A stretch of 64,000 nucleotides of DNA from Spirochaetota bacterium (GTDB taxonomy: Bacteria > Spirochaetota > Spirochaetia > Treponematales > UBA12059), in NCBI GenBank assembly GCA_022703505.1, contig JAKLDN010000004.1:248001-312000 (forward strand). The letters are read 5' to 3'. Below the pieces are notes generated by a model. That model was given only the letters and a program-made list of their open reading frames with translations. It ran no database searches and was not told the origin of the DNA. Of the stretch, positions 1 through 64,000 are shown piece by piece. The stretch's first letter is position 1, and every line of letters starts with the position of its first letter. A program made the translations under genes and the position numbers.

Positions 1-676
1 TCTCCAGGAGGAGTTCCAGCATCCGCAGTACCTTCTCCCGGGCGCAGACCTCGTCCAGCTGGCGGGAGGGTTCGTAGGTGGTGTCCTCCACGATGTCGAT
101 CACCGAGCCGGAGTCGTCGCCGTCCTCGGCGTCCAGGGAGACCATGCTTCCCGACATCTCCAGCACGGAGTTGACGGACTCCTCGGACACCCGGAGGTCC
201 CGGGCGATCTCGGCGCTGGTGGGTTCGGTCTGGAGGGTCTGGGTGAGGGCGTTGTAGGTCCGCTGGATCCGCTTGAGGAGCTCCTCCTTGCGGTGGGGAA
301 GACGGATGGCCCGGCGGCTGTTGACCAGGGACCGCGTGATGGCCTGCTTGATCCACCAGGACGCGTAGGTGGAAAACCGCACGTTCCGGCGGTCGTCGAA
401 CTTCTCGGCGGCCTTTATGAGGCCCATGTTGCCTTCCTGGATCAGGTCGATGAGGGGGACGTCGTAGGCGGAGAAGGTCCGGGCGATCTTGACGACCAGC
501 CGGAGGTTGGCCTCGATCAGGCGTCCGCGGGCCTCCTCGTCCCCTCCCCGGATCCGCCGCGCAAGCTCGCGCTCCTCCTCCGCCGTGAGGAGGGGAATGG
601 TCTTGATCTTGCCGTAGTACGAGCGGAGGCTGTCGTCGGGATCCGCGGCATGGGTCTTGCTAATCGTGGTACTCAT
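1..676 (-). CDS. RNA polymerase sigma-70 family factor (RpoD/RpoS-like), C-terminus outside window
   Basis: Reading leftwards from the ATG at 676, the frame is open to the window edge (225 codons seen). It starts almost directly with region 1.2 (residues about 14-48), followed by region 2 with the core-binding segment RLVVKIARTF, DLIQEGNMGLIKA and the -10 recognition/melting segment FSTYASWWIKQAITR, then region 3. Region 4 (-35 recognition) would lie beyond position 1. The very short N-terminus, without a long region 1.1, fits a group 2 (RpoS/SigB-like) factor better than a full primary sigma, but this cannot be settled without the missing end. There is no Shine-Dalgarno sequence; the start follows a TATACT box by 6 nt. 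Confidence 0.93.
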   Translation of the reverse strand, partial: MSTTISKTHAADPDDSLRSYYGKIKTIPLLTAEEERELARRIRGGDEEARGRLIEANLRLVVKIARTFSAYDVPLIDLIQEGNMGLIKAAEKFDDRRNVRFSTYASWWIKQAITRSLVNSRRAIRLPHRKEELLKRIQRTYNALTQTLQTEPTSAEIARDLRVSEESVNSVLEMSGSMVSLDAEDGDDSGSVIDIVEDTTYEPSRQLDEVCAREKVLRMLELLLE

Positions 677-682
677 CGTACC

Positions 683-707
683 AGTATATATGCAGGTTGC
701 GTGCCAA
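683..707 (-). promoter_or_regulatory. Promoter of the sigma-factor gene: TATACT 6 nt from ATG, overlapping a sigma-54-like motif
   Basis: On the minus strand TATACT (688-683) ends 6 nt before the ATG, so a normal start site would give a leaderless mRNA; no convincing -35 lies 17 nt upstream. The same bases read TTGGCACG-N4-CTGCAT (707-690), with the GG-N10-GC spacing of a sigma-54 -24/-12 element. Which one is used cannot be told from sequence. Confidence 0.4.
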
Positions 708-867
708 GTTTTATTCGACAGGTGAGCCGAAAACATTTCTTTGTATGGAATAGAGTTATCGTCTATATATCACGGAGGGGGCAGGAATTCAAGAAAAACC
801 GTATGTTTTTTTAGACTTTAGGCGTTCACGGGCGTATAAAAAAGTACAAGGGTGGGGGGGCCCTGGG

Positions 868-996
868 TCAATTCGGAGCGGAGGAGTCGACGGCGGAACC
901 CTGGACGGTGCGGGGGCCCCGCTGTTCCGACGGGTATTCGCGGATGAAGGTGAATACGGCGAAGATCGTAATGACCACGATGACCAGTTTCCGCAT
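868..996 (-). CDS. Small membrane peptide, 42 aa, unknown function
   Basis: A 43-codon frame opens with ATG at 996, four bases after a good ribosome binding site (GGGAGG), and ends at TGA 868. The N-terminal 18 residues are one hydrophobic segment after a short MRK start, followed by a hydrophilic tail rich in Ser, Pro and Arg, so a single-pass membrane peptide with its tail outside is plausible. It lies between the LysM-M23 gene (64 bp upstream) and the sigma-factor gene on the same strand and may share their transcript. No family recognised. Confidence 0.55.
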   Translation of the reverse strand: MRKLVIVVITIFAVFTFIREYPSEQRGPRTVQGSAVDSSAPN

Positions 997-1060
997 ACTT
1001 CCTCCCGAACCGTATCGCATACTACCGTCGAAGCGCCCGCACGTCAATGAAGGAACAGGG

Positions 1061-2224
1061 CTACTTGAGGAGTTTAAGGGGGTCCACGGCGCTCCCCCGC
1101 TTGAATACCGAGAAATGCAGGTGGGGTCCGGTGCTGTATCCCGTGGTGCCCACGGATCCCAGGGCGGCCCCCTGCCGCACCGTCGTCCCGCGCTTCACGG
1201 AAACCTTGCTCAGGTGGGCGTAGAGGGTCTGGTAGGAATCCGGGTGGGTCAGGATCACGTAGTTGCCGTAGATCGCGTTGTAGCCCGTGTCCGCGACCCG
1301 GCCGTCCATGGCGGCCTTGACGGGGGTACCCTCGGGGGCGACGATGTCGATGGCGTTGTGGAACTGGCGGATCCCCGTGAAGGGATTCGGGCGATACCCG
1401 AAGGGCGAGCTCAGGGAACCCCGAACCGGCCACGCCACCAGCTCCCCCAGGGCCTTTTTAAGCTCCGTCGCGGACATCCGGGCTCCGGGGATGAAGAGGG
1501 ACTGGCCGGGCCGGATCACGGAGGATCCCAGGTCGTTGGCGTCCAGGATGGCCGTAGCTCCGACCCCGTACCGGGCCGCCACGGAACCCACGGATTCGCC
1601 CCGGGCCACCACGTGCACGATCCCGGAGAGGTTGGGAATCCGGAGCCGGGTTCCGGCCCGGATCCGGCGGGCGTCGGAGATCCCGTTCATGCTGATGAGG
1701 GCGTCCAGGCTGACTCCGTGGCGGGCGGCTATGGAGGACAGGGCATCGCCGGGCCGGACCACGTAGGTCGAAACGGACAGGGTCAGAGGCAGGGAAGGCA
1801 TGTCGATCCCGGTACCCGCATCCCCCGGCTCCCCGAGCTCGGGGGAGACGAAGCGGGAAAGGATTTCGTGGGAGGAAACCTCTTCATGCAGGGTCATCCG
1901 GGCCGGAGGGCGGTATCCCGCCGAAATCCCGCCCGCGGCCCCGAAGGCCGCCAGGACCGTCAGGATGCCCGCCCCGGCGATCCCGGCGGACCGCGCCGAA
2001 ATCCGAAGGCGCGCCGCGGGGACCGCGGAAGAGGGCGCCGGTACGGACTTCGCCTCGGCCTTCCCGCGGAAGAAGAGACGCGCCAGGCGGCCCGGCGCGA
2101 AGGCGGCGGGCCATCGGGCCGCCCGGGCGGTCCGGGGCCGGGGCCGCGGGACCGGGGCGATGAGGGGGGCGGGCTTCCGCCGGGGGCTGATCCGCTGACG
2201 GCCGATGACGCTGTCCATATCCAT
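1061..2224 (-). CDS. LysM-domain M23 peptidoglycan endopeptidase
   Basis: A 387-residue envelope protein. A basic, Arg/Pro-rich cytoplasmic N-terminus (about 1-65) is followed by one membrane segment (SAGIAGAGILTVLAAFGAAGG), two LysM peptidoglycan-binding repeats (beginning YVVRPGDALSSIAARHGV and HVVARGESVGSVAARYGV) and a C-terminal M23 zinc peptidase domain. The M23 ligands are visible as H-N-A-I-D and H-L-H. It probably cuts peptide cross-links during growth or division. The start at 2224 avoids a long overlap with the divergent signal peptidase gene; ATG 2218 is also possible, and neither has a strong ribosome binding site. Confidence 0.88.
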   Translation of the reverse strand: MDMDSVIGRQRISPRRKPAPLIAPVPRPRPRTARAARWPAAFAPGRLARLFFRGKAEAKSVPAPSSAVPAARLRISARSAGIAGAGILTVLAAFGAAGGISAGYRPPARMTLHEEVSSHEILSRFVSPELGEPGDAGTGIDMPSLPLTLSVSTYVVRPGDALSSIAARHGVSLDALISMNGISDARRIRAGTRLRIPNLSGIVHVVARGESVGSVAARYGVGATAILDANDLGSSVIRPGQSLFIPGARMSATELKKALGELVAWPVRGSLSSPFGYRPNPFTGIRQFHNAIDIVAPEGTPVKAAMDGRVADTGYNAIYGNYVILTHPDSYQTLYAHLSKVSVKRGTTVRQGAALGSVGTTGYSTGPHLHFSVFKRGSAVDPLKLLK

Positions 2225-2237
2225 GGCGTTCCATTTA

Positions 2238-2266
2238 TCGACAAAAGCCGGACGGGGGATTATAGT
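2238..2266 (+). promoter_or_regulatory. Sigma-70-type promoter for signal peptidase I
   Basis: TCGACA (2238-2243), a 17-bp spacer and TATAGT (2261-2266) read towards lepB. The predicted start lies only a few bases before the GTG at 2277, so the message would have almost no leader. Confidence 0.4.
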
Positions 2267-2276
2267 AGGTCGCGCC

Positions 2277-2780
2277 GTGTCGAATGGAATCACCGAATCC
2301 GGGAACCCGGTCCCGGCGGACGGAAGGATCCGCGTCCCCGGATCCCGGACCCGCCTGCCCTCCGGGGGAGGCGCCCTCCTGACCGCCACGGCCCTGGCTC
2401 TGGCGATCAAGGTCTTCGCCCTGGACCTGGCGGTCGTGGAAGGCAGGTCCATGGAGCCCTTCGTATCCCGGGGCTCCCTGGTCCTGGTGCTGAAATGCGC
2501 CTACGGACTCCGGGCTCCCGGCCGGGAGGGAAGCTACTGGTTCCGGTGGGGCTCTCCGGCTCCCGGGGACACGGTCCTGGCCTATCCCCCCTCCACCGGA
2601 ACCCGGGTCGTCAAGCGGGTGGCCTCGGAGGCGTCTCCCTACGGATCGTATCCGGAGGGACCCCGGGGGCGGCCGATCTATCTCCTGGGGGACAACCCCC
2701 CGGCATCCCGGGATTCCCGGGAATACGGTCCGGTGGGCATGGACGACATAGCCGGCAAGGTGATACGGCTCCGGCCCTGA
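2277..2780 (+). CDS. lepB: Signal peptidase I
   Basis: A 167-residue S26 protease that removes signal peptides at the outer face of the inner membrane. One membrane segment (ALLTATALALAIKVFALDL) precedes the catalytic Ser in G-R-S-M-E-P (about residue 58), the catalytic Lys in VVKRV (about residue 113), and the C-terminal signature GDNPPASRDSREYGPV. The GTG at 2277 is preferred over the ATG at 2205, which would overlap the divergent LysM-M23 gene and lies upstream of the likely promoter. The ftsI-like gene follows after 43 bp and may be cotranscribed. Confidence 0.9.
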   Translation: MSNGITESGNPVPADGRIRVPGSRTRLPSGGGALLTATALALAIKVFALDLAVVEGRSMEPFVSRGSLVLVLKCAYGLRAPGREGSYWFRWGSPAPGDTVLAYPPSTGTRVVKRVASEASPYGSYPEGPRGRPIYLLGDNPPASRDSREYGPVGMDDIAGKVIRLRP

Positions 2781-2823
2781 AACCCGATCCTGAACGAAGA
2801 AAGGTCCGATCGACGGAAATCCG

Positions 2824-4695
2824 ATGGAACGAAGGCACCTGAGGTACTGGACAGCCATTTCCCTCCTCGCCGCCTTCGCCGCGGTCGTGACGGCTCGGTA
2901 CGCGAAGCTCGCCCTGGAGGGCCCCTCGCCGGCCTCGGTCAGGCCCCCGGAGGTCGTGCGGGGCTCCATCCTGGACCGGAACGGCCGCCCCCTGGCGGTG
3001 GACACGAACCTGTACAACATCGCGATCTGGCGCCCGGAGCTGGACAAGGATCTATGGATCGAGGACGCCGGGGAACTGGAACGCGTGCTGGGGCTGGAGG
3101 CCGGGTCCGTCCGGAAGGTCGTCGAGGCAAGCCGGACGGACTTCCTGTACGCCGTCAAGCGCATCCCCGCCTCCCGGGCCCAGGAGGTCCAGGAGCTGAA
3201 GCGCCGACGGGGTCTCTCGGGCTTCCTGGTGGAGAAGGTGCACGGCCGGCTCTATCCCGAGCGGACCCTGGCCAGCCATGTCGTGGGCTTCGTGGGGGAC
3301 GAGCACTACGGCCTGGCGGGCGTGGAAGCCCGGTACCAGAACGAGCTGTCCCCCCGCGTCGACCCGGGGGAGCCCGGGAACATCGTCTACGGCAACCAGG
3401 TGATCCTGACCCTGGACGCGGACGCCCAGTTCCATCTGGAACGGATAGCCCGGAAGGCCTTGCAGGACAACGGCGCCGAGTCCGTCATGCTCCTGGCCCA
3501 GAGGGCCTCCACAGGGGAGATCCTGGCCTACGTCTCCCTGCCGGACTTCGATCCCAACGACTTCCTGGCCTATCCCGAGACCGCCTGGTCCGACCGGCCC
3601 GCCCTCTACGCCTTCGAGCCCGGCTCGGTCTTCAAGGTTTTCAGCATGGCGGGGATCATGGAGCTCGGAGCCATCGACGAGCGCTCGACCTTCGTGTGCG
3701 ACGGGGCCTACGAGCGGGTCGTGTCCCCGGAGGAGACGATCCGGATCCGGTGCCTGGGGAACCACGGCCGTGTTTCGGTCAAGGAGATCCTGGAGTACTC
3801 CTGCAACGACGGGGCGGGCCAGGCTTCCGACACGGTGGCCGCCCTGGATTTCTACGACATCCTCCGGGAGTTCGGGTTCGGGATGCGCACGGGCCTGCCC
3901 CTGCCCGGGGAGAGCCCGGGCTCCCTGCGGGATCCGAAGACCTGGTCCCTGAGGTCCAAGCCCACCATCGCCATGGGGCAGGAACTCCTGGTCACCGCGG
4001 CCCAGATGACCGCCGCGGCCGGGGCCATCGCCAACGGAGGCATCCTGATGAAGCCCCGGCTGGTCAGCCGGGTCCTGGCCCCGGACGGGAGCACGGTCTC
4101 CGAGGAGCCCGCCCAGCCCGTGCGCCGGGTCCTGTCCCCGGAGAACGCCCGCAAGATCCTGGCCGCCATGGAAGCCGCGGCCGGCGAGGCGGGCACCGGG
4201 CGCAGGGCGGCCATCTCCGGGGTGCGCCTGGCGGTCAAGACCGGAACCGCCCAGATGATCGACACCGGGACCGGACGGTACTCGGACAAGGACTTCATCG
4301 CCAGCTGCGTGGGGATCTTCCCCGCCGACGAGCCGGAGATCGTCCTGTACCTGGCCATCGTCAAGCCCCGGGGGGAGTCTACCTTCGGCGGCCGGATCGC
4401 GGCCCCGGTGATCCGGGAGGCTGCGGAGAGCCTCATCACCCTGTACGGCCTGGCCCGGGGCTCCACCCCCACCCTGAGCCACACGGGGCGGATCGTTCTT
4501 ACCAAGCCGGTCCCGGTGGAGATCGGCGAGACTATGCCGGACCTTACGGGCACCCCCAAACGGCTCCTCCTGCCCCTCCTGGCCCGGGAGGACCTGGAGG
4601 TGAGCGTCCAGGGGGACGGCTACGTGGTCTCCCAGGAACCGCCCCCGGGAACCCCCGTCTCCCCGGGCACGAAGATCCGGCTGGTGCTGGAATGA
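2824..4695 (+). CDS. ftsI: Penicillin-binding protein, FtsI-type transpeptidase with PASTA domain
   Basis: A 623-residue class B penicillin-binding protein. An N-terminal membrane anchor (about residues 9-28) is followed by the dimerisation domain (RGSILDRNGRPLA) and the transpeptidase domain. The active-site triad is complete: S-V-F-K (Ser268), S-C-N (326-328) and K-T-G (472-474). The C-terminal 55 residues form a single PASTA domain (MPDLTG...VSQEPPPGTPVSPGT). It probably cross-links septal peptidoglycan. Its stop overlaps the next start by 4 bp (ATGA), so the downstream DUF115 gene is translationally coupled. Confidence 0.93.
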   Translation: MERRHLRYWTAISLLAAFAAVVTARYAKLALEGPSPASVRPPEVVRGSILDRNGRPLAVDTNLYNIAIWRPELDKDLWIEDAGELERVLGLEAGSVRKVVEASRTDFLYAVKRIPASRAQEVQELKRRRGLSGFLVEKVHGRLYPERTLASHVVGFVGDEHYGLAGVEARYQNELSPRVDPGEPGNIVYGNQVILTLDADAQFHLERIARKALQDNGAESVMLLAQRASTGEILAYVSLPDFDPNDFLAYPETAWSDRPALYAFEPGSVFKVFSMAGIMELGAIDERSTFVCDGAYERVVSPEETIRIRCLGNHGRVSVKEILEYSCNDGAGQASDTVAALDFYDILREFGFGMRTGLPLPGESPGSLRDPKTWSLRSKPTIAMGQELLVTAAQMTAAAGAIANGGILMKPRLVSRVLAPDGSTVSEEPAQPVRRVLSPENARKILAAMEAAAGEAGTGRRAAISGVRLAVKTGTAQMIDTGTGRYSDKDFIASCVGIFPADEPEIVLYLAIVKPRGESTFGGRIAAPVIREAAESLITLYGLARGSTPTLSHTGRIVLTKPVPVEIGETMPDLTGTPKRLLLPLLAREDLEVSVQGDGYVVSQEPPPGTPVSPGTKIRLVLE

Positions 4696-6515
4696 CGGGT
4701 CCCGGATCGGAATCCCCCGGTTCCCCGCCCGAGGGGTTCCGGGAGGGGAACCTCCGGGCCCTGGGGCGGAGGTTCCCGGAGCTCGAGACCCTGCTCCGGG
4801 GCGCGGCGCCGGCCTCCCTCGAAAGCGTACGTACCCCCTCGGGTTTCCCGACCGCCCGGGCGGGAGGCCGCTATCTTCACTCCCGGTACGACCCCGAGGG
4901 GGAGGCCCGGAAGTCCGCCGCCGCCCTGGCCTCCTCCGGTGCGGATGCCCTGGTGGTCCTGGGCCCGGGCCTTTTCTACGCGGCCGAGGCCGCCCTCCGG
5001 GAGCTTCCCGAAGCCCGGGTCGTGGCCGCCTGCGCGGACCCGGCCTTCCTGGCCGCCTGCCTGGACCTTCGCGACCTCGGCGGCCTTCTGTCCGACGACC
5101 GGCTTTCCATCCTGGCCGGGGGGGCCCCCGAGGGCCTCCTGTGGATCTTCGAACGCCTGGGGACGCGGAAAGTGCGCGTGCTGGAGAGCAAGGCCGAGGC
5201 GGAGCTGTATCCGGAGTGGTACGGCCGGGCCAAGGCGATCCTGGCCCGCTGGGAGGCCAAGGAGACGATCAACACCGCCACCCTTCGGCGCTTCGGCCGG
5301 CTCTGGGTGCGGAACCTGGCCCGGAACCTGGACGAGATTCCCCGGCACCCCGGAGTCGCCGGGCTGGAAGGACGGTTCGAGGGCATCCCCGCGGTGGTCG
5401 CCGCCGCGGGTCCCGGCCTGGACGAGGTCCTCCCCCTCCTGTCGGTGCTCCGGGACCGGGCCGTCCTGGTCTGCGTGGACACGGCCCTCCGGAGCGTCCT
5501 GCGGGCGGGGATCGAGCCGGACTTCCTGGTGGTGGTGGATCCCCAGTACTGGAACGCCCGCCACCTGGATCGCTGCCGGGCCTTGCGCTCCGTGCTCGTG
5601 ACCGAGGCCGCCGTCTGGCCCTCCATCCTGCGGATGCCCTTCGCCTCGGTGCGCCTCTGCGCCTCCCTCTACCCCCTGGGGACCTTCGCGGAGGGCCGGG
5701 CCGGGGGGAGCAAGGGACGGCTGGGGGCCGGAGGCTCCGTGGCTACCACCGCCTGGGACTTCGCCCGGGTCCTGGGCTGCAGGCCGATCTACATGGCGGG
5801 CCTGGACCTGGGCTTCCCCGGGGGACGGACCCACGCCCGGGCCAGCCGCTTCGAGCAGAAGGCCCTGGCCGAGGGCCGGCGGCTCCGCCCTCCCTCCACG
5901 TACCTCTACGAGGCCTACGCGGGGGCCCGGCCCCGGGACGCCCGGGCCAACGACGGGGGCGTCGTCCGCACCGACGAACGGCTGGCCCTCTACTCCTGGT
6001 GGTTCGAGAGCCGGATGCTCCGGCACCCCGAGTGCACCACCCGGAACCTGTCGGCCCGGGGTCTGGCCATCCCGGGCATGCCCTACGAGCCGGCGGAGGA
6101 GCTCCGGTCCCTGCCCCCGGCCCGGGACCGGATCGACGCGGCCCTGGAAATCCTGAGGCGGGAGGAACGGGAGGGCGCGGCCGCGGAAGGCCCGCCCTCG
6201 GATGCCCGCGGCCGGGTCCTGGGACTTCTATCGGACATGGAAGCCCGGGCGGGAGCCGCCCTGGACCTTGCGTCCCGGGCGCGGGCCCTGGAGCGGGCGG
6301 GCCGGGATCCCTCGGAGGTCCTGGCCCTCCTGGACGAGGCCGACCGGGACCTGTTGGGGAACGAGGCCAAGGAGATCGCGGGCTTCCTGTTGCCCGACCT
6401 GGAGACGTTATTGGGACGGCCCGCCCGCACCCTGGAGGAGGCCCTGGAGCGTTCCGAGGCGGTGTACCGGGAGATCCGGGACTCCGCGGCCTACCACCGG
6501 AGCATCCTAACCTAG
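4692..6515 (+). CDS. DUF115 / motility-associated 6-hydroxymethylpterin pyrophosphokinase MptE-like protein
   Basis: A 607-residue protein starting at the ATG that overlaps the ftsI stop. The central part (about residues 230-400) matches the DUF115/MptE-like fold: AGPGLDEVLPLL, VCVDTALRSVLRAGIEPDFLVVVDP and the GxDL-type element YMAGLDLGFPGGRTHA. The C-terminal 200 residues are helical and rich in Arg, Glu and Ala. In spirochaetes and other flagellates such proteins are annotated as motility-associated glycosyltransferase-like factors; the actual reaction is not settled. Coupling to a division transpeptidase suggests an envelope or flagellar glycan role (inference). Confidence 0.82.
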   Translation: MTGPGSESPGSPPEGFREGNLRALGRRFPELETLLRGAAPASLESVRTPSGFPTARAGGRYLHSRYDPEGEARKSAAALASSGADALVVLGPGLFYAAEAALRELPEARVVAACADPAFLAACLDLRDLGGLLSDDRLSILAGGAPEGLLWIFERLGTRKVRVLESKAEAELYPEWYGRAKAILARWEAKETINTATLRRFGRLWVRNLARNLDEIPRHPGVAGLEGRFEGIPAVVAAAGPGLDEVLPLLSVLRDRAVLVCVDTALRSVLRAGIEPDFLVVVDPQYWNARHLDRCRALRSVLVTEAAVWPSILRMPFASVRLCASLYPLGTFAEGRAGGSKGRLGAGGSVATTAWDFARVLGCRPIYMAGLDLGFPGGRTHARASRFEQKALAEGRRLRPPSTYLYEAYAGARPRDARANDGGVVRTDERLALYSWWFESRMLRHPECTTRNLSARGLAIPGMPYEPAEELRSLPPARDRIDAALEILRREEREGAAAEGPPSDARGRVLGLLSDMEARAGAALDLASRARALERAGRDPSEVLALLDEADRDLLGNEAKEIAGFLLPDLETLLGRPARTLEEALERSEAVYREIRDSAAYHRSILT

Positions 6516-7505
6516 AACGTCCCGGATCACCCGCATCCAGTTTCCGCCCAGGACGGCGCGGACTTCCTCCGGCGCGTAGCCCCGGTCCAGGAGGGCCTCG
6601 GTCAGCAGGGGCAGACCCGTGCAGTCCGGAAGGACGGTCCCGTTCTTGTCCAGGAATCCGTCGAAGTCCGAGCCCAGGCCCACGTGGTCCGTCCCGACAA
6701 CGGATACCAGCCGGTCCACGTGGTCCAGGAGGCGGGCAAGGCAGACCTTCTCCGGCGCCTCGTCCACGAAGATTCCCGCGAACGTGACCGCCACCAGGCC
6801 CCCCGTGGCGGCGATGCCCTCGGCCTGGGCGTCCGTCAGGTTGCGCCGGTGGTCCCGGACCGCCCGGGAATTGGAGTGGGATGCCACGACGGGGCGCCGG
6901 GCGACCGCCAGCAGATCGGTCAAGGCCTCGTCGGAGAGGTGGGAGGCGTCCACGATCATGCCGAGCCGTTCCATCTCGGCCACGACCTTCCGCCCGAAGT
7001 CCGTGAGCCCCCCGGTTCCCTCCGCGGCGGCCCCCCGGCCCAGGGCGTTGCGGCGGTTCCAGGTGAGGCCCATCAGGCGCACCCCCCGGGCGTAGAAGCC
7101 CCGAAGCTCTGCAAGGCTCTCCCCGATCGCCTCGCCCCCCTCGATGCCCAGGAAGGCTGCCAGGCGGCCGGCGGCCTTGGCCTCCTCGACGTCCCGGGCG
7201 GACAGGGCCCGGCGGACCCGGTCCGTCCTTTCGAACAGGGCTTCCATCGCCTCAAGCATGCGCCGGGTGTGCGCCGCCGCGTCCGGGACGTACTTGTCGT
7301 CCGTGAAGAGGGCGAAGACCTGGGCGGTCACCCCGCCATCCAGGAGGCGGGGGATGTCCGCGTGGCCCCGGCTTCCCCGGACTGCCAGGTCCCGGGGCTG
7401 GGCGTCCTGCCCGTCGAAGCCGAAGCCCAGGAGCTCCAGGACCGAGTCGCAGTGCCCGTCCACCACGACGGAATCCCGGTGGAGGGCGAGGGCTTCGGGC
7501 CTCAC
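6507..7505 (-). CDS. Membrane dipeptidase, peptidase family M19
   Basis: A 332-residue zinc dipeptidase of the renal-dipeptidase family, which often hydrolyses dipeptides carrying a C-terminal D-amino acid. Metal-binding signatures are present in order: DGHCDSV (H-x-D), GIEGGEAIG (bridging Glu), VVASHSNSRAV and GLGSDFDG. Its GTG start overlaps the lysA stop (GTGA), and its end overlaps the convergent DUF115 gene by 9 bp. It is the last gene of the alr-dppA-lysA operon, whose products all handle D-amino acids or wall peptides. No signal peptide is seen, so it is probably cytoplasmic. Confidence 0.92.
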   Translation of the reverse strand: MRPEALALHRDSVVVDGHCDSVLELLGFGFDGQDAQPRDLAVRGSRGHADIPRLLDGGVTAQVFALFTDDKYVPDAAAHTRRMLEAMEALFERTDRVRRALSARDVEEAKAAGRLAAFLGIEGGEAIGESLAELRGFYARGVRLMGLTWNRRNALGRGAAAEGTGGLTDFGRKVVAEMERLGMIVDASHLSDEALTDLLAVARRPVVASHSNSRAVRDHRRNLTDAQAEGIAATGGLVAVTFAGIFVDEAPEKVCLARLLDHVDRLVSVVGTDHVGLGSDFDGFLDKNGTVLPDCTGLPLLTEALLDRGYAPEEVRAVLGGNWMRVIRDVLG

Positions 7506-8770
7506 GACAGGAGCTCCCGGGCCACCAGGTCCTCGTAGGTCTCCCGGCGAACCGAGAGCCGGGCCTTCCCGTCCCGGACCAGGACCATCGCGGGCCGGGG
7601 CAGGCGATTGTAGTTGCTCGCCATGGAGTGGGTGTAGGCTCCCGTCGTGAAGACCGCCAGGACGTCCCCGGGCCGGGGGTCCTGGAGGGCGACGTTCCGG
7701 ATCAGGATGTCCCCGGACTCGCAGCACTTGCCCGCCACCGTGACCGTGCGGGTCCGGGGCTCGTCGTGCCGGTCCGCGACGGTCGCCTCGTACTCGGCCC
7801 CGTACAGGGCCGGTCGGATGTTGTCCGGCATCCCACCGTCCACCCCGACGTAGGTCCGCACCCCGGGGATCTCCTTCACCGAGCCGACGGTGTACAGGGT
7901 GATCCCCGCCTCTGCCACGATCCAGCGGCCCGGCTCGATCCCGACCCGGGGCATCGGCAGACCCGATCCTGCGCAGAGATCCCGGAGGTCTGTCATGAGG
8001 GCGTCCGTGTAGTAGGCCAGGGGCTCGGGCTCGTCCTGGGCCGTGTACCGGGCCGCGAAGCCCCCGCCCAGGATGAGCTCCCGGGTCTCGAAGCCGTAGC
8101 GGTCCCGGACCTCCGCAGCCAGGTCCGCGACGATCCGCAGGGCCTTCCGGTGGGACTCGTTGGAGAAGATCTGGGACCCCACGTGGAAGTGGAAGCCCCG
8201 GAGCTCGATCCCCTCCATCCGGAGGGCGGCCTCGACGTACTCGTCCCGCACGGCGGGGTCCAGGGGGATCCCGAACTTCGAGTCCAGGCTCCCGGTGGAC
8301 ATGTACTGGTGGGTATGACTGTCCACCCCGGGGGTCACCCGGAACAGTATGGGCACCCGGATTCCCCGGGCCCGGGCTTCCCGGTCCAGGAGATCCAACT
8401 CGGTCCGGTTGTCCACGATCATCCGGCCGACCCCTCCGTCCAGGGCCATCCGGATCTCGTCGGGGGTCTTGGAGTTGCCGTGGAAGTGGATCCGCCCGGG
8501 GGGGAAGCCCGCCTTGAGGGCCGCGTAGAGCTCCCCGCCGGACACGACGTCCAGGTCGAGGTCCTCGGAGGCGACGATGCGGCAGAGGTCCAGGGTCTGG
8601 AGGGCCTTGGAGGCGTAGGCCGCGGAGGTGCCCGGCCAGCGATCCAAAAAGGTTTCCCGGAGCTCCCGGATCCGGACGCGGATCCGGTCCTCGGAAAGGA
8701 CGTACAGGGGAGTCCCGAACTCCCGGGCCAGGTCCACCGCGTCGCAGCCGTCGAAGAGCAGGTGCGCCAT
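7502..8770 (-). CDS. lysA: Diaminopimelate decarboxylase
   Basis: A 422-residue fold-III PLP decarboxylase converting meso-diaminopimelate to L-lysine. The PLP lysine is K55 in AYASKALQ; HFHGNSKTPDEI, the phosphate-binding segment LGGGFAARY, the substrate-binding EPGRWIVAEAG and the catalytic Cys in CCESGDIL are all present. Its neighbours (alanine racemase, D-aminopeptidase, M19 dipeptidase) suggest it may be used for recovery of wall-derived diaminopimelate as well as lysine synthesis (inference). It starts 9 bp after the dppA stop and ends inside the GTGA overlap with the dipeptidase. Confidence 0.94.
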   Translation of the reverse strand: MAHLLFDGCDAVDLAREFGTPLYVLSEDRIRVRIRELRETFLDRWPGTSAAYASKALQTLDLCRIVASEDLDLDVVSGGELYAALKAGFPPGRIHFHGNSKTPDEIRMALDGGVGRMIVDNRTELDLLDREARARGIRVPILFRVTPGVDSHTHQYMSTGSLDSKFGIPLDPAVRDEYVEAALRMEGIELRGFHFHVGSQIFSNESHRKALRIVADLAAEVRDRYGFETRELILGGGFAARYTAQDEPEPLAYYTDALMTDLRDLCAGSGLPMPRVGIEPGRWIVAEAGITLYTVGSVKEIPGVRTYVGVDGGMPDNIRPALYGAEYEATVADRHDEPRTRTVTVAGKCCESGDILIRNVALQDPRPGDVLAVFTTGAYTHSMASNYNRLPRPAMVLVRDGKARLSVRRETYEDLVARELLS

Positions 8771-8779
8771 CGCCGGCCC

Positions 8780-9580
8780 CTACAGGACAAAGAGGAAGAA
8801 GGTCAGCACGTCCTCCCACTTCCGGCTCCGGAAGCCCACCTCCGTGGGGGACGCCAGCTTGGCGCCGGGGAAGTAGGAGGCCCGGTAGGCCCGGTAGTGC
8901 TGCTTGTAGACGATGGACACGTCGAAGGAGTCCGGCAGGGGGAAGCGGAATTTCGAAGGATCCTCCGCCAGGACCGAGGCGGCCGCGGCCTTGATCCGCT
9001 CGGCCGCCAGGTCCGGGTGTATCGAGACGGAGCCGTTCCCTACGCCCTCGGAGACCGGGACGGTGACGAGGTTCGGGTTGTATTCCCGGGCGGTCTCGCA
9101 GAGCTCCCGGTCCCCGGTCAGGAGCAACACGGGGACCCCCATGGAGGCGGCCGTGTACGCGTTGATGACGAACTCCGAGACCGGCTGGCCGTTGATCCGG
9201 AGCTCCTGGACGTTCAGGTCCATGGTGTGGGACAGGGGGTTCCCCCCGCTGCCGGCCATGGAGTGGTAGCCGATGAAGAAGACCCCCTCGAAGCCGGCGT
9301 CGAAGCCTCCCATCATCACCAGGGGGTCCTTGGTCCAGGACCGGAGGATGCAGGCGTTCCGGGGAAGGGCCGAGGGATCGATGGACCTCCCCGTGCCGTG
9401 GGCGTCCTTGACCAGGATATCCGTCACCCCCGCCTCCGCGGCGGCCTCGCAGGCGGCCTTGACCTCCCGGGTCATCTGGGCCCGGAAGTAGGCGGACTGG
9501 AAGTCCCCGTTGTCCGTCTCCCTCCAGTCGACGATGCCGCTGACGCCCTCGATGTCCGCGCTGATGTAGAGCTTGTTCAC
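8780..9580 (-). CDS. dppA: M55 family D-aminopeptidase (DppA-like)
   Basis: A 266-residue zinc D-aminopeptidase homologous to Bacillus DppA, which releases D-Ala from short D-peptides. The N-terminal metal motif ISADIEGVSG, then DAHGTGRS, GYHSMAG and the His of SHTMDLNVQELRING are as in the M55 family. The start is a GTG at 9580 that shares GTGA with the alr stop, so the two genes are coupled. Alanine racemase next door could convert the released D-Ala to L-Ala, which supports a salvage role. Confidence 0.92.
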   Translation of the reverse strand: MNKLYISADIEGVSGIVDWRETDNGDFQSAYFRAQMTREVKAACEAAAEAGVTDILVKDAHGTGRSIDPSALPRNACILRSWTKDPLVMMGGFDAGFEGVFFIGYHSMAGSGGNPLSHTMDLNVQELRINGQPVSEFVINAYTAASMGVPVLLLTGDRELCETAREYNPNLVTVPVSEGVGNGSVSIHPDLAAERIKAAAASVLAEDPSKFRFPLPDSFDVSIVYKQHYRAYRASYFPGAKLASPTEVGFRSRKWEDVLTFFLFVL

Positions 9581-10701
9581 GATTCCGTCTCCTCTTCCGT
9601 GTAGATGCGCGGAACCCGCTTGTTCACCGCGCAGGTGATCTCGTAGTCGATGGTCCCCAGGAGGTCCGCGACCTCCCCCGCGGAGGGTCCCCCGGGGCCG
9701 AAGAAGACGGCGACGTCCCCCTCCCGGACCTCCGGAAGGTCCGTCACGTCCGCCATGCACTGGTCCATGCAGATCCGGCCCGCGATGGGCGCCCGGCCGG
9801 AGGGAAAGCCGACGGAACCCCGGTTGGAGAGGGACCGGAAGACCCCGTCCGCGTAGCCCAGGGGCAGGACCGCCAGGCGGGTGGTCCGGGAGGCCCGGAA
9901 GGTCCGGCCGTAGCTCACGGTGGTTCCCGCCGGGACGGTCCGGGTCTGGACCACCCGGGCCCGCAGGGCCATCGCGGGCTCCAGGCCCGCCAGGCTCTCC
10001 CGCTCCGAGGAGGCGCGCAGTCCGTAGACCGAGATGCCCGGCCGGGCCATGTCCAGCCGGGATTCCGGCAGGAAGAGGAGCCCCCCGGAGTTGGCCATAT
10101 GGCGCAGGGGGATCCGGAGCCCGGCTTCCTCGATCCGCCCCAGGACTGAGCGGTACAGGGCGAGCTGTTCCCGGGCGAACTCCGGGTCCGCGGCGTCGGA
10201 GGCCGCGAAGTGGGAGAAGACCCCCTCCAGCTCGAGCCCCGGAAGGGCCGCGATCGCCCGGGCCGCCCCCGGCGCCTCCTCCGGACGGATGCCCAGGCGG
10301 GACATCCCCGTGTCGACCTTGAGGTGGACCCGGGCCTTCCGCCCCAGGGAGACGGCGGCCTCGGAGACCAGCCGGGCGTTGTCCGCGGAGAGGACGGTGA
10401 CGTCCAGGCCCCAGCCCACGGCTCGGCGGGCCCCCTCGGGCCCCGTATAGCCCAGGACCAGGATGGGGGCCGTGATCCCCTGCCGGCGGAGCTCGATCCC
10501 CTCCTCCGCGAAGGCCACGGCCAGGCGGTCCGCCCCCCCGGCCAGGGCGGCCCGGGAGACCCCGGCGGCCCCGTGGCCGTAGCCGTCCGCCTTGACCACC
10601 GCGCAGAGCCGGGCGCCCGGGGACATGAGGGACTTGAGGTAGCGGACGTTGCGTGTAACCGCGGACAGGTTCACCTCCGCCCAGGCCGGACGGTCGATCA
10701 T
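9577..10701 (-). CDS. alr: Alanine racemase
   Basis: A 374-residue PLP racemase interconverting L- and D-alanine. The PLP lysine is K37 in AVVKADGYGHG; DTGMSRLG, the catalytic Tyr region (TVSYGRTF) and the C-terminal MDQCMADVTD follow in the expected order. The ATG at 10701 is preceded by an excellent ribosome binding site (GAGGAGGAGACC), so the longer in-frame extension upstream is not used. It is the first gene of the operon alr-dppA-lysA-M19 dipeptidase. Confidence 0.95.
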   Translation of the reverse strand: MIDRPAWAEVNLSAVTRNVRYLKSLMSPGARLCAVVKADGYGHGAAGVSRAALAGGADRLAVAFAEEGIELRRQGITAPILVLGYTGPEGARRAVGWGLDVTVLSADNARLVSEAAVSLGRKARVHLKVDTGMSRLGIRPEEAPGAARAIAALPGLELEGVFSHFAASDAADPEFAREQLALYRSVLGRIEEAGLRIPLRHMANSGGLLFLPESRLDMARPGISVYGLRASSERESLAGLEPAMALRARVVQTRTVPAGTTVSYGRTFRASRTTRLAVLPLGYADGVFRSLSNRGSVGFPSGRAPIAGRICMDQCMADVTDLPEVREGDVAVFFGPGGPSAGEVADLLGTIDYEITCAVNKRVPRIYTEEETES

Positions 10702-10846
10702 GGTCTCCTCCTCGGGGCTCCAGTATGGCACGGACGCGGAAATTCTTGGAGGGGGAATCCCCCGGAAGGCATCGGGAGAGCCGCATTTTTTTCGTAAAGC
10801 CCCGGTTTTTCCCGGTCGATACTTTGCTTGGAGACCAGTTCTCCGG

Positions 10847-10885
10847 AACGGCATGCGCGCAGACGTCCAGGCATGCCGTTTTTTT
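10847..10885 (+). terminator. Rho-independent terminator of unknown upstream transcript
   Basis: AACGGCATGC and GCATGCCGTT form a 10-bp perfect stem with a 14-nt loop, followed by an uninterrupted T tract. It faces right, yet the gene to its left (alr) points away, so it would end an unannotated short plus-strand transcript beginning in the alr leader region, or insulate the structured RNA that starts just after it. Confidence 0.6.
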
Positions 10886-10887
10886 AT

Positions 10888-11048
10888 GCCCGGAGGGAAT
10901 CTCCATACCTTTGTCTGTTCGGCACGGGTCCTGCTGCGGGAAGCCCGGTTTCGCTCGGTCCTCGCCGCTTCGCGGCTGCGGAAACGCTCAACCGGGCTTC
11001 CCTCCGCACCCGTGCCGAATCAATGAACAACGGAGATCCCCACCCGGC
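10888..11048 (+). ncRNA. ssrS: Long hairpin RNA, candidate 6S RNA
   Basis: Three nested stems fold this 161-nt stretch into one rod. The closing stem pairs 10888-10904 with 11032-11048 (14 of 17 positions). A 13- by 12-nt internal bubble follows, then a perfect 12-bp stem (10918-10929 with 11008-11019), a small internal loop, and a perfect 13-bp stem (10938-10950 with 10990-11002). The apical region contains a GCCGC-TTC-GCGGC mini-hairpin. A closing stem, open central bubble and long terminal arm are the hallmarks of 6S RNA, the RNA polymerase-binding regulator. CATACC in the bubble and GCTCGGTCC near the tip also recall the E. coli molecule. The strand is chosen from those two motifs. The 460-bp gap between alr and selD holds no other feature I can support beyond the terminator before it. 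Confidence 0.5.
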
Positions 11049-11161
11049 CTAAGCCTTCCAAGGATCTCGGTCCGCGCTTGGCCTCCGGCTTGGAGGCCCG
11101 CACGGCCCGCGTTGACGGCTTTCCATCCATCCCCTACACTTGCCTCCGCAAGGAGGAGCCC

Positions 11162-12220
11162 GTGGATCGGCAGACGATACGCCTGACCCAGCTGTGTTCC
11201 GCCGCGGGGTGAGCGGCCAAGATGGGCCCCGAGGCCCTGGCGCAGGTCCTGCGTCCCCTGACCGCCCTCGTACCCCCCGAGCGTAAGGCCGACCTGATCG
11301 TCGGCCTGGCCGAGGGGGACGACGCAGCCGTACTCAAACTCGACGCCGAGAAGGCCCTGGTCTTCACGGTGGACTTTTTCACGCCCGTGGTGGACGACCC
11401 CTACGACTTCGGCGCCGTGGCCGCGGCCAACGCCCTGTCCGACGTCTACGCGACGGGCGGTGAGCCCCTCATGGCCCTGAACGTGGCGGCCTTCCCGGCG
11501 GACCTGGATCCGGCGGTGATCGCGGCCGTGGTGCGGGGAGGGGCGGAAAAGGCGGCCGAGGCGGGCTGCGCGACCGCGGGGGGCCATACGATCCAGGACG
11601 CGGAGCCCAAATTCGGCCTGGCGGTCATCGGGCTGGCCCATCCGGACCGGCTCTTCCTGAAGACCGGGGTCCGCCCCGGGGACTCCCTGGTCCTGACCAA
11701 GCCCCTGGGCACCGGGGTGATCACCACCTGGGCCAAGAACGGAGCCGTCGATCCGGCGGTCCTGGCCGGGGCGGTGGAGTCCATGAAGCGGCTCAACCGG
11801 AATGCCGCCCGGGTATTCGCCCGCTTCGGGGTCAAGGGCTGCACGGACGTGACGGGCTTCTCCCTGGCGGGGCACGCCCTGGAGCTGGCGGAGAAGAGCT
11901 CCGTCCGGCTCGAGATCGACGCGGGCGCCCTGCCCCTCCTGCCGGGGGCCCGGGCCGCGGTGGAGGGGAAGTTCGTGCCCGGCGGCGCCAAGCGGAACCG
12001 GTCCTACTACGAAGACCGAGTCACCTTCGCGGATGGGGTGGACTCCGTGGTACGAACCTTGTGCTTCGCGCCGGAAACCTCCGGCGGCCTCCTGGCCGCC
12101 GTGCCCGGGGACGCGGAAGGGTGCGTCCGGGAACTGCGGGACCTGGGGGTCGAGGCGGCGGTGATCGGGCGGGCCCTGCCCGCGGTAGACGGCGCCGTCC
12201 CGGGGATCGGGTTCCGCTAG
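11162..12220 (+). CDS. selD: Selenide, water dikinase, itself a selenoprotein (UGA-Sec at residue 17)
   Basis: SelD makes selenophosphate from selenide and ATP, the Se donor for selenocysteine. The frame beginning at ATG 11222 lacks the catalytic N-terminus. Extending upstream gives GTG 11162, six bases after AAGGAGGAGCCC, and residues VDRQTIRLTQLCSAAG, an in-frame TGA, then AAK-MGPEAL. This aligns with the family signature in which residue 17 is Cys or Sec and residue 20 is Lys, so the TGA at 11210-11212 is read as selenocysteine. The full product is 352 aa with the expected GDDAAV, NALSDVYATGGEP and AGGHTIQDAEPK motifs. A simple gene call would truncate it by 20 residues. Confidence 0.93.
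11210..11237 (+). other. Selenocysteine codon and candidate bacterial SECIS hairpin in selD
   Basis: The UGA at 11210-11212 is followed 11 nt later by GGGCC (11224-11228), loop CCGA, and GGCCC (11233-11237), a 5-bp GC stem. Its distance from the UGA resembles that of bacterial SECIS elements read by SelB. The stem is short, and its identity as SECIS is inference. Confidence 0.55.
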
Positions 12221-12303
12221 GAGCCTGCCGGGCTCCTGGCGGTCTTCCCGGGCCTGGAACCAGGTACATCGACATCGAATAAAAAGATTACCAGCTGAGG
12301 TTG

Positions 12304-12328
12304 TTTCAAAACTCAGGGAGTTTTGAAA
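12304..12328. repeat. Perfect 11-bp inverted repeat between convergent genes
   Basis: TTTCAAAACTC and GAGTTTTGAAA flank a 3-nt loop in the AT-rich gap between selD and the HD-GYP gene, which converge here. There is no clear T tract on either strand, so it may be a weak bidirectional terminator or the edge marker of the lower-GC signalling block that begins after it. The rest of the 12221-12453 gap holds nothing else I can identify. Confidence 0.5.
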
Positions 12329-12453
12329 AAGCCGCCTTGAAATTCGCGATAGGCCCAGCGGCTGCAACGCAACCGCAAGCAATCGCAAAGCCAATTCCGA
12401 AGGTGACCGACTTTTTGAATTGGCTCAGCTGCTCGTTCAGGAAGAGGCACTCC

Positions 12454-13473
12454 TCAATCCGGATACAGTGCCCGCACCTCGATGATCTCGTCCCGGGATT
12501 GAAGGAAGGCCGAAACGAGCTTCGGATCGAAGTGCGTACCGGACTCCGAGCGGATAAGATCGACGGCGAGTTCCGGAGGCCAGGCCTTCTTGTAGGGCCG
12601 CTCGGTCGTAAGCGCGTCGAAGACGTCCGCCACGGCGATCACTCTTCCTATCCAGGGAATCCTTTCCCCGGAGAGTCCTTCCGGATATCCGGAGCCGTCA
12701 TACCGTTCATGATGGGTGAGCGCCGCCTCCGCGGCATGGCGGGCGATCTCCGAATCTCCCTTTCCGATGATGTTTGCGCCGATCCTGCAGTGCATGCGCA
12801 TGAGGCCCCACTCTTCCTCGTTCAGGGGTCCGGGTTTCCGCAGCACCGCGTCGGGGACCCCGATCTTGCCGATGTCGTGCATCGGAGCCGCGTTGAGCAC
12901 AAGTTCGGCCGTCGCCGCGTCGGCACCTGCCGCCGACGCGATGATCTGGGAATACCGGCTCATGCGCAGGATGTGGGCTCCCGTTTCATTATCCCGAAAC
13001 TCCGAGGCCCGGACGAGTCTCCGGACCACCTCGAGATGGGAGTCCCGGAGTTCCTTCGTGCGCTCCTCGACCAGGGACTCGAGCTCGGCCCGCGAGCGGG
13101 AGAGTTCAAGTTGGGTTCTTATGCGGAGCTGAAGTATGCCCGGCGCATGGGGCTTCAAGAGAAAATCGGAAGCGCCTCCTCGGATCGCCGCATCGACCGC
13201 GTTTCGATCGAAGAACGGAGCCGAAAAGATAATCGGGACTCGCTGTATCGTCTCCTCTTTCTCCCGAAACCGCGCCAGGAGGGTCAAGGGATCGCTGCCC
13301 CAGAACAGGGCGTCCAGGAGGACGACATCGGGTCGCGGGTCGCCGAAGGAGTACTCCCAGAATTCCCGGTCGTTCCTGGCGTAGATGAACTCGTACTCGG
13401 GCCCGAGCGACTTGCATAGGAGTTCCGTCGCCGGATCGCCGTCCGCGATCAGGATGCGGGGTTTGGCGTTCAT
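12454..13473 (-). CDS. Response regulator with HD-GYP phosphodiesterase domain
   Basis: A 339-residue two-domain protein. The N-terminal receiver domain (about 1-125) has the phospho-acceptor Asp in VVLLDALFW and the conserved Lys in LLKPHAPG. A short coiled linker leads to an HD-GYP domain (about 160-335) with HDIGKIGVP and HHERYDGSGYPEGL, the catalytic signature of cyclic-di-GMP phosphodiesterases. It probably degrades c-di-GMP when phosphorylated. It follows tetR on the same strand with a very small gap, so the two are likely cotranscribed. An upstream ATG at 13500, 6 bp after the tetR stop, would add nine residues. Confidence 0.9.
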   Translation of the reverse strand: MNAKPRILIADGDPATELLCKSLGPEYEFIYARNDREFWEYSFGDPRPDVVLLDALFWGSDPLTLLARFREKEETIQRVPIIFSAPFFDRNAVDAAIRGGASDFLLKPHAPGILQLRIRTQLELSRSRAELESLVEERTKELRDSHLEVVRRLVRASEFRDNETGAHILRMSRYSQIIASAAGADAATAELVLNAAPMHDIGKIGVPDAVLRKPGPLNEEEWGLMRMHCRIGANIIGKGDSEIARHAAEAALTHHERYDGSGYPEGLSGERIPWIGRVIAVADVFDALTTERPYKKAWPPELAVDLIRSESGTHFDPKLVSAFLQSRDEIIEVRALYPD

Positions 13474-13506
13474 CGACCTGTACCTGGTATTCCGTGTCAT
13501 CCCGGG

Positions 13507-14190
13507 CTACACGGGTCTTCGTCCCCGAGCGGACAGATCGTCCACGATCGGATCGCCCTCCCCGGCCGGGGCTGGAGAGTCTTCAAACTGCTTCCTGAGG
13601 GGAGCATACACCCGTTCCACCGTCTGTGCATCCATTCCCAGGAGGACGGAGGAAAACCTCACGAGGGCCTTGATCCGTCGGGGGATGCTCGGCTCTCCGG
13701 CGCCCGGGGACCCGAGGAATTGGGCGAATGTGAGGGTAAGCTCCGCGAATTCCAAGGCGTGCTCGACCCGGCACCGGCCCGCGGCGTTGCCTTGTTCCAG
13801 GATGCGGGCGAAAGGGGGCGCGCAGAACTCGACCATCGCCAGCATCGTCTTGTCCCGGATGTCTATGTACTTGATCTTCTGCAGTTTGGCGTACGTGGCA
13901 CCGATCAGGTTCGTCATGATCGCGACGGCGGCCTGATACCTGTCTTCAAACCCGAGGTCGGAGTCCAGTTCCACCCGGATGAGCTGCTCGCGCACGGCGG
14001 CGGCTTCCCGGTCCACGATGGCGTCGATGATGCCTTCCTTGGAATCGAAGTGGTAATACAGTGTCCCCTTCGCGACATCCGCGGCCGTCGCGATCGAGTC
14101 CATCGGAGTGGACTCGAAGCCGTTGGACCTGAACAGCTCCAGGGCGGTATCCAGGATGGTGCTACGAGTATTCATCGTCCGTTCCGTCAT
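13507..14190 (-). CDS. TetR/AcrR family transcriptional regulator
   Basis: A 227-residue repressor with a TetR N-terminal helix-turn-helix (residues about 10-56, ending in VAKGTLYYHFDSKEGI) and a helical ligand-binding C-terminus. The ATG at 14190 has GGAG seven bases upstream. Its own promoter and a double palindrome shared with the divergent kinase promoter lie in the 112-bp gap to the right; the same palindrome recurs upstream of the MCP gene 4.2 kb away, so it probably represses both the kinase and the MCP-cheW operon (inference). The ligand is unknown. Confidence 0.9.
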   Translation of the reverse strand: MTERTMNTRSTILDTALELFRSNGFESTPMDSIATAADVAKGTLYYHFDSKEGIIDAIVDREAAAVREQLIRVELDSDLGFEDRYQAAVAIMTNLIGATYAKLQKIKYIDIRDKTMLAMVEFCAPPFARILEQGNAAGRCRVEHALEFAELTLTFAQFLGSPGAGEPSIPRRIKALVRFSSVLLGMDAQTVERVYAPLRKQFEDSPAPAGEGDPIVDDLSARGRRPV

Positions 14191-14214
14191 GGGTTTCTCC
14201 GTTTTGCTCGGGAA

Positions 14215-14243
14215 ATCATATAGGTGAGAATGAAATTAGTCAA
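14215..14243 (-). promoter_or_regulatory. tetR promoter
   Basis: On the minus strand TTGACT (14243-14238), a 17-bp spacer and TATGAT (14220-14215) give a near-consensus sigma-70 promoter. Its -35 box lies 8 bp from the edge of the operator pair, so binding there could also autoregulate tetR. Confidence 0.65.
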
Positions 14244-14247
14244 CATA

Positions 14248-14286
14248 TTGACTGACGGTCGGTATAATATTATACTGACCGTCAGT
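14248..14286 (+). promoter_or_regulatory. Histidine kinase promoter with two TetR-type operators
   Basis: TTGACT (14248-14253), 17 bp, TATACT (14271-14276) is a strong promoter. Two 13-bp palindromes, ACTGACGGTCGGT (14251-14263) and ACTGACCGTCAGT (14274-14286), cover the -35 and -10 boxes, and together they form a 36-bp near-perfect palindrome. Occupancy would block RNA polymerase. Confidence 0.7.
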
Positions 14287-14302
14287 GCAATGGAGGTGAT
14301 AC

Positions 14303-15763
14303 ATGGATGCAATTCCGCGGACCCTGCTTCTCGTGGAGGACGAATCGATCATCGCGCTCGCGGAGGCCAGAACCCTGAGCTCCGCCGGCTATTCGGTCAT
14401 CCACGTCGGTTCCGGCGAGGAAGCCATCTCCGCGATGAACGGAGAGCGGGGGTCGTCGATCGACTTGATCCTGATGGACATCGATCTCGGGGAAGGCATC
14501 GACGGCACGGAGGCCGCCTACGAGATCCTGAAGCGCCACGACATTCCGATCATCTTCCTCTCCTCGCATTCGGACCCGAAAACCATCGAAAAGACGGAGA
14601 AGATCACCAACTACGGGTACGTCGTCAAAAACCTGGGGCATACGATGATGTTCGCCGCGATCCGGATGGCGTTCAAACTCCATACCGCCCAGGCGAAGAT
14701 ACGGGAACGGGAGGAGTGGATCCGGGATCTGATCGACAAAATCGAGGATGGAATATGCATCCTGGACGAGAAGGACAGATTCCTCTACGCGAACTCGGCG
14801 CTCTCCGGCGTCTTTGGAGTCGAGCATGGACGGCTTGTAGGTCTGCCCCTCTCCACCATGGTCGGGGAAAGCGCCCTAGAAACCATCCGGGCGAATCTCC
14901 AGCTTTCGGATGTCCGACCCGTCGGGGAGACGAGCCTCACGGTGGAGGGCGCCGACGGAATATCCCGCGCCCTTCAGCTGAAGATCATCCAGGACTACGA
15001 CGCCAAGCACAAATACAGGGGTTCCCTGGTAGCGGTCCGGCTCCAGGCCGCCGAGTCCGGAACCGGCGCGCCCGCCGGGGATCGGGGCACGGTGCGGAAC
15101 CGCAAGGCCCGGGATGTCTATGTCCACGAATTGCTCCACCGGATCAAGAACAGTTTGAACATAATCGTAAGTCTGCTGAGCCTGGAAGCCCAGCGCGTGT
15201 CGGATGAACCCGCCCGGAGGATGCTCGTCCTGACGGAGACCCGAATCCGATCGATCTCCCTCCTGTACGACTTCCTCTCCCATTCCACGGGGGAGGATCG
15301 GATCGACAGCGTAGAATACATCCAGGAGCTGACCAGGCTCCTGAAGGAGACATACTCGAGTCCCGACAGTCGTATCGAGTTCATCACGAGCGCCGATCCG
15401 TTTCCCCTGTCATCGAAGGTCTGCTTGTCGATCGGATTGATGGTCAACGAGCTCATCAGCAACGCGCTGAAATACGGATTCCCCCGGGGCCGGGAGGGTA
15501 CGATCCGGATCGAGCTGAGGAAGGAGGCGGACTCCCTGATCCTCCGGGTCCGGGACGACGGGATCGGCCTGCCCGAGGATTATTTCCCGAACGAGAATCT
15601 CGGATTCGGGTTGCACCTGGTCAAGACACTGGCGTCCCAACTGAACGGAACCATGAACCTGGTTAACGACCGCGGAGTCTGCGTGACGATCACCGCCCGG
15701 GTCCCTCAGGAAGCGACGGACGCCGGCGGTCCGGGCGAGCAGAAGGTCGGCGCGTCCGCGTGA
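14303..15763 (+). CDS. Hybrid sensor kinase: REC - PAS - HisKA_2/HATPase_c
   Basis: A 486-residue cytoplasmic protein with the receiver domain at the N-terminus (about 6-125; phospho-acceptor Asp in LILMDIDLGEG), a PAS domain (about 135-250; DGICILDEKDRFLYANSAL), a HisKA_2 phosphotransfer segment (ELLHRIKNSLNIIVSLL) and an HATPase domain (MVNELISNALKYGFP, VRDDGIGLPEDY). The receiver-first layout suggests it is switched by another kinase and then phosphorylates a partner, for example the nearby HD-GYP regulator (inference). GGAGGTGAT upstream is a near-perfect ribosome binding site. No membrane segment is seen. Confidence 0.9.
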   Translation: MDAIPRTLLLVEDESIIALAEARTLSSAGYSVIHVGSGEEAISAMNGERGSSIDLILMDIDLGEGIDGTEAAYEILKRHDIPIIFLSSHSDPKTIEKTEKITNYGYVVKNLGHTMMFAAIRMAFKLHTAQAKIREREEWIRDLIDKIEDGICILDEKDRFLYANSALSGVFGVEHGRLVGLPLSTMVGESALETIRANLQLSDVRPVGETSLTVEGADGISRALQLKIIQDYDAKHKYRGSLVAVRLQAAESGTGAPAGDRGTVRNRKARDVYVHELLHRIKNSLNIIVSLLSLEAQRVSDEPARRMLVLTETRIRSISLLYDFLSHSTGEDRIDSVEYIQELTRLLKETYSSPDSRIEFITSADPFPLSSKVCLSIGLMVNELISNALKYGFPRGREGTIRIELRKEADSLILRVRDDGIGLPEDYFPNENLGFGLHLVKTLASQLNGTMNLVNDRGVCVTITARVPQEATDAGGPGEQKVGASA

Positions 15764-15884
15764 CCTCCGCGCCGTAAGGATCAAAGGCCCGGGATGATCA
15801 CGTAGCCGATAGCGCCGTCCGCTGCCGTGGTGATCCCGGGCCGTTTCCTTGAATATGTCTGAAGGAATTACCCGACCGCTTTCC

Positions 15885-16364
15885 TCATACCGCCTCGACC
15901 AAATCCTCGGAGTTCCCGACCCGATCCGCGCTGAATACCCGATCGACATCCAGCACCAACACGAAACCGTCCCGGCCTCTCCCGATCCCGACGAGGTACT
16001 CGGAGGGTCGTACGGGGCCGAAGCGCGGCGGGTCGATCATCGGCGTCGAGAAATTCGCCACGCCGTACACGGCATCCACGACGGCGCCGGCGAGAAACGC
16101 CCCGTCGCCCTTTCCGACTTCGAGGATAAGGATCGCGGCGCTTTCCCCGACGGGCGGCACCGCCATGCCGAGGACCAGCCCGAGATCGACCACGGGGATA
16201 CAGGTTCCCCGCACATTGATGATTCCTTGAGAGGAGTCTTCCTTCCCGGGCAGGCGGGTCAAGGGCGAGTATTCCAGGACTTCCCGGACGTTCTTCACGT
16301 TCACCGCGAACCGGACTTCGTGTATGGAGAAGGTGAGGTAGGATGTACCGCTGTCGCATTCCAT
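15885..16364 (-). CDS. cheW: CheW-like chemotaxis coupling protein
   Basis: A 159-residue CheW domain protein that would link chemoreceptors to CheA. Family features: YLTFSIHEVRFAVNVKNVREVLEY, the SQGIINVRGTCIPVVDLG core and FVLVLDVDRVFS near the end. The ATG at 16364 has GGGAGCG upstream; larger frames through this region are not real. It begins 23 bp after the MCP stop and is almost certainly cotranscribed with it. It converges on the sensor kinase gene across a 121-bp gap with no evident terminator. Confidence 0.9.
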   Translation of the reverse strand: MECDSGTSYLTFSIHEVRFAVNVKNVREVLEYSPLTRLPGKEDSSQGIINVRGTCIPVVDLGLVLGMAVPPVGESAAILILEVGKGDGAFLAGAVVDAVYGVANFSTPMIDPPRFGPVRPSEYLVGIGRGRDGFVLVLDVDRVFSADRVGNSEDLVEAV

Positions 16365-16387
16365 CTTGCATCGCTCCCTGTCGACCG

Positions 16388-18388
16388 TCAAAACTCTTCG
16401 AACTCTTCCCCGGTGACACCGGAGGCGGCCATGGTTTTCCGTACGGCGATCGCGGTCGAAGACGGGCGGCCGGTCGCCGCCGGCCGTGGAGCCGCCGGAA
16501 CCGTTGCAATCCTCGCGGGCTGGGCCGGCCTCGCTTCGGCTGCCCCCTCGACGGAATACACCATTCCCGCCTCCGAAAACTTGAAGAACCCGATCGCCTC
16601 GGACAGGCTGTTCGCCTGCCCCGCCAACTCGTCCGCCGTCGCGGCCAATTCTTCGGAGTTCGCCGCGTTCTGCTGGATCACCAGGTCGATCTGGGCCGCG
16701 CCCTTCGACATCTGCTCGACGCCGCTCGACTGCTCTTCGCTGGCCGCGGCTATCTCCCGGATCAGGTCCTCGGTCTTCTTGATGTCCGGCACAAGCGCCT
16801 CGAGCCGCGCCCGGGCCTCGTCGGCGACGGCCACTCCGTCGCTGGAAAGGCCGTTGATCTCGGACGCCGCGGTGGCGGACCGCTCCGCCAGCTTCCGGAC
16901 TTCCAGGGCGACCACCGCGAATCCCTTCCCGGCCTCGCCGGCCCGGGCGGCCTCGATCGCCGCGTTCAGGGCCAGGAGATTCGTCTGGCGGGCGATCTCC
17001 TCGACCACCCCGATCTTCGAGGCGATCACCCTCATGCTCTCCGAGCTCGTAGTGACCGAACGTTCCGCATCCTCCGCGTTCTGTCGCACCCGGGCCGCGA
17101 GGGCCTCGATCTGCCGCGTGGACTCCGTGTTCTGTCCGGCGCTGGCCGCCAACTCCTCCACCGACGCGGACAGCTCCTCGACGCTCGCCGCCTGCTCGGT
17201 CGCGCCGCTCGACAGCCCCTGGGCCATTTCCGAGAGCTGGCCCGATCCGCTCGAGACCTGAACGGCAGCGGATTGGATCTCCTGGAAGACCGATGCGAGC
17301 TTCTCCCGGAGCTGTTCCATCTCCTTCGCCAACATGCCCAATTCGTCGGTCCTCGAGGCCGCGCGATCCAGGAGCAGACGTTCCGGCCCTCCAAGGTAGA
17401 GTTCGCCGTCGGACAGGTGCTCCATGGAGGAGACGATGATCTTGACGAGATTGACGATGATTCGGGCTATCAGAAGTGCCAGGAGGAACGCCAGGGCAAG
17501 GGAGCAAAGCGTGAGGATATACAGAATTCTGGCCAAGGACGTCGAGGTTTCTTGAATCTCGCTGGTGGGAATGCTCAGTCCGAAACTCCAGCCCGGCGTG
17601 TTCGGGATACGTCTGAAAAAACCGGTCACCTCCGTCCCATCCGGGAGAAAGTACCTTCCGTTGCCGGAATCCTCGGACAACGCCCGCTTGCCGAAATCGT
17701 CCAGAGCCTTGTACCCCTGCTTGTCGGCGTCGGACAAGCTCAACGCCATGACCGCCTTGGGATTCGGATGGGCGATCACGAGTCCCGTATCGTCGACCAC
17801 CCAGCCATACCCGGATTTCCCGATCTTTATGCCGCTTGTGATGGTCGACAGGGTCTCCAGCTTGAACTGGAAGCCAAGGATCCCTCTCGTATTGCCTTCA
17901 GGGTCCTGGACGGCGACTACGGGAACGACGATGGGGAGGTTGATGCTCCTGGAAATCACGGGCCTGCCGATGAACCTATCCTTCCCCTTGCGCAGGATCG
18001 CGTCGAAGTAATCTCGATCCTGTACATTGGCCCTCGCGCCGTCCGCGGTGACGGATTCCCCGTCCGGCCAGACATAGAACACGGTGACTACTTCCGGCGA
18101 CAGCTTACCCCGGAGACCGAGGATCGCGGACTCGACGGCTTCCCGGTCTCCCCGCTTGAGGACGTCCTGTTCCGCGATCATCCTCTGCTGCCAAAACAGT
18201 TTATCCATCATCTCGGAGAGCTGGGAGACGCGAGCGTCGACGATCTGCCGGTTATAGGACAGCGCGAGATCGTTCATGCTGTCCTTCATCCGGATGCTTA
18301 TCAGGATCGTGATCCCTCCGATCATGACGGCCAGGAATGCGACGATGATCAGAGCGATTCGCACGCCGAAGGACACACCCTTGTTCAT
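16388..18388 (-). CDS. Methyl-accepting chemotaxis protein with dCACHE sensor domain
   Basis: A 666-residue transmembrane receptor. The first membrane helix (about 8-32) is followed by a periplasmic double-CACHE domain (about 35-295; [23 protein letters not shown] and [18 protein letters not shown]), a second helix ([23 protein letters not shown]), HAMP and the signalling domain with the hairpin tip [41 protein letters not shown]. It ends in an acidic GEEFEEF tail that might dock adaptation enzymes. CACHE domains usually bind small organic or amino acids. Its promoter carries the TetR operator pair. Confidence 0.93.
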
Positions 18389-18441
18389 TTCCGGCTCCCG
18401 GTTCCACGAATCAATATATTGGGAAGGATGTGGAACGCGGC

Positions 18442-18490
18442 ATTTTATACTGACGGTCAGTTTATGTCAATAGCTATACCGACCGTCAGT
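18442..18490 (-). promoter_or_regulatory. MCP-cheW promoter with two TetR-type operators
   Basis: On the minus strand TTGACA (18470-18465), 17 bp and TAAAAT (18447-18442) form a near-consensus promoter. ACTGACGGTCAGT (18449-18461) fills the spacer, and ACCGACCGTCAGT (18478-18490) lies just upstream of the -35. These are the same 13-bp boxes found at the tetR/kinase promoter. Confidence 0.7.
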
Positions 18491-18639
18491 ATATTTAAGA
18501 ACAGTAAAACGGATTTGCTGGATGGATTAGACAGGAAAACAACTGGTTGGATAAGCTTCGAGCGGAAGAACGGTGAAGGCCGCGCCCGCTTCGGCTACGT
18601 GCCGTTCCGGGCGATGCGGTCCAGGGCGACTGCGGCGGC

Positions 18640-18669
18640 TTGCCTAAGCACCCCCCCCGGGCGCATACT
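18640..18669 (+). promoter_or_regulatory. Leaderless promoter of the asparaginase-domain gene
   Basis: TTGCCT, 18 bp and CATACT (18664-18669), with the -10 box ending 6 nt before the ATG. No Shine-Dalgarno sequence is present, so transcription probably starts at or next to the start codon. Confidence 0.5.
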
Positions 18670-18675
18670 GTCCCC

Positions 18676-19170
18676 ATGCAGAACGACGCCATCCGCATCC
18701 TCATCACCGGCGGGACCTTCGACAAGCACTACGACGAGATCCACGGCGAGTTGACCTTCAAGGACACGAACCTGCCGGAGATCATCAAGCAGATACGCAC
18801 CACCATCCCCGTGGAGCTGGAGATCAACCAGCTCATCGACTCCCTGCAGATGCAGGAGGAGAACCGCGAGCGGGTCCTGGGGGCCTGCCGGCGAGCCCCG
18901 GAGTCCCGGATCATCGTGACCCACGGCACGGACACCATGGCCGTGACGGCCCGGGTCCTGGGGGAGGCCGGGCTGGACAAGACCATCGTCCTGACCGGGG
19001 CCATGGTGCCCTACAAGGTCTCGGGCTCCGATGCCCTGTTCAACCTGGGCACCGCCTTCGCGGCGGTCCAGCTGAAACCGCCGGGGGTCTGGATCGCCAT
19101 GAACGGCCGGGTCTTCCCCTGGGACAGGGTGCGGAAGAACAAGGCCGGGGGCGTGTTCGAGGAGATCTGA
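18676..19170 (+). CDS. Asparaginase N-terminal-domain protein
   Basis: A 164-residue protein corresponding only to the N-terminal domain of L-asparaginases (about 330 residues). Both catalytic threonine motifs are kept (ILITGGTFDKHYDEI and IVTHGTDTM), as is the TGAMVP segment. The C-terminal domain that completes the active site in dimers is absent and there is no second reading frame supplying it, so this is a genuine short form rather than a broken gene. Activity on asparagine is uncertain. The ATG at 18676 is chosen because the domain begins there and the promoter spacing fits. The deacetylase gene follows after 2 bp. Confidence 0.82.
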   Translation: MQNDAIRILITGGTFDKHYDEIHGELTFKDTNLPEIIKQIRTTIPVELEINQLIDSLQMQEENRERVLGACRRAPESRIIVTHGTDTMAVTARVLGEAGLDKTIVLTGAMVPYKVSGSDALFNLGTAFAAVQLKPPGVWIAMNGRVFPWDRVRKNKAGGVFEEI

Positions 19171-19172
19171 GG

Positions 19173-20279
19173 GTGCCGAAATCCCCGTCCCCGGGCAGGC
19201 GAGCCGCCGCGGGCCGACGCACCTCGGGCGCGGCCCGAGCGGCCGGCCCGGGGCGCGGCCGCCGCTCCCCCTCCCCCCGCCCCGGAAAGCCCCACCCCGT
19301 GCTCTATTCCGCCGCGGCTGTCTTGGTCCTGGCCGCCCTGGCGGGGGCAGCCTGGATCACCGGGGCCTTCCCGGGCCGCGAATCGCCCGGGCCGGGCGCC
19401 GCGGCTCCGGAGGCTCTCCGCCCTTCGGATTCGGCCGCGCCATCCCTCGAAACCCGGTCCTACGGCGCGGAAGCCGCCCCGGAACGGTCTCCCGTCCCGG
19501 AGGCACCACCCGAGCGGCCCGCCGGAGGGACGGTCGTGCGGACCGGCGCCGGACGCAGCCCCGGGGGCGTCCCGGAGCGGCCGAAACCTCCGAAGGGGAA
19601 ACTCGTCCTGGTCATCGACGACGCGGGGCACAACCTCCGGGACCTGGAGCCCTTCCTCGCCTTCCCCGGGCCCCTCTCCATCGCGGTCCTTCCCCGCCTG
19701 CCCTTCTCCGAGGAGGCGGCCCGGCGGGCCAAGGCGGCGGGCAAGGAAGTCCTCCTCCACCAGCCCATGGAGGCCCTGGGGGGCGAGGATCCCGGCCCGG
19801 GGGCCGTCCGCCTGGGCATGGGAGACCTGGAGATAGCCGCGCTCATAGCGGAGAACCTGGCCACCGTGCCCGGGGCCGTCGGCATGAACAACCACATGGG
19901 TTCCGCGGTGACCCGGGACCCTAGGATGATGGAGGCGGTCCTGGAGGCCGCCCGGGCTTCGGGGCTCTACTACCTGGACTCTTTAACCGTTTCCGATTCC
20001 GTGCTACACTCCGTCGCCTCGCGACTGAACCTGAGGACCTGGGAGAGGGATGTGTTTCTGGACAATTACCCTGAACGCGCGGCCATGCTCAAGCAGCTGG
20101 ACGACGGCATCAAGCGGGCGGAGAAGAAGGGCCTTTCCGTGATGATCGGCCACGTCTGGTCCGCGGAGCTGGCGCAGACCCTTATCGACCTCTATCCCGG
20201 GCTGATCGAGCAGGGCTTCTCCCTCTCGACGATATCCCGCATCATGCTCGAGGATTCGGATGAGGATTCTGGGGATTGA
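19173..20279 (+). CDS. Divergent polysaccharide deacetylase family protein (YibQ/DUF610-like)
   Basis: A 368-residue protein. A basic Arg/Pro-rich N-terminus (1-40) is followed by one membrane segment (LYSAAAVLVLAALAGAAWITGAF), a low-complexity Pro/Ala/Glu linker, and a C-terminal domain (about 140-360) of the divergent deacetylase family (VLVIDDAGHNLRDLEPFL, VLLHQPMEAL, VGMNNHMGSAVTRD, YYLDSLT). It probably acts on envelope glycan outside the membrane; the substrate is unknown. It starts at GTG 19173 with GGAG just inside the previous gene and ends 20 bp inside tsaD. Confidence 0.85.
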   Translation: MPKSPSPGRRAAAGRRTSGAARAAGPGRGRRSPSPRPGKPHPVLYSAAAVLVLAALAGAAWITGAFPGRESPGPGAAAPEALRPSDSAAPSLETRSYGAEAAPERSPVPEAPPERPAGGTVVRTGAGRSPGGVPERPKPPKGKLVLVIDDAGHNLRDLEPFLAFPGPLSIAVLPRLPFSEEAARRAKAAGKEVLLHQPMEALGGEDPGPGAVRLGMGDLEIAALIAENLATVPGAVGMNNHMGSAVTRDPRMMEAVLEAARASGLYYLDSLTVSDSVLHSVASRLNLRTWERDVFLDNYPERAAMLKQLDDGIKRAEKKGLSVMIGHVWSAELAQTLIDLYPGLIEQGFSLSTISRIMLEDSDEDSGD

Positions 20280-21291
20280 GACCTCCTGCGACGAGTCCTC
20301 CGCCGCGGTGGTGGAGGACGGGCGCCGCATCCTCTCCAACGTAGTCGCCACCCAGATCCCCTTCCACGCCGAGTACCAGGGGGTTGTCCCCGAGATCGCC
20401 TCCCGGAAGCACGCCGAGTGGATCTCCCGGGTCGTGGCGGAAGCCCTGACGGAAGCGGGTGTCTCCGCCGCGGACATCGACGGGGTAGCGGTGACCGCCA
20501 AGCCCGGGCTTGTGGGCTCCCTCCTGGTGGGGGTCTCTTTCGCCAAGGCCTGGGCCTGGGCCCTGGACAGGCCTTTCGTGGGGGTGAACCACATCCTGGC
20601 CCACCTCTACGCCCCCCTTCTGTCCGAGGACGTGGACTACCCCTTCCTGGGGCTCCTGGTCTCCGGAGGACACACCCTGATCTGCCGGGTGGACGGCTTC
20701 GACGACATTTCCATCCTGGGCACGACCATCGACGACGCGGTGGGGGAGGCCTTCGACAAGACCGCGAAATTCTACGGCTTCGGCTACCCCGGGGGCCTGG
20801 CCATCGACCGCCTGGCCCGGAAGGGGGATCCCGCGGCCTGCCGCTTCCCCTCCCCCAACCTCTACAAGGGCGAGCACCGCTACGACGTGTCCTACTCGGG
20901 CCTGAAGACCGCGGCCATCCGCCAGCTGGACCAGTTCTGGGATCCCGCCTACCCTCGGACCCCGGAGAACATAGCCGCGGCCTTCGAGAAGGCCGCGGTG
21001 GACCTGCTCCTGTCCCGTCTGGAACGGGCCGCCCAGGACACGGGGCTCTCGACGGTGGTGGCCGGGGGCGGGGTGGCGGCGAACACCTACCTCCGAGCGC
21101 GGCTGGCCGGACGGACGGACCTGCGCGCCCTCTTCCCGCCCCTCCCGCTCTGCGGGGACAACGGGGCCATGGTGGCGGGGATCGGATTCAAGTACCTGGA
21201 GCGGGGGGATCGGGACGGCCTCGATCTGAACGCCTCGCCCCGGGTTCCCATCTTCCGGCGCCTGGACAAGCCCGGCCGGGCTCGGGACTAG
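20260..21291 (+). CDS. tsaD: tRNA N6-adenosine threonylcarbamoyltransferase
   Basis: A 343-residue Kae1/TsaD enzyme transferring the threonylcarbamoyl group to A37 of tRNAs that read ANN codons. Clear features: MRILGIETSCDESSAAVV, the metal-binding His pair in VNHILAHLYAP, LVSGGHTLI, DDAVGEAFDK and GGGVAANTYLR. The start overlaps the deacetylase gene by 20 bp; GGATTCGGATGAGG gives a modest ribosome binding site. Confidence 0.96.
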   Translation: MRILGIETSCDESSAAVVEDGRRILSNVVATQIPFHAEYQGVVPEIASRKHAEWISRVVAEALTEAGVSAADIDGVAVTAKPGLVGSLLVGVSFAKAWAWALDRPFVGVNHILAHLYAPLLSEDVDYPFLGLLVSGGHTLICRVDGFDDISILGTTIDDAVGEAFDKTAKFYGFGYPGGLAIDRLARKGDPAACRFPSPNLYKGEHRYDVSYSGLKTAAIRQLDQFWDPAYPRTPENIAAAFEKAAVDLLLSRLERAAQDTGLSTVVAGGGVAANTYLRARLAGRTDLRALFPPLPLCGDNGAMVAGIGFKYLERGDRDGLDLNASPRVPIFRRLDKPGRARD

Positions 21292-21329
21292 GGCGGTCCG
21301 GCTCCGCGCGGGAGATCCGGAGCCCAGCC

Positions 21330-21749
21330 TCAATCTACCAAAGGTTTGCCCCGGGAGACCTTCCGCACCGCCGTGAGCCGGGTCTTGAGCCCCGAGCGTC
21401 GGAACACCGCGTCCGCCAGCCACGCCGCCTCCTGGTCCGCCTCGTAGGCGATCACCAGGAAGCGCAGGGTCGCCGCGTCGGAAGTCGCCGGACCCTGGAA
21501 CCCGAAATCGTAGGCCCGGAAGTTGCCGGGCACCAGTTTCACCTCGGACAGCTCGTTGACGAACCCGTCGGCGGTCAGTGCGAGGGCGGCCGCCTCGTCC
21601 CCCGCGGAAAGGGCTTTCAAGTACTGGGTCAGGACCCGGCCGTAGGCGGACGGGGAATTCCCGTAGAAGGCCAGGCCGAGGTACAGGGCCGCGCCGACGG
21701 CGGCCAGACAGGCGATCGCGATGATGATTATGGATGTTCGCCGAACCAT
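21330..21749 (-). CDS. Membrane-anchored protein of unknown function, 139 aa
   Basis: An N-terminal membrane anchor (TSIIIIAIACLAAVGAALYLGLAFY) precedes about 110 soluble residues with an NTF2-like character (YLKALSAGDEAAALALTADGFVNEL...). The ATG at 21749 follows a perfect AGGAGG at eight bases, so the longer upstream frame is rejected. It stands alone between tsaD (convergent) and the PHP phosphatase gene. No specific family recognised. Confidence 0.65.
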   Translation of the reverse strand: MVRRTSIIIIAIACLAAVGAALYLGLAFYGNSPSAYGRVLTQYLKALSAGDEAAALALTADGFVNELSEVKLVPGNFRAYDFGFQGPATSDAATLRFLVIAYEADQEAAWLADAVFRRSGLKTRLTAVRKVSRGKPLVD

Positions 21750-21819
21750 GGAAAGAGCCTCCTGGAGCGCCTTGGTCCCGCCGAATCTACTATCCGGCCG
21801 GGGGAGCGTCAACCTGGTG

Positions 21820-22554
21820 TTACGAAGCTTGTAGGAAGCCTTTTTCCGCCCTCCGCCGGGCGACGAAGGCCTCGAATCGGTCCGTCCGGGCATTCACGAC
21901 CAGGGCTTCGGGAACCCCGGCCCGGTCCAGGGTGTCCACCGCGGTGTCCAGCCGGCCCGCGTCGGCCCAGTAGTGGGCGTCGCTCCCGCAGACCACCGGG
22001 CAGTCCGCCTGGGCGCAGGCCCGGGCGAGGGTCAGGCACGTGTCCGAGGAGCCCTTCCGGACCCGGAAGGAGGAGTCGTTGACCTCCAGGGCCTTGCCCA
22101 GGGCAGCGGCCCGTGCCACAACCGCCGGGATTTCGATCGGGAAGGCCGGGTTGCCGGGATGGGAGATCGCGTCCACCAGGGGATTCTCCAGGGCCGCGAT
22201 CAGGGCCCGGGTGTTCTCGTCCCGGCCTCGGTTGGTGAAGCAGGCCTCGTGGAAGCCCGCCATCACGAAATCCAGGTACCCGATCCAGTAAGGCTCCAGG
22301 TCGATCCGTCCCTCGAGGTCCAGGATGTTCGCCTCGATACCCCGGTAGAACCGGACTCCCTCGATGATCCGGGGCAGGATCCGGATGTTCCCGAAATGGT
22401 AGGGATGGGCTCCCCCGGGCAGGGCGGGACCGTGGTCGGTCAGGACGAAGCCCTCGAGCCCGCGGTCCCGGACCCCCCGGGCCAGCTCGTCGACGGTGGA
22501 GTAGGCGTGCCCGGACGCGACGGAATGGGTGTGAGTGTCTATGGCTATGCGCAT
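21820..22554 (-). CDS. PHP-domain phosphatase, YcdX-like
   Basis: A 244-residue polymerase-and-histidinol-phosphatase fold enzyme that binds three metal ions. Ligand motifs are visible in order: DTHTHSVASGHAYST, LTDHGPALPG, GIEANILD, HEACF, ISHPGNPAFPI and CGSDAHYWADAG. This is the YcdX-type arrangement; the physiological phosphoester is unknown. It ends 70 bp upstream of the start of the anchored 139-aa gene. Confidence 0.9.
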   Translation of the reverse strand: MRIAIDTHTHSVASGHAYSTVDELARGVRDRGLEGFVLTDHGPALPGGAHPYHFGNIRILPRIIEGVRFYRGIEANILDLEGRIDLEPYWIGYLDFVMAGFHEACFTNRGRDENTRALIAALENPLVDAISHPGNPAFPIEIPAVVARAAALGKALEVNDSSFRVRKGSSDTCLTLARACAQADCPVVCGSDAHYWADAGRLDTAVDTLDRAGVPEALVVNARTDRFEAFVARRRAEKGFLQAS

Positions 22555-22643
22555 GGATGAAGACAGTATCCACGAAACGGGCCGGAGTGACCAGCCTGTC
22601 GTGGACGTTTCGTCCCCGGCACGCTCATGATTTTAAAAATGCG

Positions 22644-22772
22644 AGACAGGATGGACAGGATAGGATCCAGGATGAACAGGATGAAGAGAGAAAGGGAAAG
22701 ACCAAAAGAGAGAGCACTTCAAATTTTTCCATGCATCCTGTCCATCCTTTCTTTATCCTGTTCATCCTGTCC
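22644..22772. repeat. AGGATGAACAGGAT-type inverted repeat element
   Basis: A left arm of degenerate GGACAGGAT/GAACAGGAT units (22644-22686) is mirrored by a right arm of ATCCTGTCC/ATCCTGTTC units (22734-22772) around an AT-rich centre. It fills most of the 288-bp gap between the PHP and M29 genes. A diverged relative lies at 52447-52557. Confidence 0.7.
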
Positions 22773-22806
22773 AATTTCTCCGGTAACCGTTTCTTTTTCC
22801 CGTGCC

Positions 22807-22836
22807 TTGACAGCGCCTCCGGGGCCGGGATTACAT
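22807..22836 (+). promoter_or_regulatory. Leaderless promoter of the M29 peptidase gene
   Basis: A perfect TTGACA (22807-22812), 18 bp and TTACAT (22831-22836), ending exactly 6 nt before the ATG. No ribosome binding site precedes the start. Confidence 0.6.
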
Positions 22837-22842
22837 GGGCTC

Positions 22843-23988
22843 ATGGCAAGCCCATCCCTGCCCCCCTCCACCTTCGAGGCGGCCTTCGGCGCCGACCCGG
22901 AGCTCGCGTCGGCCGCCCGGGTCGCGGTCTCCTCGGCCCTCAGGCTCCAGCCCGGGGAGAAGGTCCTGATCGTGGCCAATCCCTGCCGGGACTCCATCGA
23001 GATATCCCGGGCCCTCTTCGACGCTGTCCTGGACGCCGAGGCGCGGCCGAGCCTCCTCGTGCAGCCGGTCAAGGCCCAGCTGGACTACGCGGAGGAGACC
23101 CTGATCGCGGCCTTCGAGTCCCACCCCGACGTGGTCATGTCCATCAGCGCCCAGAAGATGGGCAAGGACCGCAGCGGCCTGGAGACCCCCTACGAATGGG
23201 ACGAGGTCTCCTACGACCACGTCTTCCACTACCAGCTCTACGGGGCCAAGACCCTCCGGGCCTTCTGGTCCCCCCGGATCACCCGGGACTCCTTCCTGCG
23301 CACGGTTCCCATCGACTATTCGGAACTCCGGGGCCGCTGCCGCCGCATCAAGGAGGTCCTGGACAAGGCCGAGCGGATCCGGGTCACCAACCCCAAGGGC
23401 ACGGACATCACGATCGGAGCCCGGGGGCGGTCCGCCTTCTCCGACGACGGGGACTTCTCCCAGCCGGGCCAGGGGGGCAACCTGCCCGCCGGGGAGGTCT
23501 TCCTCTCCCCGGAGCTGGGCACCGCGGACGGCGTGATCGTCTTCGACGGCTCCATCTCCTGCGTCTCCGGGGACCTCGTCCTGGCCAAGCCCGTGCGGGC
23601 GGTGGTGCGGGGAGGCTTCGTGGCCGAGGTGGAGGGGGATTCCGAGGCCGCCGAGGTCCGGCGCTCCCTGGAGGACGGGGCCGAAAGCGCCCGCCGCCTG
23701 GCCTCCGAGGGCCGGCTCTCCCCGGAAAAGGGGGAGCAGTACGCCCGGAACGCCCGCAACCTGGGGGAGCTGGGGATCGGTCTCAACCCCCGGGCCCGTA
23801 TCACGGGCAACATGCTGGAGGACGAGAAGGTCCTGCGCACCTGCCACTTCGCCATCGGCTCCAACTACGACGAGGACGCCCCGGCCCTGGTCCACTTCGA
23901 CGGCCTCGTGACGGAGCCCACGATCACGGCCTACCTGCCCCATGGCCGCGAGGTCGTGATCGAGCGGGACGGGGAGCTCCTATTGTAG
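22843..23988 (+). CDS. Leucyl aminopeptidase, peptidase family M29 (thermophilic aminopeptidase type)
   Basis: A 381-residue metallo-aminopeptidase releasing N-terminal residues from peptides in the cytosol. Recognisable parts are LQPGEKVLIVANPCRDSIEIS near the start, GTDITIGARGRSAFSDDG, the metal-ligand region NLPAGEVFLSPELGTADGV, NLGELGIGLNP and CHFAIGSNYDEDAP. The upstream part of the open frame has no protein-like character and lies in the repeat, so the ATG at 22843 is chosen. lysS follows after 29 bp but has its own promoter. Confidence 0.88.
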   Translation: MASPSLPPSTFEAAFGADPELASAARVAVSSALRLQPGEKVLIVANPCRDSIEISRALFDAVLDAEARPSLLVQPVKAQLDYAEETLIAAFESHPDVVMSISAQKMGKDRSGLETPYEWDEVSYDHVFHYQLYGAKTLRAFWSPRITRDSFLRTVPIDYSELRGRCRRIKEVLDKAERIRVTNPKGTDITIGARGRSAFSDDGDFSQPGQGGNLPAGEVFLSPELGTADGVIVFDGSISCVSGDLVLAKPVRAVVRGGFVAEVEGDSEAAEVRRSLEDGAESARRLASEGRLSPEKGEQYARNARNLGELGIGLNPRARITGNMLEDEKVLRTCHFAIGSNYDEDAPALVHFDGLVTEPTITAYLPHGREVVIERDGELLL

Positions 23989-24011
23989 GACCCGGTCCCG
24001 TTCTGTATACT
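23983..24011 (+). promoter_or_regulatory. Leaderless promoter of lysS
   Basis: TTGTAG (23983-23988), 17 bp and TATACT (24006-24011), followed by 6 nt and the ATG at 24018. The expected start nucleotide coincides with the A of ATG. Confidence 0.6.
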
Positions 24012-24017
24012 CCGGCC

Positions 24018-25595
24018 ATGGAACCGACCAAGACCGCCCACTGGGCGGACATGTATGCCCAGAAGATCATCCGGGAAAAGGGTGACAAGGAAACCTACAC
24101 CTGCGCCAGCGGCATCACCCCCTCGGGTACGGTGCACATCGGCAACTTCCGGGAGATCATCTCCACGGAACTCGTGGTCCGGGCCCTCCGCCGCCTGGGC
24201 AAGAAGGTCCGCTTCATCTACAGCTGGGACGACTACGACGTCTTCCGCAAGGTCCCCAAGAACATGCCCAACCAGGAGGTGCTGACCAAGCACCTGCGGT
24301 TCCCGATAAACCTCGTGCCGGATCCCTACGAGCGGGACTCCAGCTACGCCCGCCACCACGAGGTGAACGTGGAGAAGATCCTGCCCGCGGTGGGGATCTT
24401 CCCCGAGTTCCTCTACCAGGCCGAGCGCTACCGGTCCTCGATGTACGCCGAGGGGATGCGCCGGGCCCTGGAGCGGCGCGCCGAGATCAAGGCGACCCTG
24501 GACGAGTTCCGGGCCGAGGACCTCTCCGGGGACTGGTGGCCGGTCTCCATATTCTGCGACTCCTGCAACCGGGACGATACCACCCTCCAGTCCTGGGACG
24601 GGGAGTGGAAGATCTCCTACACCTGCGCCGACTGCGGCCACGCGGAGACCATCGACCTCCGCAGCGCCAAGGGGGCCAAGCTCTTCTGGCGCATCGACTG
24701 GCCCATGCGCTGGGCCCGGGAAGGCGTGGACTTCGAGCCCGCGGGCAAGGACCACCACTCCCAGGGCGGATCCTTCGACACCGCCCGGCGGATCATCCAG
24801 GTGGTGTACGACGCGGAGGCCCCGGTCTCCTTCCAGTACGACTTCATCTCCATCAAGGGGCGGGGGGGCAAGATCTCCTCCTCCTCCGGGGAGGTGATCG
24901 ACCTCTACGACGTCCTGGAGGTCTACACCCCCGAGGTGACCCGTTACCTCTTCGCGGGCACCCGTCCGAACACCGAGTTCGCCATCTCCTTCGACCTGGA
25001 CGTCATCAAGATCTACGAGGACTACGACAAGACCGAGCGGGTCTACTACGGGGCGGAGACCCTGGCCGACCCCGACGAGGTGGAACGCGAGAAACGGATC
25101 TACGAGCTCTCCCAGCCCGGCGAGCCCGAACCGGTCATGCCCTACCAGGTCGTGGGCGGGTTCCGCCACCTCTGCAACCTACTGCAGATCGACGGGGGGG
25201 ACATCGACCGGACCCTGTCCAAGCTGCCGGGACTCACGAAGGCCCAGGAGCCCAAGCTCCGGGTCCGGGCCCAGTGCGCCTGGAACTGGATCACCAAGTT
25301 CTCCCCCGAGGACTTCCGCTTCCGCCTCCGCGAGGGCGGCTCGGAGATCGAGACCAAGCCGAACGAGAAGGCCGCCCTGGCGGCCCTGCGGGACGCGGTC
25401 TGCTCCGGAGGCTTGGACGAGGCGGCCCTGGCGGAACGGATCTACGCGATCGCCCAGGAGAACGGCCTCGAACCCAAGGACTTCTTCAAGACGGCCTACC
25501 GGGCCCTCCTGGGCAAGGAGCGGGGCCCCCGGCTTGCGGGCTTCCTCCTGGGGATCGGCCCGGAGCGGGTGAAAGCCATTCTCGCGCCGTATTGA
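24018..25595 (+). CDS. lysS: Lysyl-tRNA synthetase, class I (archaeal type)
   Basis: A 525-residue enzyme charging tRNA-Lys. It is a class I synthetase: the HIGH box is HIGN (residues 40-43 in PSGTVHIGNFREI) and the KMSKS-like loop is KISSSSGE (K285). A zinc-finger-like CDSC...CADC pair lies between them. None of the class II LysRS motifs are present. Class I LysRS is found in archaea and in a few bacterial lineages, notably spirochaetes and alphaproteobacteria, so it is a useful taxonomic clue. Confidence 0.96.
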   Translation: MEPTKTAHWADMYAQKIIREKGDKETYTCASGITPSGTVHIGNFREIISTELVVRALRRLGKKVRFIYSWDDYDVFRKVPKNMPNQEVLTKHLRFPINLVPDPYERDSSYARHHEVNVEKILPAVGIFPEFLYQAERYRSSMYAEGMRRALERRAEIKATLDEFRAEDLSGDWWPVSIFCDSCNRDDTTLQSWDGEWKISYTCADCGHAETIDLRSAKGAKLFWRIDWPMRWAREGVDFEPAGKDHHSQGGSFDTARRIIQVVYDAEAPVSFQYDFISIKGRGGKISSSSGEVIDLYDVLEVYTPEVTRYLFAGTRPNTEFAISFDLDVIKIYEDYDKTERVYYGAETLADPDEVEREKRIYELSQPGEPEPVMPYQVVGGFRHLCNLLQIDGGDIDRTLSKLPGLTKAQEPKLRVRAQCAWNWITKFSPEDFRFRLREGGSEIETKPNEKAALAALRDAVCSGGLDEAALAERIYAIAQENGLEPKDFFKTAYRALLGKERGPRLAGFLLGIGPERVKAILAPY

Positions 25596-25646
25596 TCGGC
25601 GCGAGGATGGCCCGTCAGAATCGACGAGGCCGATAGGCTTCGTCGC

Positions 25647-25674
25647 CGCCATGCCGACTCCTGTCGGCATGGCG
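25647..25674 (+). terminator. Strong hairpin after lysS
   Basis: A 12-bp perfect stem (CCATGCCGAC with GTCGGCATGG plus two further pairs) with a TCCT loop, 52 bp after the lysS stop. It lacks a T tract, so termination would be inefficient or need Rho. Confidence 0.45.
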
Positions 25675-25733
25675 CGACTTATTGACGTCGCCCGGGTTCC
25701 AGGAGTCAACGTTCTCTGTCCTCGATCCTGCCT

Positions 25734-25764
25734 CACTCCGTGATCTCCGTGTCCTCCGTGGTGA
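25734..25764. repeat. CACGGAG-type intergenic repeat, copy 1
   Basis: Three tandem CTCCGTG-like units ending in CTCCGTGGTGAG. The reverse complement matches the element at 52388-52420 (CTCACCACGGAG...). It lies in the 272-bp gap before cysK. Confidence 0.65.
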
Positions 25765-25804
25765 GTTCGGGAAGCCTTTCGCCCGGCGCGGCCGGCGCCG
25801 GAAT

Positions 25805-25834
25805 TTGTCCGGCGCCGCGGTTCCTCCGTATATT
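25805..25834 (+). promoter_or_regulatory. cysK promoter candidate
   Basis: TTGTCC (25805-25810), 18 bp and TATATT (25829-25834), overlapped by a TATAAT 6 bp further on. A normal leader with GGAGGGATC before the ATG follows. Confidence 0.4.
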
Positions 25835-25867
25835 TATAATTCGGGTTTCGGCCCGGACGGAGGGATC

Positions 25868-26794
25868 ATGCGGTACGCGGAGAGCATTCTCGATCTCGTG
25901 GGGAACACCCCCCTTGTAAAAATACGGGCCGAGGGCGCGGCCGAGGGCGCCCGCGTCCTGGCCAAGCTCGAATTCTTCAACCCCTTTTCCAGCGTCAAGG
26001 ACCGGATAGGACTCGCGATGATCGAGGACGCAGAAAAAAGAGGAGCCCTCAAGAAGGGCTCGGTCATCGTGGAACCCACCTCCGGCAACACCGGCATCGC
26101 CCTGGCCGCCGCGGCCGCGGCCAAGGGCTACCGCATCATCCTGACCATGCCGGAGACGATGAGCGTCGAGCGCCGAAAACTCCTGGCGGCCTACGGGGCC
26201 GAGCTCGTCCTGACCGAGGGCGCCAAGGGCATGAAGGGCGCCATCGCCAAGGCCCGGGAAATCCTGGAATCCACCCCCGGGGCCTTCATGCCCATGCAGT
26301 TCGACAACCCCGCGAACCCGGAGGTCCATCGAAAAACCACCGCCGAGGAGATCTGGCGGGACACGGACGGAGCGGTGGACATCCTGGTTGCGGGGGTCGG
26401 CACGGGAGGCACGATCTCCGGAGTCTCCTCGGTGATCAAGCGGCGCAAGCCCTCCTTCAAGGCCGTGGCCGTGGAGCCCGCGGACTCCCCGGTCCTTTCC
26501 GGAGGCGCCCCGGGCCCCCACAAGCTGCAGGGGATCGGCGCGGGCTTCGTGCCCGCGAACTACGATCCGGCCGTAGTGGACGAGGTGATCCGGGTACGGG
26601 CCGAGGACGCGGGGACGGAAGCCCGGCGGATCGCCAAGGAAGAAGGCATCCTGGTGGGCATCTCCTCGGGCGCCGCCCTGTGGGCGGCCCGGGAGGTGGC
26701 CCGCCGGCCGGAAAGCGCGGGCAAGACCATCGTGGTCATCTTCCCGTCCTCGGGGGAGCGCTACCTGTCGACGTGGCTGTTCGGGGAAATGTGA
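25868..26794 (+). CDS. cysK: Cysteine synthase A (O-acetylserine sulfhydrylase)
   Basis: A 308-residue PLP enzyme making L-cysteine from O-acetylserine and sulfide. The PLP lysine is K44 in SSVKDRIG; the substrate loop [12 protein letters not shown], the phosphate-binding [11 protein letters not shown] and the C-terminal [11 protein letters not shown] are typical. GGAGG lies before the ATG. Its TGA stop is embedded in the first unit of a GTGAATAA repeat. Confidence 0.96.
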
Positions 26795-26905
26795 ATAAGT
26801 GAATCGAGAATGGGTGAATCGTGCGGAACTTCTTATTCACCCATTCACCCATTCACCCATTCACCCATTCACCCATTCACCCATTCACCCATTCACCCAT
26901 TCACC
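26791..26905. repeat. Tandem 8-bp repeat (ATTCACCC) with inverted arm, starting on the cysK stop codon
   Basis: A left arm of GTGAATAA/GTGAATC units begins at the cysK stop. After a short spacer it faces eight exact ATTCACCC copies plus a partial ninth (26835-26905). The arms can pair, giving a long hairpin. A sister element is at 60291-60363. The remainder of the 489-bp gap to rsgA (26906-27283) is GC-rich with no gene I can support. Confidence 0.85.
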
Positions 26906-27283
26906 TTCCACCCTTTACACTCCCCTCTCGACTCCGCTATACTCCCTCCCGGTCGCGCGGACCTGACCGCGCCCGCCGGGACGCCTGGCGTCCCCTATCC
27001 CGATCCGCCGGGGGTTTCTGTGGAAAAGGCCCTTGTACTCGCCGCCGAGGCCGCGCTCCGGGGGGACCGAGGATAAACGCCGAACCGCGCCCGGACGCCC
27101 GAGCGTCTGTGTAGCGCCCGTTCTCCGAACGCTCCCGCTCCCAACCCCTCCGTTCCCCCCTCGCGCCCCCGGATAGGATTATGGACCCAGGCTCGCCCCG
27201 GCACGCGCCGAGGCCGAGTGGTACCGGACGCCCCGCGCCGAAGGCCCGGGCGCCGTCCGAGCTCGAGAGGGAATACACCCATC

Positions 27284-28390
27284 ATGCATCTGGATCGCGA
27301 AGAGATACTCAAGGCATACGGCTGGACCGAGGGATTCGCCGAGGCGGCCGAGTCCCCGGAATTCGAGGGGCTGGAGCCCGCCCGGGTCCTGGAGACCCGG
27401 CGCGGGGCCTGGACGGTTCTGGCGGCCGGGGCCTCCGGCCCGGAGGAGTTGGAGGCGGCCGCCGCCGGCCGCCTTCTCCACGAGGCCGCGGCCCAGGCGG
27501 ACCTGCCCGCCACGGGGGACTGGGTCCTGGTCCGCCCGACGGATCCCGGCCGTGCGCTTATCCAGGCCGTCCTGCCCCGCAGGTCGAAGTTCTCCCGGAA
27601 ACGCCCCGGAGAGACCGAGCGGGACCGGATCGACGAGCAGGTGATCGCCGCCAACGTGGACTGGGCCTTCATCGTCGGAGCCGCGGGAAAGGACTGGAAT
27701 CCCCGCCGGGCCGAGCGCTACCTGACCCTGGCCTGGGAGTCCGGCGCCCAACCCGTCCTGGTGATCACCAAGGCGGACCTGGCGGAGGACCTGGAGACCC
27801 TGCTCGCCCAGGCCGTGGAAGCCGCCCCGGGGGCTCCCGTGGTCGCGCTCTGCGCCCGGGAGGGCTGGGGCCTCGAGGGCCTCGATCCCTACCTGGCACC
27901 GGGGAAGACCGCGGTCCTCCTGGGCTCCTCCGGAACGGGCAAGAGCACCCTGCTCAACGCCCTGGCCGGCTCGGAGCTCCAGAGGGTCCAGGACGTGCGC
28001 GCCGACGACCACCGGGGCCGCCACACCACCACGACCCGGACCCTCTTCCGCCTGCCCTCGGGAGCCCTGGTCATCGACACCCCGGGGCTCCGGGAAATCC
28101 AACTCTGGGCGGACGGCCAGGCGGTGGACTCCTCCTTCTCGGATATCGAAGCCTTCGCGGAATCCTGCCGCTTCCGGGACTGCTCCCACGACGGGGAGCC
28201 CGGCTGCGCGGTCCGGGCCGCGGTGGAATCCGGGGACCTGGCCGCCGAGCGCCTGGAAAGCTGGCGGAAGCTCCGGCGGGAGGTCGAGTTCCTGGAACGC
28301 CGGGGCGACCCCGTGGCCGAAGCCGCGGCCCGGGCGGTCTGGAGGACCCGGGCCCGGGCGATCCAAGCGATGGAGAAGGCGAGGCGCTGA
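27284..28390 (+). CDS. rsgA: Ribosome small-subunit-dependent GTPase A
   Basis: A 368-residue circularly permuted GTPase acting in late 30S subunit maturation. Order seen: N-terminal OB-like domain (about 35-110), G4 in VITKADLAED, the P-loop GSSGTGKST (about 214-222), DHRGRHTTTTR switch I, DTPGLREIQLW (G3), and a C-terminal zinc knuckle with CRFRDCSHDGEPGC. The ATG at 27284 follows GAGAGGGAATACACCC. Directly after the stop begins a GGTAGAC/GGTGAAC tandem repeat. Confidence 0.95.
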   Translation: MHLDREEILKAYGWTEGFAEAAESPEFEGLEPARVLETRRGAWTVLAAGASGPEELEAAAAGRLLHEAAAQADLPATGDWVLVRPTDPGRALIQAVLPRRSKFSRKRPGETERDRIDEQVIAANVDWAFIVGAAGKDWNPRRAERYLTLAWESGAQPVLVITKADLAEDLETLLAQAVEAAPGAPVVALCAREGWGLEGLDPYLAPGKTAVLLGSSGTGKSTLLNALAGSELQRVQDVRADDHRGRHTTTTRTLFRLPSGALVIDTPGLREIQLWADGQAVDSSFSDIEAFAESCRFRDCSHDGEPGCAVRAAVESGDLAAERLESWRKLRREVEFLERRGDPVAEAAARAVWRTRARAIQAMEKARR

Positions 28391-28422
28391 GCGGTAGACG
28401 GTAGACGGTGAACGGTGAACAG
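28391..28422. repeat. ACGGTAG/ACGGTGA 7-bp tandem repeat after the rsgA stop
   Basis: Two GGTAGAC and two GGTGAAC units follow the rsgA stop codon immediately. It resembles the GTGAAT family in size and position but has a different unit. Confidence 0.6.
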
Positions 28423-28508
28423 GAATGCGGCTGTCCCCCTGTGACCTGCACGGGGGGCGGCCGGATCAAACCCCGGCAAGTATGCTAGACTCGGGTCCGA
28501 GGACGGCC

Positions 28509-29252
28509 ATGGTCAGCAAGAGCCAACTGAAATTCTACGCTTCCCTGAAGGACCGCAGGGCCCGGGCCGAGAGCGGGTTGTTCATCGCGGAGGGGCACAA
28601 GGCGGTGCAGGAGGGGCTCAAGTCGGGCTGCCCCTGCGAGGCCGCCTTCGTGCGGGAGGGATTCTTCGGGGAGAACGAGGAGACGGACCGGCTCCTTTCC
28701 AACCAGACGGTGGAGGTGCTCGAGGAGCGGGACTTCCGCAAGCTGGCCAACACCGAGAGCCCCCAGGGGGTCCTGGCCGTCTTCGACCGGCGGGGCCTCC
28801 TGGCCCCGTCCCCGACGGAGCGGGACCTGGTCGTGCTCTACGACCTGGCCGACCCGCGCAACGTGGGTACGATCATCCGGTCCGCGGACTGGTTCGGCTT
28901 CCGCGACATCCTGGTGGGTGAGACCTGCGTGGACATCTTCAACGAGAAGGTCGTGCGTTCCACGATGGGGTCGATCTTCCACTGCCGCTTCATCCTGGCC
29001 GCCGACCTCGCCGCGGACCTGCGAGCCCTCAAGCCCGAGTACCGGGTGCTGACCGCGGACACCGGCGGGGTCGACTACCGAAACCGGAGGCGCGGCGGAA
29101 AGACGGCGGTCGTGTTCTCCAACGAGACCCGGGGCCCCTCGGACGCCATCCTGGCCCTCACGGACGAGAGGATCACCATCCCGGGCTTCGGCCGGGCCGA
29201 GTCCCTCAACGTGTCCTGCGCAGCCGCGATCATCCTGGCCTCGTACCGCTGA
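28509..29252 (+). CDS. TrmH/SpoU family RNA 2'-O-methyltransferase
   Basis: A 247-residue SPOUT methyltransferase. An N-terminal substrate-binding domain (about 1-80; FIAEGHKAVQEGLKSG) precedes the knotted SAM domain with DLADPRNVGTIIRSADWFG (motif 1), VVFSNETRGPSD (motif 2) and IPGFGRAESLNVSCAAAI (motif 3). It resembles rRNA-modifying RlmB/TsnR-type enzymes; the target nucleotide is not deducible. GAGGAC before the ATG is the likely ribosome binding site. Confidence 0.92.
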   Translation: MVSKSQLKFYASLKDRRARAESGLFIAEGHKAVQEGLKSGCPCEAAFVREGFFGENEETDRLLSNQTVEVLEERDFRKLANTESPQGVLAVFDRRGLLAPSPTERDLVVLYDLADPRNVGTIIRSADWFGFRDILVGETCVDIFNEKVVRSTMGSIFHCRFILAADLAADLRALKPEYRVLTADTGGVDYRNRRRGGKTAVVFSNETRGPSDAILALTDERITIPGFGRAESLNVSCAAAIILASYR

Positions 29253-29319
29253 GAGGCCGCCGGGCGGGCCGGCTCACGGCGGCCGCTCAAACCGCCCGTC
29301 CGGTCCCGCCCCCATTCAC

Positions 29320-31104
29320 CTATCCCCTATACAGCCGTTCGAACTCTTCCACCTGCCGCTTGAAGACCTCGATGCCCCCCAGCCAGAATTCCTTGCCCTC
29401 GATGTCGAAGCCCGCCTGACGGGTCAGGTCCACGGCGCTCATCCGTCCGGTCCGTACCAGGATATCCCGGTAGGCCGCCGCGAAGGACGGCCCCTGGCGG
29501 CGGTACTTCTCGTACAGCCCCAGGCCGAACAGGAGGCCGAAGGCGTAGGGGAAGTTGTAGAACGAGAGGTCCGGGGAATAGTAATGGCCCTTGACCGCCC
29601 ACATGTAGGGGTGGCGGCGGTCCTTGTCCAGGCCCTCCCCGTAGGTGGCCTCCTGGGCTTCCCGCATGAGGTCGCAAAGCTCCTCGGCACCCAGCTCCGC
29701 GGCGGGACGCCGGGCGAAGACGCTCTTTTCGAAGTAGAACCTGGAGAGGATGTCCACCAGGATCTGGCAGCCGTTCTGGAGGTTGTTCTCCAGGAGCGCC
29801 GCCTTCTGGTCCTGCGGCACCTCCTTGACCGCCTCCTCGAAGACCACGGTCTCCGCGAAGATGCTGGCCGTCTCCGCCAGGGTCATGGGGTACTGGGCCA
29901 GGGGGTGGGGGACGTCCTTGATCACCTCGTGGTGGTAGGCGTGGCCCAGCTCGTGAGCGATCGTGGAGACTTCCCCGAAGCTCCCGTCGAAGTTGCACAG
30001 GACCCGTGAGGCCTTCCGGTTGGGGAAGGAGATACAGTAGGCGCCCCCGACCTTGCCTTCCCGGGGCTCCGCGTCGATCCAGCCCTCCCGGAAGGCCCGC
30101 TCCGCGAAGGTCCCCATGTCCGGGGAAAAGGCCCCGAACTTCTCCACGATGAAGGCCCGGACCCGCTCGAAGGTCCACGGGGCGGGGGGAGCTCCCACGG
30201 GGGCGAAGATGTCGTAGAAGGCGCAGGCGGGCACCCCCAGGTATCGGGCCTTCGCCTTGAGGTAGCGCCGCCAGAGGGGAAGGCTCTCCTCCATCGCCGA
30301 GATCAGGGCGTCCAGGGTCCTGCGGGTGATCCGGCACTGCTCGATGGACTTCTCCAGGGGATCGGCCCAGCCCCGGCGCTTGTTCAGGGTGACGGCGAAT
30401 CCCTTGACCCCGTTCAGGGCCGCGGCCAGGGGCAGCTTCATCTGCTCCCAGGCCTTGAGCTCCAGGTCCCAGGCCTTCTCCCGGACCGCCCGGTCGGGGT
30501 CCGAGGACAAGGCCCGGAGCTGGACCGTGGTCTTGCGCTCTCCCGTGGCCTCGTCCCAGACCATGGCCGCGGTGGAGGAGACCTGCTCCTGAAGGCGGCC
30601 CCAGGCGTCCCCGCCCGCCCGGTTCAGGTCCTCCGCCAGGTCCTCCAGCTCCGGGGACATCTGCCGGGAGGCCCAGAGGATCTCCTCCCGGAGGTGGAAG
30701 GCGTATTCCCCGATCCCGGGGTCCGCGGAGACCAGGGCCTGCACCTCGTCCTTCCGGGCCGCCAGGGCGTTTCGGAAGAGGACCCCGGCCCGCTTCAGGG
30801 GCAGACGCATCTCCTCCAGGTTGTTCAATTCCGCCAGGGCCTTGGGATCCGTGGTGGCCGTGGAGTACCGGGTGTAGGCGTAGGCTCCCAGGGTCTCCTC
30901 CAGGGCGCCCGCCTCGGTCTCCAGGCGCAGGGCCTCCCGCAACCAGGCCGGGAAACCCGCCCCCGGGGGCGCGACCCTCAGGTGGTCCAGCAGGGCTTCC
31001 GAGAGGCGACCGAGCTCCTCCTTGTCCATCCGGTATTCCGGGGCCTCGAAGCCCGCATAGATCGGATCGAGGTTCCAGCGGGGCAGGGCATCAGATCCAG
31101 TCAT
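29320..31104 (-). CDS. pepF: Oligoendopeptidase F family metallopeptidase (M3)
   Basis: A 594-residue zinc peptidase cutting short peptides in the cytosol. The active site is [10 protein letters not shown] (HExxH at about 384-388) with the third ligand Glu in [14 protein letters not shown]. The helical N-terminal lid and conserved C-terminal [17 protein letters not shown] segment are typical. Its start overlaps the end of ndk by 14 bp. The stop TAG is followed at once by GTGAATGGG, a single unit of the 8-bp repeat family. Confidence 0.94.
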
Positions 31105-31540
31105 GGCTTCCGTCCTCCCATTCCAGGATTTCGTCGGGCCGGAAGAAGAGCCCGATCTCCCGGGCCGCGCTCTCCGGGGAGTCCGAGGCGTGGATGATGT
31201 TCAGGTTCGTGTGCATCCCGTAGTCCCCCCGGATCGTCCCGGGGGCGGCCTCCTCGGCCTTGGTGGAGCCGCAGAGCTTCCGGAGCATCGCGATCGCCCC
31301 GTCCCCCTCCAGGACCATGGCCAGTACCGGTCCGGAGGTGATGTAGGCGACGAGGCGTTCGAAGAAGTCCTTGCCCCTGTGCTCCGCGTAGTGCGCCTCC
31401 GCCAGGGCCCGGTCGATCCGGAGTGTCTTGACCGCGCGGATGATGAATCCCTTCCTCTCGATCCGGGTTATGATCTCCCCGGCTACCCGGCGGGCCAGGA
31501 CCCCGGGTTTCAGCATGGTGAAGGTGCGTTCGACGGGCAT
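31091..31540 (-). CDS. ndk: Nucleoside diphosphate kinase
   Basis: A 149-residue enzyme transferring the gamma phosphate of ATP to other NDPs through a phosphohistidine, here H117 in [21 protein letters not shown] at the start and the [14 protein letters not shown] and GTIRGDYG segments are conserved. GGAGAG lies before the ATG. It is cotranscribed with pepF, which it overlaps. Confidence 0.96.
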
Positions 31541-31703
31541 GGACTCTCCTTTCCGGACCCGATCCCGGAAGGCGCTGGCGCGTTCCGGGGGGGGCCTGGG
31601 ACCATACTACACGCCCGGGAGGGAGGGAGCAAGGCGATTTTTCCCGGGGCCTCCTGGACAAGCACCGGACCGCGGTTTACCGTAGTCCCCGGCGGAGGTG
31701 TGC

Positions 31704-32039
31704 ATGGACAAGCTGACGATTCTCTGGACCAACGCGGATGTCGGCACCTTCGACAAGATGGTCGCCATGTACGCGCGGAATTCCAAGACCAAGGGCTGGT
31801 GGGACGAGGTGACCGTGGTCATCTGGGGATCCCCCGCCAAGCTCGCTGCGGAATCCGAAGTGGTCCAATTGAAGATCCGGGAACTCCTGCAGGTGGGCGT
31901 CAAGGTGTCGGCCTGCAAGGCCTGCGCGGACCAGTTCGGCGTCACCGGGAAGCTCACGGAGATGGGGGTGGAGGTGGTGTACTGGGGCGTCCCCCTCACG
32001 GAGATCCTGAAGGGCCGTGAGCCGCTCCTGACGATCTGA
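31704..32039 (+). CDS. DsrE-family protein
   Basis: A 111-residue single-domain protein of the DsrE/YchN-like fold: KLTILWTNADVGTFDKMV, WDEVTVVIWGSPAKLAA and VKVSACKACADQFGV, where the two cysteines form a C-x-x-C typical of sulfur-carrier members. It may act in sulfur or persulfide relay. The ATG at 31704 follows GGAGGTG. It lies 28 bp before the pyrophosphatase gene on the same strand. Confidence 0.85.
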   Translation: MDKLTILWTNADVGTFDKMVAMYARNSKTKGWWDEVTVVIWGSPAKLAAESEVVQLKIRELLQVGVKVSACKACADQFGVTGKLTEMGVEVVYWGVPLTEILKGREPLLTI

Positions 32040-32067
32040 ATGTATCGGGGGACAAGGGGGTGAAACC

Positions 32068-32511
32068 GTGAAGGTCTTCATCGAGTGCGAGCGGGGTTCC
32101 CGGACCAAGCGCACCTACGGCCTCGACCTGGAGCTGAAGCGGCAGTCCGAGACCCTCCTGCCCTACCCCTACCCCTACGGCTTCGTCCTGGGCACCCGGG
32201 CCGACGACGGGGACGGGGTGGACTGTTACGTCCTCACCGAGGAACCGCTGGAACATGGCCGGATCGTGGAAGTCGAGCCCGCGGGCCTCCTCCCCATGAC
32301 CGAGGACGAAGAGGAGGACGGGAAAATCCTGGCCGTGCCGCCGGGCCGGGCCCTCGACGAGTTTCCGGAGGCCGGGCGGATCCTCCGGGACTTCATCCTG
32401 GGGATATTCCGGAAATTCCCGGAGGTCCGTGTAGCCGTGGGGGACATCCGACCCCGGGAAGCGGCCCTGGAATTCCTGGCCGCCCGGGCGGTCCCGGATT
32501 GGAAAGAATGA
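32068..32511 (+). CDS. Inorganic pyrophosphatase-like protein (family I)
   Basis: A 147-residue protein resembling soluble family I pyrophosphatases: YPYPYGFVLGTRADDGDGVDCYVL matches the metal-binding D-x-D-x-x-D core, and EDGKILAVP the downstream Asp-Lys site. It is shorter and more diverged than E. coli Ppa (175 residues), but the key acidic residues are kept, so hydrolysis of PPi is likely. The start is a GTG at 32068 with GGGG upstream. Confidence 0.8.
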   Translation: MKVFIECERGSRTKRTYGLDLELKRQSETLLPYPYPYGFVLGTRADDGDGVDCYVLTEEPLEHGRIVEVEPAGLLPMTEDEEEDGKILAVPPGRALDEFPEAGRILRDFILGIFRKFPEVRVAVGDIRPREAALEFLAARAVPDWKE

Positions 32512-32522
32512 AGGAGACTTCC

Positions 32523-33017
32523 ATGAGCAAGGCCTTGATCGCGTACGTCACAAAGACCGGGACCACCCGGGAGATCGCCCTGGTGATCGAGAAAACCCTG
32601 AAGGCCGCGGGGGTCGAGGCCCGGACCTTGCCGATGTCCGAAGCCGGGGACCTGTCCGGATATGACCGGGTGATCCTGGGAGCGCCCATCAACGGCATGC
32701 GCCTGGTCCCCGAGGCGGCGGCCTTCGTGGAGGCCCACGGGGCCGAACTCCGTACCCGTCCCGTGGCCGTATTCGCGGTATCCTACATGCACGGAGCCGC
32801 CCGGGGGAACTGGAACCGGGCCATAGAGAAAAGCGTTCGGTCCGCGGCGGAGGCGGCGGGGGCGCGGACCTCGGCGATCTTCCCCGGCCGGGTGGGTTCT
32901 CCCCTGCCGGGCTTCGCCCGGCTCCTCTTCGGCGTCCCCCGGGACCTGAGCGCGGACCGGGTGGATCTGGAGGCCGTCCGGGCCTGGGCTGCGGAGCTAC
33001 CCAAGGCTCTGGGCTGA
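32523..33017 (+). CDS. Flavodoxin domain protein
   Basis: A 164-residue flavodoxin-like protein with the FMN phosphate loop VTKTGTTREIA near the N-terminus, then DRVILGAPINGMRLVPEAAAFV and VAVFAVSYMHG, as in the flavodoxin_5/HemG-type group. It probably carries electrons or reduces small substrates in the cytosol. AAGGAGACTTCC precedes the ATG; the pyrophosphatase gene ends 11 bp earlier. Confidence 0.87.
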   Translation: MSKALIAYVTKTGTTREIALVIEKTLKAAGVEARTLPMSEAGDLSGYDRVILGAPINGMRLVPEAAAFVEAHGAELRTRPVAVFAVSYMHGAARGNWNRAIEKSVRSAAEAAGARTSAIFPGRVGSPLPGFARLLFGVPRDLSADRVDLEAVRAWAAELPKALG

Positions 33018-33130
33018 TCGACACCCACATGGCCGCGGCCTACGCGGAAGCGGGGGTCGACCGCATGCTCACGGCGAACCCCTCGAACTTCCGGACCTTC
33101 GAGGTCTTCGACCTCCCCGGGTACGGCTAA
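33017..33130 (+). pseudogene. Remnant of a PIN-domain (VapC-type) toxin
   Basis: Directly after the flavodoxin stop, an in-frame segment reads DTHMAAAYAEAGVDRMLTAN, then PSNFRTFEVFDL and a TAA stop. That is the typical C-terminal end of a PIN-domain nuclease (last acidic helix, then T-x-N and the phenylalanine-rich strand). The N-terminal two thirds and any antitoxin gene are missing, so this is a decayed fragment fused against the flavodoxin end. Confidence 0.55.
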
Positions 33131-34404
33131 GTCCTCTCCGTTCCCTTCCCGGCACCGTGTGCGGCCAGGTACAGGGGGGCCGAGGCGGCGAATACGGCGG
33201 CCGCCGCGAACCAGACCCCGGGTATCTTCAAGGGCCCCACCAGGGCTCCGAAGGCCAGGGCCCCGGCGAGTCCCCCGAGCTGGACCAGCAGGGATGCCAC
33301 GGACAGGAGGGAAGCCCTGCGATCCGCGGGGATCCGAAGGTTGAGCACCGTGCCTTCCGGGGGGTTGACCATCCCGTTCCAGCAGAACATGGCCAGATAG
33401 AACACCGCGAAACCTGTTGCCGAGCCCTGCAGGGCCAGCAGGACGATGAAACCCGCCGTAGTCAGGCGGAGGACGAACAGCAGGAGATAGGGCGATATCC
33501 GGGTCCGCTCCAGGACCAGGGGAGATGCCAGACTGCCCAGGAGGGCCGCCAAAAAATACCCCGTGGATACCGCGCCGAACACCCAGGTGGACTCCGAGGA
33601 ACCCAGGATGTCCGCCAGCCGTGGCTGCCAGTAGGTCTCGACGGCGCTGAAGGCGAAGCCCCAGGCGATCATCGTGGCCAGGATGAGCGCGAGCTCCCGG
33701 CTGCCCGTGATCGCCCGCAGGGAGCCCGCCAGGAATCCGCCTACCTTTTCCCTCTCCCCCGCCCGGGGCGGCTCCTCGGGCACGGCCAGGATCACGACCG
33801 CGGCCAGGATCGCGGTCAGGACCAGCATGGCGATCAGGTTGCCGTCGTACCGGCCCGCGCCGGGCGCCAGGATCGACCATCCCATAGGGACGAAGCCTCC
33901 CGCCAGGGATCCCAGGGCCAGTCCCGCCGTATCCGCGGCGTTGGTCGCCGCCATGAGGCGGTGGAGCCTGCCTTCCCCCTCGCTCTCCAGGTATCGGTCG
34001 ATCAGCAGGGCCTCCAGGGAACCCGAGGACAGGGCCCGGGAGACGCCGTACAGGGCAAAGCCTACGGTCACGGACAGGAAGCCCCGGGACGCCAGCAGGG
34101 TCAGGCAGGACAGGGCGAAGAAGGCCAGGGATGCCAGGTAGACCCTCCTTCGACCGATCCTGTCCGCCAGGATCCCCGTGGGGACTTCCAACAGGATTAC
34201 CACCGCGGAAACGAAGGCCGCGCTGAACCCCAACTCCCCCAGGGAGAGCCCCTTGGACAGGCGGAAGAGGTTCGACACGGGCAGGATGAGCCCCAGGGAA
34301 CCCCACTGCAGGAAGCGGGTAGCGACGGCGACGGGCAGGATGGCTCCGGACCCGTCGCCCGCAGGATCGGGGGTCTTCCGGCAGACAGGTTCGGTATCAG
34401 GCAC
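33127..34404 (-). CDS. Major facilitator superfamily transporter
   Basis: A 425-residue 12-helix carrier. The signature loop between helices 2 and 3 is GILADRIGRRRVYLASLAFF; a central cytoplasmic loop rich in Glu/Arg (VPEEPPRAGEREKVGGF) divides the two halves. The overall pattern resembles DHA-type drug/solute exporters, but the substrate cannot be read. The GTG at 34404 follows AGGAGGGGTT and overlaps the end of the upstream gene by 8 bp, showing coupling. Confidence 0.85.
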   Translation of the reverse strand: MPDTEPVCRKTPDPAGDGSGAILPVAVATRFLQWGSLGLILPVSNLFRLSKGLSLGELGFSAAFVSAVVILLEVPTGILADRIGRRRVYLASLAFFALSCLTLLASRGFLSVTVGFALYGVSRALSSGSLEALLIDRYLESEGEGRLHRLMAATNAADTAGLALGSLAGGFVPMGWSILAPGAGRYDGNLIAMLVLTAILAAVVILAVPEEPPRAGEREKVGGFLAGSLRAITGSRELALILATMIAWGFAFSAVETYWQPRLADILGSSESTWVFGAVSTGYFLAALLGSLASPLVLERTRISPYLLLFVLRLTTAGFIVLLALQGSATGFAVFYLAMFCWNGMVNPPEGTVLNLRIPADRRASLLSVASLLVQLGGLAGALAFGALVGPLKIPGVWFAAAAVFAASAPLYLAAHGAGKGTERT

Positions 34405-35236
34405 AACCCCTCCTGTCCTGGATCCGGGCCCCGGCCTGACCGTTCCGCCCGATCCCGGGCATCCAGCCGACGACCCGTCGGATCCGGGCGAACGCGCCGG
34501 GCGTGAATCGCAGCTCCAGTTCAAGAGTGGAAAAACCGGGCGCTTCCACGGACGGTCGGGACCGCAGGCAGACACCTTTCAACTCGAAGTCCTCATCGGT
34601 ATCGGTCGGACGGAATTCAAGCACCGCACCGTCGGCCGGTATCGAATCGCCGTATTCCCCGAAAAGCGTGACACGCCGCGGGGTGAACGACAGGACCTTG
34701 AATCGACGCTCCTCTCCCTCCTCCAAGAGCAGTTGAAGATAGCCGCCCCCGAGCAGGGCCGACCGCTGTTCCGGGGAAAGTTCGATCTCCGGGGCCGTCT
34801 CGAAAAAGTCCCTGGATTTCTCCGTCTCCAGGAAGTATCCGACAAGCATCTCCTTGTAGGACAACGGGGACCGTACGAGTTCGAGGCCGAGAAAGCAGTA
34901 CGGCGAGACGGGCGAGGGCCTTCGAATTCCGGAAATCCTGCAGGTCAGGAAAAAGGCGTGGGGTTTCGATCCGTACGGCGGCCTGCAGGTCATAAAAAGC
35001 CGGTGGGACTGTCCGAGGTATCGTTGGAAAAACTCGGCTTCCCGCTCGCTCAGGACCGCCAGGAGCTCCATCCGCGACAAGGAAAGCTCGAAGGGTACGC
35101 AGGACACCGAAAAATCCCCCACCCTCAGGACGGTGTCCGACTTCACGATGCCGAGTTCCTCCAGCAGGGCCGGGGTAACCCGTATCGAGCTATCCCGGAG
35201 GTCCGCCGCCCGTTCGTTGACGACTTTCGAATCCAT
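34397..35236 (-). CDS. Uncharacterised 279-aa protein, possibly PilZ/YcgR-like
   Basis: The protein has no membrane segment. A first half (about 1-130) of beta-rich character (DTVLRVGDFSVSCVPFELSLSRMELLAVLSEREAEFF) is followed by a second half with basic RRFKVLSFTPRRVTLFGEYGDSI and ends with LELELRFTPGAFARIRRVVGWM. The two-domain layout and the ending recall YcgR/PilZ c-di-GMP proteins of spirochaetes, but the RxxxR and DxSxxG motifs are not clear, so this remains a suggestion. It is coupled to the MFS gene. ATG 35236 is preferred over 35317 because the intervening residues look non-coding; the ribosome binding site is weak. Confidence 0.55.
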   Translation of the reverse strand: MDSKVVNERAADLRDSSIRVTPALLEELGIVKSDTVLRVGDFSVSCVPFELSLSRMELLAVLSEREAEFFQRYLGQSHRLFMTCRPPYGSKPHAFFLTCRISGIRRPSPVSPYCFLGLELVRSPLSYKEMLVGYFLETEKSRDFFETAPEIELSPEQRSALLGGGYLQLLLEEGEERRFKVLSFTPRRVTLFGEYGDSIPADGAVLEFRPTDTDEDFELKGVCLRSRPSVEAPGFSTLELELRFTPGAFARIRRVVGWMPGIGRNGQAGARIQDRRGCA

Positions 35237-35337
35237 CCCATCGGCCCCTTCGGCATCCCGCGCAGGCTGTGATTTCGGAGTCGGCTCCAGTATGCCTGAC
35301 CGACGGTCGTCCGGCAAGCCCGGCTGGTTTGCCTCGA

Positions 35338-35366
35338 TTGCATCGCGATTCTCCCGGTGGTACTAT
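35338..35366 (+). promoter_or_regulatory. kdd promoter
   Basis: TTGCAT (35338-35343), 17 bp and TACTAT (35361-35366) read towards the dehydrogenase gene, leaving a leader that carries AAGGAGG. Confidence 0.5.
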
Positions 35367-35393
35367 CCCGGGGAACCCGAAAGGAGGCCGTCC

Positions 35394-36434
35394 ATGTCCA
35401 GGGGAATGGGATGCCGCTACGGAAGCCACCGGGTCCTCGAGCCCCGGGGGATCCTCCCCCAGCCGGCTATCCGGCTCGACAATTCCACGGAGATCTACGA
35501 CAACGAGGTGCTGATCGACGTAGGCACCCTGAACATCGACTCCGCCAGCTACACCCAGATCCGGGCGGCCTGCGGGGGCGACGCGGACCGGATGAAGGAC
35601 ATGATCCTGGGCATCGTCCGGGAGCGGGGCAAGATGCAGAATCCCGTGACCGGCTCCGGGGGCATGCTGGTCGGCACGGTCCGGGACATCGGCCCGGCCT
35701 TCCCGGACAAGAAGCTGGCGGTCGGGGACCGGATCGCGACCCTGGTGTCCCTCTCCCTCACCCCCCTTTCGATCGAAAAGATCCTCCGGCTGGACCCCGA
35801 GAGCGACCAGGTGGACGTGGAGGCCCGGGCGATCCTCTTCGAGAGCGGGATCTATGCCCACATGCCTCCGGACCTGCCGGAAAAGCTGGCCCTTGCGGTC
35901 CTGGACGTGGCGGGAGCCCCCGCCCAGGTGGACCGGCTGGTCAAGGAGGGCGACACGGTCTGCATCATCGGCGGGGGCGGCAAGTCCGGGGTCCTCTGCT
36001 GCTACCAGGCCATGAAGAACACGGGGCCCTACGGCAAGGTCATCGTCGTGGAGTACTCCCCGGAGAACGCCCGCAGGATCCGGGACATGCGCCTGGCCAC
36101 GGACGTGATCGTGGCGGACGCAACGAACGCCATCGACGTGTACCACAGGGTCCTCGAAATCACGGGTCCCCGGGGTTGCGACGTGACCATCAACAACGTG
36201 AACGTCCCGAACACCGAGATGACCTCCATCCTGATCACCAAGGGCCAGGGGCTCATCTACTTCTTCTCCATGGCCACGTCCTTCACCAAGGCGGCCCTGG
36301 GCGCCGAGGGTGTCGGCAAGGACATCGAGCTGATCGTCGGCAACGGCTACGCCAAGGGCCACTCGGACCTGACCCTGAACATCCTGCGGGAGTCCGCGGA
36401 GATCCGTGCCCTGTTCGAGAGGCTGTACGTGTAG
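35394..36434 (+). CDS. kdd: L-erythro-3,5-diaminohexanoate dehydrogenase
   Basis: A 346-residue NAD-dependent enzyme of anaerobic lysine fermentation that oxidatively deaminates 3,5-diaminohexanoate to 5-amino-3-oxohexanoate. It has the characteristic N-terminus (GCRYGSHRVLEPRGILPQPA), VGTLNIDSASYTQI, the Rossmann loop VCIIGGGGKSGVLCC and GCDVTINNVNVPNTEM. Its usual partners (aminomutases, Kce, Kal) are not next to it. Acetoacetyl-CoA-handling genes lie 22 kb away. AAGGAGG stands before the ATG at 35394. Confidence 0.9.
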   Translation: MSRGMGCRYGSHRVLEPRGILPQPAIRLDNSTEIYDNEVLIDVGTLNIDSASYTQIRAACGGDADRMKDMILGIVRERGKMQNPVTGSGGMLVGTVRDIGPAFPDKKLAVGDRIATLVSLSLTPLSIEKILRLDPESDQVDVEARAILFESGIYAHMPPDLPEKLALAVLDVAGAPAQVDRLVKEGDTVCIIGGGGKSGVLCCYQAMKNTGPYGKVIVVEYSPENARRIRDMRLATDVIVADATNAIDVYHRVLEITGPRGCDVTINNVNVPNTEMTSILITKGQGLIYFFSMATSFTKAALGAEGVGKDIELIVGNGYAKGHSDLTLNILRESAEIRALFERLYV

Positions 36435-36444
36435 ATGACCGGAC

Positions 36445-37134
36445 TCAACGGATCACCGCCGCTCCCCGGGCGATCCGCAGGAACGTAAGGCCGAAGCGGA
36501 TCGAGAAGACGTACCAGGGTACGAGGGACAGCAGGGAGAACACCAGGCCGACCGTCCCGGCGGTCGAGGGGACGGTCATGAGGAAGCCCGAGGCGAGCCC
36601 CCATAGGGCCGTGGTCCGGCCGAAGGTCCGGTCCCCCAGCATCCGGGCGGCCACCACGAGCAGGGCCACCCCGTTCAGGACATAGTAGACGTCGAAAGCC
36701 GTGCCCTGCCATTCCGCGATCAGGGTCCGTCCCGCGGCCAGAAGGGGCAGGCGGGCTTCGGCCCCGGTCCGTGCGTACTCGCCCGCCAGGGCGTACAGCT
36801 CGAAGGTCTTGTTGGACGCCGTGTAGACCGCGATCCCGATGAAGCCGAGCAGAAGCGCCGCCTGGAGGATGCCTTTGTGCCGCTCCTTGAGGACATGGTA
36901 GAACCCCAGGTAGATCACCGCGATCAGGATGTTGTCGACCAGGATGAAGAAATCGGCGTGGAAAAAACCCAGCAGGGGATTCGCGGCGAACAGCTCGAAC
37001 CATGCTTCCGGGGGCACCGGCATGGGGGTCAGGGCGAAGACCAGGATCTGGATCGGGATGATGACGAGCATGATCAGGGTCGCCGCGGACGCGGCGGCGT
37101 AGAGGGAACCGTAGCTCTTGCGGAAATCTTCCAT
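36445..37134 (-). CDS. Multi-pass membrane protein of unknown function (DUF4386-like)
   Basis: A 229-residue protein with six predicted hydrophobic segments, beginning with SLYAAASAATLIMLVIIPIQILVF and including a NPLLGFFHADFFILVDNILIAVIYLGFY stretch. It resembles DUF4386-type integral membrane proteins. It is divergent from a TetR regulator across a 94-bp gap containing two identical palindromes, so it is very probably the repressor's target. The ATG at 37134 is chosen because the frame upstream runs into the operators. Confidence 0.7.
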   Translation of the reverse strand: MEDFRKSYGSLYAAASAATLIMLVIIPIQILVFALTPMPVPPEAWFELFAANPLLGFFHADFFILVDNILIAVIYLGFYHVLKERHKGILQAALLLGFIGIAVYTASNKTFELYALAGEYARTGAEARLPLLAAGRTLIAEWQGTAFDVYYVLNGVALLVVAARMLGDRTFGRTTALWGLASGFLMTVPSTAGTVGLVFSLLSLVPWYVFSIRFGLTFLRIARGAAVIR

Positions 37135-37158
37135 CCGGTATACCTTCTGTATGGGATT

Positions 37159-37207
37159 CCCTAACATCGTTAGGGTAACCGAAGAATACTGCCTAACATC
37201 GTTAGGG
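37159..37207. promoter_or_regulatory. Paired TetR operators between the membrane protein and tetR2
   Basis: CCCTAACATCGTTAGGG (37159-37175) and CCTAACATCGTTAGGG (37192-37207) are near-identical palindromes with centres 32 bp apart, about three helical turns, in the divergent gap. They probably bind the adjacent TetR protein and control both genes. Confidence 0.75.
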
Positions 37208-37228
37208 TCAAGCCCCCAAGGAGGCTCC

Positions 37229-37852
37229 ATGGGAAGCGCGCCGGCTCGGGAGGGACCTCTTTCCAGGACGGAGCTGTTCGACCGGGCGCTGGCGATCGCC
37301 GACGCGGAAGGGCTGGAGGCCCTGAGCATGCGCAGGCTCGCCCGGGAAGCGGGGGTGGAGGCGGCCTCGCTCTACCACCACCTGCCGAACAAGTCCGCCC
37401 TCCTGGACGGCATGGTGGTGCGCATGCGGTCGGAGATGCGCCTGCCCGACCCGATCCCGGAGGACTGGAGGGAGCTTCTCCGGGCGATATTCCTGGAGTA
37501 CCGGCGGGTCCTGGCCGCCCACCCGAACCTCATGTCCCTGGCGGGACGCCGGGTCGAGTCGGATCCGGACAGCGGCCTAGTCTACCTCATCCGTCAGGGC
37601 TTCGAGCCGGAGGACGCGGTGGAGCTGTGGCAGTCCCTCCTGGCCTTCACCGTGGGATTTTCCGTCTTCAGCTCCGCCTACGCGGAAGGCGACGTAAGCG
37701 ATCTGCCTGCGGACCTGGCCGCCCGGATGTCCGAGTGGAGGGACGACACCTGCCGGAGGACCCTGGACGCGATCATCCGGACCTACGACGCCGGGCGCGT
37801 GCGAAGGGAACCGAGAAGTCGGCCTGCCGGCCCCTCGAAACCTCGCGAGTGA
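37229..37852 (+). CDS. TetR family regulator (TetR_C-type)
   Basis: A 207-residue repressor. The helix-turn-helix is SMRRLAREAGVEAASLYHHLPNKSALLDGMV (about residues 34-64), of the subgroup related to TetR itself. The C-terminal domain is helical with a hydrophobic ligand pocket region (LWQSLLAFTVGFSVFSSAY). AAGGAGGCTCC lies before the ATG. Two operator palindromes lie within 70 bp upstream, so autoregulation together with control of the divergent membrane protein is likely. Confidence 0.9.
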   Translation: MGSAPAREGPLSRTELFDRALAIADAEGLEALSMRRLAREAGVEAASLYHHLPNKSALLDGMVVRMRSEMRLPDPIPEDWRELLRAIFLEYRRVLAAHPNLMSLAGRRVESDPDSGLVYLIRQGFEPEDAVELWQSLLAFTVGFSVFSSAYAEGDVSDLPADLAARMSEWRDDTCRRTLDAIIRTYDAGRVRREPRSRPAGPSKPRE

Positions 37853-37942
37853 CACGGACATCCGCCGATCCTTCCTTGCGCCCCGGCGGAGGGCAGGGTA
37901 CAATCAAGAAGCAACGTATCATACCGCGGCAAGGAGGATCCC

Positions 37943-38125
37943 ATGGCCGGCAAGTTCGAATGGTTCAAGGACAAGAAGGACAAGTACCGGTTCCGGCTCA
38001 AGGCGGGGAACGGTCAGATCATCGCCACCAGCGAGGCCTACGAGACCAAGGATTCCTGCATGAACGGTATCGAGAGCGTCAAGAAGAACGCCCCGGACGC
38101 TCCGATCACCGAGGTCAAGGACTAG
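37943..38125 (+). CDS. YegP/DUF1508 family protein, 60 aa
   Basis: A single DUF1508 repeat: GKFEWFKDKKDKYRFRLKAGNGQIIATSEAYETKDSCMNGIESVKKNA. E. coli YegP carries two such repeats; a one-repeat form is common. Function unknown. AAGGAGGATCCC precedes the ATG, and two strong hairpins follow the stop. Confidence 0.88.
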   Translation: MAGKFEWFKDKKDKYRFRLKAGNGQIIATSEAYETKDSCMNGIESVKKNAPDAPITEVKD

Positions 38126-38130
38126 CCATA

Positions 38131-38194
38131 ATCTCCGCCGGCGATTCGCGCCCGGCGGAGATGTACGTCGCCTGGGCCGCGTTTCGACGCGGCC
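38131..38194 (+). terminator. Double hairpin after the YegP-like gene
   Basis: ATCTCCGCCGG/CCGGCGGAGAT (11-bp stem, 10-nt loop) is followed by GGCCGCGT-TTCG-ACGCGGCC, an 8-bp stem closed by a TTCG tetraloop. They separate two convergent units and may terminate both. Confidence 0.6.
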
Positions 38195-38198
38195 TCTC

Positions 38199-38432
38199 CT
38201 ACCCTCCCCCGGCCATCGAGAAATAACTCACCGTATCCCCGTCCTTCAAGGCTAGGCCGGGACCGGAGATCCTGTAGTTCACGGCGCACAGGAGCAGGGG
38301 GCGTGCGAGGATCGGGATCTTCAAGGCCCGATGCAGGTCCCGCAGCCGGGAGCCGGCGGGCAGGTCGATGAAGCCCCGCTCGTCCAGGACCGAAGGGTCG
38401 GCGTGCGGCGGGGCGTAGACCCGGATCCTCAT
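38199..38432 (-). CDS. MoaD/ThiS-like beta-grasp protein
   Basis: A 77-residue ubiquitin-like protein (MRIRVYAPPHAD...GFIDLPAGSRLRDLHRALKI...NYRISGPGLALKDGDTVSYF) ending in AGGG; the terminal Gly-Gly is the site where MoaD-type carriers are activated as thiocarboxylate. Placed last in a three-gene operon after an aldehyde oxidoreductase and a ferredoxin, it is probably the dedicated sulfur carrier for the pterin cofactor of that enzyme (inference). Its ATG overlaps the ferredoxin stop (ATGA). Confidence 0.8.
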   Translation of the reverse strand: MRIRVYAPPHADPSVLDERGFIDLPAGSRLRDLHRALKIPILARPLLLCAVNYRISGPGLALKDGDTVSYFSMAGGG

Positions 38433-38641
38433 TCCCCCATCCGGATCGCATCCACGGGGCAGGAGGAGGCGCAGATGCCGCAGCCCGTGCAATCCTCCCG
38501 CCTCGCGAGGTCCGGGTAGGCCTTCCGATAGGTATCCAGGCCCGTCCTGCGCAGCTCCAGGCAGGAGAAGGGGCAGGCCTGCACGCAGATCCCGCAGGCC
38601 ATGCAGGGAACGTAGTCGTAGTTCGGGTATTGCTTAGCCAT
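38429..38641 (-). CDS. 2[4Fe-4S] ferredoxin
   Basis: A 70-residue electron carrier with two cysteine clusters: CMACGICVQACPFSC and CTGCGICASSCPVDA. It overlaps the end of the aldehyde oxidoreductase gene by 8 bp and the start of the MoaD-like gene by 4 bp, so all three are coupled. It is the obvious electron acceptor of the oxidoreductase. Confidence 0.9.
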   Translation of the reverse strand: MAKQYPNYDYVPCMACGICVQACPFSCLELRRTGLDTYRKAYPDLARREDCTGCGICASSCPVDAIRMGE

Positions 38642-40640
38642 GGGTGTACTCCAGCCCCGGCAGGGCGGAAAGGCCGAGGGATTCGAAGGTTTCCCGGGTC
38701 GGCAAGCCCGTCTCCACGTCCCAGCCCCAGGCCCGGCGATACTGCCGGATCATCTCGTCGATCCGCAGGGTGACTCCCCGGTTGTGCCCCTCCGATGCGG
38801 GGGGGATGCCCGAAGCCCGGTCGTGCATGCGGAAGGCCCGGACGTCCACCCCGTGTTTGGCGTTGAAGGCCTGGCGGAGGGTCTGGATTCGCTTGCCCGC
38901 TTCCATATACTCGTCCGGCGTCCGGTTCCAGCCCGTGGCGGCGTTCAGGTACTCGAAGATCGGGAAGTGCTGGACCCCCATGAGCATGGCGTAGTAGCAG
39001 GAACCCGTCCCGTCCACCAGCATCTTGAAGGCCGTCATGGCCACGTTCCGCAGGGCTTCCGTCTCCGTGGGCTCGAAGTCCTGGGACTTGGGGTGGATCC
39101 GCACCTTCGGGGCCCAGGACACGTAGTCCCAGAGGGAGGACTGGGAGTAGTACAGGTTCCCGCTGGTGGTGTGGCGGCCCGGGGTGGGATCCGCGCTGTA
39201 GGTCACCCCCATCATCGGGTCCACCCGGGGATCGTGCATGGGGAGTTCCTGGCCGCCTGCGTGCACGGCGAAGCGCTCCGAGCCCTTGCCGATCCGCTCG
39301 GCCGCGAGCTTCGCCCCGTCCGCCAAAAGATCCCCGATCCCTTCCCGGGCGCAGATTTTCTCCACCAGGGCCTCGATCGCCCGGGCGTTCCCCCAGCGGA
39401 GCTCCAGGCCTCCCGTGTCCGCGGGGGTCAGGATCCCGTTCTCGAAGCACTCCACCGCGAAGGCGACCGTACCCCCGACGGAGATGGTGTCCAATCCGGC
39501 GCGGTTCAAGGTGTCGTTGATCCGGAAGATCGAGTCCAGGTCCTTGTTCAGGACCAGGCCTCCGAAGGCCATGCAGGTCTCATACTCCGGCTTGTGGGTG
39601 TGCTCCCCGTTCCCTCCGGAGAGGTCCCGGATGTCGCAGACCCCGCCGCAGCCCAGGATGCAGGCGTAGCAGTGGTACTTCCGGACCTCCCGCCTACGGA
39701 TGCGGTCCGGGTTCAAGGCGCGGTACGCGGGGAAGTCCTTGACCGAACCGTCCCAGTTCTTGACCGGGGAGTCCCCGTTGGTCATGCCGTAGGTGTTGTT
39801 CATGATGGAGCCGAACTTCTTGAACATCATGGCCGAGAGCATCCCGTCCAGGGGCACCGCGCTGGGAAGCCCTCCCATGAGGCCTCCCATGATCGGGAAG
39901 ACGGCACCCGTGAAAAGCCCGGGCAGGTTGGCCTTCCGTACCGTGGAGGCGAAGACGCCGGAGAGGCGCTTCATCCCCTCGGGATCCGAGGGACGGACCG
40001 CCCGGGTCCCCGCCAGGACCAGGGCCTTGAGGCGCTTGGATCCCATGACCGCCCCGACCCCGGACCGGGCCGCGTACCGCCCCAGGTCGTTGGAGATCCC
40101 GGCGATCCGGGAAAGCTTTTCCCCGCCCGGGCCGATCACCGCCACCTCGGGCTTCTTCTTGCTCCCGCCCTCCGCCTTCAGGTGGTCCCGGATCAGGGCC
40201 TTCTCCGCCTCCACGGCGTCCATGCCCCAATAGGCGGCGGCGTCCCGGATTTGGGGACCCTTGTTGTCCACGTAGACGTAGACCGATTCCGGGGAGATGC
40301 CCCGGAAGAAGATCGCGTCGTAGCCGCACTGCTTGATGGCGGGAGCCAGGGTCCCCCCGCAGTTGGAGTCCCCCCAGCCCCCGGTGAGGGGGGACTTGCA
40401 GACCGCCATCCAGCGGCCGGTCATGAAGGAGCCCGTGCCGGTCAGGAGGCCCGAGGTGAAGCCCAGGATGTTGTCCGGTCCCAGAGGGTCCGCGCCGACG
40501 GGTATGTGCCGGTACAGGTAGTACGCCCCCAGCCCGACTCCGGACAGGAGGCCCTCGTACACCGTCTCCGGGATGTCCTGGGAATCCCAGGTTCCCTTCG
40601 ACAGATCGATCAGGAGCACCTTGCCGAGATACCCTTTCAT
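38634..40640 (-). CDS. aor: Aldehyde:ferredoxin oxidoreductase family protein (tungsten enzyme)
   Basis: A 668-residue protein of the AOR family, which oxidises aldehydes to acids, or reduces acids, with a tungsto-bispterin cofactor and ferredoxin. The N-terminal domain shows LLIDLSKGTWDSQDIPETVYEGLLSGVGLGAYYLY and PLTGGWGDSNCGG; the [4Fe-4S] ligands sit in HCYACILGCGGVCD (C-x2-C-x3-C) with a later Cys. It lacks a signal peptide. Ferredoxin and MoaD-like genes follow in the same operon. The physiological aldehyde is unknown; amino-acid-derived aldehydes fit the fermentative context (inference). Confidence 0.9.
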   Translation of the reverse strand: MKGYLGKVLLIDLSKGTWDSQDIPETVYEGLLSGVGLGAYYLYRHIPVGADPLGPDNILGFTSGLLTGTGSFMTGRWMAVCKSPLTGGWGDSNCGGTLAPAIKQCGYDAIFFRGISPESVYVYVDNKGPQIRDAAAYWGMDAVEAEKALIRDHLKAEGGSKKKPEVAVIGPGGEKLSRIAGISNDLGRYAARSGVGAVMGSKRLKALVLAGTRAVRPSDPEGMKRLSGVFASTVRKANLPGLFTGAVFPIMGGLMGGLPSAVPLDGMLSAMMFKKFGSIMNNTYGMTNGDSPVKNWDGSVKDFPAYRALNPDRIRRREVRKYHCYACILGCGGVCDIRDLSGGNGEHTHKPEYETCMAFGGLVLNKDLDSIFRINDTLNRAGLDTISVGGTVAFAVECFENGILTPADTGGLELRWGNARAIEALVEKICAREGIGDLLADGAKLAAERIGKGSERFAVHAGGQELPMHDPRVDPMMGVTYSADPTPGRHTTSGNLYYSQSSLWDYVSWAPKVRIHPKSQDFEPTETEALRNVAMTAFKMLVDGTGSCYYAMLMGVQHFPIFEYLNAATGWNRTPDEYMEAGKRIQTLRQAFNAKHGVDVRAFRMHDRASGIPPASEGHNRGVTLRIDEMIRQYRRAWGWDVETGLPTRETFESLGLSALPGLEYTHG

Positions 40641-40725
40641 GCCTTACCCCCGGGTCGACGGATCCTCGCCGCCCCACGGGCGAATGATACGCGATCCCGA
40701 AGGCCGGCGCAATCCGGGCAAGGTT

Positions 40726-41151
40726 CTAAAGAAAGATGCCTACAAGCCAGACAGCCAGAAGTATCCAGACGATTCCGAAGACCACGGCGGCCAGAGTGCC
40801 CGCGGGCGTCCGGACCCGCTCTCCCTTCGCCAAATGCCGCCAGGCATCCCTGCGGCAGCGGGCGGCGACCTCGGGGGGAATCATCCGCAGGGCCAGGACG
40901 ATCAGGGCCGGGACGATGATGAGGTCGTCCAACTGGCCCAGGAAGGGGATGAAGTCCGGGATGAGGTCGATCGGGCTGACGGCGTAGGCGATGGTGACCG
41001 CGATGACGGCCTTGGCCGGGAAGGGGGTGGCGGGATCCTTCCAGGCCAGGAAGATCGCCCAGACCTGGCGCTTCAACCGGGCGGCGCGCCGCTTCAGGCG
41101 GGCCCAGCGGGAAAAGACGGGGCGGCTGTCGTTCACGGCATCGGTCTCCAA
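40726..41151 (-). CDS. YkvA family (DUF1232) membrane protein
   Basis: A 141-residue protein with the DUF1232 core AVTIAYAVSPIDLIPDFIPFLGQLDDLIIVPALIVLAL and a C-terminal membrane helix (AAVVFGIVWILLAVWLVGIFL). The N-terminus is basic and rich in Arg. Function unknown. It is separated by 85 bp from the aldehyde oxidoreductase gene on the same strand. Confidence 0.88.
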   Translation of the reverse strand: METDAVNDSRPVFSRWARLKRRAARLKRQVWAIFLAWKDPATPFPAKAVIAVTIAYAVSPIDLIPDFIPFLGQLDDLIIVPALIVLALRMIPPEVAARCRRDAWRHLAKGERVRTPAGTLAAVVFGIVWILLAVWLVGIFL

Positions 41152-41248
41152 GGTTCAAGCACGCGGGATCCTATCACGGCGCACCGGGGAAGGCAACATC
41201 GGGTCCCGGGGCGCGCTATACTCTAAGGATATACATTAGGAGGCCGAA

Positions 41249-41455
41249 ATGGCGGACAATGTCGATTTCCTGGTCAAGGGCATCCCGAACGCACTGCTCG
41301 CGATGTTCCGGGGCTTGTGCTCCATCAACGGCAAGACCGAGGGCGAGGGGGTCATCGACCTCATCATCGAGCACATCGACAAGAACTTCTCCGGGGACAA
41401 GGCCAACTTCAAGAAGGTCGTGGAGGAGTACCGGGCCGGGAAGAAGAAAAAATAG
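41249..41455 (+). CDS. Uncharacterised small protein, 68 aa
   Basis: A lysine-rich, mostly helical protein (VDFLVKGIPNALLAMFRGLCSINGKTEGEGVIDLIIEHIDKNF) ending in GKKKK. The first half resembles a ribbon-helix-helix type segment, but I cannot assign a family. It has a clear AGGAGG ribosome binding site and a TATACT box at 41217-41222, so it is a real, separately expressed gene. Confidence 0.7.
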   Translation: MADNVDFLVKGIPNALLAMFRGLCSINGKTEGEGVIDLIIEHIDKNFSGDKANFKKVVEEYRAGKKKK

Positions 41456-41571
41456 CCGTCGGGATTCCGGCCGATCCGGCTTTCCCTGGATTCCCGTTCC
41501 TCCATCCGTTATCATCGATCCGGAGGGACTTCCGCGGACCGCGAGCGCGGTAGTCCGCGGCGGGAGGCGAC

Positions 41572-42261
41572 ATGAAGGGGATATCGGTCCTCCTGGTCGA
41601 GGACGAACCCGGAATCTGCCTGACCCTGGGAGACCGCCTGGCCGCGGAGGGGTACGGGGTCACGGTGCGGAACGACGGCGTCTCCGGGGAGGCGGCGGCC
41701 CGGGCCGGAGGCTTCGACATCCTCCTGCTGGACCTGAACCTCCCCGGCCGGGACGGGCTTTCCCTCTGCCGAAACCTCCGAAGGGACGGATTCGCGGCTC
41801 CGATCCTCATGCTGACCGCCCGGGACGGGGACGCGGACATCGTCGCGGGACTCCGGGAGGGTGCCGACGACTACCTTCCCAAACCCTTCGACCCCTCGGT
41901 GCTCCTGGCCCGGATGGAGGCCCTGCTCCGGAGGCCCCGGTCGCTGATCTGGGACGGGCGGGATCCGGTCATCCGGTTCGGACCCTTTTCCCTGGACCGG
42001 GAGAGGGGTGAACTCCTCCGGGAAGGCGAGCCCGTGGAGTTGAACGCCCGGGAGTACGGCCTCCTGGAGTACCTGGCCCTCCGGCCCGGAAAGGTCCTAC
42101 CGCGCAGGGAACTCCTGGAGCGGGTCTGGGGGCGCGGGGACGGGGACCGGACGCGCACCGTGGACATGCACGTGGCCAAGCTCCGTTCCCGCCTGGGGGA
42201 GGCGGAAAAGCCCCGGCACATCGTGACCGTCCACGGCCGGGGCTACCGCTTCGAAACCTGA
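41572..42261 (+). CDS. OmpR/PhoB family response regulator (orphan)
   Basis: A 229-residue two-domain regulator. Receiver domain: acidic EDEP, phospho-acceptor Asp in ILLLDLNLPG, Thr in LMLTARD and Lys in LPKPFD. C-terminal winged helix (about 130-229) with ELNAREYGLLEYLALRPG and HIVTVHGRGYRFE. No histidine kinase gene is adjacent, as the next gene (ilvD) is convergent with only 2 bp between the stops, so its partner must be elsewhere. Confidence 0.93.
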   Translation: MKGISVLLVEDEPGICLTLGDRLAAEGYGVTVRNDGVSGEAAARAGGFDILLLDLNLPGRDGLSLCRNLRRDGFAAPILMLTARDGDADIVAGLREGADDYLPKPFDPSVLLARMEALLRRPRSLIWDGRDPVIRFGPFSLDRERGELLREGEPVELNAREYGLLEYLALRPGKVLPRRELLERVWGRGDGDRTRTVDMHVAKLRSRLGEAEKPRHIVTVHGRGYRFET

Positions 42262-42263
42262 AT

Positions 42264-43922
42264 CTAGTCTAAAACCGCGCCCCGGACGCCGGAGGTCACG
42301 ACCTTCCGATACCGGTTCAGGAAGAGGCTGTCCACGGTCTGGACGTAGGGCTTCCAGGCCGCTTTCCGGCGCTCCAGTTCCGCGGCGTCCACCTTCAGTT
42401 CCAGCTTCTTGGCGGGGATATCGATGGAGATGATGTCCCCCTCCTTCACCAGGGCGATGGGCCCGCCCGCGGCGGCTTCCGGGGAGACGTGGCCGATGGC
42501 CGCGCCCCGGGAGGCTCCGCTGAAGCGTCCGTCCGTGATCAGGGCCACCGTCCGGTCCAGTCCCATGCCCGCCAGGGTCGAGGTCGGGGAGAGCATCTCC
42601 CGCATGCCGGGACCGCCCCGGGGACCCTCGTAGCGGATCACCACCACGTCCCCGTCCTTGATCTTCCGGGCCTTGATGGCCGCGAAGGCGTCCGACTCGT
42701 TGTCGAAGACCCGGGCCGGGCCGGAGTGGACCATCATCTCCGGAAGGACCGCCGCCTGCTTGACGATGGACCCGTCCGGGGCCAGGTTGCCCTTCAGGCA
42801 GGCCAGGCCGCCCTGGGCGTGGTAGGGCCGGTCGAGGGGCCGGATGACTTCCTCGTCCCGGACCCGGGCGCCCGCCAGATTCTCCGCCTGGGACATGCCC
42901 GTGACGGTCCGGCAGGATCCGTCGACCAGGCCCGCGTCGAGCAGGCGCCTCATGACCGCCTGGACTCCGCCGGCCCTGTACAGGTCCTGGATGTGGTAGG
43001 GACCCGCGGGGGACAGGGAGCAGAGGTGGGGCACCCGGGCGCCGATCTCGTTGAAGATCTCCACGGGAAGCTCCAGGCCCGCGGCCCAGGCGATGGCCGG
43101 CAGGTGCAGGGCGGTGTTCGTGGAGCCCCCCAGGGCCAGGTCCAGGGCCACGGCGTTCTCGAAGGCCTTCCGGGTCAGGATGTCCCGGGGCCGGGTCCCC
43201 TGCTCCACCAGCTTCATGATCGCCACGCCCGCGTCCTTGGCCAGGCGGTCCCGCTCGGCATAGACCGCGGGGATGGTGCCGTTCCCCGGAAGGCCGAGTC
43301 CCAGGCCCTCCATCATGCAGTTCATGGTGTTGGCGGTGAACATCCCCGCGCAGGAGCCGCAGCCCGGGCAGGCCGCGTTCTCCACCTCCCGGAGCTCCGC
43401 CTCGTCCGCGGTGCCCGCCATGACCTTGCCCACGGTCTCGAAGACGGTGTTGAGGTCGATGTCCTTGCCGTTCCGGATCCCCGCCAGCATGGGCCCGCCG
43501 GACAGGACGATGGAGGGGATGTTCAGCCGGGCCGCCGCCATGGCCATGCCGGGGATGATCTTGTCGCAGTTGGTCACCATCACCAGGGCGTCCAGGGCGT
43601 GCCCCTGGGCCATGACCTCGATGGAGTCCATGATGAGCTCCCGGCTGGGCAGGGAGTACTTCATCCCCTCGTGGTTCATGGCGATGCCGTCGCAGACCCC
43701 GATGACGGGGAATTCCAGGGGCAAGCCGCCCGCCGCGTAGACCCCGGCCTTGACGGCCTCGGCCAGGCGCTTCAGGTGGACGTGGCCGGGAATGATGGCG
43801 TTGTAGGCGTTCACCACTCCGATCCAGGGCCGCTCGATCTCCCAGTCCGTGTACCCCGACGCCTTCATGAGGGACCGGTGGGGAGCCCTCTCGATGCCTT
43901 TTTTCGCGGAATCGCTTCTCAT
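42264..43922 (-). CDS. ilvD: Dihydroxy-acid dehydratase
   Basis: A 552-residue Fe-S dehydratase for valine, isoleucine and leucine synthesis. Cluster and active-site motifs are present: [28 protein letters not shown] and [14 protein letters not shown], with the Mg-binding region near [19 protein letters not shown]. The ATG at 43922 is preferred over an upstream GTG (43943) because AAAGGAACG lies at good distance. The neighbouring TRAP genes start on the same strand 31 bp upstream of this start. Confidence 0.94.
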
Positions 43923-43953
43923 CTCGATCGTTCCTTTCTTCACGGCGGATCCG

Positions 43954-45240
43954 TCAGACGGATTTCATGAACAGGCGCGGCAGGGCCAGCACCAGGTCCG
44001 GGGCGTACGTGCAGAGGAAGAACACGGCGATCAGGATCAGCACCATCGGAAGGATGGGCTTGGTGATCCTGCCCATGGGCAGTCCCGTGATGGCGCTGGC
44101 CACGTAGATGTTGATGGCCACCGGGGGGGTCGCCATGCCGATGGCCAGGCCCACCACCATCAGGATCCCGAAGTGGATCAGGTTTCCGCCCAGGGCCTGG
44201 ACTGCGGGCAGGAAGATGGGGGTCAGGATGATCAGGGCCGAGGCGGTCTCCATGAACATCCCCGCCAGGAGGATCACGATCCCGATCATGAGGTAGATCA
44301 GGAGGGCGTTGTTCCCCGCCAGTCCCAGGATGGCTCCCGCCACGGCCTGGGGAATCTGGTAGAACGCCAGGCCCCAGCCGAAGAGCTTGGCGGTGGCGAT
44401 GATGAACATCACGAGGGCCGAGGTCACCCCGGCGCCCACGACCAGTTGGTAGAACTTCTTCCAGGTGAGGGCCTTGTACACGAAGGCGGCCACCAGGATG
44501 GTGTAGACCACCGCGACCGCGGCGGCTTCGGAGGGAGTGAAGACCCCCGAGAAGATACCGCCCAGGATCAGGACCGGGGTCAGGAGCCCCCAGATCGCGG
44601 AGACGAACCGGCGAAATTTCTCCCGCCCCTCCACCACCAGTCCCTCCGGATACTTCCGGCGGTTGGCGATCCACAGGGCGTAGGCGATGAGGCCCCCGCC
44701 CATGAGGATCCCGGGGAGGAAGCCGCCCATGAAGAGCTTGGCCACCGACTCCCCGGCGATCACCGCGTACAGGACCATGGGGACGCTGGGGGGGATGACC
44801 ACGCCGATGGTCCCCGCCGACGCGATCAGGGCCGCGGAGAAGTCCACGTCGTACTTCTTCTCCTTGAGGTCCGGCAGGAGGGCGGAGCCCACGGCCGCGG
44901 TGGTCGCGGCCCCGGAGCCGGAGATGGCGGCGATGAACATGGAGGCCAGTACGGACACGATGGACAACCCGCCCCTTCGCTTGCCCAGGGAAGCCTCCGC
45001 GAAGGAGACGATGCGCTCGGAGATGCCCCCCTTGGCCAGGAGGTCCCCGGCCAGGATGAAGAAGGGCACCGCCACCAGGGCGAAGGAGTTGTTGCCCTCC
45101 AGCAGGGTCTGGGGGACCATCTGCAGGGGGAAGCCGCTGGCCAGGAAGACGATCAGGGAGGCCAGGCCGATAGCCAGGCCGATGGGCACTCCGATCAGCA
45201 TCAGGAGGAAGAAGGAGCCGAAGATGATCCAGCCCATCAT
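43954..45240 (-). CDS. dctM: TRAP transporter large permease (DctM-like)
   Basis: A 428-residue polytopic protein, the ion-driven translocation subunit of a TRAP uptake system. Family features: [57 protein letters not shown] and [14 protein letters not shown]. Its start overlaps the DctQ stop by 4 bp (ATGA). The operon order is dctP-dctQ-dctM, and ilvD follows after 31 bp and may be cotranscribed. Confidence 0.94.
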
Positions 45241-45746
45241 GACTCGCCTCCCGTCCAGACCCTGAACATGCCGTCCAGAAGGTGCAATGCCGTGGCCGCG
45301 CCGGCGACGGGGTACATCAGGTATACCCACTTCATCGAGATCTGCAGGGCCGGGGTCGTCTGGCCCGCCTCGGACTTCATGAGGACGGCTCCGTAGTACG
45401 CCACGATCAGGAAGAAGACCAGCCCGAGCAGGTGCACCAGGGTGGCCAGCAGCCTGCGGCCCGTCTCGGGCAGGCGATCCGCGATGAAGGTGACGGCGAT
45501 GTGGCTGCCCTTCTTGAAGGCGACGGCGGATCCCACCAGGGAGGCCAGGACCAGGAGGAAGCAGGAGAGCTCCTCGGACCAGGTGAGGGCCTGGAAGAAG
45601 AAGCGGAAGACGACCTGCGCCGTCGTGACCCCGACCATGGCCAGCATCAGGACGAAGAGGAAGCGTTCGCTCCACAGGTTGACCGCGTCGCTTGCGGCAT
45701 GAAGGAAGGGGGCTTGCGCCCCCCTCCGCTCGGTTGCGGAAGACAT
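45237..45746 (-). CDS. dctQ: TRAP transporter small permease (DctQ-like)
   Basis: A 169-residue protein with four membrane helices and the family motif TWSEELSCFLLVLASLVGSAVAFKKGSHIAV. It couples the periplasmic binding protein to the large permease. Nine base pairs separate it from the dctP stop. Confidence 0.92.
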   Translation of the reverse strand: MSSATERRGAQAPFLHAASDAVNLWSERFLFVLMLAMVGVTTAQVVFRFFFQALTWSEELSCFLLVLASLVGSAVAFKKGSHIAVTFIADRLPETGRRLLATLVHLLGLVFFLIVAYYGAVLMKSEAGQTTPALQISMKWVYLMYPVAGAATALHLLDGMFRVWTGGES

Positions 45747-45755
45747 GCCCGCCCC

Positions 45756-46712
45756 TTACTTGACGGCCAGGATGGAGTTGATCAGGTCCTTGCCGAACTT
45801 GTCCGCGTAGGAGTCATAGACGGGCTTCACGGAATCCAGGAAGGGCTTGAGGTCCGGGGTGCTGATGACCATGCCCTTGGCGGCCAGGTCCTTCATCCAC
45901 TGGGCCTCGCTGGAGTTGTTGAAGTCCCGCTCGAACTGGGCCGCTTCCCGGGCCGCCTTCAGGACCGCCTCCTGCTGGGGGGCGGAGAGCTTCTTCCAGG
46001 TCATCATGCTCATCAGGATGGGGGCCGGGGCGTAGGCGTGGCGGGTGATGGACATGTACTTCTGGCTCTCGTCCAGCTTGAAGGCCACGATCACGTTCAG
46101 GGGGTTCTCCTGGCCGTCGATGGTCTTCTGCTGGAGGGCCGTCAGGGCCTCGGTCCAGGCCATCGGGACCGCGTTGGCGCCCAGGGCCTTGAAGGAGTCC
46201 ACGTACACGGGGTTCTGCATGACCCGGATCTTGAGGCCCTCCATGTCCTTGGGGGACTGGACGGGCTTGCGGTTGTTCGTCAGGTTCCGGAAGCCGCGCT
46301 CCGCCCAGGCCAGGCCCTTCCAGCCCTGGGCCTCCAGGTCCGCGAAGAGGCTCTGTCCGATGGAACCGTCCAGGACCTTGTAGGCGTGCTCGGGGCTGCG
46401 GAAGAGGAAGGGCAGGTCGATGACCCCGAAGCGGGGCACGAAGTTGATGATCGGCCCGTTCGTGATGATCCCCGCGTCCACGATCCCCATCTTCATCCGC
46501 TCCAGGAGGGTGCGCTCGTCCCCCAGGGTGGCGTTCGGGAAGATCGTGACCTTGACCGCACCGTTGGTGTACTTCTCGGTCAGCTCCTTGAACTTGACGG
46601 CCGCCAGGTGGAAGGAATCCTGCTCGTTCACCACGTGGGCAAGCTTGATGTCCAGGGCGAAGGCGGAAACGGCCAGGCACGCCAGGGAGATGATCGCCGC
46701 GACTTTTCTCAT
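45756..46712 (-). CDS. dctP: TRAP transporter solute-binding protein (DctP-like)
   Basis: A 318-residue periplasmic protein. The signal peptide MRKVAAIISLACLAVSAFA is probably cut before LDIKLAH. Typical DctP elements: DERTLLERMKMGIVDAGI, IDLPFLFRSPEHAYKVLDG and GLKIRVMQNPVYVDSFKALGANAVPMAWTEAL, where the Arg binds the substrate carboxylate. The substrate is therefore probably a small organic acid. Its promoter overlaps that of the divergent FadR/GntR regulator. Confidence 0.93.
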   Translation of the reverse strand: MRKVAAIISLACLAVSAFALDIKLAHVVNEQDSFHLAAVKFKELTEKYTNGAVKVTIFPNATLGDERTLLERMKMGIVDAGIITNGPIINFVPRFGVIDLPFLFRSPEHAYKVLDGSIGQSLFADLEAQGWKGLAWAERGFRNLTNNRKPVQSPKDMEGLKIRVMQNPVYVDSFKALGANAVPMAWTEALTALQQKTIDGQENPLNVIVAFKLDESQKYMSITRHAYAPAPILMSMMTWKKLSAPQQEAVLKAAREAAQFERDFNNSSEAQWMKDLAAKGMVISTPDLKPFLDSVKPVYDSYADKFGKDLINSILAVK

Positions 46713-46740
46713 TCCGGTCTCCTTGTTCTTGGTACTTCCT

Positions 46741-46791
46741 TGGTAGTACCAGCATTGACGGAATCATAGCACCGGTATACACTGCCGTCAA
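46741..46791. promoter_or_regulatory. Divergent promoters and FadR-type operator between dctP and the GntR gene
   Basis: TGGTAGTACCA (46741-46751) matches the TGGT-N3-ACCA operator of the FadR subfamily. The minus-strand dctP promoter is TTGACG (46791-46786), 17 bp, TATGAT (46768-46763). The plus-strand promoter is TTGACG (46755-46760), 17 bp, TACACT (46778-46783), ending 9 nt before the regulator's ATG. Repressor on the operator would block both. Confidence 0.7.
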
Positions 46792-46792
46792 C

Positions 46793-47491
46793 ATGGAAAA
46801 GAAACGGGCCGAGCTGGTGCGCACCCTGACGAACCTGATCCGGGAGCCCGGACGCTTTCCCGAAGGACGCCTGCCCCCGGAGCGGGAGCTGGCGGAGAGC
46901 CTGGGGGTCAGCCGGAATCTCCTCCGGGAGGCCATCGTCACCCTGGAAGCCCTGGGCTTCCTGGAGATCCGGGAACGCCAGGGGGCCTTCATCACACCCC
47001 CGGGGACCGAGGACTTCGCGGCCAGCCTGAAGTTCCTGTCCATCTGGCCCGAGGACCTCCTGTCCTACCTGATGGAGATGCGGCTTGTCATCGAGGTGCC
47101 CGCGGCGGGGCTGGCCGCGGAGCGCAGGACGGACGCCGAGCTGGCCCGGATGAGGGACTGCGTGGCCCACCTGGAAGCCGAGCAGGACAACCCCGACGGA
47201 GGCCTCTCCTCGGGGGCGGTCTGGGACACCCTCCTCCATACCCTGGTCCTGGACGCCGCCCACAACCCCGTGCTGAGCCGGATGTACGAGGGACTGTCGT
47301 CGACCATGGAGAAGTACATCGTCCTGAGCCGGTCCAAGCTCCTGGCCCTGGGGGGATGGTCCGGGAAGATCCTGGACGAGCATCGCCGCCTGGTGGAGGC
47401 GATCGCGGCCCGGGATCCGGCGGCGGCGCAGGACGCCCTGCGCCGCCACCTGGACGGGGCCCTAAGAAAGCTGAACGAGCTGAACCGCTGA
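46793..47491 (+). CDS. FadR-subfamily GntR transcriptional regulator
   Basis: A 232-residue regulator with a winged-helix N-terminus (RLPPERELAESLGVSRNLLREAIVTLEALGFLEIRE, about residues 25-60) and a helical FCD ligand-binding domain (about 90-225) whose metal ligands are suggested by the His in DTLLHTLVLDAAHNPVL and EHRRLVEAI. FCD regulators sense organic acids. It is divergent from the TRAP operon and very probably regulates it. Confidence 0.92.
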   Translation: MEKKRAELVRTLTNLIREPGRFPEGRLPPERELAESLGVSRNLLREAIVTLEALGFLEIRERQGAFITPPGTEDFAASLKFLSIWPEDLLSYLMEMRLVIEVPAAGLAAERRTDAELARMRDCVAHLEAEQDNPDGGLSSGAVWDTLLHTLVLDAAHNPVLSRMYEGLSSTMEKYIVLSRSKLLALGGWSGKILDEHRRLVEAIAARDPAAAQDALRRHLDGALRKLNELNR

Positions 47492-47555
47492 GGGCGGCAT
47501 GCCGGACGGCGGAGCCGGCCTAGACCGAGGCGGTCCGGCCGGGAGTCCGCCGCTC

Positions 47556-48947
47556 CTAAATGTGGATGGCCCAGCCCTCGGCCAGGCGGGCGGCCTCCAT
47601 CACCCCCTCCGAGAGGGTCGGATGGGCGTGGATCATCCCCGCGATGTCCTGGACGGTCAGCTCGGACTTCTTGGCCAGCAAAAGCTCGTGGACGAGCTCC
47701 GTGGCCTCCGCCCCGGCGACGTGGGCGCCCAGGATCTCCCCGGTCTGGGGATCGTGGAGGATCTTGACGATCCCGTCGAGCGCCTCGACGGCCACGGCCT
47801 TGCCGATCCCCCGGTAGGGGAAGACGGCCTTCTGGAACCGGACGCCCCGCTCGACGGCCTCCCGCTCGGTGAGGCCGAAGCTCCCGACCTGGGGCTCGCA
47901 GTAGACCGCCGAGGGGATCTCGTCCAGGGCCACCCGGCGCTCGGGATCCTTGCCGGCCATCCTCTCCACCGCGATCTCCCCCTCCTTGGAGGCGACGTGG
48001 GCCAGGAGGGGCGTGGCGACCACGTCCCCGATGGCGTAGATACTCGGGACGGCGGTCTGCCCGTAGTCCCCCACGGGGATGAAGCCCTTTTCGGTCCGGA
48101 TGCCCAGGGCCTCCAGGCCCAGGTTTTCCGTGTTGGGGGCCCGGCCCACGGCCACCAGGACCTGGTCCGCCTCGACCTCGGTCTTGGCCCCGTCCTTCCC
48201 GGACAGGCGGACGACGGCCCCTTCCGGTTTCCTCTCAAGGCCCTCCGCCCGGGTCCCGGTCAGGATCTTGACCCCCTTCTTGACGAAGTCCCGGCGCACC
48301 ACCTCCACGGTCTCGGAGTCTTCCAAGGGCAGGATGGTGTCCAGCATCTCCACCAGGGTGACCTCGACCCCGAAGGAGTTCATGACGTAGGCGAACTCCA
48401 TGCCGATGGCCCCGGCCCCCAGGATCACGAGGCGCCGGGGAAGCTTCTCCAGCATCAGGGCGTCCGTGGAGGAGAGGACGACCTTCCCGTCGAAGGCGAA
48501 GCCCGGGATCTCCCGGGGCCGGGACCCCGTAGCCACGATGGCGTTCTTGAAGGCGATCTCGGTCTTTCCGTCCACGATAAGCCGGTCCGCGGACTTGAAG
48601 GCTCCCGTGCCCGCGACGAAGTCGACCTTGTTCTTCCGCAGGAGGAACTCCACCCCCTTGGACAGGCGGTCCGCAGCCATGCGGGATTTCCGGAAAACTT
48701 TCCCGTAATCGAAGCCGGACAGGTCCACCGTCGCCCCCAGCTCCCGGAGCCCCGCGGCGGACGAGAAGACCTGGGCCTGGTGGATCAGGGCCTTGGAGGG
48801 GATGCAGCCGATGTTCAGGCAGACTCCCCCGGGCTTGTCCTTCTCGATGACCACCGCGGAGAGCCCGAGCTGCCGGGCTCGGATCGCCGCCACGTACCCT
48901 CCGGGTCCCGCCCCTAGAATCGCCACGTCGTACGTCTTGTCTTCCAT
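47556..48947 (-). CDS. lpdA: Dihydrolipoyl dehydrogenase (E3)
   Basis: A 463-residue FAD disulfide reductase that reoxidises dihydrolipoyl groups of 2-oxoacid or acetoin dehydrogenase complexes. Motifs: FAD site ILGAGPGGYVAA, redox pair C43/C48 in GGVCLNIGCIPSK, NAD site VILGAGAIGMEFAYV and the C-terminal His-Glu dyad in HAHPTLSEG. GAGGTGGAG lies before the ATG at 48947. It is placed 5-8 kb from the E1/E2 genes and separately transcribed, but is their likely partner. Confidence 0.95.
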   Translation of the reverse strand: MEDKTYDVAILGAGPGGYVAAIRARQLGLSAVVIEKDKPGGVCLNIGCIPSKALIHQAQVFSSAAGLRELGATVDLSGFDYGKVFRKSRMAADRLSKGVEFLLRKNKVDFVAGTGAFKSADRLIVDGKTEIAFKNAIVATGSRPREIPGFAFDGKVVLSSTDALMLEKLPRRLVILGAGAIGMEFAYVMNSFGVEVTLVEMLDTILPLEDSETVEVVRRDFVKKGVKILTGTRAEGLERKPEGAVVRLSGKDGAKTEVEADQVLVAVGRAPNTENLGLEALGIRTEKGFIPVGDYGQTAVPSIYAIGDVVATPLLAHVASKEGEIAVERMAGKDPERRVALDEIPSAVYCEPQVGSFGLTEREAVERGVRFQKAVFPYRGIGKAVAVEALDGIVKILHDPQTGEILGAHVAGAEATELVHELLLAKKSELTVQDIAGMIHAHPTLSEGVMEAARLAEGWAIHI

Positions 48948-49057
48948 CGCTCCACCTCGTCCGGGATGATGGTCCCGATTATAGCCACGGATCCGGGATC
49001 GCCGCAAGCGGTTCCTTTCAGGATACCCGGGAGGGTGCCTCGCGGAGTGACACAATC

Positions 49058-49107
49058 CTGTCCCGTTTTTGAGCATCTCAAGGCAGAGATGACACACAAC
49101 GGGACAG
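49058..49107. promoter_or_regulatory. Candidate enhancer site upstream of the sigma-54 promoter
   Basis: CTGTCCCGTT (49058-49067) and AACGGGACAG (49098-49107) are perfect inverted repeats centred about 110 bp before the sigma-54 promoter, the usual position for activator binding. The rest of the 340-bp gap between lpdA and dctP shows nothing else I can name. Confidence 0.5.
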
Positions 49108-49190
49108 TCCCGCGGGGTCGTGCCCTACAATGCGATCCGTCCGGCCCTAGCCCGGAAAGGAAATACATCCGCCTCGGCACCCAAGCCGGC

Positions 49191-49207
49191 ATGGCATGCT
49201 TATTGCA
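49191..49207 (+). promoter_or_regulatory. Sigma-54 promoter of the second TRAP operon
   Basis: TGGCATG-N4-TTGCAT, with GG at 49193-49194 and GC at 49205-49206 exactly 10 bp apart, matches the -24/-12 consensus. It lies 81 bp upstream of the dctP start. Confidence 0.7.
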
Positions 49208-49287
49208 TTAATACTTTCAACGACCTGTTCCCTGAAATTTTTTGACCTTCGGGGGAAAATAGGTTACACACTCCGATGGAGGCTATC

Positions 49288-50361
49288 ATGAAACGAACCA
49301 GATTCCTGACCGTGCTCGCGGCGCTGGCGCTCTTCTCCCTGGCCGCCGGCATGGTCGCGGCCCAGGGCTCCTTCAAGCCGAAAGCCGAGTACACCATGCA
49401 GGTGAACGTGGGCCCGGCCTTCGACTGGGGCATCGGCGCCCAGAGGTGGGCGGACCTCGTGAAGGAAAAGACCGGCGGCCGGGTCAACGTGAAGCCGTAT
49501 TTCGGCTCCTCCCTCCTGGCGGGCAAGCAGACCAACTGGTACCAGGCCGTGGCGGACGGGTCCATCGACTTCGTCGTGGAGTCCACGATCAACGCGTCCA
49601 CGGTCATCCGGGCCTTCAACCTCTTCAACCTGCCCTTCTTCCTGGGAACCTACGAGAACGTGGACAAGATCCAGGCCGGCAAGGCGGGCGCCGCCATCGT
49701 GAAGGAGTTCGAGCGCGGCGGCATCAAGTTCCTGGCCTGGGGCGAGAACGGCTTCCGGCAGGTGACGAACAGCAAGCGGGAGATCAAGACTCCCCAGGAC
49801 CTGGCGGGCCTCAAGCTCCGTGTGGTCGGTTCCCCGATCTTCGTGGACATCTTCAAGCAGTTCGGTGCCGACCCGGTGAACATGAACTGGGCGGACGCGG
49901 TGACCGGCTTCCAGCAGAAGGTCGTGGACGGCCAGGAGAACCCCAAGTCCGTCCTCACGGTCGTCAAGATCTGGGAATACCACAAGTACATGACCAATTG
50001 GAACTACGTCCTCGACCCCCTCGTGTTCGGCGTGAACATGAAGGTCTGGAACTCCTTCCCCAAGGACATCCAGAAGGCCATCGAGGAAGCCGCGGTCGAG
50101 GCCGCCGGATACCAGAAGGCCCTGGCCCGCGCCCACCTGGACGGGACCAAGTCCCTGGACATCCTCAAGACCAAGTACAAGGTCACCGAGATGCCGATCG
50201 AGCCCTTCAAGCTGGCCGTGGACAACGGGATGGTCATCACCAACCTGACCCCCGCCCAGATGCAGGCCTTCAAGGACGCGACCAAGCCGATCTACGACAA
50301 GTGGATCCCCCAGATCGGCAAGAACATCTACGACCTGGCCGTCCAGGACATGAATAAGTAA
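49288..50361 (+). CDS. dctP: TRAP transporter solute-binding protein (second system)
   Basis: A 357-residue DctP-family protein. The signal peptide MKRTRFLTVLAALALFSLAAGMVAA is cut before a QGSFKPKAEY mature start. Ligand-binding elements include GAQRWADLVKEKTGGRVNVKPY, FNLFNLPFFLGTYENVDKI and LAGLKLRVVGSPIFVDIFKQFGADPVNMNW, with the carboxylate-binding Arg. The ATG at 49288 with GGAGG five bases upstream is preferred over ATG 49276. Expression appears to depend on sigma-54, unlike the first TRAP system. Confidence 0.92.
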   Translation: MKRTRFLTVLAALALFSLAAGMVAAQGSFKPKAEYTMQVNVGPAFDWGIGAQRWADLVKEKTGGRVNVKPYFGSSLLAGKQTNWYQAVADGSIDFVVESTINASTVIRAFNLFNLPFFLGTYENVDKIQAGKAGAAIVKEFERGGIKFLAWGENGFRQVTNSKREIKTPQDLAGLKLRVVGSPIFVDIFKQFGADPVNMNWADAVTGFQQKVVDGQENPKSVLTVVKIWEYHKYMTNWNYVLDPLVFGVNMKVWNSFPKDIQKAIEEAAVEAAGYQKALARAHLDGTKSLDILKTKYKVTEMPIEPFKLAVDNGMVITNLTPAQMQAFKDATKPIYDKWIPQIGKNIYDLAVQDMNK

Positions 50362-50375
50362 GACCGTCCGGAAGG

Positions 50376-50482
50376 AGCGGTCCGGAGCGCCGGACCGCTT
50401 CAAGGCGGCATGTTCGCCGAAGGTGCCGCGGTAATGACCGGTGTCGGGGTGCCCCATGAGCCGTCCGCTCGTGGGACACCCC
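50376..50482 (+). promoter_or_regulatory. Two hairpins between dctP and dctQM (attenuator or stability element)
   Basis: GCGGTCCGG-AGCG-CCGGACCGC (50377-50398) forms a 9-bp stem extended by one pair, with no T tract. A second, imperfect 16-bp stem lies at 50446-50461 and 50467-50482. Such elements often raise the level of binding-protein mRNA relative to the permease genes. Confidence 0.5.
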
Positions 50483-50555
50483 TTGCGGTTTCTACGACAT
50501 CCGGCGAGCCGCCCGCACCATCACGAGATCCAATCCAGGAGGACCGGGACAACCC

Positions 50556-51038
50556 ATGGAAAAGAAGAAATACCACGCGGAAGAGGTGATCGGGGCGGTG
50601 CTCCTGGCCGGCATGTCGGTCCTGACCTTCCTCAACGTGATCAACCGCTACGTGTTCAAGAGGAGCATCGCCTTCACGGAAGAGATCACCGTGAACCTCT
50701 TCGTCTGGATCACCCTGATCGGCATAGCCATGGCCTTCCGCAAGGGGGCCAACCTCCGGATGACGAACCTCTTCGACCGCTTCGGGCCGAAGCTGCAGAA
50801 AGCCGCCACCGTGGGCGCCGGGGTGATCGGCATCCTGATCTTCGGTTTCGTCATCGTGAACTCCTGCCAGGAGATCTGGAAGAATATGACCTTCTACAGG
50901 ACCACCTCGGAGGCCCTGGGGATCCCCACCTGGATCTACAGCCTGGGAACCCCGATCTTCTCGGGCATGGTGATCTGGCGGATCCTCCGCGCCACCTTCC
51001 CCCGAAACAAGGCCGACAAGGCCGAGGGAGGCGCGTGA
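50556..51038 (+). CDS. dctQ: TRAP transporter small permease (second system)
   Basis: A 160-residue four-helix protein: VIGAVLLAGMSVLTFLNVINRYVF, then the family segment FTEEITVNLFVWITLIGIAMAFRKGANLRM. AGGAGG is found upstream of the ATG. Its TGA overlaps the dctM ATG by one base. Confidence 0.92.
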   Translation: MEKKKYHAEEVIGAVLLAGMSVLTFLNVINRYVFKRSIAFTEEITVNLFVWITLIGIAMAFRKGANLRMTNLFDRFGPKLQKAATVGAGVIGILIFGFVIVNSCQEIWKNMTFYRTTSEALGIPTWIYSLGTPIFSGMVIWRILRATFPRNKADKAEGGA

Positions 51039-52330
51039 TGGCGGCACTCATCGTCTTCGGACTCTTCGTCCTGCTCATCGCCTTCGGCGCCCCCATCGGC
51101 ATAGCCCTGGGAGCCGCGGGCATCGGGGCCATCCTGAACTTCGACCTGGGCGTGGCCATGGTCTCCCGCAACATCGAGGCCAACATCGCCAAGTTCCCCC
51201 TCATCGCGATCCCCTTCTTCATCCTGGCGGGAAACCTCATGGAGAAATCCCGGATCGTGGACGGCATCTCCAAGTTCGTGATCCTGCTTACGGGCAAGCG
51301 GACCGGGGGCCTGGCGATCGCGGGGGTCATCACCTGTATCTTCTGGGGCGCCGTCTCCGGCTCCGGCCCGGCCACCGCCGCGGCCCTGGGCATGGTCTTC
51401 ATCGCCCCCATGGTCAAGCAGGGCTACGACAAGTACTACGCGGCTTCCACGATCGCGGCGGGCGCGGGCCTGTCCATCATCATTCCCCCGTCCATCGCCT
51501 TCATCGTGTACGGGAACCTGACCAACGTGTCCGTGGGAGCCCTCTTCCTGGGCGGCATCCTCCCGGGCATCGTGGTGGGCATCTTCCTGATCGTGGCGGT
51601 GTATCTGGGCGCCCGGAAACACGGGTTCCGCGGCTCCGTGGCCTCGGGAACCCCGAAGGAGATCCTCGCGGCCTTCCTGGAATCCTTCTGGGCCCTCCTG
51701 GCCCCGGTCATCATCCTGGGCTCCATCTACGCCGGCATCGCGACCCCCACGGAGTCCGCCATCATGGGGGTCTTCTACGCCCTCTTCGTGGGCCTGTTCA
51801 TCTACAAGACCATCAACCTGGATGTCCTCATGAAGGCCCTGATCGACACGGTCCAGGGCTCCGCGGTGGTGATGTTCGTGGTGTCCATGGCGGGGATCTT
51901 CACCTGGGCGGCCTCGACCCTGGGGGTGATCGACGCGGCGGCCAACCTGGTGTCCAGCCTCACGAAGAATCCCCTGGTCTTCGTGATGCTCTGCAACGTG
52001 GTGATCCTGATCGCCGGGATGTTCCTGGACGCCATCTCCATCACCTACGTCTTCATGCCCATCATCCTGCCCGCCCTGCTGGCCCTGGGCATCGACCCCC
52101 TGTATTTCGGGATCGTCTTCGTGGTGGCCCTGGCCATCGGCCAGATCACCCCGCCCGTGGCGGTCAACCTCTACGTGACCGCCAACCTGATCGGCAGCAA
52201 CATCAACGACCGGATGGTGAAGTTCGTCATCCCGATGGTGGTGTCCGCGGTCCTGGCCCTGATCTTCCTGACCCTGATCCCCCAGATCTCCCTCTGGCTG
52301 CCCGTGGCCTCGGGGCTCTACACGCCGTAA
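51038..52330 (+). CDS. dctM: TRAP transporter large permease (second system)
   Basis: A 430-residue polytopic permease with AFGAPIGIALGAAGIGA, FPLIAIPFFILAGNLME, AVSGSGPATAAALGMVFIAPMVKQGYDK, PPSIAFIVYGNLTNVSVGALF and GQITPPVAVNLYVTANLIG. It completes the dctPQM operon; a GC-rich hairpin with a following T-rich stretch marks its end. Confidence 0.94.
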   Translation: MAALIVFGLFVLLIAFGAPIGIALGAAGIGAILNFDLGVAMVSRNIEANIAKFPLIAIPFFILAGNLMEKSRIVDGISKFVILLTGKRTGGLAIAGVITCIFWGAVSGSGPATAAALGMVFIAPMVKQGYDKYYAASTIAAGAGLSIIIPPSIAFIVYGNLTNVSVGALFLGGILPGIVVGIFLIVAVYLGARKHGFRGSVASGTPKEILAAFLESFWALLAPVIILGSIYAGIATPTESAIMGVFYALFVGLFIYKTINLDVLMKALIDTVQGSAVVMFVVSMAGIFTWAASTLGVIDAAANLVSSLTKNPLVFVMLCNVVILIAGMFLDAISITYVFMPIILPALLALGIDPLYFGIVFVVALAIGQITPPVAVNLYVTANLIGSNINDRMVKFVIPMVVSAVLALIFLTLIPQISLWLPVASGLYTP

Positions 52331-52351
52331 CGGCCTTTCCGGAAAATGCAA

Positions 52352-52383
52352 CGGCCGGTCCCTCGGGGCCGGCCGATTCTTTC
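52352..52383 (+). terminator. Terminator of the second TRAP operon
   Basis: CGGCCGGTCCC and GGGGCCGGCCG pair over 11 positions around a 2-nt gap, followed by ATTCTTTCT. It lies 21 bp after the dctM stop. Confidence 0.7.
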
Positions 52384-52387
52384 TGGA

Positions 52388-52420
52388 CTCACCACGGAGA
52401 GCGCGGAGGACACGGAGAAA
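52388..52420. repeat. CACGGAG-type intergenic repeat, copy 2
   Basis: CTCACCACGGAG followed by GCGGAGGACACGGAG units. It is the reverse-oriented relative of the element at 25734-25764. Confidence 0.65.
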
Positions 52421-52446
52421 ACCCGACCTTGGAACCAAAGTTCCAA

Positions 52447-52557
52447 CATGATGGACAAGATGCAAGAACGATTTACAAGATCAATAAATATAAGTGGATC
52501 TTTCCTCCGATGCTCTGTCTTGCTGACCCTGATCCATCTTGTTGATCTTGTTGGATC
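52447..52557. repeat. Diverged GGACAAGAT-type inverted repeat element
   Basis: GATGGACAAGAT/TTTACAAGAT units on the left face GATCCATCTTGTTGATCTTGTT units on the right around an AT-rich centre. The layout matches the element at 22644-22772 with altered spelling (ACAAGAT for ACAGGAT). It occupies the gap between the TRAP operon and the convergent activator gene. Confidence 0.6.
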
Positions 52558-52582
52558 TATGGTTTCTCGGCCTTGAAATCGC

Positions 52583-53986
52583 TCAGATCTCGTATTTTTT
52601 CATCTTCCGGTACAGGGTGTTCCGGCTGATGCCCAGGAGCTTGGCGCAGGAGGAGATGTTCCCCTCGCAGACCCGCAGGGCCCTCTGGATCTCGTCCCGC
52701 TCCACCCGGTCCAGGTTCAGGACCTCCTGGTCCCTGCACGCGGAAGGCTTCGTGCCGGGGGCGCACTCCATGGCGGCGACGTGGGGCGGGAGGTCCGCGG
52801 GGGTGATGCGATGGCCCTTGGCCACGATCATGGCCCGCTCGATCACGTTCTCCAGCTCCCGGACGTTCCCGGGCCAGGGGTAGCCCCGGAAGAGGCGCAG
52901 GACCTCGGAATCGATCTCGTAGACTGGCTTGCCGTAGTACGCGGCGCTCTTCTGGGCGAAGTGGGCGGCCAGGAGGGCAATGTCCCCGGGCCGCTCCCGG
53001 AGGCTGGGGAAGTGGATGTTCACTACGTTCAGGCGGTAGTACAGGTCCTCCCGGAAGGCGTTGTTCCGGATCTCCGAAAGGAGGTTCTTGTTGGTCGCCG
53101 CGATGACCCGGGTGTCCACGGTGATGCTCTTGTTCCCGCCGATCCGGGAGAAGGTCCGGTCCTGGAGGACCCGGAGGAGCTTGGCCTGCATGTCCAGGGG
53201 CAGCTCCCCGATCTCGTCCAGGAAGAGGGTCCCCATGTTGGCCTGCTCGAACTTCCCGGCGAAGCCTTCCTTCCGGGCCCCCGTGAAGGACCCGGACTCG
53301 TAGCCGAAGAGCTCGCTCTCCACCAGGGACCTCGGCAGGGCCGCGCAGTTCACGATGATGAGAGGACCCGCGCTGCGGTCGCTGGCGTGGTGGATGGCGT
53401 GGGCGAACATCTCCTTGCCCGTCCCGCTCTCCCCCTCGATCAGGACGTTGGCCCGGCTCTGGGCGGCCATCCGGGAGAGGTTGACCGCCTCCCGGAAGGA
53501 GGGATCCTCCCCCACGATATCCTGGAAGGTGAACTTGGCCTTGGCCCCGGTCATCCGGGCGATCATGGTGTGGACCTTCTCCACCTGCCGGAAGGTGTCG
53601 ATGACCCCGATCATATTCCCCGCCTTGTCGTGGAGGATCACCGCGGACTTGATGAAGTGGAGCTGGCCCCGACTGGGGCTGTGGATGATGAATTCCTTCT
53701 CGATGTAGCCCTTGCCGCTCTCCAGGACCTCCAGGATCACGGGCCGGAAATCCACGATGTCCGACACGTTCTTCCCGATCACCCCCTCCTGGTTCAATCC
53801 CAGGATCCGGGCCCCTTCCTGGTTCATATACAGGACGGTACCGGACTTGTCCAGGATGATGATCCCGTCGGAGATGGAATCGATGATTGTCTTCATGATG
53901 GTGGCGGGTGAACTCTTGAACAGGTCCGCTCCGTCCACCTCGAAGTCCACGTCCACGACCCGGCTGGTGTGGGTCCACTGTATCAT
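52583..53986 (-). CDS. Sigma-54-dependent transcriptional activator with PAS domain
   Basis: A 467-residue enhancer-binding protein. PAS domain (about 28-140; DSISDGIIILDKSGTVLYMNQEGARILGL), AAA+ domain with Walker A GESGTGKE (185-192), Walker B TLFLDEIGELPL and the sigma-54 contact loop GSFTGA (232-237; usually GAFTGA), the R-finger region FREDLYYRLNV, and a Fis-type helix-turn-helix at the end (CAKLLGISRNTLYRKMKKYEI). It has its own sigma-70-type promoter. Sigma-54 promoters lie on both sides: the TRAP operon and the E1/E2 operon. Confidence 0.94.
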   Translation of the reverse strand: MIQWTHTSRVVDVDFEVDGADLFKSSPATIMKTIIDSISDGIIILDKSGTVLYMNQEGARILGLNQEGVIGKNVSDIVDFRPVILEVLESGKGYIEKEFIIHSPSRGQLHFIKSAVILHDKAGNMIGVIDTFRQVEKVHTMIARMTGAKAKFTFQDIVGEDPSFREAVNLSRMAAQSRANVLIEGESGTGKEMFAHAIHHASDRSAGPLIIVNCAALPRSLVESELFGYESGSFTGARKEGFAGKFEQANMGTLFLDEIGELPLDMQAKLLRVLQDRTFSRIGGNKSITVDTRVIAATNKNLLSEIRNNAFREDLYYRLNVVNIHFPSLRERPGDIALLAAHFAQKSAAYYGKPVYEIDSEVLRLFRGYPWPGNVRELENVIERAMIVAKGHRITPADLPPHVAAMECAPGTKPSACRDQEVLNLDRVERDEIQRALRVCEGNISSCAKLLGISRNTLYRKMKKYEI

Positions 53987-54018
53987 ATCGGCTGCTCCAT
54001 TCCGTGACAGTAAATCGC

Positions 54019-54047
54019 AGTATAGTGCAACATTCTGAGACAGGCAA
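54019..54047 (-). promoter_or_regulatory. Promoter of the sigma-54 activator gene
   Basis: On the minus strand TTGCCT (54047-54042), 17 bp and TATACT (54024-54019), giving a leader of about 25 nt with GGAATGGAG before the ATG. Confidence 0.6.
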
Positions 54048-54121
54048 CCGGAAAGAGGCGACCCGGGTCCGGAATAAGTCCTTGCGGTAGAGGCAAATAA
54101 AAATACCGAAAAACGTTTTTT

Positions 54122-54138
54122 TCGGCACGGTTATTGCA
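54122..54138 (+). promoter_or_regulatory. Sigma-54 promoter of the E1-E2 dehydrogenase operon
   Basis: TCGGCACG-N4-TTGCAT, with GG at 54124-54125 and GC at 54136-54137 ten bases apart: a near-perfect -24/-12 element, 24 bp upstream of the E1 alpha ATG, with AGGAGCG between. Confidence 0.8.
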
Positions 54139-54161
54139 TAGTTGAAGCCAGGAGGAGCGAA

Positions 54162-55193
54162 ATGCCGTCAAGGATCAAAGAATTCCCGAACCGTTTCGCG
54201 GAGCTTCCGGCCTCGGACAAGGTCGGACTCCTGCGCACCATGGTTCGGATACGAGCCTTCGAGACCCGGGCAGAAATGCTGTTCATGAACAAGAAGATCC
54301 CCGGATTCGTGCACCTGTACATCGGGGAGGAGGCCATCGCCACCGGGGTCATGGCCAACCTGCGCAAGGACGACTGGATCACCTCCACCCACCGGGGCCA
54401 CGGCCACGTCCTGGCCAAGGGGGCGGACACAAAGCGCATGATGGCGGAGCTCTTCGGGAAGAAGACCGGGTTCTGCAAGGGCAAGGGCGGCTCCATGCAT
54501 ATCGCCGACTTCTCGGTGGGGATGCTGGGGGCCAACGGAGTCGTGGGCGGCGGCTACAACATCGCCGTGGGCGCGGGCATGTCCGCCCAGATCAAGAAGA
54601 CCGACCAGGTGGCGGTCTGCTTCTTCGGGGACGGGGCATCCAACCGGGGCACCTTCCACGAGGCCCTGAACCTGGCCTCCATCTGGAAGCTCCCGGTCCT
54701 CTTCGTCAACGAGAACAACCGGTACGCCTCCACGACCCCCACGGGGTACCACCTCTCCTCCGCCCGGGTGGCGGACCGGGCCAAGGGCTACGGGATCGAG
54801 GGTTACACGGTGGACGGCAACAACGTCGTGGAGGTCTACGACGCCGCCACCACCCTGATCGAGAACGCCCGGAAGGGCAAGGGCCCCGCGATCCTGGAGT
54901 GTCTGACCTACCGGATCAAGGGCCACTACGTCGGGGACCCCGAGAAGTACCGGACCCGGGAGGAGGTCCAGGCCCAGCAGAGGGAGAACGATCCCATCGA
55001 GCGGTACTTCGCCTTCCTGGCCGGGAAGAAGGCCGCCGACGAGGCGACCCTCTCGGCCCTGCGCGCCGAGGCGGAGCGGGAGATCGACGAGGCCGTGGCC
55101 TTCGCCGAGTCCAGCCCCCTTCCGGATCCCGAGGACGCCCTGGACGACCTCTTCTCCTTCTCCCCCAGCGAATTCCCGGAGGCTGTACGATGA
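54162..55193 (+). CDS. Thiamine-diphosphate-dependent dehydrogenase E1 component alpha (pyruvate/acetoin type)
   Basis: A 343-residue subunit of the heterotetrameric E1 enzyme that decarboxylates pyruvate or cleaves acetoin. The ThDP motif is GDGASNRGTFHEALNLASIWKLPVLFVNENN; STHRGHGHVLAKG, GKGGSMHIAD and YRIKGHYVGDPEKYR are typical of AcoA/PdhA. Sequence alone does not separate pyruvate from acetoin dehydrogenase; sigma-54 control with an AcoR-like activator favours acetoin (inference). The stop overlaps the E1 beta start (ATGA). Confidence 0.9.
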   Translation: MPSRIKEFPNRFAELPASDKVGLLRTMVRIRAFETRAEMLFMNKKIPGFVHLYIGEEAIATGVMANLRKDDWITSTHRGHGHVLAKGADTKRMMAELFGKKTGFCKGKGGSMHIADFSVGMLGANGVVGGGYNIAVGAGMSAQIKKTDQVAVCFFGDGASNRGTFHEALNLASIWKLPVLFVNENNRYASTTPTGYHLSSARVADRAKGYGIEGYTVDGNNVVEVYDAATTLIENARKGKGPAILECLTYRIKGHYVGDPEKYRTREEVQAQQRENDPIERYFAFLAGKKAADEATLSALRAEAEREIDEAVAFAESSPLPDPEDALDDLFSFSPSEFPEAVR

Positions 55194-56170
55194 GGACCAT
55201 TACTTTCAGCGACGCGACCCTGGAGGCCATGAAGGAGGAGATGCGCCGGGACCCCACGGTCTTCGTGTACGGCGAAGACATCGTCCGGCAGGGCGGGATC
55301 TTCGGCCAGTTCAAGGGCCTGCCCGAGGAGTTCGGGGACCGGATCCGGGACGTGCCCATCAGCGAGACCGCCATCATCGGCGCGGCCCTGGGCGCGGCCC
55401 TCACCGGGACCCGCCCCGTGGCGGACATGCACTTCGCGGATTTCATCTCCGTAGCCTACGACGAGCTCGTCAACCAGATAGCCAAGAACCGCTACATGTT
55501 CGGCGGCCAGGCCAACATCCCCCTGGTGGTCCGCGCCCCGGACGGGATCATCAACCAGGCGGCGGCCCAGCACAGCCAGTCCGTGGAGGGCTGGCTGATG
55601 AACGTGCCCGGCCTGATCCTGGTGGCCCCCTCCAGCCCCGCCACGGCCAAGGGCCTCCTGAAATCGTCCATCCGGCAGAACGACCCGGTCATCTTCTTCG
55701 AGCACAAGGTCCTCTACCCCCAGAAGGGCCCCGTCCCCGAAGGCGAGTACCTGACCCCCCTCGGGAAGGCGGAGATCCGCCGCCCGGGCACGGACGTCAC
55801 CGTCGTCACCTATTCCCTCATGGTCCAGAAGTGCGAGGAGGCCGCCAAGGCCCTGGAGGCCAAGGGTATCTCCGTGGAGATCGTGGACCTCCTGACCCTG
55901 AAGCCCATGGATACCGCGACCATCCTGGACTCCGTGCGGAAAACCCACCGCTGCGTGGTGGTCCACGAGGGCGTCGTGAACGGCGGGCTCGGGGCGGAGA
56001 TCGCCGCCCGGGTCCAGGCCGAGGCCTTCTACCACCTGGACGCCCCGGTGCTTCGGGTCGGGGCCAAGGACGTGCCCATACCCTTCAGCCCGCCCCTGGA
56101 GAAGTACGTGGCCGCGAACCTGTCCGACATCGAGCGGGCGGTCCTGCGGGTCCTCCACAGGGAGGCGTAG
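55190..56170 (+). CDS. Dehydrogenase E1 component beta (pyruvate/acetoin type)
   Basis: A 326-residue partner of E1 alpha: MRRDPTVFVYGEDIVRQGGIFGQFKGL, DVPISETAIIGAALGAALTGTRPV, the HSQSVEGWLMNVPGLILVAPSSP region lining the active site, and the C-terminal transketolase domain with VVHEGVVNGGLGAEIAARV. It is followed by E2 after 1 bp. Confidence 0.92.
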   Translation: MRTITFSDATLEAMKEEMRRDPTVFVYGEDIVRQGGIFGQFKGLPEEFGDRIRDVPISETAIIGAALGAALTGTRPVADMHFADFISVAYDELVNQIAKNRYMFGGQANIPLVVRAPDGIINQAAAQHSQSVEGWLMNVPGLILVAPSSPATAKGLLKSSIRQNDPVIFFEHKVLYPQKGPVPEGEYLTPLGKAEIRRPGTDVTVVTYSLMVQKCEEAAKALEAKGISVEIVDLLTLKPMDTATILDSVRKTHRCVVVHEGVVNGGLGAEIAARVQAEAFYHLDAPVLRVGAKDVPIPFSPPLEKYVAANLSDIERAVLRVLHREA

Positions 56171-56171
56171 C

Positions 56172-57509
56172 ATGGCCATCCCGGTGCTCATGCCCCAGCT
56201 GGGGCTGACCATGACGGAGGGGCTCCTCACGGAATGGTCGAAGAAGGAAGGGGACGAGGTCCGAAAGGGCGACCTCCTATTCAGCGTGGAGAATGACAAG
56301 GCCGTCCTCCCTGTGGAGTCCCAGGCGGACGGGATCCTCGCGAACGTGAGCGCCCGGGCCGGGGACGTGGTCCCCGTGGGGACCCCGGTGGCCCTGATCC
56401 TGGCCGCGGGCGAAACGGCCCCGACGTCGGCCCAGGCAGACAGCGGCGCCCGTCCGGCCGCGGCCCCGGCGGTTCCGGCCGCCTGGTCGACGGCCGCTCC
56501 GGCCCCGGCCGAAGCCCCCTCCCGGGAGGCGGCCCCGGCGGCCCCGATTCCGACCACGGCGGCCGTCCCGAAAACCGCCGAGTCGCCGACTCAGAAGGCG
56601 ACGGACGGTTTCGTCCTCGCGTCTCCCCGGGCCCGGCACCTGGCCTCGGCGGCCGGGCTGGACCTGGGCTCGATCCCCGGCACGGGTCCCGGAGGGGCCG
56701 TGGTGGAGCGGGATCTGCCGGTTTCCGCCCGGGCAGCGGACCCGGGGGCCGGCGCCGTTTCCGCCGCATCCCGGCCGTCCGCCTCGCCGAGCCCGGGGAC
56801 CTTCGCGGCCGCGCCCGGGCTTCCCGGCGGCTCCGAGCTGGTCACCCTCCCCCGGGTCGGCCAGGTCGGCGCCGAACGCATGGCCAAGAGCTGGGCGGAG
56901 ATCCCCCAGTTCACCCTGTACGCGGAGGCCTGCGCATCCGAACTCCTGCGCATCCATGCCCGGGGCAAGGAGGCCGGCAATCCGGCCTCGGTCACGGTGC
57001 TGTTGGCGGGGCTCCTAGCCCGGGCCCTCCGGGACTTCCCCCGGCTCAACGCCTCCTGGGAGGGGAACGGCAGGGTCCGGACCTACCGGGCCGTGAACGT
57101 GGGGGTAGCGGTGGACGGGCCGGACGGCCTGGTGGTTCCGGTCCTCCGGGACTGCGGGATCAAGGGCTTTTCCGAACTGGCCCGGGAACTGGCCGGGCTC
57201 GCGGAGCGGGCCAAGACCCGGACCCTCTACTCGGACGACCTGTCGGGCGGGACGGTGACCCTCTCCAACCTCGGAATGTTCGGGATCAAGCGCTTCCGGG
57301 CCATCGTGAACCCGCCCCAGACGGCAATCCTGGCCGCGGGGGCCGTGGAGCGAAAGCCCGTGGAGACCGAGGACGGGGACATCCGCTTCCTGCCCTACCT
57401 GGAGATATCGGTCACCGCCGACCACCGCGCCGTGGACGGGGCCTACGCGGCCCGCTTCCTGGCCCGGTACAAGGAGCTGATCGAGGATCCCCAGTTCGCC
57501 CTGTTCTGA
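56172..57509 (+). CDS. Dihydrolipoamide acyltransferase (E2)
   Basis: A 445-residue core enzyme. One lipoyl domain (about 1-76; the lipoylated Lys is K43 in VENDKAVLP), a long Ala/Pro linker (about 80-140), a peripheral subunit-binding domain (ASPRARHLASAAGLDLGSIPGTGPGGAVVERD), a second linker, and the catalytic domain ending with the active-site ADHRAVDGAYAARFL. It takes the acyl group from E1 and passes it to CoA. E3 is probably the lpdA at 47.6 kb. A strong terminator follows. Confidence 0.94.
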   Translation: MAIPVLMPQLGLTMTEGLLTEWSKKEGDEVRKGDLLFSVENDKAVLPVESQADGILANVSARAGDVVPVGTPVALILAAGETAPTSAQADSGARPAAAPAVPAAWSTAAPAPAEAPSREAAPAAPIPTTAAVPKTAESPTQKATDGFVLASPRARHLASAAGLDLGSIPGTGPGGAVVERDLPVSARAADPGAGAVSAASRPSASPSPGTFAAAPGLPGGSELVTLPRVGQVGAERMAKSWAEIPQFTLYAEACASELLRIHARGKEAGNPASVTVLLAGLLARALRDFPRLNASWEGNGRVRTYRAVNVGVAVDGPDGLVVPVLRDCGIKGFSELARELAGLAERAKTRTLYSDDLSGGTVTLSNLGMFGIKRFRAIVNPPQTAILAAGAVERKPVETEDGDIRFLPYLEISVTADHRAVDGAYAARFLARYKELIEDPQFALF

Positions 57510-57527
57510 ACGCTCTAGCTGAAGTAG

Positions 57528-57608
57528 CGAGGCCCCGGGTCGAACCCGGGGCCTCGTTTACACCGGGCCGGCGTTGCCGGCCCGGCGGCGCCGAAGCTTG
57601 CTTCGGCG
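57528..57608. terminator. Three successive hairpins between convergent operons
   Basis: CGAGGCCCCGGGT-CGA-ACCCGGGGCCTCG-TTT (57528-57559) is a 13-bp perfect stem, a good plus-strand terminator for the E1-E2 operon. GGGCCGGC-GTT-GCCGGCCC (57565-57583) and CGCCGAAGC/GCTTCGGCG (57589-57608) follow and may stop transcription from the thiolase side. Confidence 0.75.
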
Positions 57609-57626
57609 ATTCGACTGTCTTTTCGA

Positions 57627-58808
<1,182 letters not shown>

Positions 58809-58839
58809 AATTTCCTCCTTGCTTTGCGGGACCGTCGGC

Positions 58840-59505
58840 CTAGGCTCGCCAGGGCTTGCAGTCCGGCGAAACCTGTACGTCCGCGTCCGTATGTTCCACG
58901 ATCCATTCGGGGGTGTAGGGCTCGAAGTACTCCCTTAACACGAAGTGGCTGCCCTTGACCTCGAAATACCCCACGTCGGTCACGACGATGTCCACCCCGT
59001 GCTCGGCGGTAAGGGGAAGGGAACAGCGGCGCTTGAGCTTGGATCCCCCGGTCTTCTCCAGGTGGGTTGTGGCGGCCACCACGACCCGGGAGCCCGCCAC
59101 CAGATCCATGGCCCCTCCCATGCCGGGCACCATCTTGCCCGGTATTTTGTAGTTGGCCAGGTTGCCTTCCTGATCGACCTCCAGGACCCCCAGGACCGTG
59201 CAGTCCACGTGTCCTCCCCGGATGATACCGAAGCTCATGGCCGAGTCGAAGTAGGCCCCCCCGGTCAGCAGGGTCACGGGCATGGCCCCGGCGTTGGTCA
59301 AGTCCTTGTCCTCCCGACCCTTCTCCGGCGCGGGTCCGAGGCCGATGAGGCCGTTCTCGCTCTGGAGGATCACCGTGACCTCCGGCGGGACGTAGTTGGC
59401 CACCAGGGTGGGCAGGCCGATCCCGAGGTTGACTACGTCCCCGGTCTTGAATATCCGGGCGATCCGGCGGGCTATGTTCTCCTTGCTCTCGACATATTCG
59501 ATCAT
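58840..59505 (-). CDS. atoA: Acyl-CoA/acetoacetate CoA-transferase subunit beta
   Basis: A 221-residue subunit carrying the catalytic glutamate, E50 in [14 protein letters not shown], which forms the acyl-CoA thioester intermediate. The glycine-rich [14 protein letters not shown] and [11 protein letters not shown] segments are conserved. It starts 9 bp after the subunit alpha stop with GGAGGGC upstream. Confidence 0.93.
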
Positions 59506-59514
59506 GGCGCCCTC

Positions 59515-60186
59515 CTAGGCCTTCACCAGGTAGTCCACGAGGATGCTGGGGGTGTGGACCTGGTCCGGATCGATCTCTCCGATGTTCACAATCTCCTCCG
59601 CCTCGACGATGACGGTCTTGCAGGCCATGGCCATGAGGGGGTTGAAGTTCCGGGCGGTCTTGGAATATACGAGGTTCCCCGCCTTGTCGGCCTTCCTCGC
59701 CTTGATCAGGGCCACATCCCCCGGGAGGGCTTCCTCGACCAGGAACGTCCGGCCCTGGACTTGGACCACCTGCTTTCCCTCCTGGACCTCCGTGCCCAGT
59801 CCGGTGGCGGTCAGGATTCCGCCCAGGCCGCAGCCCGCGGCCCGCACCCGCTCGGCCAGGGTGCCCTGGGGGACCAGGACCACCTCGGTCTCCCCGGCGT
59901 TCATCTGCCGCTGGGACTCGGGGTTGGTGCCGATGTGGGATATGATCATCTTCCGAAACTGCCGGTTCTTCACCAGGGGGGCCACCCCGGTGACGCGGCC
60001 GTTCTTCTCGTCCAGCACGGCGGTGTCGTTGCAGACCAGGGTCAGGTTCTTCGTGCCCCGAGCCGCCAGGGCCGCCAGGATTCCCAGGGGGGACCCGCAG
60101 GCCAGGAATCCCCCGACGTGGACCACGTCGCCCTCGTTCACCATCTTCGCGGCCTCGGCCGCGTTGATCACGGGTTTCTCGATCAC
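59515..60186 (-). CDS. atoD: Acyl-CoA/acetoacetate CoA-transferase subunit alpha
   Basis: A 223-residue subunit (MIEKPVINAAEAAKMVNEGDVVHVGGFLACGSPLGILAALAARGTKNLTLVCNDT). Subunits alpha and beta move CoA between acetate or butyrate and acetoacetate, a step shared by butyrate formation and lysine fermentation. GGAGG lies seven to ten bases before the ATG. First gene of atoD-atoA-thlA. Confidence 0.92.
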   Translation of the reverse strand: MIEKPVINAAEAAKMVNEGDVVHVGGFLACGSPLGILAALAARGTKNLTLVCNDTAVLDEKNGRVTGVAPLVKNRQFRKMIISHIGTNPESQRQMNAGETEVVLVPQGTLAERVRAAGCGLGGILTATGLGTEVQEGKQVVQVQGRTFLVEEALPGDVALIKARKADKAGNLVYSKTARNFNPLMAMACKTVIVEAEEIVNIGEIDPDQVHTPSILVDYLVKA

Positions 60187-60290
60187 GGAGAGACCTCCAG
60201 GATTCTATCGAGTGCCCGGGAGATCCCGGGGAAGATAGGGTACCATGGAATCCGCGGTGAAGCAAATTCGGGGAAGCATTGGTGAATAAG

Positions 60291-60363
60291 TGAATTAGTG
60301 AATAGGTGAATAGAGGCAGGACCCATTCACCCATTCACCCATTCACCCATTCACCCATTCACC
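60291..60363. repeat. Tandem ATTCACCC repeat with inverted arm, ending on the MFS stop codon
   Basis: GTGAATAAGTGAATTAGTGAATAG units (60292 onwards) face four exact ATTCACCC copies plus a partial one (60325-60363). On the minus strand the first unit supplies the TGA stop of the MFS gene, the same arrangement as at cysK. Confidence 0.85.
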
Positions 60364-61690
60364 TCCGCCCGATCATCCTCTCCGCCGCCAACATGAATCC
60401 CGCGGCCGCCAGCCCCAGGGCCGCGGTCAGGTAGAAGATGGCGGAGTAATCCCCCGAGGCGGCTCCACCCGCGGAAAGGATTCCGGAGACCCGGGAGAAC
60501 ACCAGGGAGGAGAATCCCAGGGCCATCAGGACCATCCCGAAGTTGGTGCCCGCGTAGCGCTGGCCGAAGACCTCCCGGACCAGGGGCGGGAAGACTCCGG
60601 AGGGGCCCCCGTAGGCGAAGGCGACGAGGAAGACGGCGACCATGTAGGGGATCCCGACCGCGCCGACCAGCCAAAGGGAGGCCCCGCAGGTCAGAAGGCA
60701 CAGGGCGACGATGGTCCGGGTCCGGCCGATCCGGTCCGAGATCCAGGCCGAGACGATCCGTCCCGAGGCGTTGGCTATTCCGGTCACCATCACCGAGGCC
60801 AGGGCCAGCTCCCGGGACATCCCCCGGGCCAAGGCCAGGGTCTTGATGACCGGGAGGATCACCACCCAGGCGGCCACCTCCAGGAAGAGGCAAAGAAAGG
60901 CGCACCAGAAGATCGGGCTGGCCAGGACTTCCCGGGGCCGGTATTGCCGCGGCTCGGGAGCGTGCCCTCCGGCCGCTCCCGCCGTTCCGACCGGGCCGCC
61001 GGGGGCCGAGGGCCCGGAAGGGCCGCCCGGGGAGGAGGAGGCGATGCCCGCAGGCGCGGAGGTCTCCGGGGGATCCGAGACGAAACGGGACGCGCTCAGG
61101 GTAGCGGCCAGGAAGACCGCGCCCAGGATCCGGAAGGTCCCGGGCAGGCCGACCCGGGAGATCAGGGCCTCCGCGATCGGGCTGAGAAGGACCACCGAAA
61201 ACCCGAAGGCCCCTGCGGCGATGCCCGCGGCAAAACCTCTCCGCCGGGGATACCATCTCTGGACGCAGGACACCACGCCCCCGTAGACCAGTCCCGTCCC
61301 GGTCCCCGCCACGAGGCCGTAGGTCAGGTGGATGAGCCGGGGGTCGCCGCCCCCCAGGAAGGAGGAGGCAAGGATGCCGGCCGAGAAGACGGCGGATCCC
61401 AGGGTGACCACGGGACGGGTGCCCAGGCGGTCCAGGAGGAATCCGCCGGTCAGGGTGCCCGCCACGAAGGCGAAGAGCATGAGGGAGGAGGTCCGGGCGA
61501 CCACCTGGAAATCCCATCCGAAGTACCGGACCACGTGGGGCTGGAAGACCCCCCACATGTAGAGAATCCCCACGCAGAGCTGGAGGATGACCGCGGGAAT
61601 CAGGATGGGCACTCCCGGCGCTCCGGCCGCCCGGGATCCGGGTCGTGTCGCCATGTCGATTCCGGTACCTTCCGGCGTCTCCGCCCTCAC
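60359..61690 (-). CDS. MFS transporter, oxalate/formate antiporter-like
   Basis: A 443-residue 12-helix carrier: VPILIPAVILQLCVGILYMWGVFQPHVV, then LTGGFLLDRLGTRPVV and WYPRRRGFAAGIAAGAFGFSVVLLSP, the pattern of the oxalate:formate antiporter/monocarboxylate group. A central Pro/Gly/Ala-rich loop separates the halves. The GTG start overlaps the buk stop (GTGA), so the carrier is coupled to butyrate kinase and may export a carboxylate end product (inference). ATG 61654 is an alternative start. Confidence 0.85.
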   Translation of the reverse strand: MRAETPEGTGIDMATRPGSRAAGAPGVPILIPAVILQLCVGILYMWGVFQPHVVRYFGWDFQVVARTSSLMLFAFVAGTLTGGFLLDRLGTRPVVTLGSAVFSAGILASSFLGGGDPRLIHLTYGLVAGTGTGLVYGGVVSCVQRWYPRRRGFAAGIAAGAFGFSVVLLSPIAEALISRVGLPGTFRILGAVFLAATLSASRFVSDPPETSAPAGIASSSPGGPSGPSAPGGPVGTAGAAGGHAPEPRQYRPREVLASPIFWCAFLCLFLEVAAWVVILPVIKTLALARGMSRELALASVMVTGIANASGRIVSAWISDRIGRTRTIVALCLLTCGASLWLVGAVGIPYMVAVFLVAFAYGGPSGVFPPLVREVFGQRYAGTNFGMVLMALGFSSLVFSRVSGILSAGGAASGDYSAIFYLTAALGLAAAGFMLAAERMIGRR

Positions 61691-62766
61691 CGGACGTCGA
61701 AGTCCAGGGCGGCCTCCTGGCCCCGGAGGACCCGGAGGGCGCCCAGGGCCAGGGACTCCAGCTCGTTCTCCCCGGGCATCAGCTCCACCGGGGCGATGAA
61801 CTTCACGCTCTTCTCGATCCAGCCGGTCAGGAGCTTCGAGTGGGCGATGCCTCCGGTCAGCACGACCCGGTCCACCTCGCCATCCACCACGGTGGCCAGT
61901 TCGCCGATGCCCTTGGCCACCTGGTAGGCCAGGGCGCGGTACGCCAGCTCGGCGTCCCGGTCCCCCGCGGCTATGCGGCGCTCAACCTCCTGGGCGTCCG
62001 CGGTGCCCAGGAGGGATACCAGGCCCCCTGCGCCCCGGCACAGCTTCTTGAGGGCGGACTTCTCGTACTTCCCCGAATAGCACAGGTCGACCAGGGCCAG
62101 GGCGGGCAGGCGGCCCGCCCGCTCCGGGGAGAAGGGCCCCTCGTCGTCGGAGACGATGTCCGCCATCCGGCCTTTCCGGTGGACGGAGATCGTGATGCCC
62201 CCGCCCAGGTGGGCCACGACGAGGTTGAGCTCCCCGTAGGGCCGCCCGAGCCTGGCGGCGGTCCGGATGGCGGCGGCCCGCATGTTCAGGGCGTGGGAGA
62301 GGCTCCGGCGCTTGATCTCCGCAAGCCCCGTGAGCCGGGCCGCGTCGTCCAGCTCGTCCACCGCCACGGAGTCGTAGATGAAGGAGGGGATGCCCGCGCC
62401 CTGGGCGATCTCGAAGGCGATCATGGCCGCCAGGTTGGAGACGTGCTCCGCCTGGGGCCGGTCCCGCAGGGTCTCCACCATGAGCCGGTTGATCCGGTAG
62501 GCTCCGGAGCGCACGGGCGGCAGGGTCCCGCCCCGGGCAACGATGGCGTCGAAATCCTTCTCGGCAAGGCCCGCGGAACGCAGGAAGGCCAGGACCGCGT
62601 CCTTGCGCATCGGGTACTGGTCCGCGATGGCCTTGTACTTCTCGATCTCCGACCGGGGATGCTCGATGCTTTCCCGGCGGGTTTCCTTCTCGTTCTCGTA
62701 GATCGCGATCTTCGTGGACGTGGATCCGGGATTGATCGCCAGGATCCGGAACATCTTTTCCGCCAT
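61687..62766 (-). CDS. buk: Butyrate kinase
   Basis: A 359-residue acetate/butyrate kinase family enzyme forming ATP from butyryl phosphate and ADP. Signatures: ILAINPGSTSTKIAIYENE, ARGGTLPPVRSGAYRIN, LSHALNMRAAAIRTA, VAHLGGGITISVHRKGRM and VVLTGGIAHSKLLTGWI. The spacing of these motifs and the 359-residue length match Buk rather than the longer AckA. GGAGG lies at six bases before the ATG. No phosphotransbutyrylase gene is adjacent in the window. Confidence 0.93.
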   Translation of the reverse strand: MAEKMFRILAINPGSTSTKIAIYENEKETRRESIEHPRSEIEKYKAIADQYPMRKDAVLAFLRSAGLAEKDFDAIVARGGTLPPVRSGAYRINRLMVETLRDRPQAEHVSNLAAMIAFEIAQGAGIPSFIYDSVAVDELDDAARLTGLAEIKRRSLSHALNMRAAAIRTAARLGRPYGELNLVVAHLGGGITISVHRKGRMADIVSDDEGPFSPERAGRLPALALVDLCYSGKYEKSALKKLCRGAGGLVSLLGTADAQEVERRIAAGDRDAELAYRALAYQVAKGIGELATVVDGEVDRVVLTGGIAHSKLLTGWIEKSVKFIAPVELMPGENELESLALGALRVLRGQEAALDFDVR

Positions 62767-62883
62767 CGGGAACCTCCGGTCGCTTCGTGCCGCCGGGGGG
62801 GCGGCCGGCGTCGCTGGGCTTCATTATTCCATGGATCGCCGCCGGGGCGTCAAGGACCGCGGCCCGGGCTTCGGGAAATGAAA

Positions 62884-62955
62884 CGCGGGCCGCCCCGAAC
62901 CCCTTGCCGGTGTCCGGAACGGCCCGCGCGCCCGCCCCGCGATCGCGGGGCGGGC
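62884..62955 (-). terminator. Terminator region of the NhaC-type gene
   Basis: GCCCGCCCCGC-GATC-GCGGGGCGGGC (62930-62955) is a perfect 26-bp palindrome 17 bp past the antiporter stop. CGCGGGCCG/CGGCCCGCG (62884-62892, 62920-62928) forms a second stem. No T tract is seen. Confidence 0.5.
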
Positions 62956-62972
62956 GGAAAGGTCGGAAAGGC

Positions 62973-64000
62973 TTACAGCCCGTACTTCTTGGGGCCGAAC
63001 CAGTTGGGCAGCAGGAGGGTGCCCGCCACGAAGGGAATGGCCGTCACGATCAGGGCCACGAAGGGATTCCAGGTGAGCCCGCCCGCGACGGTGCCCAGGA
63101 GGGCGCAGGCCGCCACGAAGAGGGCGTAGGGCAGCTGGGTGGCCACGTGCTCCAGGTGCGGGGAAGCCGCGCCCGTGGAGGACAGGATCGTGGTGTCCGA
63201 GATCGGGGAGCAGTGGTCCCCGAACACCGCACCGCCCAGGACCACGCCGATGGTCAAGGCCGTTGCGTTGACCGTGGCCGCCGGGGAGAGGCCGGCCATC
63301 TTGGACAGCTGGACGATGATGGGCAGGGCCACGGGGACCATGATGCCCATGGTGCCCCAGCTGGTACCCGCGGCGAAGGAGATGATGCACGCCAGCACGA
63401 AGACCACCGCGGGGAAGAGGAACATCGGGAAGTTGCCGTTCACGACCACGTCCGCGACATACAGGCCCAGACCCACGCCGCCGTCGGCCCGGGGGGTCTT
63501 GATGATCGTGCCGATGGACCAGGCCAGGGTCAGGATCATGGCCGCGGGTACCATGGCGCGGAACCCGTCCAGCAGGGCCTCTCCGGCCGCGGTGATGTTC
63601 AGGAGCTTCCGGGCGATCATGTAGACGTAGCTGAAGCAGGTGGAGAAGATCAGGGCGTACATGAGGGCCTTGGAGGAATCCGTGTCGTTGAAGGCCTGTC
63701 CCAGGGGGATCTCCGCCATCGCCTGTCCGACGCTCTTGATGGCCTCGCCGTCCACGGCGCCCATCCAGGTGACCATCGGGAAGAAGAAGAGGGCGATCAC
63801 GATGACCGAGAGGATGGGAATCACGAAATCGATCGGCTTGGCGTTGGAGGTGTGGGCCTTGGACTCGACCTGGCTGACCACGACGCCGTACTTCTCCTCG
63901 TCGTAGAGCCCCAGCCCCTTCTCCGCCCGGGCCTCGGACCGGGCCATGGGACCGAAGTCCTTGTGGGTGATGCTGATGAACAGGACCATGAAGACCGCGA
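62973..64000 (-). CDS. Na+/H+ antiporter NhaC family protein, N-terminus outside window
   Basis: At least 342 residues of a polytopic carrier, open through the right edge; the ATG at 63989 lies inside a hydrophobic stretch (AVFMVLFISITH) and is probably internal, so the real start is beyond 64000. NhaC-family elements include SWSIGTIIKT-like AWSIGTIIKTPRADGG, AAGTSWGTMGIMVPVALPII and GGAVFGDHCSPISDTTILSSTGA. It probably exchanges sodium and protons or a carboxylate/amino acid. Confidence 0.88.
   Translation of the reverse strand, partial: AVFMVLFISITHKDFGPMARSEARAEKGLGLYDEEKYGVVVSQVESKAHTSNAKPIDFVIPILSVIVIALFFFPMVTWMGAVDGEAIKSVGQAMAEIPLGQAFNDTDSSKALMYALIFSTCFSYVYMIARKLLNITAAGEALLDGFRAMVPAAMILTLAWSIGTIIKTPRADGGVGLGLYVADVVVNGNFPMFLFPAVVFVLACIISFAAGTSWGTMGIMVPVALPIIVQLSKMAGLSPAATVNATALTIGVVLGGAVFGDHCSPISDTTILSSTGAASPHLEHVATQLPYALFVAACALLGTVAGGLTWNPFVALIVTAIPFVAGTLLLPNWFGPKKYGL

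Follow-up and report, generated by a model that had tools for sequence, protein, structure and literature searches.

We found that positions 11162–12220 of the window, by which we mean the whole stretch of 64,000 nucleotides that was analyzed, encode a complete selenophosphate synthetase (SelD) of 352 residues whose enzyme activity is predicted, and that the in-frame UGA at its codon 17 is almost certainly read as selenocysteine. The best explanation, to which we assign a probability of about 0.96, is a SelD with a UGA-encoded Sec17 whose insertion would be directed by SelB through a hairpin downstream of the codon. The coordinates of the gene and of its elements are collected in Table 1.

Table 1. 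The selD gene of the window and its sequence elements; distances are counted from the UGA.
Feature	Position	Strand	Remarks
selD	11162..12220	+	352 codons and TAG, GTG start, codon 17 a UGA predicted as Sec; from frame, HMM and alignment
Shine-Dalgarno AAGGAGG	11150..11156	+	5 nt upstream of GTG; read from sequence
TGA, predicted selenocysteine 17	11210..11212	+	column of Cys17 in the solved SelD chain 3u0o
Lys20 codon, second catalytic residue	11219..11221	+	3u0o alignment
Truncated ATG ORF, 332 aa, without residues 1-20	11222..12220	+	standard gene call
H1, GGGCC CCGA GGCCC	11224..11237	+	+12 to +25 after UGA, loop near +18
H2, GGCGCAGGTCCTGCGTCC	11239..11256	+	+27 to +44 after UGA; loop GGTCC 11245-11249; best bSECIS fit

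From the GTG, 16 sense codons lead to the TGA, after which the same frame stays open to a TAG at 12218–12220. An earlier, sequence-only reading of this DNA had described the same start, ribosome-binding motif, and interrupted frame, and all of these can be read directly. The selD of a congener carries the identical Shine-Dalgarno sequence at the identical spacing and starts with TTG. With the UGA read as Cys, the translation matched the selD family model TIGR00476 over residues 7–317 with 359.2 bits, above the curated cut-off of 125, and contained the AIRS and AIRS_C domains. Alignment with 3u0o, the best solved SelD chain, ran without gaps through the catalytic segment and paired U17 with Cys17 and K20 with Lys20, so that the UGA and the lysine stand at the two catalytic positions where the sequence-only reading had placed them. 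It had also expected a standard gene call to cut the gene short, and the conventional ORF does begin at the downstream ATG; with that start, the catalytic segment with positions 17 and 20 is lost from the annotated protein.

Two hairpins lie behind the UGA. H1 corresponds to the short GC hairpin that had been seen to begin 11 nt past the UGA; it is real, yet it proved to be one of two candidates, and H2 fits the model of the bacterial SECIS (bSECIS) better. When compared with the constraints of that model, which we took from PMC13188914, H2 has a 5-nt loop with a G in the first two positions and then a U, a stem of 5–6 bp, and 32 nt between the UGA and the loop, a distance within the published model. 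To express selection on structure as a z score, the folding energy of each hairpin region was set against sequences encoding the same amino acids with each gene's own codon usage. The mean z for H1 and H2 was −1.2 and −2.7 in the window's clade (13 related sequences), −1.6 and −1.8 in the SelD of Chloroflexota (63 related sequences), and −0.04 and −0.17 in Cys-SelD (13 sequences); a control stretch at +46 to +60 gave about +0.2. Both regions exceed the expected stability in the first two groups, and neither does in Cys-SelD; as the sequences are related, these averages are not independent tests. Covariation was found in both hairpins. In H2, pair 33-37 was formed in 59/79 (shuffle mean 47.7) and pair 30-40 in 72/79 (shuffle mean 57.7), counts that 0 of 2000 shuffles reached, and in H1 pairs 13-25 and 14-24 covaried beyond all 2000 shuffles, with no such excess for pair 15-23. 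In the window's own sequence, neither hairpin was unusually stable (z about −1 against synonymous sampling for either one, and about 0 for H1 against dinucleotide shuffles), and RNAalifold returned no consensus structure on a 57-sequence alignment. Both hairpins appear to be under synonymous-site selection in the SelD clade of the window and among the Chloroflexota related to it, and for H2 the z score and the covarying pairs point to the selection on structure beyond the amino acids that marks a bSECIS.

We somewhat favor H2 as the predicted SelB-binding site in the window's selD, with H1 as a spacer. A serious alternative, which we regard as possible rather than probable, concerns the RNA part only and holds that H1 is the hairpin bound by SelB, while H2 would be auxiliary or would reflect another constraint. 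H1 stands at about the distance of the SECIS loop of E. coli fdhF, which lies about 18–19 nt after the UGA, and in a second clade of spirochete SelD the hairpin at its position is the sole selected one: there, a hairpin occurs at the H1 position only, with a loop of GGC or similar and a z of −2.2, H2 is absent (0/16), and the H2 region has a z of −0.18. What weighs against assigning SelB to H1 is that the signal of H2 is the stronger one in the window's clade, that the H2 loop follows the G-U rule there in 15 of 15 cases, and that among Chloroflexota a 4-of-5 stem is kept in only 31/64 for H1 versus 60/64 for H2. The simpler proposal that H2 is the only SECIS and H1 is irrelevant was dropped because in the second spirochete clade the H1 position alone has kept its hairpin. 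Returning to H2 as the favored SelB site, we can suggest only tentatively that a two-hairpin bSECIS, with a SelB-type hairpin at +27 to +44 and a spacer hairpin at +12 to +25, might be common to the window's clade, Chloroflexota, and some Bacillota, with only the hairpin at +13 to +25 in the second spirochete clade. If this were true, a single gene family would include a change in the working position of the SECIS.

The prediction that the UGA is translated as selenocysteine draws on the conservation of the codon and on the coding pattern around it. Among 103 SelD loci from several phyla, collected among relatives and by scanning species genomes, the catalytic column contained TGA in 95 and a Cys codon (TGC or TGT) in the other 8, with no other codon. 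In a larger set, the same column contained 110 Sec and 13 Cys. The 12 codons preceding the TGA showed 80 synonymous versus 39 non-synonymous codon differences between the window and 14 spirochete relatives, with 45, 27, and 95 substitutions at codon positions 1, 2, and 3, and their conservation speaks against a start at ATG 11222. That the TGA is instead a true stop, leaving either a selD pseudogene or a shortened protein made from that ATG without the catalytic segment, is in our view highly improbable: the 332-residue ORF does exist, but its product would lack both position 17 and position 20, the remainder of selD is intact, the codons ahead of the TGA evolve as coding sequence, and the TGA recurs in one column across phyla with Cys as its sole alternative. 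Neither a pseudogene nor a sequencing error nor an internal start accounts for the conserved TGA together with the coding pattern and the start with its ribosome-binding site. Bacteria that read UGA as Trp or Gly exist, but a genome-wide reassignment or near-cognate readthrough to another amino acid can be set aside as extremely improbable, since most of the verified neighboring genes, including alr, lysA, an HD regulator, a histidine kinase, lysS, cysK, and a chemoreceptor, use TGA as their ordinary stop, a tRNA-Sec with anticodon TCA is present together with selA and selB, and Cys is the only other residue at the column. The TGA of selD was also the sole sense-strand in-frame TGA in the window to pass a two-sided coding filter; three other in-frame candidates were rejected as antisense to lysA, an oligopeptidase-like gene, and a PDH-E2-like gene.

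The genome, of 3.66 Mb and 98.5% complete, carries the machinery for Sec. The sequence-only reading had supposed that the organism possesses SelA, SelB, and tRNA-Sec and had named the absence of their genes as evidence that would count against it; we looked for all three and found them. The tRNA-Sec scored 64.6 bits with RF01852, selA 430 bits with TIGR00474, and selB 247 bits with TIGR00475, above the cut-off and with a C-terminal SelB-wing_3 domain. The three genes are clustered on contig C1 as selC-selA-selB; this is not the contig of selD. The window's selD thus has two features of a selenoprotein gene, an in-frame UGA aligned with the Cys of homologues and selA, selB, and selC in the same genome, and the claim that it is itself recoded at UGA agrees with this machinery and with the conserved TGA column. 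Across 59 relatives, a tRNA-Sec was present in 18/18 genomes with a UGA-containing SelD, in 3/5 with a Cys-SelD, and in only 3/36 without SelD. The last three (G002, G007, and G016) have a tRNA-Sec above the cut-off and no SelD match, G016 being 98% complete; either their SelD is too distant for the query, or a stretch is missing, or they hold a tRNA-Sec without SelD. At least 10 relatives have selC and selD only a few hundred bases apart, in many cases on opposite strands (neighboring pairs were seen in G006, G011, G012, G014, G018, G019, G020, G022, G028, G033, and G047); in the window's genus, the two genes are on different contigs.

The sequence-only reading had further expected the organism to express other selenoproteins, and this part was not confirmed: we found no second selenoprotein in the families tested. 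A genome search returned four genes matching the formate dehydrogenase family, none with an in-frame TGA and two of them exceeding the family cut-off and having Cys at their RxCH-type site, and five peroxiredoxin-type matches, again none with an in-frame TGA. Targeted searches of the genome did not find FlpD or the selenouridine synthase MnmH; in the search for GrdB, the control itself was silent. A genome scan with a covariance model of H2 found a well-spaced TGA, in a frame long open on both sides, only at selD, and a match at 24699 was rejected as lying inside a lysyl-tRNA-synthetase-like gene without a suitable TGA. Since selenoprotein families number more than 110 (PMC13188914), these targeted negatives are no proof of absence.

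We hypothesize that the system works as follows. SelD (selenide, water dikinase) would convert selenide and ATP to selenophosphate, with a selenocysteine inserted at the UGA as its catalytic residue 17. SelA would use the selenophosphate to make Sec-tRNA(Sec), and SelB would bring this tRNA to the UGA, directed by a hairpin that lies within the coding sequence shortly after this codon. In the favored arrangement, SelB would bind H2, and H1, placed between the UGA and H2, may shorten the effective distance. Since insertion of Sec17 depends on selenophosphate, SelD would need its own product for its synthesis. What counts against this picture is that the searches found neither a second selenoprotein nor MnmH and so document no wider use of selenophosphate by the organism.

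Two further elements were seen in the region between alr (− strand) and selD (+ strand). Positions 10803–10886 (+) are non-coding and about 90–97% identical to the congener, with much less conserved flanks, and end in a hairpin with a run of seven T behind it, resembling an intrinsic terminator; this segment is a candidate small RNA or leader. At 10918–11019, about 100 nt form a long hairpin with almost perfect pairing (z −7.6), which has a counterpart at the same place in the congener, where the stem differs in sequence and still pairs, so that the pairing and not the sequence has been kept. Rfam searches of 9000–14000 and 10690–11170 gave sub-threshold matches only, mostly of microRNA models on a long GC hairpin.

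For annotation, the consequence is that gene calling would leave the catalytic residues out of this selD, though it is the marker gene for selenium use. The requirement of SelD for its own product is already known, as is the gene type: in a reference set of prokaryotic SelD genes, about 19% encode Sec, invariably at this residue (PMC4561486), in line with the sequence-only statement that some SelD proteins have Sec at residue 17. Among prokaryotic selenoprotein families, Sec-SelD ranks second in size (PMC13188914), and a bacterial SECIS has already been predicted for it (PMC4561486). What is without a report that we could find is the RNA part, as the open-licence literature yielded neither a description of paired bacterial SECIS hairpins nor a report that the SECIS changes place from one SelD clade to another. 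Together, the hairpin pair and this apparent shift offer a natural series on the reach of SelB from the UGA, with which one could ask whether a spacer hairpin makes up for distance.

A midpoint-rooted tree built from 75 SelD rows placed the clade of the window (families f1 and f4) with the Sec-SelD of Chloroflexota (support 100/99), apart from the main spirochete Sec-SelD clade. This suggests horizontal transfer, whose direction the midpoint root leaves free, and is in line with the transfer of the Sec trait reported earlier for Treponema denticola (PMC1794560). Five spirochete genomes (G130, G325, G367, G378, and G391) each have two SelD copies, one with an in-frame TGA and one without.

Taken together, the window's gene resembles known Sec-SelD (SPS2-Sec in eukaryotes) in its family, in the UGA at the Cys17 column, in Lys20, in a downstream hairpin, and in the accompanying Sec machinery; its protein is not distinctive, whereas in the RNA the UGA is followed by a pair of conserved hairpins instead of a single one. 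With Cys-SelD, found in relatives and in some spirochetes beside a Sec copy, it shares fold and family, but in Cys-SelD residue 17 has a Cys codon and neither hairpin shows signs of selection. Compared with the bSECIS of E. coli fdhF, the loop of H2 begins 33 nt past the UGA rather than at the roughly 19 nt of fdhF, and an extra hairpin lies in between. In loop, stem, and spacing, H2 nevertheless agrees with the bSECIS constraints (PMC13188914).
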